A stretch of DNA of 55,855 bases. Source: Labilithrix sp. (GTDB taxonomy: Bacteria; Myxococcota_A; Polyangia; Polyangiales; Polyangiaceae). Shown here in pieces: positions 1-55,855 of the stretch. The notes below the pieces were generated by a model, which was not told the DNA's origin, ran no database searches, and saw only the letters and a program-made list of their open reading frames with translations. The stretch lies in assembly GCA_019637105.1 (NCBI GenBank), contig JAHBWF010000036.1, positions 1-55,855 on the forward strand, written 5' to 3'. The position numbers and the translations under genes are program-made. Positions within the stretch are counted from its first letter, which is position 1, and every line of letters begins with the position of its first letter.

Positions 1-522
1 GCGTGGATCGACGCCGGCACGCCGCGGAACCCGAGGGCGTGCACGGACCCGCCGCCGGACGGCGGCGCGGACGGCGGCGCCGACGCCGGCGTGGACGCCG
101 GGCCGAAGTGCACGAGCGGGCAGCTCTGGACGGACGGAGACGAGGGCTCGCCGCGGATGAACCCCGGCGAGGCGTGCAACGCGTGCCATCAGCAGCAGGG
201 CGGACCGAACCTGCGCATCGGCGGCACCGTCTACCCGACGTTGCACGAGCCCGACGACTGCGTCGGCTCGGCGCCGCCGCCTCAGCTCCGCGTGATCGTC
301 ACCGACTCGCGCAACCGCGTCTTCGACATGCAGGTCAACGCCTCCGGCAACTTCCTCACGCGTAACGGCGATCGCCCGCGCCCGCCGCTCCGCGCGGTCG
401 TGACGAACGGGCAGCAGACGCGCGCGATGGTCGGCACCGTGACGTCGGGCGACTGCAACTCTTGCCACACGGTGAACGGGACGAACGGCGCGCCCGGACG
501 CATCATGGCGCCCGGTCCCTGA
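1..522 (+). CDS. C-terminal part of a secreted protein with two CxxCH motifs
   Basis: The frame is open at the left edge, so the start is missing; 173 residues are visible. It opens with an Asp/Gly/Ala-rich linker (DGGADGGADAGVDAG), typical of myxobacterial exported or lipoproteins. Two CxxCH motifs follow, CNACH near the start of the folded part and CNSCH near the end, so it may bind two c-type haems. The region between them (LRVIVTDSRNRVFDMQVNASGNF) resembles a small beta-sandwich carrier domain, but no family is recognised. The end overlaps the convergent LysR gene by 20 bases. Haem binding is inferred from the motifs; function is unknown. Confidence 0.7.
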   Translation, partial: AWIDAGTPRNPRACTDPPPDGGADGGADAGVDAGPKCTSGQLWTDGDEGSPRMNPGEACNACHQQQGGPNLRIGGTVYPTLHEPDDCVGSAPPPQLRVIVTDSRNRVFDMQVNASGNFLTRNGDRPRPPLRAVVTNGQQTRAMVGTVTSGDCNSCHTVNGTNGAPGRIMAPGP

Positions 523-1447
523 TCGGCCGGCGCGCGCCGGTCGTCTTCCGCACGACGCTCGTGATCTTCGCGCGGAGGAAGCGACACGCGTCGTCGTCGT
601 CGAGCGCCTCGGGCCAGAGGAGCTCCATGGGGGCGCCGCGGACCGGGAACGGGAGCGCGGTCGTCTCGAGGTGGGGGCGGGTCAGCCGGATCTGAGCCGC
701 CACGATCTCCGGCACGGTCGCGAGGAGCGCCGTGCCGTCGACGATCGCGCCGAGGTTGGCGAAGCTCGAGACGGAGCACCGGACGCGGCGTTGCTTGTGG
801 AGCGCGTCCTCGACGACGCCGCGGAGGTCGCCGTTGTAGGAGACGATCACGTGATCGCGCTCGAAGTAAGCGCGCTCGGTGAGCCTCCTGGGGAGGCGGC
901 TGTGGCGCGGGTCGTGGAGACAGACGAACGCGCCGTGGAAGAGCTCGCGACGTCGGACGGACCTCGGGAGCTCGTCGGCCACGGTCACGGCGACGTCGAT
1001 CCGGCGCGTGGCGAGGGCGCCGCCCACGGTGCGGAACTGCACCGGCGACACGATGAGGCGCATCCTCGGCGCCTCGCGCGCGAGCTCGCGGAGAAGTCGC
1101 GGGAGCATCCACGTCTCGGTCGTGTCCGATAGGCCGACGCGGAGCGAGCGATCGCTCGTGGCGGGATCGAACACGGGCGTCGAGAGCGCGGCGTCGACGA
1201 GCGCGAGGAGGTGCGGTCGCAGCTCGGACAGGAGCCTCTCGCCTCGGCTCGTGAGCGCGAGCCCGCGACCGCGGCGGGTGAAGAGGGGCGCGCCGATGGC
1301 CGTGGTCAGACGCCGGAGCGCGGCGCTGACGGCGGGCTGGGTCAAGTACAGCTGCGCGGCCGCCTGCGTCACGCTCCCGGAGTCGGCGACCACCACGAAC
1401 ACCCGCAGGAGGTTCAGATCGAGGTCGCGTCCATAATTGACATGCAT
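503..1447 (-). CDS. LysR-family transcriptional regulator
   Basis: The 314-residue protein has the full LysR length. Residues about 10-70 form the winged helix-turn-helix (DLNLLRVFVVVADSGSVTQA followed by LYLTQPAVSAALRRL), and residues about 95-300 form the periplasmic-binding-like effector domain (LRVGLSDTTETWMLPRLL). It is transcribed away from the aldo/keto reductase that starts at 1519, the usual arrangement for a LysR regulator and its target. The inducer cannot be told from sequence. The N-terminus MHVNYGRDLDLNLL resembles NodD/LinR-type members. The start ATG lies inside an AT-rich control region that is unusual for this GC-rich window. Confidence 0.92.
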   Translation of the reverse strand: MHVNYGRDLDLNLLRVFVVVADSGSVTQAAAQLYLTQPAVSAALRRLTTAIGAPLFTRRGRGLALTSRGERLLSELRPHLLALVDAALSTPVFDPATSDRSLRVGLSDTTETWMLPRLLRELAREAPRMRLIVSPVQFRTVGGALATRRIDVAVTVADELPRSVRRRELFHGAFVCLHDPRHSRLPRRLTERAYFERDHVIVSYNGDLRGVVEDALHKQRRVRCSVSSFANLGAIVDGTALLATVPEIVAAQIRLTRPHLETTALPFPVRGAPMELLWPEALDDDDACRFLRAKITSVVRKTTGARRPIRDRAP

Positions 1448-1518
1448 GAATCATATCTATCCTATTCACTGGTTCGATGAGATGAACGCGCCTAGGTTGC
1501 CGTCACGAGGTGACCGAA
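1437..1518. promoter_or_regulatory. AT-rich shared control region between LysR and aldo/keto reductase genes
   Basis: On the plus strand TTGACA (1437-1442) is followed after 17 bases by TCCTAT (1460-1465), a plausible sigma-70 promoter for the reductase. An ATGA-A-TCAT palindrome lies at 1446-1454, inside the region a LysR protein would bind. The tract is much richer in A/T than its surroundings. The promoter is a candidate only. Confidence 0.4.
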
Positions 1519-2520
1519 ATGACCGAACGACGCAGCTCCACGAAGACGAAGCTCGGGGCCACGGGGCCCGAGGTGTTTCCGCTCGCGCTCGGCTGCATGG
1601 GCATGAGCGGGATGTACGGCCGCACGAGCGACGACGAGAGCGTCGCGACGATCCAGGCGGCGATCGATCGCGGCGTGACGTTGATCGACACCGGCGACTT
1701 CTACGGGATGGGCCACAACGAGCTCCTCGTCGGGCGCGCGATCGCGGGCGGTCGGCGCGACAAGGTCCAGCTCTCGGTGAAGTTCGGCGCGCTCCGCGGC
1801 CCCGACGGCTCGTGGTCCGGCGTCGACGCGCGGCCGGTCGCGGTGAAGAACTTCGTCGCCTACAGCCTGAAGCGCCTGGGGGTCGACGTCATCGACGTCT
1901 ACCGACCGGCGCGGCTCGATCCGCGCGTGCCGATCGAGGAGACGATCGGCGCGATCGCCGACCTCGTCCGGCAGGGATACGTGCGGCACGTCGGCCTCTC
2001 GGAGGTCGGCGTCGAGACGATCCGCCGGGCCCAGGCGGTGCACCCCATCGTCGACCTGCAGATCGAGTACTCGCTCGTCAGCCGGGAGCCGGAGCGCGAG
2101 ATCTTCCCGGCGCTCGCGGAGCTCGGGATCGGCGCGACGCTCTACGGTGTCCTCTCACGCGGCCTCCTCAGCGGGAGCAAGCCGACGGGCAGCTCCGACT
2201 TCCGCAGCTACCTGCCGCGCTTCGCGGCGGACAACCGCGCGAACAACGAGTCGGTGGTGAGCCGCCTCGGCGCGTTCGCCGAGGCCCGCGGGCAGACGCC
2301 CGCGGAGCTCGCGATCGCCTGGGCGCTCGCGAAGCAGCCGACGTTCGTGCCGGTCGTCGGCGCGCGGACGCGCGCGCAGCTCGACGGGCTGTTTCGCGCG
2401 CTCGACAAGCCGCTCTCCGGCGGCGAGCTCGAGGAGCTCGAGCGGCTCTTCCCGCGCGGAGCCATCGCCGGCACGCGCTACGACGCGGCGCAGATGGCCC
2501 ACCTCGACAGCGAGCGTTGA
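1519..2520 (+). CDS. Aldo/keto reductase (pyridoxal-reductase-like branch)
   Basis: A 333-residue TIM-barrel NAD(P)H oxidoreductase with the family's N-terminal signature (LALGCMGMSGMYG) and the active-site Asp and Tyr in DTGDFYGMG, plus Lys in SVKFG. Where most members carry a catalytic His (QHRxDP), this one reads YRPARLDP, so Ala occupies the His position. I recall this variant from other pyridoxal-reductase-like members. Start ATG 1519 is preferred over an in-frame GTG at 1510 because GAGG lies eight bases upstream of the ATG. It is divergent from the LysR gene, which probably controls it. Substrate unknown. Confidence 0.88.
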   Translation: MTERRSSTKTKLGATGPEVFPLALGCMGMSGMYGRTSDDESVATIQAAIDRGVTLIDTGDFYGMGHNELLVGRAIAGGRRDKVQLSVKFGALRGPDGSWSGVDARPVAVKNFVAYSLKRLGVDVIDVYRPARLDPRVPIEETIGAIADLVRQGYVRHVGLSEVGVETIRRAQAVHPIVDLQIEYSLVSREPEREIFPALAELGIGATLYGVLSRGLLSGSKPTGSSDFRSYLPRFAADNRANNESVVSRLGAFAEARGQTPAELAIAWALAKQPTFVPVVGARTRAQLDGLFRALDKPLSGGELEELERLFPRGAIAGTRYDAAQMAHLDSER

Positions 2521-2587
2521 GGTGAGCCGGCGCGGCGTCGCACGGAGGGCGCCGCGCGGCTCGTCCCGCGTCACGTCGGAGGGCGTC

Positions 2588-2642
2588 GCGCGGGATGGGC
2601 CTCCCGTCACCGCGGACGCGCGGGATGGGCCTCCCGTCACCG
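2588..2642. repeat. Two 25-bp direct repeats with short hairpins between convergent genes
   Basis: The 25-base unit at 2588-2612 is repeated exactly at 2618-2642 (period 30). Each copy contains CGGGA-N6-TCCCG, able to form a small stem. It lies between the ends of the convergent aldo/keto reductase and CBS-domain genes, where a two-way terminator would be expected. No U-tract is seen, so the terminator role is a guess. Confidence 0.55.
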
Positions 2643-2693
2643 AGGTGCGCCGGCGCGGACCTCGCCGCCCTCACGGCGGCGGTCGCGCGCCGA

Positions 2694-3176
2694 TCACGGC
2701 CGTTCGGGGGAGTACTTGCGCTCGGTGACGGTCTGGAGCGTCCGGCCGACCTTCGCCGGGTGCTCGTACTGGGCGACGTCCGAGAGGCTGAGGACGCCGA
2801 CCGGGGTGCGGCGCGCGTCGAGGATCACGATCCGCGTGAGGTGGTGCTGCCGCATCCGCGCGCTCGCCTTGGAGAGGGCGTCGTCCGGACGGCAGGCGAC
2901 GACGGCGCGCGTCATGATGTCTCCGACGATCGTCGTCGAAGGATGCTCGTCGCCCGAGCACGCGCGCGTGACGATGTCTCGGTCGGTGAGGATGCCCGCG
3001 ACGGTGCCGTCGTCGTAGCAGACCGGGAGGAAGCCGACGTCGGCGTCACGCATCAGCCGCGCCGCGCTCTGGACCGTGTCGAGCTCACGCGCGCAGCGCA
3101 CGGGTCGTTTCATGATCTCGCTGCACCGGGTGGGCATGGGCGCGATCTCGGGGGCGCGGGGGGAGCCGGAGGACAT
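2694..3176 (-). CDS. Two-CBS-domain protein
   Basis: 160 residues made of two CBS domains and little else: domain 1 about residues 20-75 (SEIMKRPVRCARELDTVQSA, ILTDRDIVTRA) and domain 2 about 85-145 (VGDIMTRAVVACRPDDALSK, VGVLSLSDVAQ). Paired CBS domains bind adenosine nucleotides and sense energy or redox state. The start is well supported by AAGGAGG six bases before ATG. Two similar proteins lie at 16186-16668 and 25445-25879, so this neighbourhood carries three small CBS proteins. The partner enzyme is not evident. Confidence 0.9.
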   Translation of the reverse strand: MSSGSPRAPEIAPMPTRCSEIMKRPVRCARELDTVQSAARLMRDADVGFLPVCYDDGTVAGILTDRDIVTRACSGDEHPSTTIVGDIMTRAVVACRPDDALSKASARMRQHHLTRIVILDARRTPVGVLSLSDVAQYEHPAKVGRTLQTVTERKYSPERP

Positions 3177-3438
3177 GACGGCCTCCTTGCGAAGCGCGTG
3201 CCTCGTGGCCGTCCGCCGGGGACGCCGAACGCGGGCGTCCGCGCGGCGTCTTCCCCGCGTGGCCGCCGAGCTCCGGCGTGGACGGCGCGCATCGACGGCG
3301 CGCCGGCGCAGGACCTGCGCGGTGGGGTCGGGCGACGCGGCCGCCGCGGCGCCGAGGTGGGCTCGCGCCGCGGCGGGCGCGCTGAACGGATGGGCTGCGC
3401 GAGGCCAAAGGGTACGTCGGTTGCACGCAGCGCGACCG

Positions 3439-3951
3439 ATGGCTCTCCGACTCTCCCGGCGAAGCGCGATCGGCGGCGTCGCGGCCGTCCTGGCCTCGGG
3501 GGACGCGGTCGCGGCGCCGGTCTACGTGCCGCTCTTCCGGATCGAGCGGAGCAAGAACGCGAACGTCGTGAAGTACGACGCGGTCCTCGAGACCGCCGAA
3601 AGGCTGGCGGCGCGCGGGCCGGTCGTCGCGTACTGGGTCCTGCTCGCCGAGGACGGACGCCGGGAGGGCCTGAGCTCGCTCGACCGCCGCGCGTACGGGT
3701 TCCGGGTCGCCCCCGAGCCGTCGGGATCGTGGCTTTTGTACCTGAACGCCGCGAAGGACCGGGCGATCCGCGTCGTCCTCTGGCAGGGACGTTGGGTGGC
3801 TCAGGTGCTGATCGGCGGCCGGAGCGCGGTCCTGTCGCGCATGTACGTCTCGTCGGACGAGAGCGCGTTCATCCCGCGCGTGCGATGGGTCGACCTCTTC
3901 GGCGTCGACATGGTCAACGGGAAGGCCATCACCGAGCGCTTGAAGCCCTGA
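3439..3951 (+). CDS. DUF4833-like exported protein
   Basis: 170 residues. The N-terminus (LSRRSAIGGVAAVLASGDAVAA) looks like a signal peptide with an Arg-Arg pair, possibly Tat-type. The mature part begins PLFRIERSKNANVVKYD and contains VAYWVLLAEDGRREGLS, which I recognise as the DUF4833 pattern. No catalytic residues can be assigned. ATG 3439 is chosen because it places the signal peptide at the N-terminus; longer frames upstream lack protein-like composition. The 262 bases upstream (3177-3438) hold no other gene I can support. It converges with the phosphatidyltransferase at 3996. Confidence 0.65.
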   Translation: MALRLSRRSAIGGVAAVLASGDAVAAPVYVPLFRIERSKNANVVKYDAVLETAERLAARGPVVAYWVLLAEDGRREGLSSLDRRAYGFRVAPEPSGSWLLYLNAAKDRAIRVVLWQGRWVAQVLIGGRSAVLSRMYVSSDESAFIPRVRWVDLFGVDMVNGKAITERLKP

Positions 3952-3995
3952 TCGCGCGCCCCATCGCTGCGCGCTCCCCGCTCCGCCGGCCGGCG

Positions 3996-4610
3996 TCAGG
4001 CGCGCGCCGCCGCGACGTCGCGGCTCCAGTAGGACGCGGACGCGAGGATGCCGGCGAGCGCGGCGGCGCCGATGAAGACCGCGCGCTGGCTGCTGTCGAG
4101 GATGACCGCGACGATCGCGGCGTACTGCAGCGTCGTCGCGATCTTCCCCCCGACGTTGGCCCTCGGGACCTTCACGCGTCGGCGCCGGCGGGGATCGAGG
4201 CCGAGGCGCACCGCCAGCGCGAGCTCGCCGATGTCGCGCGTGCCGAGGAGCAACGTCTCCATCACCGACATCGACCCCGACACCACGAGCGACGCGACGA
4301 CCGTGAGGACGAACACTTTGTCGGTGACGCCGTCGAGCAGCGCGCCGGTGCTCGTCTGCTGGTGGAACCGCCGCGCGTACCAGCCGTCGAGCAGATCGGT
4401 CGCGCCCGCGAGCGCGAGCAGGCCGATGCCCCAGCCCGGGCGGCCGAGCGTGAGCGGAAACAACGCCGCGAGCGGGATGCGCGAGAGGCTGAGGAGGCCG
4501 GGGACGCGCACGAGGTCGCGCGCGGAGAGGGCGCTCCACCCGCGCCGCGTCGGGCGCGCGTCGGCTCCGCTGCGGCGGAGATCGGCGGGGGCGTGCGCGG
4601 CGTTCGGCAT
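3996..4610 (-). CDS. CDP-alcohol phosphatidyltransferase family protein
   Basis: 204 residues with the complete family signature DG-x2-AR-x8-G-x3-D-x3-D, visible as DGWYARR through GALLDGVTD, which coordinates the metal ions and CDP-linked lipid. About four to five hydrophobic segments make it an inner-membrane enzyme that transfers a phosphatidyl group to an alcohol such as glycerol-phosphate. It begins 32 bases after the TauE/SafE-like gene on the same strand and may be the last gene of the cbb3 operon. The specific alcohol cannot be told; PgsA-like is one possibility. Confidence 0.88.
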   Translation of the reverse strand: MPNAAHAPADLRRSGADARPTRRGWSALSARDLVRVPGLLSLSRIPLAALFPLTLGRPGWGIGLLALAGATDLLDGWYARRFHQQTSTGALLDGVTDKVFVLTVVASLVVSGSMSVMETLLLGTRDIGELALAVRLGLDPRRRRRVKVPRANVGGKIATTLQYAAIVAVILDSSQRAVFIGAAALAGILASASYWSRDVAAARA

Positions 4611-4642
4611 GAGACCGTTCGTCGTAGAGCAATCCGCATGCC

Positions 4643-5341
4643 TCAGCGTCGCGGGCAGCACGCGTGCGCGGGCTCGCCGTGGACGAGCCCGAGCTGACCC
4701 CCGAGCCCAGCCGTGGACCAGAGCCCGAACGCGAGGACGATCGCGCCAGCGGCCCGTCGAACCCAGGCGCGCGTGAAGCCCCGCGCGACGTGGCCGGCGA
4801 GGAGCCCGACGGCGATCATCGCCGGCAGCGTCCCGGCGCCGAACGCGAGCATCGTCGCCGCGCCGAGCGAGGGCGAGCCGGCGCTCGCGGCGAGCGCGAG
4901 CGCGCCGTAGAGCAGGCCGCACGGCATGAAGGCCCAGAGGGCGCCCGCCGCGAGCGCCTGCCGCGGCGAGCGCAGCGGCAAGAGGCGCCGCGCGAGGGGC
5001 AGCGCCCGGCGCCAGAGCGGCGCGCCCGCCGACTCGAGCAGCTTGACGAACGAGGGCAGGCCGACGAGGTGAAGGCCGACGGTCAGCATGCAGACCGCGG
5101 CGAGGGCGCGCAGCGTGAAGCGCAGCGCCTCCATCGGCGCGCCGAGGCGGAGCGAGCCCAGCGCGCCGACGGCGAGGCCGAGGAGCGCGTAGCTCGCGAC
5201 GCGCCCCGCGTTGTAGGCGAGCGAGAGCCGCGCCGAGCGGGGACGCCCCGCGCAGAGGGTGGACGAGACGCCGCCGCACATCACGACGCAGTGCGCGCCG
5301 CCGAAGAGGCCCATCAGGAGCGCCGGGACGAGGGGGGTCAT
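4643..5341 (-). CDS. TauE/SafE (UreH-like) cytochrome-oxidase-associated membrane protein
   Basis: 232 residues with about six membrane segments. Conserved glycine/cysteine motifs near the N-terminus (GLFGGAHCVVMCGG) and mid-protein (WAFMPCGLLYGAL) are typical of the sulfite-exporter-like proteins that end cbb3 operons and are thought to take part in copper delivery or oxidase assembly. Its ATG overlaps the ccoG stop codon (ATGA), so the two are translationally coupled. A C-terminal HACC motif could bind metal. The exact transported species is unknown. Confidence 0.85.
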   Translation of the reverse strand: MTPLVPALLMGLFGGAHCVVMCGGVSSTLCAGRPRSARLSLAYNAGRVASYALLGLAVGALGSLRLGAPMEALRFTLRALAAVCMLTVGLHLVGLPSFVKLLESAGAPLWRRALPLARRLLPLRSPRQALAAGALWAFMPCGLLYGALALAASAGSPSLGAATMLAFGAGTLPAMIAVGLLAGHVARGFTRAWVRRAAGAIVLAFGLWSTAGLGGQLGLVHGEPAHACCPRR

Positions 5342-6765
5342 CGCGCCGCCCCCGAGGCCGGCGCGCCGAGGAACCGCGTCCCGACGTCCTTCGACACGCC
5401 GTCGCTCGTGACGCGCAGCGTGACCGGGCGATCTCCTGTGAAGCGCGACTCGTCGAGCGAGACGAAGAACGGGACGCGGCGGCTGCCGAGCGGCTCGATC
5501 TCGACGCTCGGGATCGGGACGAGCACCTCGAGATCGTCGGGCGCGGCGGGGACGATCGTGAACGTCGCCGGCGTCGAGCTCTTGTTCACGAGGTGGAGCT
5601 CGAAGCCGTTGCGGAGCTTGCCCGCCTCGCGGGTGTAGGGCGCCCCGGGGAGGCGGAGCGCGTTCGCCTCGAAGGGCTCGCGCCGCTGCATCGCGATCGT
5701 CGCGGCCGCCGCGCCGGCGAGGAGGAGGACGCCGTACACGACGATCCGCGGGCGGAGGAGCCTCTGCCGACCCTCGCCGCGGAGGCCGCGGAGCGAGTCG
5801 TAGCGGATGAGCCCGCGCGGCTGCTTCAGGCGGTCCATCACGTCGTCGCAGGCGTCGATGCAGGCCGTGCACGCGATGCAGTCGAGCTGCAGCCCCTCGC
5901 GGATGTCGATGCCGGTCGGGCAGACGACGACGCAGCGGTTGCAGTCGACGCAGTCGCCGCGATCGCGGGACTTCGCCTTGCCCCGCGGCTCGCCCCGGCG
6001 CTCGTCGTAGCCGACGACGAGCGCGTCGTCGTCGATCAGCACGGACTGCAGGCGCCCGTAGGGACAGACGACGACGCAGAACTGCTCGCGGAACACGCCG
6101 AACGACACGTAGAAGAGCGCCGTCGTGCCGAGCATCCACGCGAACGCCTCGGGGTGCGCCGCGGGGCTCGTCCGCAGCATCGCCCAGAGGACCGGCAGCG
6201 AGACGAAGTAGGCGAGGAAGACGTGCGCCGCGAACGCCGCCGCGAGGACGTAGAGCGCGTGGGTCGCGAACCGCCGCCAGATCGTGTCGAAGGTCGTCGG
6301 GCCCTTCGCGCGCTCGAGCGCGGCGTTGCGCGGTCCGTTGACGAGGCGCTCGATCGGCCGGAACACGCCCTCGACGAACACGGTCTGCGGGCACGCCCAG
6401 CCGCACCACGCCCGCCCGAGGAGCGCGGTCAGGACGACGAGCCCGAAGCCGAACCCGGTGACCGCGAAGAAGAGGAGCCAGATGTCCTGCGCGTTGAAGG
6501 TCGCGCCGAACAGGAAGAAGCGCCGGCGGTCGACGTCGAGGAAGACCGCCGGGTGTCCTCCGATCGGGATCCACGGCAGCGCGGCCCAGATCGCGATCAG
6601 CGAGAAGTACACCGCGCGGCGAGCGCGCACCCAGCGCCCGCGGACGTCGGCCGGGTACGGCCGCCGCCGCCGGCCGTCGGTCCCGAGCGAGCCGCTGCCG
6701 AGCGCCTTCGGCCGCGCGGCGGGCCGGGCGTCGAGGACGGGCAGGTGGACGCGGCTCTCGCTCAT
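5338..6765 (-). CDS. ccoG: Cytochrome cbb3 oxidase accessory protein CcoG (FixG)
   Basis: 475 residues: N-terminal membrane segments with GRAWCGWACPQTVFVEG, two [4Fe-4S] ferredoxin-type motifs (CVDCNRCVVVCPTG and CIACTACIDACDD), a further membrane helix near residue 345 and a C-terminal Ig-like domain (residues about 370-475). CcoG is the family reported to reduce copper for the oxidase active site. It follows ccoP with only two bases between stop and start, and overlaps the TauE/SafE-like gene. No separate ccoH gene is found next to it, although ccoH usually follows ccoG. Confidence 0.96.
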   Translation of the reverse strand: MSESRVHLPVLDARPAARPKALGSGSLGTDGRRRRPYPADVRGRWVRARRAVYFSLIAIWAALPWIPIGGHPAVFLDVDRRRFFLFGATFNAQDIWLLFFAVTGFGFGLVVLTALLGRAWCGWACPQTVFVEGVFRPIERLVNGPRNAALERAKGPTTFDTIWRRFATHALYVLAAAFAAHVFLAYFVSLPVLWAMLRTSPAAHPEAFAWMLGTTALFYVSFGVFREQFCVVVCPYGRLQSVLIDDDALVVGYDERRGEPRGKAKSRDRGDCVDCNRCVVVCPTGIDIREGLQLDCIACTACIDACDDVMDRLKQPRGLIRYDSLRGLRGEGRQRLLRPRIVVYGVLLLAGAAAATIAMQRREPFEANALRLPGAPYTREAGKLRNGFELHLVNKSSTPATFTIVPAAPDDLEVLVPIPSVEIEPLGSRRVPFFVSLDESRFTGDRPVTLRVTSDGVSKDVGTRFLGAPASGAAR

Positions 6766-6767
6766 GG

Positions 6768-7370
6768 TCAGCGCGCCGAGATGGGCTCGCGCTCTCCTTG
6801 CGGGGTCTTGCCGCCGGCGACGTTGGTGCCGACGAGGCCGAGCACGTAGGCCGTGACGGCCTGCGTCTTCAGCGCGCCGAGCTGCGGCTGCCAGGCCGGC
6901 ATGCCCTTGTCGGGGACGCCGCTCGCGATCGTGCGGAAGATCTTGTCCGGCGCGCTCCCGTGGAGCCAGAAGTCGTCGGTGAGGTTGGGCCCGACGCTCC
7001 CCCCGCCGTCGGCGCGGTGGCACGCGGCGCACGTCGAGACGAAGACCTGCTTGCCGAGCGCGAGCGCGCTCGGATCCTTCGAGAGCGCGACGAGGGCCTC
7101 GGGCGTGGCGTCGCCGACGGTGAGCGCCATCGCCTGCTCGGCGGCCGCGCGATCCATCTCCGCCTGATACGCCTCGAGCGGCGACTGCCCGATGCTCGCG
7201 TTCTGGTACCAGTACCAGTAGCCAACCGCGAACGCGACGGCGCCGTAGAGCGTGTAGAGCCACCAGTTCGGCAGCTTGTTGTCGTACTCCTGGATGCCGT
7301 CGACCTCGTGGATGACGCGGTCGACGGACTCGGAGCTCTCGGGCTCGTTGGGCTCGTTGGACGATTTCAT
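6768..7370 (-). CDS. ccoP: cbb3 oxidase subunit CcoP, short single-haem form
   Basis: 200 residues. The N-terminal CcoP domain (EYDNKLPNWWLYTLYGAV) supplies one membrane anchor, followed by one cytochrome c domain with CAACH near residue 115 and a distal Met candidate in KGMPAW. Canonical CcoP is about 300 residues with two haems, so one cytochrome domain is missing here. It would pass electrons to the CcoNO unit. The ATG overlaps the ccoQ stop codon. Confidence 0.92.
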   Translation of the reverse strand: MKSSNEPNEPESSESVDRVIHEVDGIQEYDNKLPNWWLYTLYGAVAFAVGYWYWYQNASIGQSPLEAYQAEMDRAAAEQAMALTVGDATPEALVALSKDPSALALGKQVFVSTCAACHRADGGGSVGPNLTDDFWLHGSAPDKIFRTIASGVPDKGMPAWQPQLGALKTQAVTAYVLGLVGTNVAGGKTPQGEREPISAR

Positions 7371-7549
7371 GACCGTTCTCCGCCCCCGCGCTCGTCGCCT
7401 TCGAAGGGCAGCCGCGCGACGGGGTCATACGCCGGCGCTCTCCGCTTCATCGTCACGAAGAGCACGGTGAGGAACACGACGAGGAAGAGGAAGAGCGCGC
7501 ACAGCGGCAAGATCAAGAGCGGGCTCCTCGCGAGCAGCTCGGATTTCAT
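7367..7549 (-). CDS. ccoQ: CcoQ-like small membrane subunit
   Basis: A 60-residue protein with one strong membrane helix (LLILPLCALFLFLVVFLTVL) followed by a basic then acidic tail (YDPVARLPFEGDE), matching the size, position and tail character of CcoQ, which stabilises the cbb3 complex. It sits between ccoNO and ccoP with ATGA overlaps on both sides. Assignment rests mostly on context because CcoQ proteins are poorly conserved. Confidence 0.8.
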   Translation of the reverse strand: MKSELLARSPLLILPLCALFLFLVVFLTVLFVTMKRRAPAYDPVARLPFEGDERGGGERS

Positions 7550-9912
7550 TTCGTGGTCTCCTTCGTGCTGGGCTCCTGCATCGAGACGCCCTCGGTGGCG
7601 CCCTTGCTCGGCTCGGGCTTCTTCCCGAGCCGCTGCAGGTACGCGATGACGGCGATCATCTGCGTGTCGGGCTCGACCTCGGCGCCGTCCTTGGCGAGCT
7701 CGGCGACGATCGCGCCGGCCTGCGCCCGCGCGTCCGCCTCGGCGTCGCGCATCTCGTCGGCCGTGTAGGGGACGCCTACCTTCGAGAGCGCGTGCATCTT
7801 GTCGCCCGTCCGCGTGAGGTCGAGCCGCGCGCCTTCGAGGTGCGCGTACGGCGGCATGTTGGAGCCCGCGGTGATCGCGCGCGGATCGACGAGGTGGCGG
7901 TAGTGCCAGAGGTGGGGGTACTTGCCGCCCTCGCGCGCGAGATCGGGGCCGGTGCGCTTGCTGCCCCACTGGAAGGGGTGGTCGTACACCGACTCGGCGA
8001 GCGTCGACGGGTCGCCGTAGCGCACCGTCTCGAAGCGCATCGGGCGGATCATCTGCGAGTGGCAGGTGTAGCAACCCTCGGCGATGAAGACGTCGCGCCC
8101 CTCGAGCTCGAGCGCGCGGTACGGCTTCGCGTCGACGGCCTCGACCGGCTTCACGATCAGCGCGGGGACGATCTCGGCGACGCCGCCGGCGAGGACCGCG
8201 AGCCCGGCGAGCACGGTGAAGAGGAGCGCGCGGCCCTCGAGGATGCGGTGGAACGGGGCGCCCCCGGACCTCCGCGCGTGCTGGATCGCCAGCACGCCGA
8301 AGAGCGCGACGACGAACGCGACGATGAGGAAGAGCGGGCTCGCGAAGGCGTTCGACGCCATGCCCGCGCCCGCGAGGCCGAGCACCACGACGGTGAGGAC
8401 GATCGGCCGCGAGAAGATCACGTCGCGCCACGGCACCTCGGGGGCGGGAGCGAGCGGGACGACGTCGACCTTCGTCGTGACGACCTTGGCCGTCAGCCCG
8501 GTGCGGACGAGGTTGTACCCCATCATCACCATGCCCAGCAGGTACATCGAGCCGCCGATGAGGCGCATCCAGTACATCGGGCGGATCGCGATGAGCGTCT
8601 CCACGAACGTCGGGTACATGAGCGAGCCGTCCGGGTTGGTCGCGCGCCACATCAAGCCCTGGTTCACGCCGCTCACCCACATCGCGACCATGTAGAGGAG
8701 GATCCCGAACGTCCCGATCCAGAAGTGCAGGTCGGCGAGGCGGCGCGAGTACAAGGGGCGCCCCGAGAGTCGCGGCACGAGGAAGTAGAACATCCCCGCG
8801 GCCATGAAGCCGTTCCAGCCGAGCGCGCCGGAGTGCACGTGGCCGATGATCCAGTCGGTGTAGTGCGCGAGCCCCGAGACGCTCTTGATCGAGAGGAGCG
8901 GCCCCTCGAACGTCGCCATGCCGTAGAACGTCACGCCGGCGGCCAGGAACTTGAGCACCGGGTCCTCGCGGACCTTCGACCAGCCGCCGCGCAGGGTGAG
9001 CAGGCCGTTCAGCATCCCGCCCCAGCTCGGCGCCCACAGCATCAAGCTGAAGATCATGCCGAGCGTCTGCGCCCAGTCGGGCAGCGCCGTGTTGAGCAGG
9101 TGGTGCGGCCCCGCCCAGATGTAGACGAAGATCAGCGCCCAGAAGTGGATGATGCTGAGCCGGTAGCTGTAGACCGGGCGCCCCGCCGCCTTCGGCAGGT
9201 AGTAGTACATGATGCCGAGCACCGGCGTGGTCAGGAAGAAGGCGACGGCGTTGTGCCCGTACCACCACTGCACCAGCGCGTCCTGGGCGCCGCCGTAGAC
9301 CGAGTAGCTCTTGAGCGTCCCGCCGATGACGGGGATCGCGAGCGAGTTGACGACGTGGAGGATCGCGACGGTCACGATCGTCGCGATGTAGAACCAGATC
9401 GCGACGTAGAGGTGCTTCTCGTTCCGCCGGGCGATCGTCCAGAAGAAGTTGATCGCGAAGAGCACCCAGACGAGCGTGATCGCGACGTCGATCGGCCACT
9501 CGAGCTCCGCGTACTCCTTGCCCTGCGTCAGCCCGAGCGGGAGCGTGACGACGGCGGAGACGATGATGAGCTGCCAGCCCCAGAAGTGGATCTTCGAGAG
9601 CAGGTCGCTCGCCGTCCGCGTCTTCAAGAGGCGCTGCGTCGAGTGGTAGATCCCGGCGAAGATCATGTTGCCCACGAACGCGAAGATCACGGCGTTCGTG
9701 TGGAGCGGCCGGAGGCGGCCGAAGCCGAGCGTCGCGTGGACGTTCGCGGGCGCCCACGCGAGCTGGAGGGCGACGACGACGCCGACGAGCATGCCGACGA
9801 TGCCCCACAGGACCGACGCGGCCATGAAGCGCATCGGCGTCGCGTCGTCGTATTCGATGCGCTGCGCACGGAGCGGCGGCGCGGTCTCGGAGGTCGCGGT
9901 GGTCGAGGTCAT
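7546..9912 (-). CDS. ccoNO: Fused cbb3 oxidase subunits CcoN and CcoO
   Basis: 788 residues. Residues 1 to about 490 are the 12-helix haem-copper catalytic subunit CcoN, with haem/copper-ligand histidines in VQWWYGHNAVAF, WAGPHHLLN and IGHVHSGALGWNG. After a linker and two helices, residues about 580-788 are the monohaem CcoO subunit, with GCYTCHSQMIRPMRFE and the distal Met region SNMPPYAHL. In most bacteria these are separate genes; here one continuous frame joins them without a stop. The enzyme reduces oxygen at low concentration and pumps protons. Both ends overlap neighbouring genes by four bases. Confidence 0.96.
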   Translation of the reverse strand: MTSTTATSETAPPLRAQRIEYDDATPMRFMAASVLWGIVGMLVGVVVALQLAWAPANVHATLGFGRLRPLHTNAVIFAFVGNMIFAGIYHSTQRLLKTRTASDLLSKIHFWGWQLIIVSAVVTLPLGLTQGKEYAELEWPIDVAITLVWVLFAINFFWTIARRNEKHLYVAIWFYIATIVTVAILHVVNSLAIPVIGGTLKSYSVYGGAQDALVQWWYGHNAVAFFLTTPVLGIMYYYLPKAAGRPVYSYRLSIIHFWALIFVYIWAGPHHLLNTALPDWAQTLGMIFSLMLWAPSWGGMLNGLLTLRGGWSKVREDPVLKFLAAGVTFYGMATFEGPLLSIKSVSGLAHYTDWIIGHVHSGALGWNGFMAAGMFYFLVPRLSGRPLYSRRLADLHFWIGTFGILLYMVAMWVSGVNQGLMWRATNPDGSLMYPTFVETLIAIRPMYWMRLIGGSMYLLGMVMMGYNLVRTGLTAKVVTTKVDVVPLAPAPEVPWRDVIFSRPIVLTVVVLGLAGAGMASNAFASPLFLIVAFVVALFGVLAIQHARRSGGAPFHRILEGRALLFTVLAGLAVLAGGVAEIVPALIVKPVEAVDAKPYRALELEGRDVFIAEGCYTCHSQMIRPMRFETVRYGDPSTLAESVYDHPFQWGSKRTGPDLAREGGKYPHLWHYRHLVDPRAITAGSNMPPYAHLEGARLDLTRTGDKMHALSKVGVPYTADEMRDAEADARAQAGAIVAELAKDGAEVEPDTQMIAVIAYLQRLGKKPEPSKGATEGVSMQEPSTKETTK

Positions 9913-10067
9913 TTCTCTTCGCTGCTTTCTTCTTCGGGATCGATCGGCAAGAGCGCGAGGCGGTCGGCGTGCTCGAAGTCACGCTGGCGCGCGGTGAACA
10001 GGAACAGGAGGACGGAGCCGACGACGAGGAGCAGGCTCACGAACACCTGCATGATCAGGATCTCCAC
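9909..10067 (-). CDS. ccoS: cbb3 oxidase maturation protein CcoS
   Basis: A 52-residue protein read from a GTG start: one membrane helix (VSLLLVVGSVLLFLFTARQR) followed by an acidic tail (DPEEESSEEK). Size, topology and location between ccoI and ccoN fit CcoS, needed for haem and copper insertion into CcoN. Its stop codon overlaps the ccoNO ATG by four bases and its start lies inside the 3' end of ccoI (13-base overlap). An in-frame ATG at the sixth codon is a possible alternative start. Confidence 0.88.
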   Translation of the reverse strand: MEILIMQVFVSLLLVVGSVLLFLFTARQRDFEHADRLALLPIDPEEESSEEK

Positions 10068-12496
10068 GAGGACCTCCGGCTTTCGGCGCGCGCGTCGCCG
10101 CCGCGCCCGCGCCGCGCGCGGACGAGCGAGAGCTGCGTGGTGGTCGCGAGCACCGTCGAGAGCGAGCTCACCGGCATCAACACCGCGCAGAGCAGCGGCG
10201 TCATGTGGCCGGCGAGCGCGAGCGAGACGGTGATCGCGTTGTAGAAGAGCGCGACGAACAGGTTGCGGCGCACGACGCGCGCGAGGCGATGCGAGGTGGC
10301 GAGCGCCTCGCGGATCGGGCCGAGGCCCGGCGTGACGAAGTAGAAGTCGCAGCGCGACGCCATGAACGGCCGGTCGATGGCCGGCGTGCCGGCGCAGTAG
10401 GCCTGCTCGGCGACGAGGCTGTCGTTGATCCCGTCGCCGACGAAGAGCGTCTTCGCGTCCCGTCGCTCGGCGAGCCAGGCGGCCTTGCCCTCGGGGCTCC
10501 GCCCGCCGAACGCGTTCTCCTCCGCGACGCCCGCCGCGCGCGCCATCGAGGCCGTGGCCTCGGGGCGGTCGCCCGAGAGGATGAACGTCTCGTAGCCGGC
10601 GCGCTGGAGCTCGCGGATCTCACGGGCCGCGTCGGCGCGGAGCTCCTCGCCGACGACGAAGGACGCGAGCACCTCGCCGTCGCGCGTGAACAGGACGTCC
10701 GGCGAGCGGACCTGGTCGAGCGACGGCGTCTTCGCGGGCGCGACGGCCCAGGCGCTGGCCCCGAGCCGGAAGACGTGCGGGCCCTCGCGGAGCTCGAGCC
10801 CCTTGCCGGTGAGCTCGCGGACGTCGGCGTCGGCGAAGGCCGGCGCGCCCCGCGCGTCGATGGCGCGCGAGAGCGCCTGGCTCTTCGGGTGCGAGCTCCG
10901 GACCGCGAGGGCGAACAGCCGCGCGTAGTCCGCCGGCTCGAGCGCGTCGAGCGCGTCCGGGTTCTCCACGACGAGCTTTCCGGTCGTGAGCGTCCCCGTC
11001 TTGTCGAAGACGACGCGGGTGACCTCGGCGGCGCGGTCGAGGAAGCCCGGGGTGCGGACGAAGAGGCCGGCGCGCCGGAGCCCGGCCTGCGCCAGCTCGT
11101 ACGCGAGCGGCGTGGCGATGCCGAACGCGCACGGGCACGTCACGATCAGCACCGCCGCGACGACGTCGAGCGTGCGCGGGACGTCGCCGGTGCCGGCCAG
11201 CCAGCCGGCGAAGGCGAGCGCGGCGGTGGCGAGGACGCCCGCGACGTAGAACGCGGTCAGCCGCACGTGCCACGACGTCGCGCGCGCGGCGTCGTCGTCG
11301 TGCCGGTTCGACGCCCGGAGGAGCCGCACGAGCGCGCTGCCGTCGAAGTCCGCGAGCGCCCTGAGCCGCACCGCGCGCGGGCCTTGCGAGAAGGCGCCCG
11401 CCGGGACGACCGCGCCGGGCGCGAAGGTGCGCGGCGCGCTCTCGCCGGAGATCCAGTCGAGCGAGAAGAGCGCGGGCTCGGTCTCCTCGAGCGTCGACTC
11501 CGTCGGGACCACGTCGCCGCGGCCGGCGAGCACGACGTCGCCGCGAGACAGCTCGCGAGAGCGGATGAGCGCGACGGCGCCGTCCTTCGCGACGCGCCTC
11601 GTGTACAGGCCCTCGGCGCCGTCCGCGGCGAGGAGCATCGCGCGGTTCTTGGCGAGCACGCGCTCCTGGAGGAAGCGCCCCACGAGCATGAGCGCGATGA
11701 AGACGTTGAGCGTGTCGAAGTAGGAGGTGGCGCCGCCGCGCGTCGCGTAGGTGTACGCGGAGCTCGCGAAGACCAGCGCGATCCCGAGGGCGATCGGCAG
11801 ATCGAGGTGGAGCACGCGCCGCCGGAGCGCGAGCCAGGCCGAGCGGAAGAAGACGGTTCCGCCGACGAGCACGCTGACGAGCGAGAGCCCGAAGTCGAGC
11901 GCGTGAAAGAGGCGGTAGACGGGCCCGCTCGAGAGCCCGCAGTAGACCGCGAACCCGAAGATCATCGTGTTCATCGCGATCGCGATGCACACGCCCATGC
12001 GCCAGACGAGGTCGTTCGGCCTCGCGGCCGCCTCCTTCAGCGGCGGGCCGAAGCGGTAGCCGAACGCCTCGACGTCCTCGACGAAGCGCGCGAGAGGGAA
12101 CGCGCGATCGACGGTGAGCTCGACCGTACCGATCGCCGGGTTCACGATCACCCGACCGGCCCCGGGCCTCCGCGCGAAGAGGCGCTCGATCAGCCAGACG
12201 CAGGCCGCGCAGTGGACGCCCTGGACGTCGAGCGCGATCGTCTCGAGGCCCTCGCTCGCCTCGAGGCGGAGAGCGAGCGGCTCGAGCCACTTGTGATCCG
12301 ACTCCGCGCGCACCACGGGGTGGCCGTCTCCGCCGCCGAGATCGTAGAAGCGGCCGAGCCCGGCCTCCGCCACGAGCCTGTGGACCTCCGCGCATCCGAT
12401 GCAGCAGAAGCCGTCGACGTCGGACGCGGCGAGGGGCGTGCCGCAATGTAGGCACGTCGAAGGCGACGTCGCGGAGGCGCGTGCTGGAGCGGTCAT
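10055..12496 (-). CDS. ccoI: Copper-transporting P1B-type ATPase CcoI
   Basis: 813 residues. An N-terminal zinc-ribbon-like cysteine cluster (CLHCG, CCIGC) precedes a heavy-metal-associated domain with GVHCAAC. The ATPase core has the membrane metal motif TCPCAFG, the phosphorylation site DKTGTL, the SHPKSQ motif and GDGINDS in the hinge. This set, placed upstream of ccoS, is the CcoI/FixI type that exports copper for cbb3 assembly. It is the first gene of the minus-strand oxidase operon; the 141 bases upstream (12497-12637) hold no gene and no clear FNR-type box. Confidence 0.95.
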   Translation of the reverse strand: MTAPARASATSPSTCLHCGTPLAASDVDGFCCIGCAEVHRLVAEAGLGRFYDLGGGDGHPVVRAESDHKWLEPLALRLEASEGLETIALDVQGVHCAACVWLIERLFARRPGAGRVIVNPAIGTVELTVDRAFPLARFVEDVEAFGYRFGPPLKEAAARPNDLVWRMGVCIAIAMNTMIFGFAVYCGLSSGPVYRLFHALDFGLSLVSVLVGGTVFFRSAWLALRRRVLHLDLPIALGIALVFASSAYTYATRGGATSYFDTLNVFIALMLVGRFLQERVLAKNRAMLLAADGAEGLYTRRVAKDGAVALIRSRELSRGDVVLAGRGDVVPTESTLEETEPALFSLDWISGESAPRTFAPGAVVPAGAFSQGPRAVRLRALADFDGSALVRLLRASNRHDDDAARATSWHVRLTAFYVAGVLATAALAFAGWLAGTGDVPRTLDVVAAVLIVTCPCAFGIATPLAYELAQAGLRRAGLFVRTPGFLDRAAEVTRVVFDKTGTLTTGKLVVENPDALDALEPADYARLFALAVRSSHPKSQALSRAIDARGAPAFADADVRELTGKGLELREGPHVFRLGASAWAVAPAKTPSLDQVRSPDVLFTRDGEVLASFVVGEELRADAAREIRELQRAGYETFILSGDRPEATASMARAAGVAEENAFGGRSPEGKAAWLAERRDAKTLFVGDGINDSLVAEQAYCAGTPAIDRPFMASRCDFYFVTPGLGPIREALATSHRLARVVRRNLFVALFYNAITVSLALAGHMTPLLCAVLMPVSSLSTVLATTTQLSLVRARRGRGGDARAESRRSSWRS

Positions 12497-12637
12497 CCCG
12501 CGGGGCCGGTTCGCAAGCGTCGTTCCACGCGACGATCGCGCGTTCTCCTGCAGCGCGCGCGGCGTGGACGGCGCGGACGACCGCTCGCCGTCGCGCAGGT
12601 CTTGCGTCGCGGCGAAGCGTTTGCGAGCGGAGGGCGC

Positions 12638-13498
12638 TCAGTCGGCGAGCGTGCGCGCGAAGGCGACGATGCGCCTGGCGAGGACCAGCGGCGCGTCGAA
12701 GTGCGGGCAGTGGCCGAAGCCCTCGGGCTGCTCGATCACCGCGTGCTTCGGCAGGTGCCGCGTGAAGTACTCGAGGTGCGTGCTCGGCAAGAGCCGCTCG
12801 GAGCGCCCCCAGACGAACAGGATCGGCATCTTCAGCGCCGCGAGCTCGTCGGGCGTCGGCGCGTCGTCGTTGCTCGCGCTCTCGAGGAGGTCGCGGACGG
12901 CGGGGCGGCCGAGGGCCTCCGGGAACTCGTGGAGGAGCAGCGGCAAGAACCACGGCGGCCGGTGGTAGAGGCGCTCGAGGAAGGTGCGCGCCTGGGCGCG
13001 CGACCTGACGGCGAACGCCGTGCGGATCGCGGCCCACTCCTCGTCCGACGAACGCGCGCCCGCGGGCGAGACGAGCACGAGGGCCCGCACCTGCGCCGGC
13101 CGCGCGAGCGCGTAGCGGAGCGCGAGGGCCCCGCCGAGCGAGTTGCCGACGACGACCGCCGGCTCCGTGAGCTTCGCGTCGAGCGCCGTCGACACGGACT
13201 CGAAGAGCTTGCCGGGCGTGAGCTTCTCGCGGGCGAGGTCGCTGAAGCCGTGCCCCGGATAGTCCGGCGCCACGATGCGCCGCACGTGGCGGTGCAGGTG
13301 CGCGAGCACCTGGCCGAACGGCGTCGCCGCCGATCCGAGGCCGTGGAGGACGACCGTCGCCGGCAAGTCGCCCCGGCCCGGGGCGTCGTACGTGTGGATA
13401 GGTCCGAGCGTCGTGTGGACGAGGCCGCTCGAGATGCCGCGGCGTCGGAGCGCCTCGCGGCCCAACCGCTCGGCGAGGGGGAGGATGACCGGCTTCAC
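12638..13498 (-). CDS. Alpha/beta-hydrolase fold protein
   Basis: 286 residues with the hydrolase fold: oxyanion region VVLHGLGSAATPF, nucleophile elbow GNSLGGALAL (Ser), late acidic residue region LFVWGRSERLLPSTH and a C-terminal His in GFGHCPHFD. The GTG start at 13498 overlaps the upstream acyltransferase stop (GTGA), which fixes this start in preference to longer frames. Coupling to a wax-ester/triacylglycerol synthase suggests a lipase, esterase or acyl-transfer role in neutral-lipid turnover; this is inference from context. Confidence 0.85.
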   Translation of the reverse strand: MKPVILPLAERLGREALRRRGISSGLVHTTLGPIHTYDAPGRGDLPATVVLHGLGSAATPFGQVLAHLHRHVRRIVAPDYPGHGFSDLAREKLTPGKLFESVSTALDAKLTEPAVVVGNSLGGALALRYALARPAQVRALVLVSPAGARSSDEEWAAIRTAFAVRSRAQARTFLERLYHRPPWFLPLLLHEFPEALGRPAVRDLLESASNDDAPTPDELAALKMPILFVWGRSERLLPSTHLEYFTRHLPKHAVIEQPEGFGHCPHFDAPLVLARRIVAFARTLAD

Positions 13499-14781
13499 CT
13501 CTCCGCAGTGTACGCAGCCGTCGCCGAAGCGAAAGCGCGGATCTGCTCGAGCTCGTGCTCGAGCCGTTCGACGACGCGGCGCGCGCTCCCGATGGTCCGC
13601 GCGTCGACGGCGACGCCGACGCGCGCGCGTCCGGCGTAGCTCATGAGCGTCACGCTGAGGGCGATGCTCCCGGCGGCGGGCGCCCACACCACGACGTCGC
13701 GCACGACGGCGCCGCAGAGGCGAAGCTCGCGCGTGGGGCCGCGGACGCTCGACACGGTGACGCTGGCCCGCCGCGAGAAGAGGCTGACGCCGAGCCGCTC
13801 GACGAAGCCGGAGAGCGCCCCGGCGGCCTCCGCGAGCCGGGCCGCCTCGGCGCCGGCGCCGCCGGAGCGGAGCGCGCGCACGGCCTCTCGGACGCGGCGG
13901 ACGCGCTCGTCGAGGCCGCCGGCGCCGATGGGCAGGGGGACGAGCGCCGAGCCGTAGCGATTCCCGAGCCCGCCGGGGGCGCCGCCACGCGCGTCGACCG
14001 GCACGAGCGCGTGGATCGCGAGCCGCTCGTCGGCCCCGCTCGCGGCGGCCTCGGCCCGGCACGCGCCGGCGACGGCGGCGAGGAGGACGCCGGTCACCGT
14101 CGTGTCGAGCGCGCGCGCGATCCGCCGGAGGTCGTCGAGCGCGATCGCCGACGAGAACGCGAGGCGCTTCTCGACGCCGAGCCGGCCGCGGAGCGGGGTC
14201 GCCGGATCGGGGCGCGCGAGCGCCAGCCGGCCCGCCGCGACCGCGCCCGCCGCGATCTGGCGGGCGCGCGAGCGTGTCGTCTTCCTCGCGACGGGCGGCG
14301 GGGCCTGCGCGTCGGGGCCGTCGTCGGCCAGCTCGGCGAGCAGCGCGAGGAGCGCGGCGCCGTCGGCGAGCGCGTGGTGGACGCTCAGGACGAGCGCCGG
14401 CTCGGCGCCGTCGATGAGGTGCGCCCGCCAGAGCGGGTGGCGGACCGTGAGCGGTATGCCCGCCACGTCGCTGGTCAGCTCTTCGAGCGAGCGCGAGCTC
14501 GGGACGAGCGCCGCGTCGATGCGGTGCACGTGGTGCCGGACGTCGAAGGTCGGGTCGAAGATCCAGCGGGGCATGCCGAGGCCCAGGCGAGGCTCGACCA
14601 CGCGCTGGCGGAAGCGCGCGTGACGCGCGAGCCGCGTATCCAGGCGAGACTCGAGCGCCTCGTGCGCGATCGCGCGGTCGAGCGACAGCAGGACCGTGAT
14701 GAGCATCGGGTTCTCCCTCGCGCTCATGTGGAGGCGAGCCGCGTCTGCGGCCGCGAGCGGTGTCCCGTCGTGGGCGACCAT
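13495..14781 (-). CDS. Wax ester synthase / diacylglycerol acyltransferase
   Basis: 428 residues, close to the usual 450-480. The N-terminus reads PLAAADAARLHMSARENPM, the expected opening of this family. The catalytic HHxxxDG motif appears as HHALADGAALL, and the C-terminal half has the conserved NRYGSALVPLPI and SSVRGPTRELRLCG patterns. The enzyme esterifies fatty acyl-CoA to alcohols or diacylglycerol to form storage lipids. ATG 14781 is chosen because it begins just before the conserved N-terminal motif. It is divergent from the kinase gene at 14869. Confidence 0.9.
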   Translation of the reverse strand: MVAHDGTPLAAADAARLHMSARENPMLITVLLSLDRAIAHEALESRLDTRLARHARFRQRVVEPRLGLGMPRWIFDPTFDVRHHVHRIDAALVPSSRSLEELTSDVAGIPLTVRHPLWRAHLIDGAEPALVLSVHHALADGAALLALLAELADDGPDAQAPPPVARKTTRSRARQIAAGAVAAGRLALARPDPATPLRGRLGVEKRLAFSSAIALDDLRRIARALDTTVTGVLLAAVAGACRAEAAASGADERLAIHALVPVDARGGAPGGLGNRYGSALVPLPIGAGGLDERVRRVREAVRALRSGGAGAEAARLAEAAGALSGFVERLGVSLFSRRASVTVSSVRGPTRELRLCGAVVRDVVVWAPAAGSIALSVTLMSYAGRARVGVAVDARTIGSARRVVERLEHELEQIRAFASATAAYTAER

Positions 14782-14868
14782 GAGGCCGGGATGGGCACGA
14801 CGCGTGCCGCCGTGATCGCAGCTCTTCGCGCTGGCCGGCGGCTTGCTGGGGCGGAGGTCGACGGCTCG

Positions 14869-15705
14869 ATGAGGTCTCGACAAATGCGCCCCGCCCGCGA
14901 AGCGACGTCCTCCCGCGCGCGGCGCGCGCGGCTCGAGGCCGACGCGCGGCGAGAGCGGCGCGCGCGCGCGGCGCTGCTGTCCGCGGTCGCCCACGACGTC
15001 CGGGCCCAGCTCGCCGCGGTGACGATGGCGGCGTCGGCGCTGGCGCGCGACGAATCTCTGCGTGAGGACCAGCGCCGCAAGCTGGGGTTCGTCCAGCGCG
15101 CCGCGAAGCGGATCGAGCGCCTCGTCGACGACCTCAGCGACGTCGGCCGCCTCGAGGCGGGAGCGCTCGCGCTCGAGCTCGCGCCCGAGCGCGTCGCGAG
15201 CGTCGTCGACGAGGTCGTCGCGCTCCTCCAGCCTATCGCGGCCGAGAGGGGCGTCTGCGTCGTCGCCTCGGTGACCGGCGCCTCCACCGTGTGCTGCGCC
15301 CGCCGGCGCATCGTCCAGGTCCTCGACCGGCTGGGATCGAGCGCCGTGAGCGCGACGCCGCGGGGCGGCACGGTCAGGGTGCGCGCCGAGCTCCGCGGCG
15401 ATCGCGCGTGGTTCGCGGTCGACGACGAGAGGCTGGGCGCTCCGGCGGACGACCACGAGGGAGCGGCGGGGGTCGCGGACACGCCGCGCGGCGTCGACCT
15501 CGCGGTCGCGGCGGGGCTCGTCCGCGCGCACGGCGGTGAGCTCCGCGGCGAGCGACGCGGCGAGGGCGGGATGACCTTTCGCTTCGACCTCCCGATCGAC
15601 GGCCGGGGCGACGAGGCGGGCGGCGCCGGCGCGGCGGGCGATGAGGCGAGGCAAGTCGTCTCTGCGACGCGCGCGCGGGCCCGGCGCCCACGTTGCGAGC
15701 GGTGA
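14869..15705 (+). CDS. Histidine-kinase-like protein with degenerate ATP-binding domain
   Basis: 278 residues. A dimerisation/phosphoacceptor helix is intact (SAVAHDVRAQLAAVTMAASA, His near residue 45). The catalytic domain is recognisable but eroded: the N-box reads LDRLGSSAVSATP, lacking the usual Asn, the G1 box reads VDDERLG instead of DxGxG, and only GVDLAVAAGLVRAHGG resembles the G2 region. It may therefore accept or remove phosphate rather than autophosphorylate. No membrane segment is seen. ATG 14869 has GGAGG eleven bases upstream; ATG 14791 and 14884 are alternatives. The receiver-only protein follows 14 bases downstream. Confidence 0.75.
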   Translation: MRSRQMRPAREATSSRARRARLEADARRERRARAALLSAVAHDVRAQLAAVTMAASALARDESLREDQRRKLGFVQRAAKRIERLVDDLSDVGRLEAGALALELAPERVASVVDEVVALLQPIAAERGVCVVASVTGASTVCCARRRIVQVLDRLGSSAVSATPRGGTVRVRAELRGDRAWFAVDDERLGAPADDHEGAAGVADTPRGVDLAVAAGLVRAHGGELRGERRGEGGMTFRFDLPIDGRGDEAGGAGAAGDEARQVVSATRARARRPRCER

Positions 15706-15719
15706 GACGGGTGGTGACG

Positions 15720-16169
15720 ATGAGGGAAGTGGAGGAGAAGGAGCGCGAGAGCGGCGCGATCGCCCGGCGGCCGACGGTCTTCCTCGCCGACGACGACGAT
15801 CTCTTCCGGGCGGTCCTGAGAGAGGAGCTGCTCGCGCACGGCTACGCGGTCCAGGACGTCAGCGACGGCGCGCAGGCGCTCGAGCTCCTGGCCATGGCGG
15901 CCGACGGCCTGGCGGCGCCGCCCGACGTCGTGGTCCTCGACGTCCGGATGCCGGGGTACTCCGGGCTCGGCGTGTTGAACGTCATGCGCCGCTTCGCCAA
16001 GCGCCCGCCCACGCTGCTCCTCACGGCGGTCTCCGACACGTCGATCGACGTGCTCGCGCGGACGATGGGCGCCTTCGGCGTCCTCCACAAGCCGGTCGAG
16101 CTCGACGACGTGCTCGACGCCGTCGAGGAGGCCGTGCTCTCGAAGGGGCGCCGTCCGAGCCGCGTGTGA
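15720..16169 (+). CDS. Single-domain response regulator (receiver)
   Basis: 149 residues, almost all receiver domain: acidic pocket LADDDD, phosphoacceptor Asp74 in VVLDVRMPGYSG, conserved Thr/Ser in LLLTAVS and Lys in VLHKPVEL. There is no output domain, so it probably acts through protein contacts. It lies directly after the degenerate kinase and is probably its partner. A charged N-terminal tail of about 18 residues precedes the domain. Confidence 0.9.
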   Translation: MREVEEKERESGAIARRPTVFLADDDDLFRAVLREELLAHGYAVQDVSDGAQALELLAMAADGLAAPPDVVVLDVRMPGYSGLGVLNVMRRFAKRPPTLLLTAVSDTSIDVLARTMGAFGVLHKPVELDDVLDAVEEAVLSKGRRPSRV

Positions 16170-16185
16170 CCCGGCGGCGCGCGGC

Positions 16186-16668
16186 TCAGGGCCACTTGTC
16201 GCGGTTCGGCGAGACGACCAGCGGAGGGCGAGGGACGTCCGCCGCCCCTCGCGCCTCGCCGCCGCGTGAGCGGCGGAGATCGGCGAGCGACGCGAGGAGG
16301 TCGCTCCGCGTCACGATGCCGAGCAGGCGCCCGGCGTCGACGATCGGCAGGCAGCCGAGCCGGCGCTCGCGGAGGAGCACGACGGCGTCGGTCACGCTCA
16401 TCTCGGGCGCGCCCAGCACGGGGTTCGTCCGCATCAGATCGCGCACGGTGCGGTTCTTCCGCGCGAGCCCGCCGTGCGGGCCTCCGAGGTCGCGCTCCGA
16501 GACGATGCCGAGGATCGCGTTGCCCTCGACGACGGGCGCGTGCCGCACGCCCTCGTCGCGCATCATCGCGAGCGCGTCGCTCGCGGGCTCGCTCGGAGAG
16601 AGTTTCAGCACCGGGGTCGTCATGATGTCCCCAAGCTTCGCCGTCTTCCCGCGCTCGGTCGTCTTCAT
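16186..16668 (-). CDS. Two-CBS-domain protein
   Basis: 160 residues with two CBS domains: about residues 10-65 (LGDIMTTPVLKLSPSEPASD, ILGIVSERDLGG) and 75-130 (VRDLMRTNPVLGAPEMSVTD, LLGIVTRSDLLASLADL), then a 25-residue Arg/Pro-rich tail. It is of the same type as the proteins at 2694 and 25445 and may sense adenine nucleotides. It converges with the receiver gene; no enzyme partner is adjacent. Confidence 0.9.
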   Translation of the reverse strand: MKTTERGKTAKLGDIMTTPVLKLSPSEPASDALAMMRDEGVRHAPVVEGNAILGIVSERDLGGPHGGLARKNRTVRDLMRTNPVLGAPEMSVTDAVVLLRERRLGCLPIVDAGRLLGIVTRSDLLASLADLRRSRGGEARGAADVPRPPLVVSPNRDKWP

Positions 16669-16754
16669 GCTGCGCTCGACTGCAATCCGCGAGCCCGGCG
16701 CGCGTGAGCCGAGCCGCCGCGCGGGCGCGGGCCGGCGGCCGCGCGTCGCGCGGG

Positions 16755-17369
16755 CTAGAAGAAGCCGGCCTTGACGAACAGCCCCGCGGCCGGTCCGGAC
16801 AGGTGCGCGGCGGTGAGACCGTCGAGCTCGAACGCGGAGACGAAGCGGTACGAGCCCCGGGCGCCGAAGCGGAGCGCGCGGATCGACGGCAGCTCGATCT
16901 CGAGCTCGATCTTCGGCTCGAGCAGCCAGATGAGCTCGCCGTTCGAGGCGCCTCCCCGGACGGCGCTCACGCCCCCGGCGCCGAACGTGAGCGCGGGGAC
17001 GAGGTGCACGCGCTCGTCCTTGAAGAGCACGGTCCCCATCTGCGCGACCCCGTAGCCGAGGTGCACCTGCGTCGCTCCGCCTGCCGTTCGGAGCGACGCG
17101 GGCTCCACCGAGCCGGCGAGGCCGTGGCCCGCGACGCCGAAGACGTAGTCGCCGGCGACCAGGCCGAGCTCGGGGCCGACCAGGACGCCGGCGCTCCCGC
17201 CGACGGTCGTGACGCTGGACCCTGCGCCGACGTACAGGCCGCGGAGGCGCTCGTCGACCGCGGGCGCGCGCTCGGCGGCGAGCGCCGGCGTCGCGGCGGT
17301 CACGGTGACGAGGATGAGCCCGAGGACGATCCTCGCGAGCGCGCGGGGCATGCCGGCCGCCGGATGCAT
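16755..17369 (-). CDS. Predicted small outer-membrane beta-barrel protein
   Basis: 204 residues with a signal peptide (LARIVLGLILVTVTAATPALA) followed by alternating glycine/aromatic beta-strand patterns (LYVGAGSSVTTVGGSAGVL, YRFVSAFELDGLTAAHL) and ending in Phe-Phe, as outer-membrane barrels do. No named family is recognised. ATG 17369 and ATG 17351 are both possible starts; both keep the signal peptide. It is divergent from the glycosyltransferase, with 90 bases between starts. Confidence 0.65.
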   Translation of the reverse strand: MHPAAGMPRALARIVLGLILVTVTAATPALAAERAPAVDERLRGLYVGAGSSVTTVGGSAGVLVGPELGLVAGDYVFGVAGHGLAGSVEPASLRTAGGATQVHLGYGVAQMGTVLFKDERVHLVPALTFGAGGVSAVRGGASNGELIWLLEPKIELEIELPSIRALRFGARGSYRFVSAFELDGLTAAHLSGPAAGLFVKAGFF

Positions 17370-17459
17370 CGCTCGAGCCAGCTCCCGCGCCCGCGCGCCG
17401 GGGGCGGCGGCGAGCTCGACGGCGCGGCGGAGGGCACGCCGCTCGCAGCGGAGCGCGGC

Positions 17460-18911
17460 GTGTTCCAGGTCCACGTGCCCGCGCGCGCGCTCAGCCCGTT
17501 CGTCGACCTCGTCGGCGTGGAGCGCGTCGAGGCCGTCGCGCGTGAAGCGGAGGTCGTGCGTGCGGCGATCGGCCCCCACACGGTCTGGAACGTCAACTCG
17601 ACGGCGGCCGGCGGCGGTGTCTCCGAGATCCTCCGCTCGCTCTTGAGGTACGCGCGGGGCCTCGGGGTGGAGGTCGGGTGGCTCGTCGTCGAAGGTCCGC
17701 CGGAGTTCTTCGCGATCACGAAGCGCCTCCATAACGCGCTCCACGACAACGCCGGGGACGGATCGCGCCTCGGCCCCCGGGAGGCCGCGCTCTACGAGCG
17801 CGTGCTGGCGCAGAACTTCGCCGACATCGAGCGCCTCGTCCGGCCGGGCGACGCCGTCGTCTGCCACGATCCGCAGACCGCCGGCCTGGTCCCGCACCTT
17901 CGCCGGCTGGGGGAGCACGTCGTCTGGCGGTGTCACATCGGGCACGAGGGGCCCGGGATCGAGGCCGACGCGGGCTGGGCCTTCCTCCGCAAGTACCTCG
18001 AAGAGGTGCCCATCGCCGTCTTCACGCGCTCGGCGTACGTCCCGAGCTGGCTGTCGTGCGCCCGCGCCGTGACCATCCCGCCGAACATCGATCCGTTCTC
18101 CGTGAAGAACCAGTGGATGTCGGAGCCCTCGACGCGCGCGATCCTCGTCACCGCCGGCCTGGTCGAGGGCGGCGGCGACGCGTGCTGCTCCGTCTACGTC
18201 CGCGAGGACGGCGCGACGGAGGAGGTCACGCACGCCGCCGAGATCGTCCGCGAGGGCGGGCCTCCGGCCTGGACCACGCCGCTCGTCGTGCAGGTCTCGC
18301 GCTGGGACCGGATGAAGGACCACGTCGGGCTGCTCGCCGGGTTCGCTCGGCTCCTCGAGCAGGGCCCCGATTTCGGCGCGGAGCTCGTGCTCGCGGGCCC
18401 CGCGCAGCGGGGCGTCGCCGACGATCCCGAGGGCCCGGAGGTCCTCGGCGAGGTGACGCGAGCGTGGCGGGCCCTGCCGGAGGGCGTGCGCCGGCGCGTT
18501 CATCTCGCGGAGCTGCCGATGGTCGACGTCGACGAGAACGCGGCGATCGTGAACGCCCTCCAGCGCCACGCGGCGGTGGTCGTCCAGAAGAGCCTGCGCG
18601 AAGGGTTCGGCCTCACCGTGACCGAGGCGATGTGGAAGCGCCGGCCGATCGTCGCGAGCGCGGTCGGCGGGATCCAGGACCAGCTCCGCGACGGCGTCGA
18701 GGGCCTGCTCGTGCGCGATCCCACGGATCCCGGCGAGACGGCGGACGCGATCCGCCGCGTCCTCGCGTCGCCGCCGCTCGCGGCGCGCCTCGCGGACGCC
18801 GCGTACGAGCGCGTCCGCGAGCGGTACCTCAGCCTCTCGGCCCTCCAGCGTTGGGGGGCGCTGGCGCAGCTCCTCTACGTCGGAGCGCCGCCCGATCGGC
18901 GGAGCGCCTGA
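17460..18911 (+). CDS. GT4 glycosyltransferase, trehalose synthase (TreT)-like
   Basis: 483 residues with a GT-B fold. The N-terminal domain has the TreT-type opening VWNVNSTAAGGGVSEILRS and VVCHDPQTAGLVPHL. The C-terminal domain has VVQVSRWDRMKDH, the E-x7-E motif SLREGFGLTVTEAMWKRRP and ASAVGGIQDQL. This combination matches trehalose glycosyltransferring synthase, which joins an NDP-glucose donor to glucose; the substrate is inferred from similarity. The GTG start is placed at 17460 because upstream sequence is not protein-like and GGAG lies six bases before it. Confidence 0.85.
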   Translation: MFQVHVPARALSPFVDLVGVERVEAVAREAEVVRAAIGPHTVWNVNSTAAGGGVSEILRSLLRYARGLGVEVGWLVVEGPPEFFAITKRLHNALHDNAGDGSRLGPREAALYERVLAQNFADIERLVRPGDAVVCHDPQTAGLVPHLRRLGEHVVWRCHIGHEGPGIEADAGWAFLRKYLEEVPIAVFTRSAYVPSWLSCARAVTIPPNIDPFSVKNQWMSEPSTRAILVTAGLVEGGGDACCSVYVREDGATEEVTHAAEIVREGGPPAWTTPLVVQVSRWDRMKDHVGLLAGFARLLEQGPDFGAELVLAGPAQRGVADDPEGPEVLGEVTRAWRALPEGVRRRVHLAELPMVDVDENAAIVNALQRHAAVVVQKSLREGFGLTVTEAMWKRRPIVASAVGGIQDQLRDGVEGLLVRDPTDPGETADAIRRVLASPPLAARLADAAYERVRERYLSLSALQRWGALAQLLYVGAPPDRRSA

Positions 18912-19087
18912 CCGAGCGTGGGGCCGCAGCTCCTGCGTCCTCGCGCAATCCGTGCGCGCCATCCGGGGTCCCGGCGCCCGCCTCCGCGGACCGGCGCGCT
19001 CCTCACGGGTCGTCCCGACGAGCGCCCGCCCCGACGAAGGCGCGCGCCGCCGCCGCGTACGATCCGCCCGCGCCGGTCGTGATCGCG

Positions 19088-19103
19088 TGGCATGGCGGCT
19101 GCA
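19088..19103 (+). promoter_or_regulatory. Candidate sigma-54 promoter for the globin-kinase/NtrC operon
   Basis: TGGCATG-N4-CTGCA places GG at -24 and GC at -12 with correct spacing relative to the consensus TGGCACG-N4-TTGCW. Transcription would start near 19114, giving a leader of about 39 bases before the ATG at 19153. The downstream operon encodes an NtrC-type activator, so autoregulation is plausible. Apart from this, I see nothing in the 241 bases between 18912 and 19152. Confidence 0.45.
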
Positions 19104-19152
19104 ACGCCGCGCGAGGCGCCCGAGCGTGACGCTCCTCTACTATGCTCGCGGT

Positions 19153-20723
19153 ATGGAATCACGGGGCGACGAGTTGAAGCGGTACGTCCGCTTCACCGAC
19201 GAAGACGCGACGTTGCTCGCGTCGTTCGCGGTCCACGCCGCGCCTCACTTCCGGCGGATCGCGCAGGAGTTCTACGAGCGCGTCCGCGAGCACGAGGAGG
19301 CGCACGCGGTCTTCAGCAGCGAAGACCAGATCGCGCGCCTGCAGGGCTCGATGGTCCGCTGGCTCGAAGGCGTCTTCGGCGGCGTCTACGACGACGCGTA
19401 CTTCCAGAAGACCGAGCAGATCGGCCGCGTCCACGTCAGGGTCGGCCTGCCGCAGCGCTACATGCTGTCGGCGATGGCGCTGATCCGCTCGTCGCTCACG
19501 GCCGTGATCGACGAGAAGGCCGACGACGCCGCGCGCGTCGGCGACGCCCTCTCGCGGCTCCTCGACGTCGAGCTCGCGGTGATGCTCGAGAGCTACCGGA
19601 CCGACCTCGTGTCCCGCGTCGAGCGGGCGGCGCGGCGGGAGACGACCCACCCGCGACGCGCGGAGAAGAGCCTCGAGCACTACGTGCAGGCGGTGGAGCT
19701 CGCGCCGCTGCTCGTCATCGGCCTCGACGCCGCGGGGGGAGTGACGCTCTTCAATCGCGAGGCCGAGCGGCTGACGGGGTACGCGCGCGACGAGGTGCTG
19801 GGCCAGCCCTTCGTCGAGCTCTTCGTCCCCGAGGAGCTCCGCGCGTCCGACGGAGCGAGGCTCGCCTCCGCGTCGGCCGAGACGACCGCCGAGCTCCCCC
19901 TCGTCGCGCGCTCGGGGAAGGTCCGCGAGGTGCGGTGGCAGGTCGCTCCCGTCGCGGACGGCGACGAGGGCGGAGCCGCGCGGTTCTTGATCGGCGGCGA
20001 CGTCACCGAGGAGCGCATCGCGCGCGAGCGCCAGCAGCAGGTCAAGCGCCTCGCCGCCGTCGGCACGCTCGCCGCGGGGCTGGCGCACGAGATCCGCAAC
20101 CCGCTGAACGGCGCGCGGCTCCACGTCTCGTTCCTCGAGCGCGCCCTCGCGCGCGAGGGGGGCTCCGCCGAGGCGCTCGAGGCCGTGCACGTCGTCGGCG
20201 ACGAGATCCAGCGCCTCGCGCGCCTCGTGACCGAGTTCCTCGATTTCGCGCGGCCCCAGCGCCTCGTCTGCGCGCAGGTCGACGCGCGAGCGCTCTCGGA
20301 GCGCGCGATCCAGCTCGTCGACGCCGCGGCCCGCGCCGGTCACGTGACGATCGGGGTGGACTTCCCCGCGCGCCCGCTCACGTTCGACGGCGACGCGCAG
20401 CGGCTGGAGCAGGTGCTGCTGAACCTGCTCCAGAACGCGGTCGAGGCGCTGGTCCCGAAGGGCGGCGGGACGGTCACGGTCCGCGCGCGCCGCGAGCCCC
20501 GCCACGTCTGGATCGAGATCGAGGACGACGGGCCGGGCGTCCCGCCGGGGGATCCGTCGATCTTCGACGCGTTCTACTCGACGAAGCCGACCGGCACCGG
20601 GCTCGGGCTCGCGATCGTCCATCGTATCGTGACCGATCACGGAGGTAACATCGACGTCGACAGCCACCCCGGTCGGACCCGGTTCCGGGTCACGCTGCCG
20701 TTGGAGAGACGAGAGGCAGAGGT

Positions 20724-20727
<4 letters not shown>
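19153..20727 (+). CDS. Globin-coupled PAS histidine kinase
   Basis: 524 residues, soluble. Residues about 10-160 form a protoglobin-type sensor globin with the proximal His94 in [16 protein letters not shown], so it probably binds haem and senses oxygen, NO or CO. Residues about 180-295 are a PAS domain ([20 protein letters not shown]). The HisKA box [15 protein letters not shown] has His312, and the ATPase domain has [19 protein letters not shown] and [12 protein letters not shown]. The gene overlaps the NtrC-type regulator by four bases (ATGA). ATG 19153 is the only start that precedes the globin fold closely. Confidence 0.93.
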
Positions 20728-22091
<1,364 letters not shown>

Positions 22092-22168
22092 CGCGCACGC
22101 CTTGCGCGGGCGCGCCGGCGGGGCCGCGTTTCGCCGCGCGCGGGCGCGCCGACCCGACGAGCCCGTGT

Positions 22169-23848
22169 ATGGCACGCGCGATGCTCGTCCTTCCGTCGAT
22201 GGTCGCCGCACCGACACCGACGCACGAAGAGGTCTGGACCGTCCGCCGACGAATGGTGGACGACCTGCTCGCGGAGCTCCGCGATCGCGCCCGTCGCGCG
22301 CGCGATCGGCGCGACGTGAAGCTGATCGAGACCCACATCTCGTGGGTGTTGCTCGGGCCGGAGGTCTACAAGATCAAGAAGCCCGTGACGCTGCCGTTCC
22401 TCGACTTCGCGTCCTTCGAGGTGCGCGAGCGCGCGTGCCGGGCGGAGGTCCGCGTCAACCGCAGGCTCGCGCCGCGCACGTACCTCGGCGTCGTCCCGAT
22501 CCGGCGTCGCTCCGACGGTCGCTTCACGCTGCAGAGCGGGGGCGGCGCGATCGTCGAGTGGGCGGTCCAGATGACCCGCCTCGACGAGGCGCGCCGCGCG
22601 GACGCGCTCCTCGAGGCGGGGAAGCTGCGCCGCGAGCAGATCGACGCGCTGGCGCAGGCGATCGCGCGCTTCCACGCCGACGCGGCGGGCGGGCCGCGCG
22701 TGGCGCGCGGCGGTCTCCCCGAGCTCGTCGAGCGCAACGTCCGCGACAATTTCGACGCGCTCCGCGGCGCGGGCGGCGCGTTCGTCCCCGAGGAGGCGCT
22801 GGCCGAGATCGAGCGCTGGCAGCTCGCGTTCGTGCGCCGGCACCGCGACGTCTTCGAGGAGCGCATGCTCGCGGGCGCCGTCCGCGACGGGCACGGCGAC
22901 CTCCGGCTCGAGCACGTCTTCCTCCACGCCGCCGACCTCGACTTCGAGGTGATCGACGGGATCGAGTTCGACGAGCGCTATCGGTTCGCGGACGTCTGCG
23001 CCGACGTCGCGTTCCTGGCGATGGACCTCGCCCGGCTCGGACGGGTCGACCTCGCCGAGCGCTTCGTCGCGACGTACGCGCGCGCGGCGAACGACTTCGA
23101 CCTGTACCGCGTCCTCGACTTCTACGAGAGCTACCGCGCCTGCGTCCGCGCCAAGATCGCCGCCTCGGCCGCGGCGAAGGCCGGCGCCCCCGAGCCCGTC
23201 GCCGCGGCCGCGCGCGCGGAGGCGCGGCGCTACCTCCTGCTCGCTCAAGCGGCGCGGCGGCGGAGCCTGCTCGAGCCGGCGCTCGTCGCCGTGGCCGGCG
23301 GCATCGCGTCGGGGAAGAGCACGCTCGCGGAGCGCCTCGGCGAGGCGCTGAGCGCCCCGGTGGTCGACGCGGACCGCACGCGAAAGTACATGATCGGACT
23401 CGCCCCGACGGCCCACGCCGCCGCCCGAGCGTGGGAGGGCGCGTACGACCGCGCGTTCAGCGCGCGCGTCTACGCCGAGGTCCTGCGGCGCGCCGAGAGC
23501 GTCCTCGCGTCCGGCAGGCCGGTGATCGTCGACGCGTCGTTCCGCAGCGTCGAGGCGCGCGCCGCGGCGCGCGCGATCGCCGAGAAGCACGGCGTCCCCT
23601 TCAGGCTGATCGAGTGCGTGGCGCCCGTCGAGCTCTGCCGCGCTCGACTGGAGGCGCGGCAGCGCTCGAAGGCGCACGTCTCGGACGCGACTCCGGAGAT
23701 CCTCGACGCCTTCGTCGCCGGCTACGAGCCCATCGTCGAGATCGATCCGGCGGAGCACGTCCGCGTCGACACCTCGGCCTCGGTCGAGGACGCGCTCACG
23801 CAGGCGACGCGCGCGATCGCGACGTGGCCGCGAGGCTTCGTCGCCTGA
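22169..23848 (+). CDS. Bifunctional aminoglycoside-phosphotransferase-like / P-loop kinase protein
   Basis: Up to 559 residues. The N-terminal half begins with the family motif LIETHISWVLL and KIKKPVTLPFLDF and carries the kinase catalytic motif GHGDLRLEHVF with a later Asp in VIDGIEFDERYRFADV. The C-terminal third is a P-loop kinase-like domain with GGIASGKSTLAERL and an AAA-type nucleotide fold. Homologues with this two-part plan are known but their substrate is not. ATG 22253 (MVDDLLAEL) fits homologues better than ATG 22169, particularly if the sigma-54 site at 22170 is used. It follows the NtrC gene on the same strand. Confidence 0.85.
   Translation: MARAMLVLPSMVAAPTPTHEEVWTVRRRMVDDLLAELRDRARRARDRRDVKLIETHISWVLLGPEVYKIKKPVTLPFLDFASFEVRERACRAEVRVNRRLAPRTYLGVVPIRRRSDGRFTLQSGGGAIVEWAVQMTRLDEARRADALLEAGKLRREQIDALAQAIARFHADAAGGPRVARGGLPELVERNVRDNFDALRGAGGAFVPEEALAEIERWQLAFVRRHRDVFEERMLAGAVRDGHGDLRLEHVFLHAADLDFEVIDGIEFDERYRFADVCADVAFLAMDLARLGRVDLAERFVATYARAANDFDLYRVLDFYESYRACVRAKIAASAAAKAGAPEPVAAAARAEARRYLLLAQAARRRSLLEPALVAVAGGIASGKSTLAERLGEALSAPVVDADRTRKYMIGLAPTAHAAARAWEGAYDRAFSARVYAEVLRRAESVLASGRPVIVDASFRSVEARAAARAIAEKHGVPFRLIECVAPVELCRARLEARQRSKAHVSDATPEILDAFVAGYEPIVEIDPAEHVRVDTSASVEDALTQATRAIATWPRGFVA
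22170..22185 (+). promoter_or_regulatory. Candidate sigma-54 promoter before the phosphotransferase/ATPase gene
   Basis: TGGCACG-N4-ATGC matches the sigma-54 consensus TGGCACG-N4-TTGC except for one base. It lies 78 bases after the NtrC gene stop. It covers the first codons of the longest version of the downstream gene; if it is a real promoter, translation must begin later, for example at ATG 22253, and the leader would be about 55 bases. Confidence 0.45.
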
Positions 23849-23906
23849 GCGCGGCCGGCGCTCGGGCGGAGCGAGAGGAACGCCGCGTGCATCGGCCTCG
23901 CGCGCG

Positions 23907-24902
23907 ATGAAGCGAATGGTCCTCGACGCACCGAGCCCGGCCAGCGCGACGCCGCTCCGCCTGGAGGAAGCCCCCGATCCGACGCCCGGCGAGGACGAGC
24001 TCGTGATCGCCGTGCGAGCGTGCGCGGTCTGTCGGACAGACCTCCAGCTCGTCTCGGGGGACCTCCCCGCGCGACGCCTCCCGATCGTCCCCGGTCATCA
24101 GATCGTCGGTGAGGTCGCCGCCGTGGGCTCCGGCGTCTCGACGTGGTCGGTGGGCGATCGCGTCGCCGCGGGGTGGCTGAGCTCGGCGTGCGGGGCGTGC
24201 GTCCACTGCCTCGCCGGGAGGGAGAACCTCTGCGAGCGCGCCCGCTTCACCGGCTGGGACGTCGACGGGGGGTACGCGACCCGCGCCGTCGTCAAGGCGG
24301 GCTTCGCGTTCGCGGTCCCGGCCGGGTTCGACGCGATCGACGCCGCGCCGCTGCTCTGCGGCGGAGTCATCGGCTACCGCGCGCTCGGGAGGGCCGGCGT
24401 CCGACCGGGGATGCGCGTCGGGCTCTACGGCTTCGGCGCGTCGGCGCTGCTCGCGATGCAGGTCGCGCGGCACCGGGGGTGCCGCGTGTTCGTCGCGACG
24501 CGCTCGACCGTCGAGCAGGCCCGCGCGAGAGAGATGGGCGCCGTCTGGGCCGGCGCCTACGACGACGAGCCGCCGGAGCCGCTCGACGCCGTCGTGACGT
24601 TCGCGCCGGCGGGCGACGTCGTCGTCGCGGCGCTCCGCAGGACCGCGCGCGGAGGGACCGTGGCGATCAACGCGATCCACCTCGATCGCGTGCCGGCGTT
24701 CTCGTACGACCTCCTCTGGTGGGAGCGGAGCCTCGTCAGCGTCTCGAACTACACGCGCCAGGACGCCTCCGAGCTGCTCGACCTGGCGGCGCGGCTGCCG
24801 CTGCGGACGCGCTTCGAGCGGCACCCGCTCGAGCGCGCGAACGAGGCGCTCCTCCGCCTGCGCGACGGCCTCGTCGACGGCTCGGCGGTCCTCGTCATGT
24901 AG
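23907..24902 (+). CDS. Zinc-dependent alcohol dehydrogenase
   Basis: 331 residues of the medium-chain dehydrogenase family. The catalytic-zinc region is CAVCRTDLQLVSGD and PGHQIVGEV, the structural-zinc cysteines are in CGACVHCLAGRENLC, and the Rossmann motif is GLYGFGASALLAMQ. It resembles the AdhA/YogA-like alcohol dehydrogenases that oxidise short alcohols or reduce aldehydes with NAD(P). The gene lies 58 bases after the phosphotransferase/ATPase gene and converges with the stress-protein gene. Confidence 0.92.
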   Translation: MKRMVLDAPSPASATPLRLEEAPDPTPGEDELVIAVRACAVCRTDLQLVSGDLPARRLPIVPGHQIVGEVAAVGSGVSTWSVGDRVAAGWLSSACGACVHCLAGRENLCERARFTGWDVDGGYATRAVVKAGFAFAVPAGFDAIDAAPLLCGGVIGYRALGRAGVRPGMRVGLYGFGASALLAMQVARHRGCRVFVATRSTVEQARAREMGAVWAGAYDDEPPEPLDAVVTFAPAGDVVVAALRRTARGGTVAINAIHLDRVPAFSYDLLWWERSLVSVSNYTRQDASELLDLAARLPLRTRFERHPLERANEALLRLRDGLVDGSAVLVM

Positions 24903-24930
24903 CGGCCCCGGCCGTCACGGCGACGGCCCT

Positions 24931-24961
24931 CGCGCCGCGTGTCCCCGGGACGCGTGGCGCG
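24931..24961. terminator. Hairpin between convergent genes
   Basis: A 14-base left arm at 24931-24944 pairs with 24948-24961 in 12 Watson-Crick pairs and two wobble or mismatched positions, with a three-base loop. It lies between the stop codons of the alcohol dehydrogenase and the universal stress protein. No T-run is obvious on either side, so it is a candidate two-way terminator only. Confidence 0.45.
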
Positions 24962-24996
24962 CGCTGTCGGACGCCGCGCGTCGCCGGAGCGTCGGC

Positions 24997-25419
24997 TCAG
25001 CGCACGACGAGGACCGAGCGGTCCGCGTGGTTGACGACCTTCGCCGCGGTCGTCCCGAGGAGGCGGTCGATGCCGCCGTAGCCGTGCGAGCCGATGACGA
25101 TCAGGTCGACGCCGCGCGCGGTCGCCTCGGCGCAGATCGCGTTCCAGGGAGTGCCCACCCGGACCTCGACCCCCGCGAGGAGCTCCGGCGGGACGTCCGC
25201 GCGGAAGCTCTCGAGGCTCGTCCTGGCGGACTCGACGAGCTTGTCCACCAGGGTGTTCGGGCTGACGCCGATGATGTCGTCGTGCGCGAGCTCCGGCGGC
25301 AGGCCGACGCTGCGGAAGAGGATGAGGCGGGCGCTGGTGCGCCGCGCCAGATCGACCGCCGTGGACAGGACGTGCGGCGCGCGCGGGGAGGTGTCGAGGC
25401 AGGTGAGGATGGTCTTCAT
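24997..25419 (-). CDS. Universal stress protein (UspA family)
   Basis: 140 residues with the UspA fold: N-terminal TILTCLDTSPRAPHVLSTAV and the ATP-binding signature G-x2-G-x9-G-[ST] in GSHGYGGIDRLLGTTAAKVV. Such proteins bind ATP and are induced by energy or oxygen stress. It is followed in reverse order by a CBS-domain gene (25445-25879) that is transcribed first, so the two probably form an operon. A second UspA gene lies at 26065. Confidence 0.93.
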   Translation of the reverse strand: MKTILTCLDTSPRAPHVLSTAVDLARRTSARLILFRSVGLPPELAHDDIIGVSPNTLVDKLVESARTSLESFRADVPPELLAGVEVRVGTPWNAICAEATARGVDLIVIGSHGYGGIDRLLGTTAAKVVNHADRSVLVVR

Positions 25420-25444
25420 GGTCGTCTCGTGTCGGGGGAGCGGC

Positions 25445-25879
25445 TCAAGCGAGGGCCTCGGCCAGGTGACGGAGCGCGTCCGTCGCCGTGAATATACCGA
25501 GGAGCTGGCCGTTCTCCATCACGACGGTGCACCCGTACCGGCGCGCGGCCATGGTGCCCGCGACGTCGCGCAGGGCGTCGTCCGGATGGGCGGTGTACAC
25601 GTCGGAGGACATGGCGTCCGACACGGCGTCGATGTCGATGTCGACGCCGGCGACCGTCTCGAGGAAGAACAGGTCCCGCTCCGACAGGACCCCGACGAGC
25701 TTGCCGGCGCGCAGGACGGGGAGGTGCCGGAGTCGGTGCTCGCGCATCAACTTGTGCGCGAGCGCGAGCTTCTGGTCGCTGCCGATGGTGTGCGGCGACG
25801 GCGTCATCACCTGACGGATCTTCGTCGTCCGCGTGACGTGGCCCTGGCTGCTCGCGGTCTTCGCATGAGTGCTCATCAT
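25445..25879 (-). CDS. Two-CBS-domain protein
   Basis: 144 residues: CBS 1 about residues 20-75 (IRQVMTPSPHTIGSDQKL, LVGVLSERDLFFLE) and CBS 2 about 85-140 (VSDAMSSDVYTAHPDDALRD, LLGIFTATDALRHL). It is the third such protein in this window and lies 25 bases upstream of the stress-protein gene on the same strand. ATG 25879 (or the adjacent ATG 25876) is preferred to a longer frame because the upstream extension is low-complexity. It is divergent from the second UspA gene. Confidence 0.88.
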   Translation of the reverse strand: MMSTHAKTASSQGHVTRTTKIRQVMTPSPHTIGSDQKLALAHKLMREHRLRHLPVLRAGKLVGVLSERDLFFLETVAGVDIDIDAVSDAMSSDVYTAHPDDALRDVAGTMAARRYGCTVVMENGQLLGIFTATDALRHLAEALA

Positions 25880-26064
25880 GGCGGAGGGGGTTGCAAGACG
25901 ATGGCCACGGCGCGTCCGCGGGCTTCTCGCGAGGGCCGCCGCGCCCGCCGCGCGGATCCGGCGCGGTGTCTGCGCCGCCCCGCAAGAACTGCGTGTCGCC
26001 ACGGCGCGCGCGCCGGGCGCAGCGCCGATCGAGCTCTGGCAGGCCGCGTGCTAGGAGCGGGAGC

Positions 26065-26511
26065 ATGATCCCTCCGAAGACGATCCTGGTCCCGACCGAT
26101 TTCAGCGAGCCCGCGCGCGTGGCGTTCGACTACGCGGTGCAGCTCGCCGAGAAGCTCGGTTCGTCGGTGCACCTCGTGCACGCGTTCGAGATTCCGCTCG
26201 TGGGCTTCCCCGACGGCGTGATGACGATCTCGGCCGAGATGGCCTCGCGCATCATCGACGCCGCGCAGAAGGCGCTCGACGATCTCGTCCAGCCTTACGC
26301 GTCGCGGAAGGTCGAGATCCACACGTCGCTCGAGCAGGCGGATCCGCGAGACGCCGTGCTCGCGGTCGCCAAGCGGCTCGGCGCGGACCTCATCGTCATG
26401 GGGACCCACGGCCGTCGCGGCATCGCGCGGGCGCTGATCGGCAGCGTCGCCGAGAGCGTGGTCCGCACATCGCCGCTCCCCGTCCTTACATTGCGAGCGA
26501 ATGACACGTGA
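26065..26511 (+). CDS. Universal stress protein (UspA family)
   Basis: 148 residues: start region TILVPTDFSEPARVAFDYAV and nucleotide-binding signature GTHGRRGIARALIGSVAESV, followed by the hallmark ending PLPVLTLR. AGGAGCGGG precedes the ATG by about four bases. It is distinct from the shorter copy at 24997. The stop lies 44 bases before the hemerythrin-like gene, so they are probably co-transcribed. Confidence 0.93.
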   Translation: MIPPKTILVPTDFSEPARVAFDYAVQLAEKLGSSVHLVHAFEIPLVGFPDGVMTISAEMASRIIDAAQKALDDLVQPYASRKVEIHTSLEQADPRDAVLAVAKRLGADLIVMGTHGRRGIARALIGSVAESVVRTSPLPVLTLRANDT

Positions 26512-26555
26512 TCGAGGTTCAGCGCGCGGCGGTTCCGTTCGAGAGGAGGTGCGCC

Positions 26556-27014
26556 ATGAGCTCGATGATCTCGAAGGTCGAAGTTCGAAAGCGCATCTCC
26601 AGGGACCACGCCTTGCTCAGGGGGCTCTGCCGCGCGTTGATCGCCGTGGCGCGCGCGGCGGAGCGCGACGAGCGGCACCGCCCCGTGATCCGAGACGTGC
26701 TCGGGCAGCTCTGCGCCGAGGTCGACCGGCATTTCGAGTACGAGGAGGAGGTCATCGTCCCGCTCCTCCGCGAGGTCGACGCGTGGGGGCCCGTGCGCGT
26801 CGAGCGGCTCTACCGGGATCACGCCGAGCAGCGCAGCGTGCTCGTCGCGCTCGCCGAAGACGCCGAGGACGGCATGCGGAACGTCGAGGACCTCGCGGAC
26901 GAGATCGTCTGGTTCTTCCAGCGCTTCGAGCAGGACATGGCCGCGGAGGAGGAGCGCCTGCTCAGCGCCGAGGACCTCGGCGCCGAGCCGATCGTCGACC
27001 AGATCGACGGCTGA
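26556..27014 (+). CDS. Hemerythrin HHE-domain protein
   Basis: 152 residues, all helical. Iron-ligand candidates are in ISRDHALLRGL, DRHFEYEEEVIVPLL, YRDHAEQRSVL and the C-terminal EQDMAAEEERLL, the pattern of HHE hemerythrin-like proteins that bind a di-iron centre and respond to oxygen or NO. ATG 26556 has a strong AGGAGG six bases upstream and is preferred over an in-frame GTG at 26508. Position after a universal stress gene fits a redox stress role. Confidence 0.88.
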   Translation: MSSMISKVEVRKRISRDHALLRGLCRALIAVARAAERDERHRPVIRDVLGQLCAEVDRHFEYEEEVIVPLLREVDAWGPVRVERLYRDHAEQRSVLVALAEDAEDGMRNVEDLADEIVWFFQRFEQDMAAEEERLLSAEDLGAEPIVDQIDG

Positions 27015-27278
27015 TCAGCGCGCGTCGTCCTTCGCGTCCCGCGAGCGCAGCCGCCGCGCGAGCTGGAGGTCCCGCGCGATCGCCACGAGGTAGAGCGCGA
27101 ACGAGAGCGTGCCCAGCGCCTGGCCGAACGAGAGCGCGACGAGCACCGGCCACACCGTCGGGACGAAGACCGACGTGACCATGAAGGGGAGCGCGACGAG
27201 CCCGAGCACGCAGGCCGCGCGCACGAGGGTCTCGGTTCGGACGGCCTTCACCCTGGCCCAGGCTTCGGCGATCTTCAA
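27015..27278 (-). CDS. Small two-helix membrane protein coupled to the tetrahaem cytochrome
   Basis: 87 residues read from a TTG that overlaps the upstream cytochrome stop codon (TTGA); GTG 27251 is an alternative. Two hydrophobic helices (LVRAACVLGLVALPFMVTSV and VLVALSFGQALGTLSFALYL) are followed by a basic tail (RRLRSRDAKDD). No family is recognised. Coupling to the NapC/NirT-type gene suggests a membrane partner or stabilising subunit. The stop codon abuts the hemerythrin gene stop on the other strand. Confidence 0.6.
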   Translation of the reverse strand: MKIAEAWARVKAVRTETLVRAACVLGLVALPFMVTSVFVPTVWPVLVALSFGQALGTLSFALYLVAIARDLQLARRLRSRDAKDDAR

Positions 27279-27940
27279 TGCGCGGCTCCGGCGTCGAGCT
27301 CCTTGCCGAGCTTCGTCATGGGGTGGGCGTAGCCGTGGCACCCGGCGCTCGCGCACGAGACGGTCCCGCTGCGGACCGCCTCGAGCGACGAGGCGTGGTC
27401 GCCGATCGAGAGCCATCGCGGCGCGGTCGTCGTGTGGCAGGCCATGCAGTTGGCGTTGGGCAGCGGGCGGAGGATGCGGATGTCGTGCTTCGATTCTTCG
27501 AGCGGCATGTCGTGGTACTCGGTGAGGTAGAGGTAGACGTGGCGCATGCCGCCCGCCTTCGTCAGGACGTACCCGTACATCCCGTAGTCCTTGTGGCACG
27601 CGTAACAATTGTCTTTCCCGAAGCTGGTGTTCCGTGCGTGGATCGCGGCGAGCGACTGGCTTCGGGGGTCGTTCGAGTCCTCGGCGTGTGGTTCCATCAC
27701 ATGGCACGATCCGCAAAACGTGCGCGACTGGGTCGCGGCGAAGCCAGCGACGTTCGCCGTACCGGCGGACGTGATGGGGAAGACGCCGAGGCCGAGGAGC
27801 AGCCAGAGCTTCGTGTTCCGACCGCGCTCTCCGGAGAGCGGCGGCCGGCGCACGAGATGCATGCCGAGGACCCCCGCGGCCGCCACCGCGCTCGCCGCTG
27901 ACAGCCACCCGATCCAGTCGATCCCGCCTTCTGCGCTCAT
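27275..27940 (-). CDS. NapC/NirT-type membrane tetrahaem cytochrome c
   Basis: 221 residues: membrane anchors near residues 10-30 and 45-70 (LWLLLGLGVFPITSAG), then haem motifs CGSCH, CYACH, CMACH and the spaced CASAGCH (CX4CH). This is the quinol-dehydrogenase type (NapC, NrfH, CymA) that takes electrons from the membrane quinol pool and gives them to periplasmic partners. It is divergent from the beta-barrel gene of the multihaem cluster; their start codons overlap. It is the likely electron entry point of the predicted conduit. Confidence 0.88.
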   Translation of the reverse strand: MSAEGGIDWIGWLSAASAVAAAGVLGMHLVRRPPLSGERGRNTKLWLLLGLGVFPITSAGTANVAGFAATQSRTFCGSCHVMEPHAEDSNDPRSQSLAAIHARNTSFGKDNCYACHKDYGMYGYVLTKAGGMRHVYLYLTEYHDMPLEESKHDIRILRPLPNANCMACHTTTAPRWLSIGDHASSLEAVRSGTVSCASAGCHGYAHPMTKLGKELDAGAAH

Positions 27941-29156
27941 GTCGTCCCATCCTCGGAGCAAGATCGACGCCGCGCTCGTCCTCGTGACGGCTCTCTCGTG
28001 CGCGCGGTCGGCGAACGCCGAGCCGCTTCGACTTCGCGGCGACGCGCTCGTGCAGACGCGCTCGCCCGTCGGGTTGCTCGTCTTGCGCGGTGAGGACCGC
28101 TTGCGTCCATGGCTCGACGTGGAGAGTGTAACGTGGCTGGGCGCGACGGGGGCGTCGGAACCGATCGCGCCGACCGGCGACGTCCTGACCCTGTCGGTCC
28201 GCGCGCGCGACGCCGCCAGCGGCTCCGAGGTCCGCGCGGGCAGGATGCTCGTCACGATGGGCGCCGTGCGGCCCGTCCACGTCGACGGCGCGCGCGGGCT
28301 CGTCCGCGTCTTCGACGGCACCACGGTGGAGGCCTTCGGCGGCGTGCCGGTCGTCCGGCGCTTCGACTACGACCGATTCGACTGGACGGCGGGCGGGCGG
28401 CTCGGGCAGTCGATCGGCGACGTCGCGGCGTTCGGCGGCTCGTACGCGGTTCGCCGGCGGGGAGCGTCGCTCGACGACGAGGAGCTCGGCGCCGACTTCG
28501 CGCTCACCCCGGCGACGTGGCTCACCGCCGCGGGCCGGGCCGCGTTCGACGTCGTCTCCGGCGGCCCGACCGACGCGCTGGCCTCGGTCAGCGCGCAGAA
28601 GGACGACGTCCGCGGGGAGCTCTTCACGACCCACCGATCGCCCGGCCGGCTCTTGCCGCGCACGTCGCTGTTCTCGGTGCTGGGCGACTTCGCGGCGACG
28701 AGCACGGGCGCCACCGCGCGCTGGCGGGCGTTCCCGCGGCTCGAGCTCATCGCGACGGGGAGCGTGCAGGTGCAGGGCTCGGAGGTCGGAGGGCAGGGGC
28801 TCGGCCGCGCCACGCTCGCGCTCGACGACGAGTGGGCGGGGTCGGTCGGGCTCGAGGCGCGTCGGGTCGACTTCGCGGGGGCGCGCTGGGTGGGCGCCCG
28901 CGTCGTGGCGTCGCTGCCGCTCTCGGCCGCGCTCCGCGTCGCGACGGAGGTCGAGCTCGTCCGTCCGGACGATGCGCGCGGTCGCGGCTCGGTCTGGCCG
29001 TGGGCGCTCGGCGCGCTCGCGTGGACGTCGCCGCGCGGCTGGGAGATCGCCGGCGCGCTCGAGGCGTCGGCGGGGCCCGACAACCGCGAGTCGCTCCACG
29101 CGCTCGCGCGCGTCTCGTACGCGCTCGGCGAGCCGGCGCGGAGAGGATCGCCGTGA
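27939..29156 (+). CDS. Predicted outer-membrane beta-barrel (porin-cytochrome conduit candidate)
   Basis: 405 residues with a signal peptide (DAALVLVTALSCARSANA, cleavage before EP). The mature part shows alternating amphipathic strands with turn residues throughout (DWTAGGRLGQSIGDVAAFGG, WTSPRGWEIAGALEASAG) and no haem motif. It begins an operon with two multihaem cytochromes, linked by GTGA overlaps, as porin genes do in porin-cytochrome clusters. It shows no direct similarity to MtrB or OmbB that I can recognise, so the porin role is inferred from topology and context. Confidence 0.7.
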   Translation: MSSHPRSKIDAALVLVTALSCARSANAEPLRLRGDALVQTRSPVGLLVLRGEDRLRPWLDVESVTWLGATGASEPIAPTGDVLTLSVRARDAASGSEVRAGRMLVTMGAVRPVHVDGARGLVRVFDGTTVEAFGGVPVVRRFDYDRFDWTAGGRLGQSIGDVAAFGGSYAVRRRGASLDDEELGADFALTPATWLTAAGRAAFDVVSGGPTDALASVSAQKDDVRGELFTTHRSPGRLLPRTSLFSVLGDFAATSTGATARWRAFPRLELIATGSVQVQGSEVGGQGLGRATLALDDEWAGSVGLEARRVDFAGARWVGARVVASLPLSAALRVATEVELVRPDDARGRGSVWPWALGALAWTSPRGWEIAGALEASAGPDNRESLHALARVSYALGEPARRGSP

Positions 29157-30226
29157 GCCCGCTCCGGCGCCTGCTCGTGCTGGTGGTCTCGCTCTCGCTC
29201 GCGGCGTGCGCGGGCCTGCTCGGGATCAAGCCGCGCGACACGCAGCACCCGTTCGAGCACCGCGCCCACTCGCTCGCGGGGATCGCCTGCACGACGTGCC
29301 ACGAGGGCGTCGCCCGCGCGGGCGAAACCGGGCCGCTCCACCTCCCCGAGCCGGAAAAGTGCGTCGCGTGCCACGCGCGCCCCCACGACACGCGGCCCTG
29401 CGGCGGCTGCCACGGCCAGAGCCACACGCGCGAGGAGAACCGCCTCGCCCGCGAGCACCTGCGCTTCGCGCACGAGCGCCACGTCCCGAAGCTCGGCGGA
29501 CAGTGCGTCCCTTGCCACGCGGCGGCGGGCAAGGCGGAGCAGACGTCGCTTCGCCCGCCGATGGCTCAGTGTCTCGGCTGTCACACGCACCGAGACCAGT
29601 GGAAGACGCGCGAGTGCGACGGCTGTCACGTGGATCTCCCCGCCGAGCTCGCGCGTCCTTCGAGCCACGTCTTCCACGAGGGCGACTTCGTGCGCGAGCA
29701 CGGCGTCCGGGCGGCGTCCGCGAAGGACCTCTGCGCGACCTGCCACGGCGAGGACTTCTGCGCCGGCTGTCACGGCGTGACCGTCGCCGCGCTCCCGTGG
29801 CGGTTCGCCTTCGAGCGCCCGAGCCTGACGGGGCTCCACCGCGCCGGCTTCGCGTCGCGCCACTCCGAGGAGGCGCGCTCGAGCCCGGGCCTCTGCACGT
29901 CGTGCCACGACAGCGAGCGCTTCTGCCTCGACTGCCACGCCAAGCGCGGGCGCTCGGCGTTCGGCGCCGGCGGCGGCGCCCGGAGCCCGCACCCGCCCGA
30001 CTGGGTCCGCGCGCGCGGCGGCGAGCACGGACGGGCGGCGCGCATGGATCCGCTCTCCTGCGCGAGCTGCCACGGCGGCGCGGGCGAGGCGCTCTGCGTC
30101 GGCTGTCACCGCGTCGGAGGTCCGGGCGGGAACCCCCACGGCCGGGGCTTCTCGAGCGCGCTCGACGCGACGCGGGACGAGCCGTGCCGCCAGTGCCACG
30201 GAGCGGCCGGGGGGCGCGGTCCGTGA
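29153..30226 (+). CDS. 13-haem c-type cytochrome lipoprotein
   Basis: 357 residues from a GTG that overlaps the barrel gene stop. Signal peptide with lipobox LSLAACAG (Cys near residue 19). Thirteen CxxCH motifs follow: CTTCH, CVACH, CGGCH, CVPCH, CLGCH, CDGCH, CATCH, CAGCH, CTSCH, CLDCH, CASCH, CVGCH, CRQCH. Many extra His residues (HPFEHRAH, EERHVPK-type spacing) can act as distal ligands. It would lie on the periplasmic face of the outer membrane or inside the barrel. No named family is certain; the N-terminal part resembles class III / NrfB-type multihaem cytochromes. Confidence 0.9.
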   Translation: MSPLRRLLVLVVSLSLAACAGLLGIKPRDTQHPFEHRAHSLAGIACTTCHEGVARAGETGPLHLPEPEKCVACHARPHDTRPCGGCHGQSHTREENRLAREHLRFAHERHVPKLGGQCVPCHAAAGKAEQTSLRPPMAQCLGCHTHRDQWKTRECDGCHVDLPAELARPSSHVFHEGDFVREHGVRAASAKDLCATCHGEDFCAGCHGVTVAALPWRFAFERPSLTGLHRAGFASRHSEEARSSPGLCTSCHDSERFCLDCHAKRGRSAFGAGGGARSPHPPDWVRARGGEHGRAARMDPLSCASCHGGAGEALCVGCHRVGGPGGNPHGRGFSSALDATRDEPCRQCHGAAGGRGP

Positions 30227-32217
30227 GAGGTCGACGCGCCCTCGCGCTCCTCGTGCTCGCGGCGGCGGCGGCCGCGCTCCTCGCGGTGTTCGCGATCCAG
30301 GAGCGCACGCCGCCGCGCTCGCCGACGGAGCAGGTGCCCGTGATCTGGCAGACGGCGCGCGAGGCGCCGATGCACGTCTTTCACGTCGGCGAGAAGAAGA
30401 TCGCCTGCGTCGAGTGCCACGCGAGCCCGGACGCCGCGCCGACGGAGGAGGCGTGCGCGAAGTGCCACGCCGCGGAGACGCAGACCGCGCATCGAGGCGC
30501 GGGGGACTTCACGACGACGTGCCTGTCGTGCCACGCGTTCGGGGCGGGCGGGCCTCCGAAGACGTGCAACGCGTGCCACGCGTCGGCGACGCGCGTCGCC
30601 GCCGCGCCGGCGCTCGAGCACCACGCGGGCGCCGAGCTCCCGTGCGGGGCGTGCCACAGCGTGCACGGCAGCGAGCGCGCCGTGCTCTCGGACTGCACGA
30701 CCTGCCACCGGGAGACGAGCGCCGTCCACGGAGGCTTCGAGGCGCGCGCGCGGGAGCAGGGCCTCGACGCGTCGATGGACCTCTCGCTCGACGCCGCCGT
30801 GCTCGCGTTCCTGCGAAGGCGGCGCGCGCCGATCGCGAGCCACGGCGCGCCCTCCGGAGGAGGCGGCGCGCCGATCGGAGAAGGCGGCGTCCCAGCGCGC
30901 GCCACGTCGCGGGGGTGGCGGCTCGTCGCGGCCGATCTCACGCCACGCTGTCGGGGCAGGTCTGCGGCGCGCCACGCGCCCCGCTCGGAAAGGAGCGCGC
31001 GCGGGACGTGCGAGGATGCCACGTCGACGCGCACCGCGCCCCGCCGCGCGCCGGCGCGCTCGGACATCACGCTCGCGTCCCGCGCCCCCGCGATCGCGCC
31101 ACGAGGCCCGCGCGTCGCCGGGCACGAGGCCTGCGTCACGTGCCACGAGCCGCACCGCGCCCGCCGCGCCGACGTGCGCGCCTGCGAGGGGTGCCACGCC
31201 GATCGCCGCGCGGCCGGTCAGGTGGCCGGTCACGCCGCGTGCTCCGGGTGTCACGCCCCGCACGCGCCCGCCGAGGCGAAGGCGAGCTGCTCCGCGACCT
31301 GCCACGCGAACGTCGTCACCCTCGCCGCGCCGCGCGTGGCGGCCCACGCGTCCTGCACGAGCTGCCACGATCCGCATCGCCCGGACGCGTCGGCGGGGCA
31401 AGCCTGCGTACGGTGTCACGAGAGCACGAAGCCTTCGCACCCGGCGACGGCGTCGGCGAAGGGAGCGCAGGCGTGCACCGGCTGTCACGCGCCTCACGGC
31501 GGCCGCGCCGCGTCGCCGGGCGCGGCCGCCGCGGCGCACGGTCCGCGCGCGCCGGCTCACGGCGCCACGGCGGCGGCGTGCACGTCGTGCCACACGAACG
31601 CCAAGGACGACCGCGCGCTCCACGCCAAGGGGACCGCCTGTACGTCGTGCCACGCCCCGCACGCGTTCCGCCTCGCGGGCGCGGGGGCGTCGCTCTGCGC
31701 CGGCTGCCACGCGAAGGAGGCGAAGGCGACCACGGCGCGCCCCGGCCACGCGAGCTGCGCCGGCTGTCACGGCGCAGCGCACGCTCCGAACGCCAAGCCC
31801 GCGTGCAAGAGCTGCCACGTCGAAGAGGCGCGGACCGCCCCCGCCGGTCACGCGTCGTGCACGAGCTGCCACGAGGCGCACTCGGGCTCGCTCGGCGGCC
31901 GCGCGTCGTGCACGAGCTGCCACGCGAACAAGGCGACGGCGCTCCACGCGAACGTCGCCCAGGGCTGCGCCACGTGCCACCGACCGCACGGCCCCAAGGG
32001 CGTCGCGCGGCCCGCGCCGTGCGCCTCGTGCCACACGAAGCCGTCGCTCCAGGGCCTCCACTCCGTCGCGGCGCACGCGTCGTGCGACACGTGCCACAGC
32101 GCGCACGCGCCGCCGCGCTCCGATCGCGCGAGCTGCACGGGCTCGTGCCACGTCGACAAGCGAAATCATCAGCCGGAGGCGAAGGTCTGCAAGGGCTGCC
32201 ACCTCTTTCGGCAGTAG
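30223..32217 (+). CDS. Large multihaem cytochrome c with about 25 haem motifs
   Basis: 664 residues from GTG overlapping the previous stop. A hydrophobic N-terminal segment (ALLVLAAAAAALLAVFAIQ) is a signal or membrane anchor. Six CxxCH motifs lie in residues about 60-170. Residues about 180-300 have none. The remaining 360 residues carry 17 CxxCH and two CX3CH motifs (CSATCH, CTGSCH) in a repeating HASCTSCH-x-PH pattern, reminiscent of doubled-CxxCH proteins. In the motif-free stretch, halves of haem motifs occur in different frames (30963-31019), so indels may have removed sites. The last residues end CKGCHLFRQ. Confidence 0.88.
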   Translation: MRGRRALALLVLAAAAAALLAVFAIQERTPPRSPTEQVPVIWQTAREAPMHVFHVGEKKIACVECHASPDAAPTEEACAKCHAAETQTAHRGAGDFTTTCLSCHAFGAGGPPKTCNACHASATRVAAAPALEHHAGAELPCGACHSVHGSERAVLSDCTTCHRETSAVHGGFEARAREQGLDASMDLSLDAAVLAFLRRRRAPIASHGAPSGGGGAPIGEGGVPARATSRGWRLVAADLTPRCRGRSAARHAPRSERSARGTCEDATSTRTAPRRAPARSDITLASRAPAIAPRGPRVAGHEACVTCHEPHRARRADVRACEGCHADRRAAGQVAGHAACSGCHAPHAPAEAKASCSATCHANVVTLAAPRVAAHASCTSCHDPHRPDASAGQACVRCHESTKPSHPATASAKGAQACTGCHAPHGGRAASPGAAAAAHGPRAPAHGATAAACTSCHTNAKDDRALHAKGTACTSCHAPHAFRLAGAGASLCAGCHAKEAKATTARPGHASCAGCHGAAHAPNAKPACKSCHVEEARTAPAGHASCTSCHEAHSGSLGGRASCTSCHANKATALHANVAQGCATCHRPHGPKGVARPAPCASCHTKPSLQGLHSVAAHASCDTCHSAHAPPRSDRASCTGSCHVDKRNHQPEAKVCKGCHLFRQ

Positions 32218-32377
32218 ACGCGCGCGCGATCGCGCGCGAGGTGCGTACGGCGCTGGGCATGCGTACGGCGTTGGGCGCGTACGACGAGCCTCAGCGCGCG
32301 GCGCGCGTGCTCACGAGCGTCGCCCCCGAGTGTCGGTCGGGGGCGACGGTCTCGTGCCTCCGGAGAGACGCGCGACG

Positions 32378-33898
32378 TCAGGGGGACACGCGATCGATGT
32401 TCCCGTCGACGTGGGAGAGCCGTCCGGCGGCGGTCATCGCCAGGCCGTCGGTTCGACCTTCGTGGCAGATGGCTCCGCCGCACGCCGTGCTCTGCGCGTG
32501 GGGCGGAGGCGGCGGAGCTCCGTGGCACGACGCGCACGAGGCCGTCGCCGTGTCGGTCCAACGCGGCGCGGGCCGCGTCGCGCCGACGCCCTCGTGGCAG
32601 TATGTCCCGGCGCAGGTCTGGGTCGTGGGATCGTACGACGCGCGCCGGCCGCCGCGTCCGGCGAGCCCGGTCAGGCGGACGCCCGCGCGGCCTTTGCCTT
32701 CGGGGTGGCGATCGGCGCCGCTCGGGACCTCGTGGCACGTCTCGCACGCGATCGGACGCGCGCTCTTCGGATCGGCGTGCGCCCGGTGAGCGCCGGTCCG
32801 CGGCCACGGGTCGTCGCCTTCGCCGTGGCACGCTCCGCAGCGCCCGCTCCCGTCGCCGAGGTCGACCTTCCCGTTGGCGTGGAGGACCGGCGCCGTGAGG
32901 GCCGTCCCGTCGGCGTTGGCCTCGCGGTGGCAGCTCGTGCACGCGCCGCGCGGATGATCGGCCGGCGGAGACGCGTGGCAGTCGTTGCACGTCATGGCCG
33001 GATCGCCCCACGCGGGCAGAGGCCTCGCCCCGCCGCGCGCGTGACACGTCCCCGTGCAGCTCTTGCGGCTCGGATCGTAGCGCGCCTCGCGGCCGGCGAC
33101 CGCGAAGTCGAACCAGACGTCGACCCATCCGTTGGCGTGCACGCCTCGCGGCTCGCCCGAGGTCGGCGTGGGATGGCAGGTCGAGCACGGCAGCCCCGCC
33201 GCGCGCGACGCGCTCGGCTCCGCGTGCGCGGCGTGCGCGCGGTCGATCGGGTCGTCGGGAAAGAAGCAACGGCTGCGCGGCGGGTGCGCCCGCGCGCCCT
33301 CGCCGTGGCAGGTCCCGCAGCCGAGCGGGCCGTTCGACGCGGTGTGGCAGCTCGTGCACGACGGGGCGCCGGGAGCGGTCAGCGCGACGCCGGCGGGGCG
33401 CGCGGCGCCGCCGGCGTGGCACGTCCCGCACGCGTCGGCGTCGTTCGCGTCGAGCATCGGAGCGTAGCCCTTGCTCCGGAGGTAGCGGCCGTGACTCTCG
33501 GGAGAGCGAGGATCCGCGAAGCCGGCCGCGTGGACGCCTCCGCCGCTCCGCGGAGCCTGGGCCGCGATCCACGCGGCGAGCAGCTCGCGCTCCGCCGGCG
33601 TGACGAGCCCGGCGTGGTCGGGCCGCTCGAGCGCGGCCAGCAAGGGCGCCGGCGCGTCCGCGCGCGCGCGCGTCGCCGGCGCTCCGTCCGCCGTGCAGCC
33701 GATCGCGCCCAGGTAGGAGTCGGCGGCCCAGCCGCCGGCCGGCGCAGAACCTGCGTGGCAGCGCAGACACCGCGCCGCGAGCAGCGCCTCGATCCGGCTC
33801 GTGTAGCTCGGGGCGTCGGGGAGCGCGCGGGAGGTCTCGCACGCCGCGAAGGCGCCGCCGAGCACGGCCGTGGCGAGCAGGAGCGAGAGCGGCCGCAT
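32378..33898 (-). CDS. 13-haem lipoprotein of the CxxCH/CX4CH-rich type
   Basis: 506 residues. Signal peptide with a lipobox-like FAACE (Cys near residue 19). The first motif, CLRCH, is in a region resembling c-type cytochrome domains. Nine further CxxCH motifs and three spaced motifs (CTGTCH, CAGTYCH, CGGAICH) follow, with repeated blocks such as YDP-x-CTGTCH and YDPTTQTCAGTYCHEG. This is the pattern of the CxxxxCH/CxxCH-domain outer-membrane cytochromes known from Geobacter. It converges with the large cytochrome gene (160-base gap) and is divergent, by 58 bases, from the collagen-like cytochrome. Confidence 0.88.
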   Translation of the reverse strand: MRPLSLLLATAVLGGAFAACETSRALPDAPSYTSRIEALLAARCLRCHAGSAPAGGWAADSYLGAIGCTADGAPATRARADAPAPLLAALERPDHAGLVTPAERELLAAWIAAQAPRSGGGVHAAGFADPRSPESHGRYLRSKGYAPMLDANDADACGTCHAGGAARPAGVALTAPGAPSCTSCHTASNGPLGCGTCHGEGARAHPPRSRCFFPDDPIDRAHAAHAEPSASRAAGLPCSTCHPTPTSGEPRGVHANGWVDVWFDFAVAGREARYDPSRKSCTGTCHARGGARPLPAWGDPAMTCNDCHASPPADHPRGACTSCHREANADGTALTAPVLHANGKVDLGDGSGRCGACHGEGDDPWPRTGAHRAHADPKSARPIACETCHEVPSGADRHPEGKGRAGVRLTGLAGRGGRRASYDPTTQTCAGTYCHEGVGATRPAPRWTDTATASCASCHGAPPPPPHAQSTACGGAICHEGRTDGLAMTAAGRLSHVDGNIDRVSP

Positions 33899-33956
33899 TG
33901 GCCCGGTGAATGCAAGCTCGAGCCCAGCGCGCGCTCTCGCGCCGTCACGGAGGATC

Positions 33957-35273
33957 ATGGCTCTCTCTCGCTTCATCGGACTCGCGCTCGTCGTCGGGGT
34001 GGGCGCCAGCCTCGGGCTGGCCGCCTGTGGTACGGGCGACGACGGCGCGAAGGGGGAGCCCGGCGCGACCGGCCCCGCCGGGCCGGTCGGTCCCGCAGGG
34101 CCCCCGGGCGCGCAAGGCACCCCTGGAACCGTGGCCGACGGCGGGGGCGTCCTCGGCGGAGCGTGCACGACGCCGTGTCATACGTTCGGCGGCGTCGTCG
34201 ATCAATGGCGCTTCAGCAATCACTCGCATCCGCAGAACACCGAGATCGGCGTCGGCACGTGCGGCAACTGCCACGGCGTCGACGGTCTGGAGCAGCGCGT
34301 CGCGAACAAGTATACCGTCGCGCCCGACGCGGGCGTACCGACGGACGTGTCGAAGGGGCACATCAACTTCACGGCGGCCTCGGGCGTGGTCACCGAGATC
34401 GGCTACGGCGGCGCCACGACGATCGGCCGGATCCACTGCTCGACCTGCCACGCCTTCGACTCCACCAACGATCCGCACGTCACGGGGAAGTACGTCGCCG
34501 GGCAGGCGCCGATCCGCGTCCCCGGCGGGGTCGGAGACACCGCCATCCTCGAGAAGACCGAAGGGCCGTCGCCCACCACGTCGACGGGGCAGTCCGTCGC
34601 GTACCGCGCCGGCAACGTCTGCGTCTTCTGCCACAAGTCGCGGAAGGACGTCACGTTCTTCATCGCGGCGTCGAACCCGCTGTCGTCGACGCGCTGGGGG
34701 CCGCACTACGCGTCGCAGGCCGACATCTACTCGGGCAAGGGCGGCTATCACTTCGCGTCGGCCGCCTACAGCAGCTCGGCCCACGCGACGATCGCCAACG
34801 CCTGCGTCGCGTGTCACATGCAGCCGGTCGCGGCGAACGGCAACGTGCCGGACCACACGATGAAGCCGAGCGTCGCGCTCTGCAAGACGTGCCACACGCA
34901 GTACACCGGCACCACGTTCGACGTGCAGGGCGGTCAGGCGCTCGTTCGGAACGCGCTCCGCGAGCTGCAGAGCGCGCTGAACGCCGCCGGGATGCTCACG
35001 CGCTCGTCGACCGCGCCCTACGCGGCGCTCTCCGAAGAGGAGATCGCCGACAATCAGTTCCACCTCGACTACGTGCGCCCCGGCGGTGCGCCCGGCGGCG
35101 GCAACGTCGTCGCGAACGGTCCGACGGCGGGTGCATTGTACAACTACTTGATCGTGGCCCGGAGCAAGGACTTCGGCGTCCACAACCCCACCTACGCGAA
35201 GCAGCTCCTCTGGGATTCGATCCGCCAGATCAAGGGCGTCGATCCGACGAGCCTCCCCAGCCGTCCTCAATGA
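33957..35273 (+). CDS. Hexahaem cytochrome lipoprotein with a collagen-like Gly-X-Y segment
   Basis: 438 residues. Signal peptide with lipobox LGLAACG. Directly after it come about ten Gly-X-Y triplets (GAKGEPGATGPAGPVG and on), then CTTPCH (CX3CH) and five CxxCH motifs (CGNCH, CSTCH, CVFCH, CVACH, CKTCH) in the central domain. The C-terminal 150 residues are motif-free and helical (EEEIADNQFHLDYVRPGG). The collagen-like part could form a trimeric stalk that holds the haem domain away from the membrane; that is inference. The ATG has GGAGG three bases upstream. Confidence 0.88.
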   Translation: MALSRFIGLALVVGVGASLGLAACGTGDDGAKGEPGATGPAGPVGPAGPPGAQGTPGTVADGGGVLGGACTTPCHTFGGVVDQWRFSNHSHPQNTEIGVGTCGNCHGVDGLEQRVANKYTVAPDAGVPTDVSKGHINFTAASGVVTEIGYGGATTIGRIHCSTCHAFDSTNDPHVTGKYVAGQAPIRVPGGVGDTAILEKTEGPSPTTSTGQSVAYRAGNVCVFCHKSRKDVTFFIAASNPLSSTRWGPHYASQADIYSGKGGYHFASAAYSSSAHATIANACVACHMQPVAANGNVPDHTMKPSVALCKTCHTQYTGTTFDVQGGQALVRNALRELQSALNAAGMLTRSSTAPYAALSEEEIADNQFHLDYVRPGGAPGGGNVVANGPTAGALYNYLIVARSKDFGVHNPTYAKQLLWDSIRQIKGVDPTSLPSRPQ

Positions 35274-35299
35274 AGGACGGGCGCCCGAGGCGGAGCTAA

Positions 35300-35402
35300 G
35301 GCGCAACTCGGCTGCGCCGATCCTGGAACGTCAGGAGCCGTGAGCAGAGATCAGGCTCCTGACCGGAGATTCGCGCCGCTCGCCCATCGGGCGGCGCGAA
35401 TC
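35300..35402. terminator. Three successive hairpins after the cytochrome cluster
   Basis: Three perfect inverted repeats lie in a row: 6-bp arms at 35300-35305/35313-35318, 9-bp arms at 35331-35339/35354-35362 and 12-bp arms at 35368-35379/35391-35402 (loop 11). The last is the strongest and may end transcription from both sides. No T-run follows. The block marks the change from the cytochrome cluster to accessory-type genes. Confidence 0.55.
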
Positions 35403-35408
35403 GGAGGC

Positions 35409-35630
35409 TCAGATCAACCGATCACGGCTATAGGTCAGGCTGCTGTACGGCTGCAATTTGCGAGTCCGTGAACCGTTACTTTCCATGGGCAGTAGGCTCA
35501 CCGTCGCCGTCACGCCCTTCTCGCGGACGCGCACGCGCAGCGTGAGCTGCGGACCATTCTGCTCGACGGCGAGCGCGACAAGCTGGGCGCCGGGCACCCA
35601 GCGCTTGAGGGCGCCGCGCACGTTAGACAC
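35409..35630 (-). CDS. Hypothetical 73-residue protein
   Basis: Read from GTG 35630: VSNVRGALKRWVPGAQLVAL then alternating strands (LTLRVRVREKGVTATVSLL) ending SSLTYSRDRLI. Upstream in another frame a short piece (RRGPWRTNFDAGLELLRH) ends in a TAA that overlaps this GTG, so the locus may be the tail of an eroded two-gene unit. I do not recognise either part. Composition is less extreme in GC than the cytochrome genes. Confidence 0.4.
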   Translation of the reverse strand: MSNVRGALKRWVPGAQLVALAVEQNGPQLTLRVRVREKGVTATVSLLPMESNGSRTRKLQPYSSLTYSRDRLI

Positions 35631-35741
35631 AGGCCAGCTCCTTGAGCGCCGCGTCGTTACGCCGGTGGCGCAGCAGCTCGAGCCCTGCGTCGAAGTTCGT
35701 GCGCCAGGGACCGCGCCGGCCGTCACTGGTATCGTCGCAAG

Positions 35742-36074
35742 ATGATCTCCGAGCGCTGGAGCTTCGCGGCCTTTGTCGATGCGCCCGACCCTGCGCAGCT
35801 TGCTGGCGAGCTCGCCGCTCTGATCGCGCGACGTCTGCCTGCGCTGGTCGGTGACGAGGAGGTGGACTACGGCGCGCTGGCGGCGGTCGCGCAGCAAGTG
35901 GTCTCCGAGCTGCAAGCCGTTGGGCACGATCTCGACTTCCGCGACGAGGATGGCTCCACCTGGATCTACTACCAGGACCAGTGGGATCGGCCGAACGTGC
36001 ACCTCTCGCTGCGGCTCACGACCGAACCCGACGAGGAGACCGGCGAGCGCGTCTGGGTCGCCTGGAAACCCTAG
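35742..36074 (+). CDS. Hypothetical acidic 110-residue protein
   Basis: Begins MISERWSFAAFVDAPDPAQL and contains GSTWIYYQDQWDRPNVHLSL, then TTEPDEETGERVWVAW. It is acidic, has no signal or membrane segment and looks like a complete small alpha/beta protein. No family is recognised; size and charge are like those of immunity or anti-toxin proteins, but nothing else supports that. It is divergent from the small minus-strand gene and ends one base before the SnoaL-like gene stop. Confidence 0.55.
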   Translation: MISERWSFAAFVDAPDPAQLAGELAALIARRLPALVGDEEVDYGALAAVAQQVVSELQAVGHDLDFRDEDGSTWIYYQDQWDRPNVHLSLRLTTEPDEETGERVWVAWKP

Positions 36075-36075
36075 T

Positions 36076-36546
36076 CTACGATGCGCGGCCGGCTTCGCTG
36101 ATCGGCGGCAGGGTCGCCTGCGCCACGCCCTGACCGGCGATGACGTTCAGGTTCTCGGCGATGCCCTGCGTGTCGCAGTAGACGTGGAACTCGACCGCGC
36201 GGGCCCAGCTCAGGGTCAGCATGAAGACGCCTTGGTTGGGTACGAGCTCGACGCCCCTGGTGTCGAAGACGCGGTCTTTCCATTCGACGGCCACGTAGGT
36301 ACGCCATGGCCAGCCGCTCACCACGATCTTCTGCACGTCGAACTGGATGCCGGGGAAGACCGAGCCGAGACGCTGGTACCACGCTCGCCGGAGTTCGGAC
36401 GTGCGTCGCAGCCCTGACAACGCATGCTGCCCCGAGAACCAGTGCTCCGCCGTCGGCGCGAACTGACCCAGGATGAAGTCGAAGTCACCCCGGTTCAAGT
36501 GCTCGAGGATGGTCTTCATGCGCTGCTTCACGATGAAGTGGTACAC
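36076..36546 (-). CDS. SnoaL-like / NTF2-fold protein
   Basis: 156 residues from GTG 36546. The pattern LEHLNRGDFDFILGQFAPTAEHWFSG opens a cone-shaped NTF2-like fold; PWRTYVAVEWKDRVFDTRG and the FHVYCDTQGI strand complete it. Members are polyketide cyclases, isomerases or small-molecule binders. It is divergent from a TetR gene with 36 bases between starts and is the probable target of that regulator. ATG 36519 is an alternative start but would remove conserved residues (VYHFIVK). Confidence 0.8.
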   Translation of the reverse strand: MYHFIVKQRMKTILEHLNRGDFDFILGQFAPTAEHWFSGQHALSGLRRTSELRRAWYQRLGSVFPGIQFDVQKIVVSGWPWRTYVAVEWKDRVFDTRGVELVPNQGVFMLTLSWARAVEFHVYCDTQGIAENLNVIAGQGVAQATLPPISEAGRAS

Positions 36547-36582
36547 GTTGGCGCTCCAATCTATGCACTGTATACATCGAGA
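36547..36582. promoter_or_regulatory. Short divergent control region with GTATAC core
   Basis: The 36 bases between the SnoaL-like and TetR start codons are AT-rich compared with flanking DNA and contain the palindrome GTATAC at 36570-36575 and partly symmetrical flanks. A TetR operator is expected here; the exact site is uncertain. Confidence 0.35.
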
Positions 36583-37206
36583 ATGGTGAGACGGCAACCG
36601 AGGGCGGCCTACCATCACGGTGATCTCCGACAGGCGTGCATCGCCGCGGGGCTCGCGCTCCTCTCGAAGCAAGGGAAGGATGCCGTGAGCTTGCGCGAGG
36701 TGGCGCGCAAATGCCGCGTGTCACCACGTGCGCCGTACCAGCACTTCGCTGACAAGACCGAGTTTTTCGCGGCTCTCGCGGAGGAGGGGTTCAAAGAGTT
36801 CGGCGCGGCGTTGGCTCAGGCCAAGGACGGGCTCGTGGGGCTCGCGCGCGCGTACCTCGACTTCGCCACGCGCCGCCCCGCGCTCATGCAGCTCATGTTC
36901 GGTGACGACTTTGAGGAGCGCGCCACGCGGAACCCTGCGCTCCACCAGGCGGCGCTCGCCACGTTCCAGCAGCTCGAAGAGCAGGTGGCGCGGCTTCACG
37001 AAGGCGCCGGAGGCCTACCTTGTCGGCTCCTCGCCGTGAACGCGTGGGCGCTGGTGCATGGGTTGTCAGAGCTTCTGCGTCATGGGCAGCTCGCCCACGT
37101 GCTCGGCGACGACGCAAACGTGTCCACTGTCCTCGAGGTGGCGGTGCAGTTGTTTGTCCCGTCGAGGCGTGGGCCGAACAAACTGCGAAGGATGAACAAG
37201 GCATGA
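36583..37206 (+). CDS. TetR/AcrR-family regulator
   Basis: 207 residues. The N-terminal helix-turn-helix is clear (YHHGDLRQACIAAGLALLSK, VSLREVARKCRVSPRAPYQH), then an all-helical ligand domain with the C-terminal dimerisation region (ALVHGLSELLRHGQLAHVL), a WHG-type domain. It probably represses the divergent SnoaL-like gene and itself; the small monooxygenase-like gene downstream may also be under its control. Confidence 0.92.
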   Translation: MVRRQPRAAYHHGDLRQACIAAGLALLSKQGKDAVSLREVARKCRVSPRAPYQHFADKTEFFAALAEEGFKEFGAALAQAKDGLVGLARAYLDFATRRPALMQLMFGDDFEERATRNPALHQAALATFQQLEEQVARLHEGAGGLPCRLLAVNAWALVHGLSELLRHGQLAHVLGDDANVSTVLEVAVQLFVPSRRGPNKLRRMNKA

Positions 37207-37300
37207 TGGCAGGAGAGCTAGAGCTGGGGGCCGTCCTGCTCGACGGCGTAGAGCGACGGCGAGGCTCATGATCTGTCGTAGCTATGTTACTTGCTTGGCG

Positions 37301-37591
37301 ATGTTCGTCGTCATTTTCCGGGCGAAGGTTCGTGCCATGGATGGCGAGTACTCGCAGGTCGCCGGGCGTTTGCGCGAGCTCGCACTCCAGCGATTTGGCT
37401 GCCTGGAGTTCGTCGCCGTCAACGACGGACCGGACGAGGTGGCGCTGTCCTACTGGCCCGACGAAGAGCGTATTCGTGCATGGAAGCAATACAGCGAGCA
37501 TGTGCTGGCGCAGGAGCTCGGTCGGGAGCGCTGGTACGAAAGCTACATCGTCCAAGTGGCGAACATCGGTCGAGAGTACCGCTGGCCATAA
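37301..37591 (+). CDS. Antibiotic biosynthesis monooxygenase (ABM)-domain protein
   Basis: 96 residues with the ABM dimeric alpha/beta barrel pattern: FVVIFRAKVRA, QRFGCLEFVAV, EVALSYWPDEERIRAWKQYS and ELGRERWYESYIVQVANI. Members degrade haem, modify polyketides or have unknown roles. ATG 37301 is preferred to 37268, which adds a non-conserved extension. It lies 94 bases after the TetR gene and 10 bases before the GNAT gene on the same strand. Confidence 0.85.
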   Translation: MFVVIFRAKVRAMDGEYSQVAGRLRELALQRFGCLEFVAVNDGPDEVALSYWPDEERIRAWKQYSEHVLAQELGRERWYESYIVQVANIGREYRWP

Positions 37592-37598
37592 GGCGTGA

Positions 37599-38786
<1,188 letters not shown>

Positions 38787-38796
38787 CGGATTCCTC

Positions 38797-38840
38797 TTGA
38801 CAAACGGAGCGGCGCTCCGAATATTCGGAGCGCTGCTCCG
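38797..38840 (+). promoter_or_regulatory. Sigma-70 promoter overlaid by two palindromic TetR operators
   Basis: TTGACA (38797-38802) is followed by exactly 17 bases and AATATT (38820-38825). Palindrome 1, CGGAGCGGCGCTCCG (38805-38819), fills the spacer; palindrome 2, CGGAGCGCTGCTCCG (38826-38840), begins right after the -10. Two near-identical 15-bp inverted repeats covering the promoter are what a repressor pair would need to block it. The regulated gene is the dehydrogenase at 38958. Confidence 0.82.
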
Positions 38841-38957
38841 CTACCATAGCGCAGCACCAGGAGGAGATGAAGGTCTCCTCGAACCATGACGGCCGGGCCT
38901 CCACGAATCCCGGCGGTCCCAAGGTTCTGGTCCACCCGGGAAGGCGCACGGAGAAAC

Positions 38958-39971
38958 ATGAAGGTCTATCGTCTGAAGGAGTTCAGCCTCGGCGGTCTGC
39001 AGCAGATCGAGGAACCGGAGCCTCACGCGCCGGTGGGGCGACAGGTGCTCGTGCGCCTGCGCGCTTCCTCCTTGAACGCCCGCGACTGGCGCTCCACGAA
39101 TGGAACGATCGCGACCATCACCAAGCCTGGCGGGATCCCTCTGTGCGACGGCGCTGGGGAGGTCGTCACGTTGGGGCCGGACGTCACCCGGGTTCGCCCC
39201 GGCGACCGTGTCGCCGTGAACTACCATTGGAATTGGATAGGCGGGCCGATCCCTGACGAGTTCAACCTCTACGGGCGCAACGTTCATCCCGACGATGGCA
39301 TGCTCACCGAGCTGAGGCTGCTGGACGAGAGCGAGCTCGTGCGCCTTCCCGAGCACCTGTCCTTCGAGGAAGGCGCGACGCTGCCCTGCGCCGCGCTGAC
39401 CGCCTGGTCGGCGCTCCATGGCGACCAGCCACTTCTGCCTGGTGAGGACGTGCTCGTACAGGGGACGGGAGGCGTGTCCGTCTTTGCCCTGCAGATCGCC
39501 AAGCTGAGTGGTGCTCGAGTCATCGCTCTTACGCTGACCCCCGAGAAAACGGACGCATTGAAGGCGTTGGGCGCTGACGTCGTGATTGACGCTTCCAGCG
39601 GTCCGGGCTGGCACAAAGACGTGCTCGAAGCGACCCGCGGGCGCGGTGTCGATGTGACGGTCGACGTTCTCGGATACACCCGCTGGGATGACTCGGTTGC
39701 GGCCACCCGCGAAAACGGTCGCATCAGCATGGTCGGTGCCATTGGCGGGCGAGGTGGAGGGTTGAGCGATCATTTCATGATGCGAGGGCTTCATCTTCAC
39801 CCAACCCGAGTGGGGAGCCGGGTGCGCTTCGAGCAGATGAACCGCGCGCTGGCACTTCACGGGGTACGGCCGGTGATCGACCGCGTGTTTGACTTCGACG
39901 ATGCCCGATCGGCATTTCAGTACTTCGAACAACACGGTCGGCTCGGGAAAGTCGTGATCCGTCACGGCTGA
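38958..39971 (+). CDS. NAD(P)-dependent alcohol dehydrogenase / quinone-oxidoreductase-like
   Basis: 337 residues of the medium-chain family. N-terminal fold VGRQVLVRLRASSLNARDWR and PLCDGAGEVVTLGPDV; Rossmann region VLVQGTGGVSVFALQIAKL; and VDVTVDVLGYTRWDDSVA. The CxxC structural-zinc loop is absent, so it is of the zinc-free or single-site type. It is likely repressed by the divergent TetR through the operator pair at 38805-38840. GGAG lies just upstream of ATG 38958. It is followed by a flavin-dependent oxidoreductase, 18 bases downstream. Confidence 0.88.
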   Translation: MKVYRLKEFSLGGLQQIEEPEPHAPVGRQVLVRLRASSLNARDWRSTNGTIATITKPGGIPLCDGAGEVVTLGPDVTRVRPGDRVAVNYHWNWIGGPIPDEFNLYGRNVHPDDGMLTELRLLDESELVRLPEHLSFEEGATLPCAALTAWSALHGDQPLLPGEDVLVQGTGGVSVFALQIAKLSGARVIALTLTPEKTDALKALGADVVIDASSGPGWHKDVLEATRGRGVDVTVDVLGYTRWDDSVAATRENGRISMVGAIGGRGGGLSDHFMMRGLHLHPTRVGSRVRFEQMNRALALHGVRPVIDRVFDFDDARSAFQYFEQHGRLGKVVIRHG

Positions 39972-39989
39972 CGTCGCTCCGGGACCACC

Positions 39990-40973
39990 ATGCGCAAAGT
40001 TCCACTCTCCGTGCTGGACCTCGCGCCCGTCGTCGAAGGCGGCGACGCGGCACAGGCGTTTCGCAACTCGCTCGATCTCGCGCAGCACGCCGAGGCGTGG
40101 GGCTACCAGCGCTACTGGCTGGCCGAGCACCACAACATGCCGGGCATCGCCTCGGCGGCCACCAGCGTGGTGATGGGGTTCATCGCGCAGGGTACGCGCA
40201 CCATCCGCGTGGGCGCGGGCGGCGTCATGCTGCCCAACCACTCGCCGCTTGTCATCGCGGAGCAGTTCGGCACGCTGGCGTCGCTGTACCCAGGCCGCAT
40301 CGACCTCGGCGTGGGCCGTGCGCCGGGCACCGACGGCCTCACCTCCCGCGCGTTGCGACGTGACGCCTCGGCGGCCGACACCTTCCCCGACGACGTGCAA
40401 GAGCTGCTCTATTGGTTCTCTGCCGAGGAGCCGGGGCAGAAGGTGCGCGCGGTGCCGGGAGCAGGGCTCGACGTGCCCGTGTGGGTGCTGGGCTCGTCGC
40501 TCTTCGGCGCGTCGCTGGCGGCAGCGCTGGGTCTACCCTACGCGTTCGCTTCGCACTTCGCTCCGGCGGCGCTCGACGAAGCGCTGGCGCTTTACCGCGC
40601 GCGCTACCAGCCTTCGTCCGCGAACCCCAAGCCGCACGTCATGGTGGCCTTCAACGTCATCGCGGCCGACAGCGACGCCGAGGCGCAGCGCCTCTTCACT
40701 TCGGTGCAGCGGGGGTTCATCAACCTGCGCCGCGGCATGCCGGGAAAGTTGCAACCGCCGGTCGATGCGTTGGATCTGGCGCCGGCCGACGTCGCGCTCC
40801 TCGATAGCATGCTGGTCTGCCGCGCCGTCGGTGCTCCGGCGACAGTGCGCGAGAAGGTCGACGCCTTTCTGGAGCGTACGCAGCCCGACGAGCTCATCGT
40901 CACCAGCCAGGTGTTCGATCACGCCGCGCGTCTGCGCTCGTTCGAGCTGCTCGCCGAGGTCATGCGCAAGTAG
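39990..40973 (+). CDS. LLM-class flavin-dependent oxidoreductase (luciferase-like)
   Basis: 327 residues with the luciferase-like barrel: [57 protein letters not shown] and [15 protein letters not shown], the MsnO8/YhbW-like group. Members use FMNH2 to oxidise small substrates. It lies directly after the dehydrogenase gene and probably belongs to the same TetR-controlled unit. No substrate can be named. Confidence 0.92.
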
Positions 40974-41143
40974 CTGACGAGGCGCAGCACCTCCGCGGTG
41001 ACCGACTGTTGCCCGAGCCTATCTGTTCGCGAGCGGGTGTGGGAAAACGTGTCGGCGGCACACCAGGGCACGGGGCACGCGGCCGTCATGTCGAACGTTG
41101 CTCGAGCTTCTGCACGTCGTCGTGAGCGTCGCCTCTGTCGTGA

Positions 41144-42051
41144 GATGAGGACCACCTTGCTGCCGACATTTCCAGCCTCGAGCAGCGCGTGTGCCGCGGC
41201 GACCTGCTCGAGGGGAAACCGACGAACCGGCGGCGAGGTCACGCTCCCCGCCAGCAACGCGTGAGCGAACCGCGTCAGGTTCGCGATGTTCGGTTCGACC
41301 ACCACGCTCGAGACCGAGATTCCGCTTCCCTCGGGCGGGGTTGGTGTCCAACACTACGACGGTTGCCAAGCGGCCGCCGGGTTTGAGTTGCCCAAGCGCA
41401 GCTTCGGCCGCGTCTCCGCCGACGGTATCGGCGACGCAATCCACTGGGCCAGCGCTCTACGAGCGCGCCGCGCTCTTGGAGCACAAGGGGCGTCGACGCG
41501 CCGGAGATGGGGGGCTGAGGTTTCGACCTCACGACCGCAAGGACCTGCGCGCCGCGTTCGGCGGCGGAATACACCGCAGCCCGTCCCACGCTGCCAGCGG
41601 CACCGGTGACCATCACGCGTTCGCCGGCGCGGACGTTCAAGCCTCGCTCGATGAGGTCGTCGCCGGTCAGCACGCCCATCGGCAGCGCGGCAGCATCTGC
41701 CAAGTCGAGACCGTCCGGAACCGGCGCAGCCTCCCCGGCGCCGACGACCATCTGCTCCGCGTAGGCACCCCCACGAAGCACGCTGACCATCCCCATGACC
41801 TTTTCGCCGACTCTCGAACCGTGGACACCCTCGCCGACCGCGCGGACCGTGCCCGCGAAGTCCGCACCGAGCACGAACGGCAGCGAAAGAGGCATCATGT
41901 CCTTGAAGACGCCGCTGCGGAACTTGATGTCGGCGGGGGTCACCGCCGCTGCCGCCACGTCGATCAGCAACTCTCCGGGGCCGGGGCGCGGCGGATCGAT
42001 CTCTTCGATGCGCAACTGCTCCGTGCCGCCATCGCCATGCGGCGAATGCAC
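41144..42051 (-). pseudogene. Frameshifted NADPH:quinone oxidoreductase
   Basis: Three consecutive frames together make one zinc-free quinone oxidoreductase. The first, 42051 to about 41480, carries IDPPRPGPGELLIDVAAAAV and the Rossmann MVTGAAGSVGRAAVYSA. The second, about 41460-41340, carries VDCVADTVGGDAAEAALGQL. The third, about 41335-41144, carries VVVEPNIANLTRFAHALLAG and ends KVVLI. Indels near 41460-41540 and 41330-41345 break the gene, and a block normally containing LGADEVID is missing near the first. It may be decayed or reflect sequence error. It begins seven bases after the DsbA-like gene and would have been the last gene of that operon. Confidence 0.8.
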
Positions 42052-42057
42052 TTCATG

Positions 42058-42732
42058 TCATCTGCTCCTGTTCGTCCACGCGGTTTCGAGCGCTTTGCGG
42101 AAGGCGCCTACCGACTGCGCGCCGGAGATGGCGTACGTGCCGTCGAGAACGAAGAAGGGGACGCCCGAGATCGCGAGCTCGCGGGCCTGCTGCTCATCGA
42201 CCTTCACTTCCTCCTCGAACGCTCCGTTGGCGAGGGCGCCCTCTGCCGCTGTACGAGCGAGACCAACGTCCGCGGCAAGATCCGCGAGCACCTCGTGCCT
42301 CCCGAGGTGGAGGCCCTCGGTGAAGAACGCGCGGAACAGTCGGAGCATCAGCGCGCGCTGCTTTCCCTCTCGCTTGGCGAAGTGGCTGAGTCGATGGGCG
42401 GCGCGCGTGTTCACCGCGAGCGCCCTGTCGAACTGGTAGTCGAGCCCGAGCTCCTTGCCACGTGAGGCGATCTGCGCGTTCATCGCCTCGGCCTGCGCGC
42501 GTGGGAACCCCTTCTCGCGCACGAGCAGCTCGTTCACGTTGACAGCGTGGTCCGCCGGGAGGTGCGGCATGAGCTGGTAGCTGTGGTACCGAACGTCCAC
42601 CGAGGCCGCGTGCGGGAAGCGCTCGAGCGCCTGCGCGAGGAGAGCGTCGCCCATGTAGCAGAACGGACACATGATATCGCTCCACACATCGACCACGAGC
42701 CGAGGTCGGAGGTCGGCATCGATCGTCGTCAC
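42058..42732 (-). CDS. FrnE-like DsbA-family oxidoreductase
   Basis: 224 residues; thioredoxin fold with inserted helical domain. Active-site CPFC appears in VDVWSDIMCPFCYMG, and the cis-Pro region is ISGVPFFVLDG followed by YAISGAQSVGAFRKAL. It has no signal peptide, as in cytoplasmic FrnE/2-hydroxychromene-2-carboxylate isomerase-like proteins. GTG 42732 is chosen because AAGGAG lies seven bases upstream and GTGA overlaps the stop of the small peptide gene; ATG 42738 is an alternative. Confidence 0.88.
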   Translation of the reverse strand: MTTIDADLRPRLVVDVWSDIMCPFCYMGDALLAQALERFPHAASVDVRYHSYQLMPHLPADHAVNVNELLVREKGFPRAQAEAMNAQIASRGKELGLDYQFDRALAVNTRAAHRLSHFAKREGKQRALMLRLFRAFFTEGLHLGRHEVLADLAADVGLARTAAEGALANGAFEEEVKVDEQQARELAISGVPFFVLDGTYAISGAQSVGAFRKALETAWTNRSR

Positions 42733-42929
42733 GAGCATTCTCCTTCGAGGTTGCACACGCCCACGTCGTCGTCCGACGACAGCATCACCAGCACCTTCGT
42801 GAGCATCCTCGAAGGCACAACACTCTTCGCGCGCTCTTCGATGAGCGCGCCTGCGGCGCCGGTCGGCGCACGCTGCTCGGAGGCTTGGCTCCGCGAGCCA
42901 GGTGGATTGGACGTGGGTCTGTCGATCAT
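42729..42929 (-). CDS. 66-residue peptide between two DsbA-like genes
   Basis: Begins MIDRPTSNPPGSRSQASEQR after a strong GAGGAG nine bases upstream. The middle (GALIEERAKSVVPSRMLTKV) is helical and the end (LVMLSSDDDVGVCNLEGECS) is acidic with two Cys. It is translationally coupled to the downstream DsbA-like gene (GTGA) and lies 30 bases after the other DsbA-like gene. Leader-plus-Cys-tail shape and redox neighbours are compatible with a modified-peptide precursor or a redox-controlled small regulator; neither is shown. Confidence 0.55.
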   Translation of the reverse strand: MIDRPTSNPPGSRSQASEQRAPTGAAGALIEERAKSVVPSRMLTKVLVMLSSDDDVGVCNLEGECS

Positions 42930-42959
42930 GGTGAAGCTCCTCGGTGATGGCAACGGCGT

Positions 42960-43700
42960 TTAAGGATGAGCGGCTCGCTCCAGCGCAGCACGCAGCGTCT
43001 CCTCGCTCTGCGCGCCCTGGAGGATGCGGCCATCGTTGAAGACGAAGTGCGGCACTCCACGCACGCCCCGACGGGCAGCGGCCTCCGCGTCCCGACGCAC
43101 GGCCGCGACCTCGGTCGGGTCGGTCACGATGCGCCGAACCTCTTCCTCGGTGAAGCCATGCGGGGTTGCCAGCGCAACGAGCACAGCTACATCGGAGATG
43201 TTCGACGCATGGAGGAAGTGCGCGTGGAAGAGCGCTCGCTCGAGCGCTCGCTGCGTTCCCTTTGCTTCGGCGTGGCGCAAAAGAGCGTGCGCGGCGATCG
43301 TCGGGTAGCTCCGCGTCTGCTTCGACAGGTCGAGCGGTATGCCGCTCTCGCGAGCCATCGCCTCGACTGGGCTGAAGACCTCGCTGGCCTCTTGTCCGGC
43401 GCGCTCACGCAAGTAGGACCGAACGTCGATACCTTCGGCCGGCATGTCGGGCTGGAGCAGGAAGGCGTGGTAGCGAACCATGACGCGCTCCTGAAAACCG
43501 CCCGCGGCGATCGCCCGTTCGAGTCGCTCGGTCCCGATGAAGCAGAATGGGCAGATGAGGTCGGTGTAGACGTCGACGACGATCGGTTGCGTGCCGGGCG
43601 CGAGAGCGGACGACTCGCGCACCGTCGGCTCCGCGCGGCGGCCGTCGCACGACACGAGGAAGGCGAGGAACGTGGCGAGGACGAAGAGGCCGCGCGTCAT
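42960..43700 (-). CDS. Exported DsbA-family lipoprotein
   Basis: 246 residues with lipoprotein signal (FVLATFLAFLVSCDG). Active site CPFC in YTDLICPFCFIG and cis-Pro in RGVRGVPHFVFNDGRILQGA. Unlike the cytoplasmic copy at 42058, this one is predicted to act at the cell envelope. It follows the SDR gene by 18 bases on the same strand, upstream of the small peptide gene. Substrate unknown. Confidence 0.88.
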   Translation of the reverse strand: MTRGLFVLATFLAFLVSCDGRRAEPTVRESSALAPGTQPIVVDVYTDLICPFCFIGTERLERAIAAGGFQERVMVRYHAFLLQPDMPAEGIDVRSYLRERAGQEASEVFSPVEAMARESGIPLDLSKQTRSYPTIAAHALLRHAEAKGTQRALERALFHAHFLHASNISDVAVLVALATPHGFTEEEVRRIVTDPTEVAAVRRDAEAAARRGVRGVPHFVFNDGRILQGAQSEETLRAALERAAHP

Positions 43701-43718
43701 GGACGTCTTGGTCTCCGA

Positions 43719-44447
43719 TCAGCTCGTGGGCGGTGGCAGGACCGCTTCGACGCGATCGCGCTTGGTCACGAGGGTCCAGATCTCGTCGGCGATGGTGTCG
43801 GGTGAGATGATCGGGAACTTCGGCTGTTGCCCGCCGGCCGTCAGAGCGCGATGCCCCGCCGACCGCTCGATGAGCGCGCCGATGGTCACGGTGCCGGCGT
43901 AGACGCCCCGGTCCTTCAGCTCGGCGTTCAGCGTGAAGATGTAGTTGCGCGCCGCCGCCATCGCCGGCCCGACGCCGCTCATTCCGGGCATGACGTGCAC
44001 CGCCGAGATTCCGCCGCCGAGTACGAAGGCGCCGTCGCCTCTCGCGAGCATCGCAGGAAGCAGCGTGTGCGCGACCTCGATCGGCGCGAACGTGAACAGC
44101 TTGGTGAGGGCCTCGAGCTTGGCGGCGTCGAGCTCGACGGCGGGCACGAACCCGACCTCCGGCGTCACCGGCGCGTACACCGCGACGTCGATGGCGCCGA
44201 CCCTCTCTTCGATCGAACGCACCAGCGCCGGGACGCCGGCGAGGTTCGTCAGGTCGGCCGGGAACGCGGTGGCCTCGATGCCGGCGGCCTTCAGCTCGGT
44301 GACGCGCTCTTCCAGCGGTCCCGCGCTCCGTGCGACGAGCGCCACACGGTAGCCCTCCCGTCCGAAGCGGTGCGCGAGGGAGGCGCCGAGGCCGGTACCA
44401 GCCCCGAACACGGCCAGAGTCTTCTTCGCGTGGTGGGTCATGATCAT
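43719..44447 (-). CDS. Short-chain dehydrogenase/reductase with atypical active site
   Basis: 242 residues. Cofactor motif FGAGTGLGASLAHRF and RVALVARSAGPLEE mark an NAD(P)-binding Rossmann fold. The catalytic YxxxK tract is not seen: after GISAVHVMPGMSG the sequence reads VGPAMAAARNYIF. It may bind cofactor without the usual chemistry or use another residue. ATG 44447 (or 44441) is used; a longer frame from 44516 would run across the promoter region and into the start of the HxlR gene. It is divergent from that HxlR gene, its likely repressor. Confidence 0.82.
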   Translation of the reverse strand: MIMTHHAKKTLAVFGAGTGLGASLAHRFGREGYRVALVARSAGPLEERVTELKAAGIEATAFPADLTNLAGVPALVRSIEERVGAIDVAVYAPVTPEVGFVPAVELDAAKLEALTKLFTFAPIEVAHTLLPAMLARGDGAFVLGGGISAVHVMPGMSGVGPAMAAARNYIFTLNAELKDRGVYAGTVTIGALIERSAGHRALTAGGQQPKFPIISPDTIADEIWTLVTKRDRVEAVLPPPTS

Positions 44448-44475
44448 GTCGGTACCACCCGCACTATCCTTTCGG

Positions 44476-44500
44476 AAGTACGCACCTTCTGGTAAGTACG
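44476..44500. promoter_or_regulatory. Candidate HxlR operator
   Basis: AAGTACG occurs at 44476-44482 and again at 44494-44500 in the 57-base space between the SDR and HxlR genes. Each holds a GTAC core, and GTAA-GTAC gives partial symmetry. HxlR-family proteins bind such spaced pairs to control the divergent oxidoreductase. The exact operator is not certain. Confidence 0.45.
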
Positions 44501-44504
44501 GACG

Positions 44505-44879
44505 ATGGCGAAGCACACCGATCTACTCGGAGATTCGTACGCTCCGGACTGCCCCGGACGAGAGATCCTCGACCACGTCATGTCGAAGTGGGGGATGCTC
44601 GTGCTGATCGCGCTCCTCGAACGCACCTACCGCTACGCAGAGCTGCGGCGGCGCGTGGGTGGCGTGAGCGAGAAGATGCTCGCGCAGACGCTACGAACCC
44701 TGGAGGAGGACGGGTTCGTCCTGCGGCGCGACTTCGGCGAGGTCCCGCCGCGCGTGGAGTACTCGCTGACGCCGATGGGGCGTCAGCTCGCGAAGCACGT
44801 CGAGGCGCTCGGCATGTGGATCGCGACCCATACGCCGAGGGTGCTCGCCGCGCGGGAGAAATACCGGCAGGCCGGGTAG
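44505..44879 (+). CDS. HxlR-family transcriptional regulator
   Basis: 124 residues with the HxlR winged helix: CPGREILDHVMSKWGMLVLI then RYAELRRRVGGVSEKMLAQT and PRVEYSLTPMGRQLAKHVEA. A Cys near residue 17 (YAPDCPGRE) is at the position used for redox sensing in some members such as YodB and HypR. It is divergent from the SDR/DsbA/peptide/DsbA operon and probably represses it, perhaps in response to thiol stress. Confidence 0.92.
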   Translation: MAKHTDLLGDSYAPDCPGREILDHVMSKWGMLVLIALLERTYRYAELRRRVGGVSEKMLAQTLRTLEEDGFVLRRDFGEVPPRVEYSLTPMGRQLAKHVEALGMWIATHTPRVLAAREKYRQAG

Positions 44880-44963
44880 GGCCCGCGCTCGCGGCTCATA
44901 CGGTCGCGCTGCAGCGATGCTCGATGCGCAGGCGTTCTCGATCGCCCCGCGGGTCCTTGTTCG

Positions 44964-45668
44964 CTACGGTCGTGCTGCGCTCGCGCAGGAGCTGGCTCCG
45001 AGCTCGAAGTGATCGACCGACGTGGCCGTCTTCGGTGGCGGCGCCGGTTGCGGCTGCGACGCGCGCGACGTGGTGGTGCGCGTCACGTCGAACGCGAGCG
45101 GCTTCTGCGCGGTCTGCTTGATCGCGATCGAAGTGGTATCCGACGAATACTCGCCGCCCGATCGCGCTTTGCCCGCGAATGTACATGCGAGAACATCGCT
45201 CGGCCCTGACGTGTCGAGCACGTAGTGGGTCTCGCGGCTGTCGTACTGCCACCCGCGCTCCGAACTCTCGACGACGGTAACGTCGAGCAGCTCGGCCTGA
45301 CCGAGGAATCGAGCGACCGTCGCAGCTCGCTTGGCGTCCTTGTCACGACCGGCAGGTGCAAGCTCGACGGACGTCGCCTTGCCGGTCGGTCGCTGCGCCA
45401 TGATCGTCCCGCGTTCGACGACGATGACGCGTGTGCCGCGGGTAAGGACCTCGGGCGTGGACGGCGCCGCTCCAGCGGCTTCGTGCTCAGGGCCGCTCGA
45501 CGCTGACGCCACGGGCGACGCGCTCCCCTCGTGCGAGGCGCTCGCGATCGGTGCGCTGGGTCCCGGCGCGCTGGTCGTGGATCGTGGCTGGGGTGTCGTT
45601 CCACGATCTCGACACGCGGCCAGAAGAACGAACATCGCGCACACGCTCCCTGCTCGGATCACGCTCAT
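44964..45668 (-). CDS. Hypothetical lipoprotein
   Basis: 234 residues with signal and lipobox VLLAACR. After a Ser/Pro/Ala-rich linker (residues 25-75) comes a folded domain: VLTRGTRVIVVERGTIMAQR, RVARFLGQAELLDVTVVES-like strands and GPSDVLACTFAGKARSGGEY. I do not recognise the family; the ACTFAGKA and two Cys residues near the end may pair. The ATG overlaps the stop of the upstream membrane-protein gene by four bases, so they form an operon. Confidence 0.75.
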   Translation of the reverse strand: MSVIRAGSVCAMFVLLAACRDRGTTPQPRSTTSAPGPSAPIASASHEGSASPVASASSGPEHEAAGAAPSTPEVLTRGTRVIVVERGTIMAQRPTGKATSVELAPAGRDKDAKRAATVARFLGQAELLDVTVVESSERGWQYDSRETHYVLDTSGPSDVLACTFAGKARSGGEYSSDTTSIAIKQTAQKPLAFDVTRTTTSRASQPQPAPPPKTATSVDHFELGASSCASAARP

Positions 45669-46246
45669 ACGTGCTCCCCGAACATCTGGGCGATGGCGCG
45701 AAACGTTGGTGCGTCGCACGCGTGGGCAGGCGCGATCTCCTCGATCCCAGCAGGGCCAGGTGGCAACAGGTTGCCCTGCGTACCGATGCGCAAGGACAAT
45801 CCATCGCGCTTCAACTCGAGAATGGCCCACGGGCGTGGCTCTTCGCTTCGCGCGCCTCGGCACATCGCAGACTCGAGCGTCACCTCGGTACCTACCGTTG
45901 GCCAGGTAAGCTCCTGCCGGCGCGCGCGCACGACGAGTCGATCCGGATAACCCTCGAGGGAAGCTGCCGAACGTGCGCGGGCCCAGACCCAGAGCAGTAC
46001 CAACAACGAGAACGCCACTGCCATGCTGCCGAAGACCCACAGCGCCGTGTTGTGCCCCAACGTGATCGAAGCTCCGATCCCGACGAAAGGAGAGAGCCCC
46101 ATCACGGCGACGCTCACCCATGCCAGCCGCTTTTGAAACGCGTAGCTGACGAGCGGCGTTGGCCTGCCCCCCGCCTTGGTCCCACGCCACACGAGCCGCC
46201 CCTCGAACAGAAGTGGCATGGACGCAGGCGTGCGGTGGGGCGTCAT
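45665..46246 (-). CDS. Hypothetical two-helix membrane protein
   Basis: 193 residues. Residues about 45-95 form two membrane helices (LAWVSVAVMGLSPFVGIGAS and ALWVFGSMAVAFSLLVLLWV), and the C-terminal 95 residues are a soluble beta-rich domain (LVVRARRQELTWPTVGTEVT, LSLRIGTQGNLL) like bacterial PH-type domains. It is coupled to the lipoprotein gene. ATG 46246 is used; ATG 46219 is possible. No family is assigned with confidence. Confidence 0.65.
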   Translation of the reverse strand: MTPHRTPASMPLLFEGRLVWRGTKAGGRPTPLVSYAFQKRLAWVSVAVMGLSPFVGIGASITLGHNTALWVFGSMAVAFSLLVLLWVWARARSAASLEGYPDRLVVRARRQELTWPTVGTEVTLESAMCRGARSEEPRPWAILELKRDGLSLRIGTQGNLLPPGPAGIEEIAPAHACDAPTFRAIAQMFGEHV

Positions 46247-46294
46247 ACTTTCGAGGATAGCGAACTTCTCGCGTGAGGTTGCCTGCGGAAAAGC

Positions 46295-46440
46295 GTGCGG
46301 GAGAATGGGGAGCTCGTTGCGGCATGGTCCGTTCGAGGCGAGCCAATTCCTCCCTACCACCTGATCCATATCGAGCGCTTCAAGGGCCCCGTCCTCCTCG
46401 TGGCTGGCGAAAAAGACGACGTCTGGCCGTCGGCGGAGGC
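46295..46440 (+). pseudogene. Fragment of a BAAT-type alpha/beta hydrolase
   Basis: The reading IHIERFKGPVLLVAGEKDDV followed by WPS is the region around the late acidic residue in acyl-CoA thioesterase/BAAT C-terminal hydrolases. Nothing upstream or downstream continues the domain, so only a piece of about 45 codons remains. It is one of three unrelated gene scraps between 46250 and 47118. Confidence 0.55.
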
Positions 46441-46559
46441 CGCCCTGCACCTCAACGCTCACCTCGTTGCGGCTGGGCGCACCGCCGACGTTCTCGTGTT
46501 GACGCGCTCGCCGACCGCGAAGCCGGCGACCGCACGGTCGACGCTCCGCCGACGCCGCG

Positions 46560-46640
46560 GCGCGCAGCGCACCAGTGAGCGCCTTCGTCAGGAAGAACGG
46601 TGTCTTCACGTTGAGGTCCGTGACCGTCACCGAGAGCGCG
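46560..46640 (-). pseudogene. Fragment of a short-chain dehydrogenase
   Basis: On the minus strand SVTVTDLNVKTPFFLTKALT matches the NVK-x-PF-FLT-x-AL helix that precedes the catalytic region in short-chain dehydrogenases. The flanking residues do not continue the fold in any frame. The piece is about 25 codons long. It is a remnant only. Confidence 0.5.
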
Positions 46641-46737
46641 AAGGAGGCGGCGTGAGAGACGCAGAGCACACCGAGGAGCGCGCGGAGAAGAACACGGGCG
46701 ACGTGCTGGTCGACGACTTCGCGTCTGCGACGACCCG

Positions 46738-47118
46738 TTCCATCGGGTCCGCAAGGAGCGTCGCGTGGTGCTCTCGGTGACGCCGCCGCCACCGAAGCCC
46801 GAGCCCGTGCGCAGACCCGCCAAGGTCGCCCAGATGCTCGCCCTCGCGCACCACCTGCAGCGGGCCATCGACCGGGGCGACGTCGCCGACCGGGCCGCCG
46901 TGGCGTGCAGGCTGGGGCTCACGCGGGCCCGCGTCACGCAGCTCCTCGACCTGCTCATCCTCGCGTCCGACCTCCAGATGGCCGTCCTCCGGCTCGAAGT
47001 CGTCGATGGCGCCGAGCCCATGGCCGAGCGGACGCTTCGAGCGGTGGCCCATGCGGGGACGTGGGTGCAGCAGCGGGCGGCGTGGGCGAAGATCAGCGCG
47101 GACGGAACTCGCCCGTGA
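46738..47118 (+). CDS. Recombinase-linked helix-turn-helix protein, probably 5'-truncated
   Basis: Frame FHRVRKERRVVLSVTPPPPK then ARVTQLLDLLILASDLQMAV, a KorB/Spo0J-like helix-turn-helix pattern. I recognise this type as the small protein or tail that follows serine recombinases in mobile elements of Deltaproteobacteria. GTG 46765 could start a 117-residue form, but the homologous part extends upstream to at least 46738 without a start, and no recombinase precedes it, so it looks like the end of a lost element. Confidence 0.55.
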   Translation, partial: FHRVRKERRVVLSVTPPPPKPEPVRRPAKVAQMLALAHHLQRAIDRGDVADRAAVACRLGLTRARVTQLLDLLILASDLQMAVLRLEVVDGAEPMAERTLRAVAHAGTWVQQRAAWAKISADGTRP

Positions 47119-47225
47119 CCTGAGCTTGCCGCCATCGCCCAGTGGATCCGCAAGCGGCATGGGCCTCGGCTGTCCGCCTTTTCACGGAGGCCGAGCACAC
47201 CGCGCGTCGGCCTCGTCTCAACGCT

Positions 47226-47594
47226 TCAAGTTGCCGGGGTCCAGTCGAGGATGAGGTCGATCAGTCCGGGGAACCGGGCGTTGAGATCGTTGAGACGAAC
47301 CCGGCTGCGGCGCTCGAGTCCGTATTGGCGTTGGCTAATGACGCCAGCTTCGCGAAGCGCCTTGAAGTGGTGGGTGAGGGTGGATTTGGGGCGGTCGAGG
47401 CCGAACCAGCCGCAGGCATGGTCGTAGCGCTCCGCTTGAGTAAGGAGCCTCTGGACGATCGTGAGGCGCAGGGGGTCGGCGAGCACGGCGAGCACCTGTT
47501 CCAAGCGGAGGTCGTCACACGCGGGTTGCGGCAACGGCTCGGGCAGACCGGCCGGAGCCTCCTGAGCACGGTAAGTGGTCGCGAGCGCTCGCAT
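47226..47594 (-). CDS. ArsR-type winged-helix regulator
   Basis: 122 residues. VLAVLADPLRLTIVQRLL and PKSTLTHHFKALREAGVISQ are the ArsR/SmtB helix-turn-helix, followed by the wing RQYGLERRSRVRLNDLNARF. No CxC metal site is seen in the alpha-3 helix, so it may sense an organic molecule rather than metal. It is divergent from an MFS transporter gene with two inverted repeats in the 82-base gap. Confidence 0.9.
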   Translation of the reverse strand: MRALATTYRAQEAPAGLPEPLPQPACDDLRLEQVLAVLADPLRLTIVQRLLTQAERYDHACGWFGLDRPKSTLTHHFKALREAGVISQRQYGLERRSRVRLNDLNARFPGLIDLILDWTPAT

Positions 47595-47611
47595 GCGTCG
47601 AGCGCAATATA

Positions 47612-47664
47612 GTACGAGTTGGTTCGTACAAATATTTGTTCGACTCGTCTCGTAGTGGTACGAG
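47612..47664. promoter_or_regulatory. Two operators between ArsR-type regulator and MFS transporter
   Basis: GTACGA-N6-TCGTAC lies at 47612-47629 and CTCGTA-N4-TACGAG at 47649-47664, both perfect 6-bp inverted repeats sharing the TACGA core. A wider pair, GTTCGACT (47638-47645) and AGTCGAAC (47668-47675), frames the second one and reaches the MFS start codon at 47677. The tract is AT-rich. It probably binds the ArsR-type repressor and controls both genes. Confidence 0.68.
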
Positions 47665-47676
47665 TTTAGTCGAACT

Positions 47677-48978
47677 ATGGCGCGTGATGAGCGGAGGCGA
47701 GCGGAGGCGACCACAGGACTGGGATGGTCGTCGGTGGCGGCCTGCACGGTGACGGCGGTGTTCACCCTGTCGAATGCGCCGACGCCGCTGTACGTGCTGT
47801 GGCGGAACGAATGGCACTTCTCGTCAGGGACGCTGACGGTGATCTTCGCCGTCTACATCGCCGGGCTCATCGGCACGCTGCTGGTGGCCGGCCGTATCGC
47901 GGATCGTTACGGCCGCGGCGTCGTGCTCGTGCCCGGCCTGCTGCTGGCTGTCGTGTCCAGCGGGCTGTTCTTGTTCGCTCGTGATGTGATGTGGCTGCTG
48001 GGTGCACGCTTGCTTGCCGGGATGGCGGTCGGTGCGGCCGTCACCGGGGGCATGGCCACGGTGGTCGACCTCGCTCCCACCCGGTCTCGCCACACCGCCT
48101 CGTTGCTGGCCTCGGCGGCGATGGTGTTCGGCGCCGGCCTCGGACCGCTCACCGCAGGGCTCTTGGCACGGCGGATCAACCGGCCGCAGGTTTGGATATT
48201 TGCGGTCATGACGGCGGTCACAGTGGTGGGGTCGATCCTCGCGCTGCTGCTCCCGCTCTCACGCCCCGAGCCGGCCCCTCGGTCCAGGTGGCGGCTGCCG
48301 AGCCCGCCGCTCGGGCATCGTCGTCACGTGGCGTGGGGCATCGCGACGTTCGCGCCCGGCATCACGGCAACCTCGTTCTTCCTCTCGCTCGGCCCTTCGG
48401 TGCTGCGCGACGCGCTCGGGATCGCCGACCCGTTCCTGGCTGGCGTGATCGCATGCACGATGTTTCTGACCGCCACCGGCGTCCAGTTTGCTCTCGCCCG
48501 CCTGCCGACCCGCACCCACCTGTTGCTCAGCTCCGCGTCCGCCATCACCGGCATGACCATGCTCGGCCTCGTCGTGACAGCGCTCCCTTCAATCGTCGTG
48601 CTCGTGGCGGCGGCGCTGCTTGCTGGCTGTGCTCAGGGGCTCGGGCAGCTTGCCGGGCTAACGCTCATCGCCACCGGGATACCGGCCGCACGGCGGGCCG
48701 AGTCGAACGCGGCGCTCAACATCGCCAGTTACATCCCAGCCGCCGTTCTCCCGGTCGCCACCGGTTCTCTCGCCGACGCCACCAGCCTCCCGCCCGCGGT
48801 GCTCGCCTTCGCTGCCGTCGTCGGCCTCGCCGCCCTGGTCGCACTCATCGTCGTTCGCACCGACACGAGCGGCAGACGGATCGTGGGAGGAGAGCTGATG
48901 ACCATGCCGGGCCCCATCGATGAAACCTCCGGCTACTTCCGCGAAAAGGAAAGGAAGACTCAACCATGGAATATGTGA
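47677..48978 (+). CDS. MFS drug-efflux type transporter
   Basis: 433 residues with about 12 membrane helices. The MFS motif A is VAGRIADRYGRGVVLVPGLL between helices 2 and 3, and TGGMATVVDLAPTRSRHTAS marks the loop after helix 4. It is close to the Actinobacteria/Proteobacteria drug-efflux type. The last 13 bases overlap the start of the aldo/keto reductase gene. It is controlled by the divergent ArsR-type regulator; transported substance unknown. Codon and base usage are less extreme than in the left half. Confidence 0.9.
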   Translation: MARDERRRAEATTGLGWSSVAACTVTAVFTLSNAPTPLYVLWRNEWHFSSGTLTVIFAVYIAGLIGTLLVAGRIADRYGRGVVLVPGLLLAVVSSGLFLFARDVMWLLGARLLAGMAVGAAVTGGMATVVDLAPTRSRHTASLLASAAMVFGAGLGPLTAGLLARRINRPQVWIFAVMTAVTVVGSILALLLPLSRPEPAPRSRWRLPSPPLGHRRHVAWGIATFAPGITATSFFLSLGPSVLRDALGIADPFLAGVIACTMFLTATGVQFALARLPTRTHLLLSSASAITGMTMLGLVVTALPSIVVLVAAALLAGCAQGLGQLAGLTLIATGIPAARRAESNAALNIASYIPAAVLPVATGSLADATSLPPAVLAFAAVVGLAALVALIVVRTDTSGRRIVGGELMTMPGPIDETSGYFREKERKTQPWNM

Positions 48979-49964
48979 AGCTCGGCTCGACCGGCCTGGA
49001 CGTGTCGCGCCTCTGCCTCGGCTGCATGACATTCGGAGAGCCGGGTGCGGGCACGCATCCCTGGACCTTGGGTGAGGCGGAGAGCCGCCCGATCTTCCAG
49101 CGCGCGGTCGAGCACGGGATCAATTTCTTCGACACGGCGAACAGCTACTCGGCCGGCACGTCCGAAAGGATCGTCGGCAAGCTGCTCAAGGAGCTCGCCC
49201 GCCGCGACGAAATCGTGGTCGCGACCAAGATCTTCTTCCCCGACGGCGCGCTGGGCGGAGCGAAGGCGGGGCCGAACCGCCAAGGGCTGTCGCGCAAGGC
49301 GATCTTGAGCGGGATCGATGCGAGCCTCTCCCGGCTCGGTATGGAATATGTCGATCTCTTTCAGATCCATCGCTGGGACCCTACGACGCCGATCGAAGAG
49401 ACGATGGAGGCGCTGCACGACGTCGTGAAGGCAGGCAAGGCGCGCTATCTCGGCGCTTCCTCCATGGCGGCCTGGCAGTTTGCCAAGGCGCAAGGCGTCG
49501 CACGCGAGAACCGCTGGACGCGATTCGTGACCATGCAAAACCATGTCAACCTGCTCTATCGCGAGGAGGAGCGCGAGATGATCCCTCTTTGCCGCGACCA
49601 GGGCGTGGGGCTGATCCCGTGGAGCCCGATGGCACGTGGGCGCCTCACCCGTCCAGCAGGTGAGCAGACTGGGCGCATCGAGACAGACCAGTACGGCAAG
49701 GCGCTCTACTCCGCGACGGAGGATGCAGACAACCGCGTCATCGCCGCCGTCGAGGCGCTGGCTGGGAAACGTGGTGTCCCGATGGCGCAGGTCGCGCTCG
49801 CTTGGTTGCTGGCGCAGCCAGGCATTTCGGCACCCATCATCGGCGCCTCGAAGCCGCACCATCTCGACGATGCCGTCGAAGCGCTGGCGCTCGAACTCGA
49901 CGCGGACGAAATCGCGGCGCTCGAAGCGCCCTACGTCCCCCATGCCGTCACGGGGTTCGCTTGA
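48966..49964 (+). CDS. Aldo/keto reductase
   Basis: 332 residues with all four catalytic residues: Asp and Tyr in FFDTANSYSAG, Lys in VATKIFFPDG and His in LFQIHRWDP. The NADP-binding end PIIGASKPHHLDDAVEAL is intact. It is of the YajO/general stress protein 69 type. It is preceded by AAAGGAAAG and overlaps the MFS gene, so both form an operon. The sequence resembles proteobacterial homologues more than the reductase at 1519, suggesting acquisition; that is a judgement by eye. Confidence 0.92.
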   Translation: MEYVKLGSTGLDVSRLCLGCMTFGEPGAGTHPWTLGEAESRPIFQRAVEHGINFFDTANSYSAGTSERIVGKLLKELARRDEIVVATKIFFPDGALGGAKAGPNRQGLSRKAILSGIDASLSRLGMEYVDLFQIHRWDPTTPIEETMEALHDVVKAGKARYLGASSMAAWQFAKAQGVARENRWTRFVTMQNHVNLLYREEEREMIPLCRDQGVGLIPWSPMARGRLTRPAGEQTGRIETDQYGKALYSATEDADNRVIAAVEALAGKRGVPMAQVALAWLLAQPGISAPIIGASKPHHLDDAVEALALELDADEIAALEAPYVPHAVTGFA

Positions 49965-50859
49965 GCCGTGGCAACTTCGCTCTCGACGCAGCAATCGAGG
50001 GCGCCCCGCGCGAACGTGGGGCGCCCTCGTGGCGCTCGCGCAGGACAGCGCCCCGTTGGTCAACGGTCCCCGAATAACGCCGTTTACGAACCCGTTCGCA
50101 ACGCTCTCTACGGGACGCGCCAACTTCGCTCGCACTGTCCCGAATCTGCGATTCGTTGCGAACCTGCCACGCACCTTCGCTCGCGATTTCGTCCCCGGCC
50201 TCTACGAGCAAGCGCGTCTTTCCTGTTCCACCAGCTCCGTGGGCGAGGAGGAAGAAATTGTCGGAGGCGAGGAACTTTCGGAACTTCGCTTTCTCGTTCT
50301 GCCGTCCGCAGAATGAACCAAGCTTGTCGCGACGCAGGAACGGCTCGTCGATCGGCAACCGCTCCTTAACCTCGGGGAGAGAGAGAAACACCCGCATCTC
50401 GTTCTCGAAGAACGAGCGATGGATCTCGGGATGCGTGTCGAGGAGCGCGTTGAGGTTCTCGCGCTCCCAGTGATCCGCCGTGAGTCCCTGCTTCGCGAAG
50501 AGTGGAACGACCTCTGTGTCCCACGTCAGTTTGTCCGTCGGGTTGAAGGCGGCGTTGGTCACGAGCCGCCAGTGGATGACACCCTTCCATTGGTCGTGCC
50601 GAGCGTGACCAGGCTGACGGTACTTCTCGATCTTCGCGGCTTCCTTTTTGGCGTCGCTGATCGCGGTGGCTGCTGAGCCGCTCTCGTGATGTTTCGCCTG
50701 AAAGACCCGCGTGCCGTCGCCCGAACGCGCGTCTTGGCCGCCGTCCTTGCCGCGACGACCAAACAGCGATGCCTTCGGGTCATCGAAGAACACGATGGTA
50801 GTGGCCAGTGACTCGAAGGTCGCGCCGCTCGCAAGAGCTCCCCACTTGCGTTCAGCCAT
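49948..50859 (-). pseudogene. Truncated nuclease-NTPase (defence-like STAND protein)
   Basis: Residues 1-170 look like a restriction-endonuclease fold (GKDGGQDARSGDGTRVFQAK gives D and Q-x-K). A P-loop follows at about 215-223 (HGAGGTGKTRLLVEAG). About 15 residues later, near EGAWQVRNESQ, the protein loses any NTPase pattern and the frame continues through a terminator hairpin into the neighbouring reductase gene. A full-length STAND protein would be three or more times longer. It starts inside the end of the DUF1016 gene (8-base overlap) on the same strand, so the two were probably one unit. Confidence 0.75.
49996..50029. terminator. Strong hairpin after the aldo/keto reductase gene
   Basis: CGAGGGCGCCCC (49996-50007) pairs perfectly with GGGGCGCCCTCG (50018-50029) over a 10-base loop. 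It lies 31 bases after the reductase stop codon. No T-run follows. It also lies inside the read-through tail of the opposite-strand truncated NTPase frame, which supports the view that the tail is not real coding sequence. Confidence 0.65.
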
Positions 50860-51967
50860 GGTTTCTTCCTCCTGCTACCGGGGCGCTCGCGTTCGGAGAG
50901 AGCCGCGCATAGAGCTCGTGGAGCTTCGCGCGGAGCACCGCCTTCGGTGGCAGCAACGTCTGGTACTCGGCGACCAGCGTGGGTGAAGTCGTGCGCGCGA
51001 GCGCGTACTCGACGACCTCGTCGTCCTTCGTCGCGCAGAGGAGCACGCCGATCGAGGGACGCTCGTGCGGCTTCTTCACGTCGCGATCGAGCACCTCCAC
51101 GTAGAACGAGAGCTGCCCGAGATCGGCGGGCTTGAACTTCTCTGTCTTTAGCTCGAAGGCGACGAGGCACTGCAGGCCACGGTGGAAGAACACGAGGTCG
51201 ATCGCGAAGTCCTGGTTGCCGACCTGCACCGGGTACTGCGAGCCGACGAAGCAGAAGTCGCGGCCCAACTCGGTGAGGAATCGACCGAGGTTCCGCAAGA
51301 GCGCTCCGTGAAGGTCGGCCTCGGAGTGATCGGTGGTGAGGCCGAGGAACTCGATGTTGTAGGCGTTCTTGAACTCGTCGATCGCCGTCGGGTGAAATTG
51401 TGTCACCGCTGGTGAGACTTTCTTCGTGATCTTCGCCTCGCGCAGCACGGCGCCCGAGCGGATCTGCCTCTCGAGCTCCCGCTTCGACCAGCGCTCCCTG
51501 ATGGCGGCGAGGATGTAGAACTCTCTCGTCTCCACGGGCTTCGCCTCACTCAGGATGATGAGGTGATGGGTCCACGGCAATTGTGTCACCAGCGGTGACA
51601 CTTTCTTGTGCGCCCGGTACGCCTCGAAGAACTGACGCATGCGGAAGAGGTTGCGGCGCGTGTATCCCCGCGCGCCCGGGTAGCGCCGCGCGAGATCGAC
51701 GGCGAGCTCCTTGACCACGCCGTCGCCCCACTCGGCGCTCGCGATCTTACCGCTGATGTACGCGCCGAGCTCCCAGTAGTGCTCGACGAGCACCGTGTTG
51801 ACGGCTTGGTACCCGCGAGCGCGTGCGGTCTCGATGAGAGCAATGACCTCGGCGAAGCGTCCGCTTCCGCTGTCGATGATCTGCCTCGAACGAGGCACCG
51901 CTAGCGCCGACGCCTTGGTGGCGGCGGGCTTCGCGGTGCGCTTCTTCGAGGAGGTCTTGGTGGCCAT
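50852..51967 (-). CDS. DUF1016 / YhcG-type PDDEXK nuclease
   Basis: 371 residues. The N-terminal DUF1016 half contains VLVEHYWELGAYISGKIASA and RNLFRMRQFFEAY, and the C-terminal nuclease half has the PD-(D/E)xK pattern in NQDFAIDLVFFHRGLQCLVA and FELKTEKFKPADLGQLSFYV. A lysine-rich N-terminal tail (TSSKKRTAKPAATK) could contact DNA. Two near-identical blocks, KKVSPLVTQLPW and KKVSPAVTQFHP, occur in the N-terminal half. Such genes are often found in restriction and defence islands. ATG 51967 is used; GTG 51976 is an alternative. Confidence 0.9.
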   Translation of the reverse strand: MATKTSSKKRTAKPAATKASALAVPRSRQIIDSGSGRFAEVIALIETARARGYQAVNTVLVEHYWELGAYISGKIASAEWGDGVVKELAVDLARRYPGARGYTRRNLFRMRQFFEAYRAHKKVSPLVTQLPWTHHLIILSEAKPVETREFYILAAIRERWSKRELERQIRSGAVLREAKITKKVSPAVTQFHPTAIDEFKNAYNIEFLGLTTDHSEADLHGALLRNLGRFLTELGRDFCFVGSQYPVQVGNQDFAIDLVFFHRGLQCLVAFELKTEKFKPADLGQLSFYVEVLDRDVKKPHERPSIGVLLCATKDDEVVEYALARTTSPTLVAEYQTLLPPKAVLRAKLHELYARLSPNASAPVAGGRNHG

Positions 51968-52013
51968 GCGGAGCACACATGATCCGGCGAACCTGTGGTT
52001 CTTACAACCGGGT

Positions 52014-52045
52014 CAGGCCCGGACGGTTTCAGGCCCGGACGGTTT
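52014..52045. repeat. 16-bp tandem duplication in a 529-base stretch without a clear gene
   Basis: CAGGCCCGGACGGTTT occurs twice in direct succession (52014-52029, 52030-52045). The surrounding 51968-52496 has open frames on both strands but none with a family I recognise. A minus-strand frame near 52160-52445 contains AHFSFHDFRNPIAATVG, and a plus-strand frame at 52129-52338 looks helical. I call no gene here. Confidence 0.5.
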
Positions 52046-52496
52046 CGTGTCCCCCGACTTCGCGTCCGGCGGCTTTGCCCCACCAATCGCCGCGTCCAGG
52101 CGCTTACGTTTGGCCGGCCTCGCGTCGGTCGATGCTCGCGGACGGCGAGAGCTCGCTCGCCGTTGCTCGCCGGGTTCTCGCCGAGGCTCGCGGACACGCA
52201 GCGTTCGAGAGCCCGCGTCTTCGCCTCCTCGAGAACGCAGTTGCGAACCTCGAGCGGAGCCTTGCCACCGGGTCCGCGTTCGTCGACAGCCATCCAGTGT
52301 GGGGGATGACCGAGCGTGTGGCAGCATCGGAGAAGTAATCCCACCGTCGCTGCGATCGGGTTACGGAAGTCGTGAAATGAAAAGTGGGCCTCGTCGCGGC
52401 GCAGGAAATGCAACGAGGTCTCAACGTGGTCCGCCTGCTGCATCGGACCTCCGGGAAGAAGCGCCGCGTGCGACCAAAGTCGCAAAGGAACCTGTC

Positions 52497-54569
52497 ATGA
52501 TCCGCTCAACGAACCCGCTCGGACCCGTCACCGTGATGCTCGGCGTCCTTGCGTCGCAAGCCTGTTCGCACAACGGGCGTACGGGCGCAGCCGCGAAGAC
52601 GAAGACGCAGACGGGTGAGACACACACGACGGCCGCGGCGGCCGCTGGGACCACATCGACTGCGGCGAAGCCTGCCAGCGAGGCGACGAAACGCGCTCAG
52701 GCCGAGGAGCTCCGTCGCGCACCGTTCGCGGATACGAGGGACTTCGCGAACGCCAAACGAGGATTGATCTCGTCGCTCCCGAACGAAGGCATCGTCAAAG
52801 ATGCGCAGGGCAAGATCGTCTGGAACCTAAAAGCGTTCAAGGACTACGTAAAGCAAGGCGAGAAGGCTCCCGACACGGTGAACCCAAGCCTCTGGCGAAT
52901 GGCGCAGCTCCTCGCGAACGACGGGCTCTTCGAGGTCGTGCCTGGTGTGTATCAGGTTCGCGGCGCCGACCTGTCGAACATGACCATCGTCGAGGGAGCG
53001 AAGGGCATCACGATTTACGACCCGCTCCTCTCGGTGGAGACTGCCAAGTTCGCGCTCGATCTCTACCATGCCCATCGACCCAAGCGCCCCGTCGTCGCCG
53101 TCGTCCATTCTCACTCGCACGTCGATCACTTCGGCGGAGTGCGCGGTGTCGTCGACGAGAGGGACGTGAAGTCGGGCAAGGTGAAGATCTACGCACCCGA
53201 CGGCTTCCTCGAGGAAGCGGTATCCGAAAACGTCTTCGCGGGCACGGCGATGTCGCGACGCGCGGCCTACATGTACGGGAACTCGATTCCGCGGGGACCA
53301 ACCGGGCAGACGACGGCGGGGCTTGGCGTAAGCACGTCGTCGGGTCAGGTCACGATCCTCCCGCCGACCGACATCATCAAGAAGACGGGGGAGCGGCGGA
53401 CGATCGACGGCGTCGACTACGAGTTCATCATGGCTCCGGGCTCGGAGGCTCCAGCCGAGATGATGTGGTACCTCCCGAACAAGAAGCTCGTGAACACGGC
53501 CGAAAACTCCGTGCGCACGATGCATAACCTTTACACGCTCCGCGGCGCCAAGACGCGCGACGCGGCGAAGTGGCCGGCGTACCTGAACGAGGTGCTCAAA
53601 CGCTGGGGCAAGGAGGCGGAGACGGAGATCGGCATGCACCACTGGCCGACGTGGGGAAACGCCGACGTGGTCGAGCACATCAAGGCGCAGCGTGACGTCT
53701 ACAAGTTCATACACGATCAGACGCTCCACCTGGCGAACCAGGGCTACACGCTCAACGAGCTCGCCGATCGGGTCAAGCTCCCGGAGGGGCTCGAGAACAG
53801 CTGGGCGGTTCACGGCTACTACGGCTCCAAGAGCCACAACGTGCGCGCAGTCTACAACTATTACCTCGGATATTTTGACGGCAACCCGGCGCACCTCGAC
53901 CCGCTCTCGCCCGAGGAGGTCGGTCGAAGGTATGTCCACGTGATGGGCGGTCCCGAGGCGGTGCTTGCGGCCGGAAGGCAGGCTTTCGCCGCAGGCGACT
54001 ATCGTTGGGGGGCAGAGCTCATGAATCACCTGGTCTTCGCGATGCCGAACAACGCCGAAGCGAAGAATCTACAGGCGGACATCCTCGAGCAGCTCGGCTA
54101 TCAGGCCGAGAACGGAACCTGGCGAAACTTCTATCTCACCGGTGCCCAGGAGCTTCGGAGTGGTGTGGCCAAGGGCGGTGCGCCCGTGGCGGCGAGCCCC
54201 GACGTCATCGCGAACATGTCGCTCGACATGGTCTTCGCATACATGGGCATTGAGCTCGATCCCGATCGCGCCGCTGGCAAGAAGCTGGTGATCAACTTCA
54301 ACTTCCCTGACACGAAGCAGAAGTATGCGCTCTACCTCGAGCGCTCAGTCCTCAACGCGTGGCCGGACTATCAGGATGAGAAGGCGGACACGACCGTGAC
54401 CCTCGATCGATCGACGCTGAATCGCCTGCTGACGAAGGCGGCCAAGACCCCGGACGCGATCCGCGAGGGCAAAGTGCAGCTCGCGGGCGACGCTGACAAA
54501 CTTGAGCAGCTCATCGGCTCCCTCGACGACCTGGGCAAATCGTTCTGGTTTAACGTCGTGACACCGTAG
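52497..54569 (+). CDS. Alkyl sulfatase (SdsA1/YjcS-like) metallo-beta-lactamase-fold enzyme
   Basis: 690 residues. Signal-like N-terminus with Cys (VMLGVLASQACSH), then a Thr/Ala-rich linker. The metal motif HxHxDH is VVHSHSHVDHFGG near residue 205, with further ligands in NTAENSVRTMHN and EIGMHHWPTWGN. A dimerisation domain follows (YYLGYFDGNPAHLDPLSPEE), and the last 130 residues are an SCP2-like lipid-binding domain. Order and length match alkyl sulfatases that hydrolyse SDS-type primary alkyl sulfates. AAGGAA lies six bases before ATG 52497. Confidence 0.93.
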   Translation: MIRSTNPLGPVTVMLGVLASQACSHNGRTGAAAKTKTQTGETHTTAAAAAGTTSTAAKPASEATKRAQAEELRRAPFADTRDFANAKRGLISSLPNEGIVKDAQGKIVWNLKAFKDYVKQGEKAPDTVNPSLWRMAQLLANDGLFEVVPGVYQVRGADLSNMTIVEGAKGITIYDPLLSVETAKFALDLYHAHRPKRPVVAVVHSHSHVDHFGGVRGVVDERDVKSGKVKIYAPDGFLEEAVSENVFAGTAMSRRAAYMYGNSIPRGPTGQTTAGLGVSTSSGQVTILPPTDIIKKTGERRTIDGVDYEFIMAPGSEAPAEMMWYLPNKKLVNTAENSVRTMHNLYTLRGAKTRDAAKWPAYLNEVLKRWGKEAETEIGMHHWPTWGNADVVEHIKAQRDVYKFIHDQTLHLANQGYTLNELADRVKLPEGLENSWAVHGYYGSKSHNVRAVYNYYLGYFDGNPAHLDPLSPEEVGRRYVHVMGGPEAVLAAGRQAFAAGDYRWGAELMNHLVFAMPNNAEAKNLQADILEQLGYQAENGTWRNFYLTGAQELRSGVAKGGAPVAASPDVIANMSLDMVFAYMGIELDPDRAAGKKLVINFNFPDTKQKYALYLERSVLNAWPDYQDEKADTTVTLDRSTLNRLLTKAAKTPDAIREGKVQLAGDADKLEQLIGSLDDLGKSFWFNVVTP

Positions 54570-54652
54570 TCCCTCGGCCACGAGTTGCTGTCCAACTCCA
54601 AGCCGGCCGGCTCCCGCGCCCGCCGCGCAGAGTGCGCTACAAGTGAAGGGCG

Positions 54653-55303
54653 ATGATGGTGACGGAAACGCAAGCTGATCATCGCCTCTATGGCGTCCCG
54701 GGTTGGGGCTCCGTGCTGGTCGAAGCGGCGCTGGTGCGTGCGCGGCTGCCGTACACGGTCGAGGACGTCACCGGGTTCGACGAACCAGGCCCGGCGCGGG
54801 ATCGTCTTCTCACCGTCAACCCGCTCGCTCAGGTGCCAGCGCTCGTACTGTCCGACGGTACGGTGATGACGGAGAGCGCGGCGATCCTGCTTCATCTGGC
54901 GGAGACCTATCCTGAAGCGGGGCTCGCGCCTCCGGTCGGGCATCCACTTCGTCCCGTCTTTCTGCGCAGGTTGATCTGGCTCGTGAGCGCCGTCTACGCA
55001 ACCTTCACCTATGCCGACTACCCGGAGCGCTGGGCTCCGAGCGCGCCCGAAGAGCTGCGAGATCGCGTGCTCGCGCGACGTATGGACCTGTGGCGGCAGT
55101 GGGAGGACGAGATCGCACCCTCGCCGTGGGCGTTGGGTGAGCGGTTCTCCGCACTCGATCTCTGGCTCGCGCCCATGACGCGGTGGCGACCGGGGCGCGA
55201 CTGGCTGGTGGCAAACTGCCCGAAGCTGCTCGGTATCGCTCTACGCGTCGACGCGGAGCCCGACCTCCGTGACTTGTGGGCCCGCAATTTCGGTGCGGTG
55301 TAA
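54653..55303 (+). CDS. Glutathione S-transferase family protein
   Basis: 216 residues. The thioredoxin-like N-domain shows RLYGVPGWGSVLVEAALVRA, the cis-Pro LAQVPALVL and the glutathione-binding MTESAAILLHLAETYPE. The helical C-domain has GERFSALDLWLAPMTRWRPG. It lies 83 bases after the alkyl sulfatase and could share its transcript, fitting detoxification. A short inverted repeat (AGCGC/GCGCT, 55304-55318) follows the stop. Confidence 0.9.
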   Translation: MMVTETQADHRLYGVPGWGSVLVEAALVRARLPYTVEDVTGFDEPGPARDRLLTVNPLAQVPALVLSDGTVMTESAAILLHLAETYPEAGLAPPVGHPLRPVFLRRLIWLVSAVYATFTYADYPERWAPSAPEELRDRVLARRMDLWRQWEDEIAPSPWALGERFSALDLWLAPMTRWRPGRDWLVANCPKLLGIALRVDAEPDLRDLWARNFGAV

Positions 55304-55490
55304 AGCGCACGAAGCGCTGAGGGTCGACGGACACCCGAAGCGGGAAGAAGCCCCGGTGAGCCCGGCGCGGGACCGCGACCCAGCGTTCAACAGTCCCGCG
55401 CCCGCCACCCGGAGCGCGCCGTCGGCGACGCTCACGCCTCATGCGTGGAAACCGCGGAGATCGGCGCCCTGCGCTGCGGATCTCGCGCGC

Positions 55491-55669
55491 GCGTGAGCGC
55501 CGGGATCGCGGGCACGTGAACGCTCGGATCGCCGTCATGTGAACGCCGAGATCGGACCACGTGAACACCGGGATCGGGGCCACGTGAACGCCCGGATCGG
55601 GCTCACGTGAACACCGAGATCGGCGCGATGTGAACACCAGGATCGGCGTCGTGAACGCCGAGATCGGAA
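55491..55669. repeat. Array of eight 21-23 bp repeats before an IS21-type transposase
   Basis: Units of the form GTGA[AG]C[AG]CC-N-[AG]GATCG begin at 55493, 55516, 55539, 55561, 55584, 55607, 55630 and 55651. Spacing is 23 bases in most steps, 22 or 21 in two. Variation is concentrated at the same few positions. IS21 elements carry multiple transposase-binding repeats at their ends, and the transposase start follows within 80 bases, so this is probably an element end. The rest of 55304-55746 holds no gene I can support. Confidence 0.75.
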
Positions 55670-55746
55670 GGAAGTGCCGCGTGGGGTCGCAGCTGCTCAT
55701 CCGGGTCTTCGACGAGGAGACCGGAGAGCCGATGGAGCGACTGGCG

Positions 55747-55855
55747 ATGAGCAAGACGAGAGAGATTCTGCGGCTGCGATGGGCGCTCGGCAGGAGCGTT
55801 CGGGAGACGGCGCGCGCGACGGGGCTGAGCGCGGGCGCGGTGTCGAAGACGGAGA
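55747..55855 (+). CDS. istA: IS21-family transposase IstA, N-terminal part
   Basis: The frame runs off the right edge. MSKTREILRLRWALGRSVRE then TARATGLSAGAVSKTE is the helix-turn-helix start of IS21-type transposases. GGAG lies nine bases before ATG 55747; ATG 55732 and GTG 55681 are in-frame alternatives. The repeat array directly upstream supports an element end. The IstB helper gene would be expected outside the window. Confidence 0.85.
   Translation, partial: MSKTREILRLRWALGRSVRETARATGLSAGAVSKTE

Follow-up and report, generated by a model that had tools for sequence, protein, structure and literature searches.

A gene block of the myxobacterium Labilithrix sp. predicted to encode an electron conduit of the porin-cytochrome kind

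Conduits of the Pcc class have been described as combining a porin of 18 to 22 predicted strands with an adjoining periplasmic c-type cytochrome of 5 to 14 haems, and an outer-membrane cytochrome is present in most of the clusters (PMC4245776). In the two-gene clusters of Anaeromyxobacter and Kuenenia, the partner cytochrome has 338-344 aa and 12-14 haems (PMC4245776). The PCC3 systems of iron oxidizers and other bacteria contain a large periplasmic cytochrome with a median of 21 haems and few amino acids per haem, which has been proposed to span the periplasm (PMC5566968). Anaeromyxobacter is the only myxobacterial genus named with a porin-cytochrome conduit in the literature passages available to us; likewise, among the matches listed (titles and abstract openings, with subscription journals mostly uncovered), there is no description of the block reported here in Labilithrix or Polyangiaceae.

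The window analyzed is a stretch of 55,855 nucleotides from Labilithrix sp. On this single contig lies a block of genes that looks like a putative protein wire, leading from the inner membrane through an outer-membrane barrel to the cell surface:

27015..27278, - strand: small membrane protein, 87 aa from a probable TTG start, two hydrophobic segments seen in the sequence
27275..27940, - strand: NapC/NirT-type tetrahaem membrane cytochrome (NapC), 221 aa, PF03264 match
27939..29156, + strand: predicted outer-membrane beta-barrel, 405 aa, signal helix, 22 predicted strands
29153..30226, + strand: CYT13, 13-haem lipoprotein, 357 aa, 13 CxxCH, lipobox Cys19-Ala20
30223..32217, + strand: CYT25, cytochrome with 25 haem motifs and an N-terminal hydrophobic anchor
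about 30811..31060, + strand: gap cluster in CYT25, eleven gaps of 1-2 bases relative to the related locus L053
32378..33898, - strand: LIP13, lipoprotein with 13 haem motifs in CxxxxCH/CxxCH domains, matching TIGR01904 and PF09698
33957..35273, + strand: LIP6, collagen-like lipoprotein with 6 haem motifs

All seven genes were found where the first-pass annotation had placed them, and its figure of about 61 haem motifs became 61 upon recounting, 54 of them CxxCH and seven longer: NapC has three CxxCH and one longer motif, CYT25 as it reads in the window 23 and two, LIP13 ten and three, and LIP6 five and one. Shuffled controls (500 per cytochrome, residues permuted) contained on average 0.04-1.08 motifs, with a maximum of 6. 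Moreover, all seven genes are under purifying selection, with dN/dS values of 0.07-0.29 against L053, 0.14-0.36 against L055 and 0.29-0.55 against L057. The GTGA overlaps described earlier lie at 29153-29156 between barrel and CYT13, as inspected in the sequence, and at 30223-30226 between CYT13 and CYT25, as deduced from the reading frames. NapC and the barrel are divergent, their start ATGs sharing a CATG at 27938-27941. For the small membrane protein, sequence and relatives point to TTG 27278 as the probable start, which overlaps the stop of NapC. Sigma-70 promoter and terminator patterns were absent within 26900-35500, and sigma-54 sites were rejected (40 matches vs 37.4 expected). The gaps in CYT25 compensate in frame at a cost of two haem motifs; the motif number is 27 in L053, L054, L055, L057, L058, L060 and L061, and 25 in L056. 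The cluster has the look of an error in sequence or assembly, although it could also be a real change.

Overall, the genes of this locus probably specify an electron conduit of the porin-cytochrome kind across the cell envelope, a function predicted from them and already suggested by the first-pass annotation; the predicted barrel and the conserved barrel-cytochrome pairing support it, and so does the finding that 15 of 50 loci of relatives have a cytochrome of the OmcA/MtrC family within the block. In the scheme that we propose, the NapC-type tetrahaem cytochrome, with the small membrane protein as its partner, would take electrons from the quinol pool (or give them to it), the anchored 25/27-haem CYT25 would ferry them over the periplasm, CYT13, within or beneath the 22-stranded barrel, would conduct them through the outer membrane, and LIP13 and LIP6 would trade them with an outside partner. 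We infer the order of transfer, the placing of each cytochrome, the insertion of CYT13 in the barrel, the direction of flow and the substrate.

At the inner membrane, NapC matches PF03264 above the cut-off (E 5.2e-10, 39.8 bits, cut-off 24.1), which indicates the tetrahaem domain, and also the NrfH structure 2j7a (E 7.7e-6); it is likely a quinol dehydrogenase, comparable to CymA, the NapC-type feeder of Shewanella. NapC, NirT and NrfH proteins have one N-terminal membrane helix, and by hydropathy only, two hydrophobic segments precede the first NapC haem in 18 of 27 sequences, three in 6 and one in 3. NapC is present in 41 of the 50 named loci and absent from the fetched stretch in 9; the small membrane protein is likewise present in 41 of 50, and 33 of its 34 homologues have at least two hydrophobic segments. 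Beside the conduit of locus L074 lie a Rieske protein, a nine-haem cytochrome and a cytochrome b, once more a quinol module. As NapC-type proteins can work in both directions, the conduit could instead serve to take up electrons from Fe(II), a mineral or a partner cell and feed an oxidase such as cbb3, a reading that we consider unlikely. The cbb3 genes do share the contig with the conduit, but they lie at 5.3-12.5 kb, and the separation of 14.5 kb makes the earlier wording "next to" too strong. In addition, the cbb3 proteins of the window were unmatched in 25 relatives' stretches of 8.5-19.9 kb, a weak test because these reach only about 10 kb per side, and OmcA/MtrC proteins are mainly known for a reductase role. 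All 15 OmcA/MtrC-family proteins of the relatives' loci match TIGR03507, and in 12 of the 15 their gene is the first of a colinear run with NapC and the barrel (the decahaem alignment omits 6 of 21 frames); none was found in the window's own genome, which is 91.5% complete.

At the outer membrane, structure prediction for 27939-29156, for which a model without a barrel had been named beforehand as grounds to abandon the conduit reading, yielded a beta-barrel of 22 strands, the first of low confidence within a stretch of pLDDT <50, and its PDB alignments were to outer-membrane barrels. Pfam and NCBIfam searches gave no family with E <= 1, and the PDB gave no sequence match with E <= 10; PF11854, the MtrB/PioB-family barrel, had no match at E <= 1 in the barrel or 16 homologues, nor in the own genome, where sensitivity is undemonstrated as no control genome reached the cut-off either. 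MtrB is absent among the 50 matches listed for the barrel in the structure comparison, an absence that carries no weight. Plasmid homologues of the barrel and CYT13 were not found. The barrel alignment omits 10 of the 50 named loci, namely L059, L065, L066, L068, L070 and L071, which have stops at the match end, and L098 and L100-L102, which are partial.

The consistent absence of the barrel-cytochrome pairing among relatives had also been set as a refutation of the conduit, and the pairing was found to be kept: CYT13 is encoded immediately downstream of the barrel in 46 of the 50 named loci, with a gap of -12 to 72 bases, and in 26 of 26 further loci. Its lipobox is invariant across 40 aligned rows, and so are 13 His outside the CxxCH motifs, a 14th being conserved at >=95%; by sequence, the 13 CxxCH and 13 further His would fit the need of thirteen bis-His haems. 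With about 27 aa per haem, and a profile matching the multihaem cytochrome 3ov0 (E 5.2e-15), CYT13 is a candidate wire passing through or lying against the barrel, as a lipoprotein presumably facing the periplasm. Its predicted model is poor (pLDDT 61.2, pTM 0.43), there is no match to TIGR03508 (MtrA/DmsE) at E <= 1, and the alignment omits 2 of 41 sequences, L056 and L060, whose start is ambiguous. It is improbable that the barrel is rather an export or assembly pore for surface cytochromes, with no wire inside. Usher pores are indeed the top Foldseek rows (E 1.4e-8, TM 0.46 by query length) and, in distant relatives, LIP13-type proteins of up to 36 motifs are encoded immediately upstream of the barrel; however, a resemblance to ushers or receptors is to be expected of barrels in general, the LIP13 of the window is on the opposite strand, and the nearest and steadiest neighbour of the barrel is a 12-14-haem lipoprotein, whose gene overlaps it in the window.

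In the window, LIP13 and LIP6 have lipobox-like signals and are candidate surface cytochromes, LIP6 the candidate terminal one. LIP13 is above the cut-off of both TIGR01904 (E 5.2e-20) and PF09698, and homologues of it occur in 33 of the 50 named loci and in all 24 distant ones. LIP6, which passes no curated Pfam or NCBIfam cut-off, occupies the place held by OmcA/MtrC in other relatives; it may be a shortened OmcA/MtrC, as its profile compares with OmcA/MtrC at 96.5% probability, but over 94 columns only, around the haem motifs. The safe count of LIP6 is 14, L081 being scored as LIP6 from a frame with 10 motifs at the end of a contig, and its alignment omits one of the 14 (L060). A respiratory enzyme system, in which LIP6 or LIP13 would act at the outer membrane to reduce a soluble acceptor such as nitrite or a different N or S compound, is a very improbable reading of the block, since the LIP6 resemblance to NrfA and octahaem nitrite reductases (E 4e-4 to 6e-3) and PF02335 (E 8.9e-5, 22.1 bits, cut-off 24.1) is weak, limited to ~50-104 profile positions around haem motifs and below every curated cut-off, and OmcA/MtrC replaces LIP6 elsewhere.

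CYT25 is a candidate periplasmic bridge, with a weak match to TIGR03508 (E 1.4e-4, 21.4 bits, cut-off 192); its alignment omits 18 of 34 sequences to limit size. As this candidate shares an operon with the barrel, the crossing of the periplasm by electrons becomes testable. NapC occurs in 1 and CYT25 in 5 of the 24 distant loci, which were hand-picked (18 loci of 40 weak-tier genomes and 6 from the near-relative search); with NapC also missing in 9 of the 50 named loci, both stand outside a universal core. At the thresholds used, no barrel was found in 35 of 58 other near relatives, nor in 315 of 377 genomes of the phylum, own included; among those lacking it are 3 of the 12 other genomes of the same genus. 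Gene counts derive from a six-frame profile scan, as a simple gene caller misses genes, and in a tree of 41 rows 12 fell in no group. Relatives across the phylum keep the core of the block, which suggests electron exchange with the outside also for Labilithrix-like, Kofleriaceae- and Sandaracinaceae-labelled bacteria, and the co-occurring gene set could be used as a marker. More tentatively, the block may form a quinol-to-surface wire that is anchored throughout, made of the NapC module, the 25/27-haem bridge, CYT13 in the 22-stranded barrel and interchangeable surface tips, with barrel, CYT13 and LIP13-type protein as the core of a conduit family throughout Myxococcota. In such a wire, CYT25 would in most clades be anchored by a membrane segment at its N terminus, and in a few perhaps by lipid, periplasmic either way and thus spanning without soluble carriers, and the tips, OmcA/MtrC decahaem or collagen-like hexahaem, would be exchangeable.

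Compared with described systems, the block shares with MtrCAB/OmcA of Shewanella the scheme of barrel, wire cytochrome and surface decahaem, the OmcA/MtrC-family proteins occurring in relatives and not in the window. It differs in its 22 predicted strands without an MtrB_PioB match, in the lack of OmcA/MtrC in the genome, and in a 13-haem partner without MtrA/DmsE match instead of the decahaem MtrA/DmsE. It resembles OetABI of Geobacter and of ANME partner bacteria in combining barrel, periplasmic cytochrome and surface lipoprotein cytochrome, and in having additional extracellular cytochromes close by, a comparison of make-up and not of sequence (PMC10553843). The candidate bridge CYT25 recalls the large periplasmic cytochrome of PCC3, with its low ratio of amino acids per haem, whereas the predicted strand number of PCC3 porins goes up to 42 and the PCC3 inner-membrane protein is a five-helix protein thought to bind haem b, in place of NapC (PMC5566968); no five-helix HX13H protein is among the seven genes, the small protein having two hydrophobic segments. 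Like the Pcc clusters (OmbB-OmaB-OmcB of Geobacter; Anaeromyxobacter, Kuenenia), the block has a predicted porin adjoining a multihaem cytochrome, here of 13 haems and encoded by an overlapping gene, but the partner is a lipoprotein, and the block additionally includes NapC, the small membrane protein, the 25/27-haem protein and two lipoproteins of surface type (PMC4245776). The earlier suggestion of a new type of conduit is hence weakened, as the Pcc class includes the two-gene Anaeromyxobacter clusters (PMC4245776) and for PCC3 a cytochrome bridging the periplasm had been proposed before (PMC5566968); by its make-up, that is, by gene content and not by sequence kinship, the locus belongs in the broad Pcc class (PMC4245776).

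Seven genes occupy positions 27,015-35,273 of the window, and they are by far best read as a porin-cytochrome conduit, that is, a route for electrons across the cell envelope, an assignment that we consider quite probable. The genes and their surroundings are as follows.

Features of the window
5.3-12.5 kb: cbb3 oxidase genes (fused CcoN-CcoO, CcoP, CcoG, CcoI-like ATPase)
20.7-22.1 kb: NtrC-type response regulator
closer to the conduit than these: CBS protein, hemerythrin
within 27,015-35,273, minus strand: small membrane protein, NapC-type tetrahaem cytochrome (NapC)
within 27,015-35,273, plus strand: predicted outer-membrane barrel, multihaem cytochromes CYT13 and CYT25
within 27,015-35,273, minus strand: multihaem cytochrome LIP13
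within 27,015-35,273, plus strand: multihaem cytochrome LIP6

The first-pass annotation had counted about 61 haem motifs here, and the five cytochromes indeed total 61 (54 CxxCH and 7 with longer spacers), shuffled cytochromes giving 6 at most; the two GTGA overlaps that it had described, which tie barrel, CYT13 and CYT25 together, were also found. The window spans an entire contig of 55,855 bases, and MAGs labelled Labilithrix are the closest named relatives. Across all seven genes, dN/dS was 0.07-0.29 against relative L053, whose barrel is 95% identical to the window's; with L057, a more distant relative, values reached 0.55. Compared with L053, the window's CYT25 carries eleven 1-2 base gaps over about 250 bases (approximately 30811-31060), which offset one another so that the frame is kept, at the cost of two haem motifs; 27 motifs are found in most near relatives, and this run of gaps is probably an assembly error. 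The divergent NapC and barrel genes share CATG (27938-27941) in their overlapping ATGs and therefore leave no room for a promoter between them; relatives likewise show short gaps at this point (3-42 bases in L035, L033 and L034, by our gene caller). No promoter evidence was found among sigma-70 patterns (26900-35500) or sigma-54 sites (40 against 37.4 expected).

Counting the window's own genome, the barrel was detected in 24 of 59 genomes (E <= 0.01) and in 62 of the 377 genomes of the phylum draw, split into 22 strong matches (E at or below 3.5e-70) and 40 weaker ones (E at or above 1.4e-33); in the same genus, 9 of 12 other genomes hold it. A scan of named genomes yielded 50 barrel loci, most labelled as myxobacteria or Deltaproteobacteria. 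Other labels were Proteobacteria (L100, L102), uncultured bacterium (L076, L078) and Actinomycetes (L086, placed inside Myxococcota on the tree and probably a mislabelled bin).

The proposed pairing of barrel and cytochrome was borne out in relatives, as CYT13 lies immediately 3' of the barrel in 46 of the 50 named loci (gaps of -12 to 72 bases; L076, L100 and L102 are truncated at contig ends and L099 contains a fragment) and in 26 of 26 further loci, 24 of them from the weaker tier. Among the named loci, CYT13 was found in 47, NapC, the small protein and CYT25 in 41 each, LIP13 in 33, and LIP6 and an OmcA/MtrC-type protein in 15 each (14 safe for LIP6), counts that, the CYT13 adjacency apart, are depressed by short contigs. 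A LIP13-type protein was present in all 26 further loci, while only 5 of the 24 weaker-tier loci have CYT25 and 1 has NapC. The core is thus composed of a LIP13-type cytochrome, the barrel and a 12-14-haem lipoprotein; NapC and CYT25 are chiefly features of the window's own type. In five distant relatives (L134, L135, L138, L140, L150), LIP13-type proteins with 36 haem motifs lie immediately 5' of the barrel.

Hydropathy suggests two membrane segments each for NapC and the small protein. NapC shares the barrel's strand in 12 loci and lies on the other strand in 29; therefore, the NapC pair has been inverted at least once. Genes for a cytochrome b, a Rieske protein and a nine-haem cytochrome, an alternative quinol module, adjoin the conduit in L074 (13280-16018) and, by gene order, also in L081 and L086.

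CYT13 (357 aa, 13 haem motifs) has an invariant lipobox Cys-Ala in 40 aligned rows and, beyond the 13 motif histidines, 13 invariant ones and one more at >= 95%, the number that thirteen bis-His haems would need. Its structure model was too poor for use. Its profile matched 3ov0 (E 5.2e-15), which we take to be GSU1996 of Geobacter, an extended cytochrome with 12 haems and a length of about 12 nm. For CYT25, the median is 21.6 aa per haem; of 35 proteins, 33 carry a hydrophobic segment at the N-terminus and 7 show, by a simple rule, a lipobox-like pattern. As the anchor type varies between clades, these data point to CYT25 working between the membranes, where its 25-27 haems would span roughly 25 nm if spaced as in 3ov0, an estimate built on the length given above. 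LIP13 matches a CxxxxCH/CxxCH family named after Geobacter, and LIP6 combines a collagen-like stretch with weak similarity to nitrite reductases.

Twelve of the 50 named loci hold a colinear block of decahaem, LIP13, NapC, small protein and barrel, followed by CYT13 and CYT25 where the contig continues. Each of the 15 named decahaem proteins, which are the OmcA/MtrC-type proteins counted above, has a match to TIGR03507, the best at E 5.7e-128, and L092, L083 and L094, the three for which scores were at hand, pass its curated cut-off. LIP6 and OmcA/MtrC occur together in none of the 50 loci, and no OmcA/MtrC-type protein was found in the window's own genome (8.45 Mb, 91.5% complete). Explaining the three arrangements on the tree of barrels takes 3 changes, where shuffling gives a mean of 11.8, and the OmcA/MtrC types fall on either side of the midpoint root. 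This pattern is consistent with, without proving, LIP6 having taken the place of OmcA/MtrC in the window's clade.

Upstream, the gene set of 16.7-27.0 kb is complete only in L029, almost so in L028 and partial in L030-L033 and L039. A 559-aa protein (22169-23848) with a C-terminal AAA_33/zeta-toxin-like kinase domain is present in L028, L029, L031 and L032. Near the CBS and hemerythrin genes, proteins resembling, by eye, universal stress proteins are encoded. The CcoN and CcoO domains are fused in one 788-aa protein (7546-9912), and an ORF truncated by the contig end (1-522) has two CxxCH motifs.

Membership of MtrCAB was rejected on the tested features. By those features the locus is composed like the Pcc class, a likeness in make-up. 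Pcc clusters are defined by Shi and colleagues (PMC4245776), the cytochromes of PCC3 are proposed to span the periplasm (PMC5566968), OetABI is described (PMC10553843), and a wastewater survey reports multihaem proteins in some Myxococcota, including Anaeromyxobacter (PMC11495043). Among the matches listed (titles or abstract starts, few subscription journals), none described the present block for Labilithrix or Polyangiaceae. New here are the seven-gene block, the core common to distant relatives, the putatively swapped surface tips and a candidate anchored bridge. For Anaeromyxobacter, PMC4245776 describes a porin with a single 12-14-haem cytochrome, and the core found here is of similar make-up.
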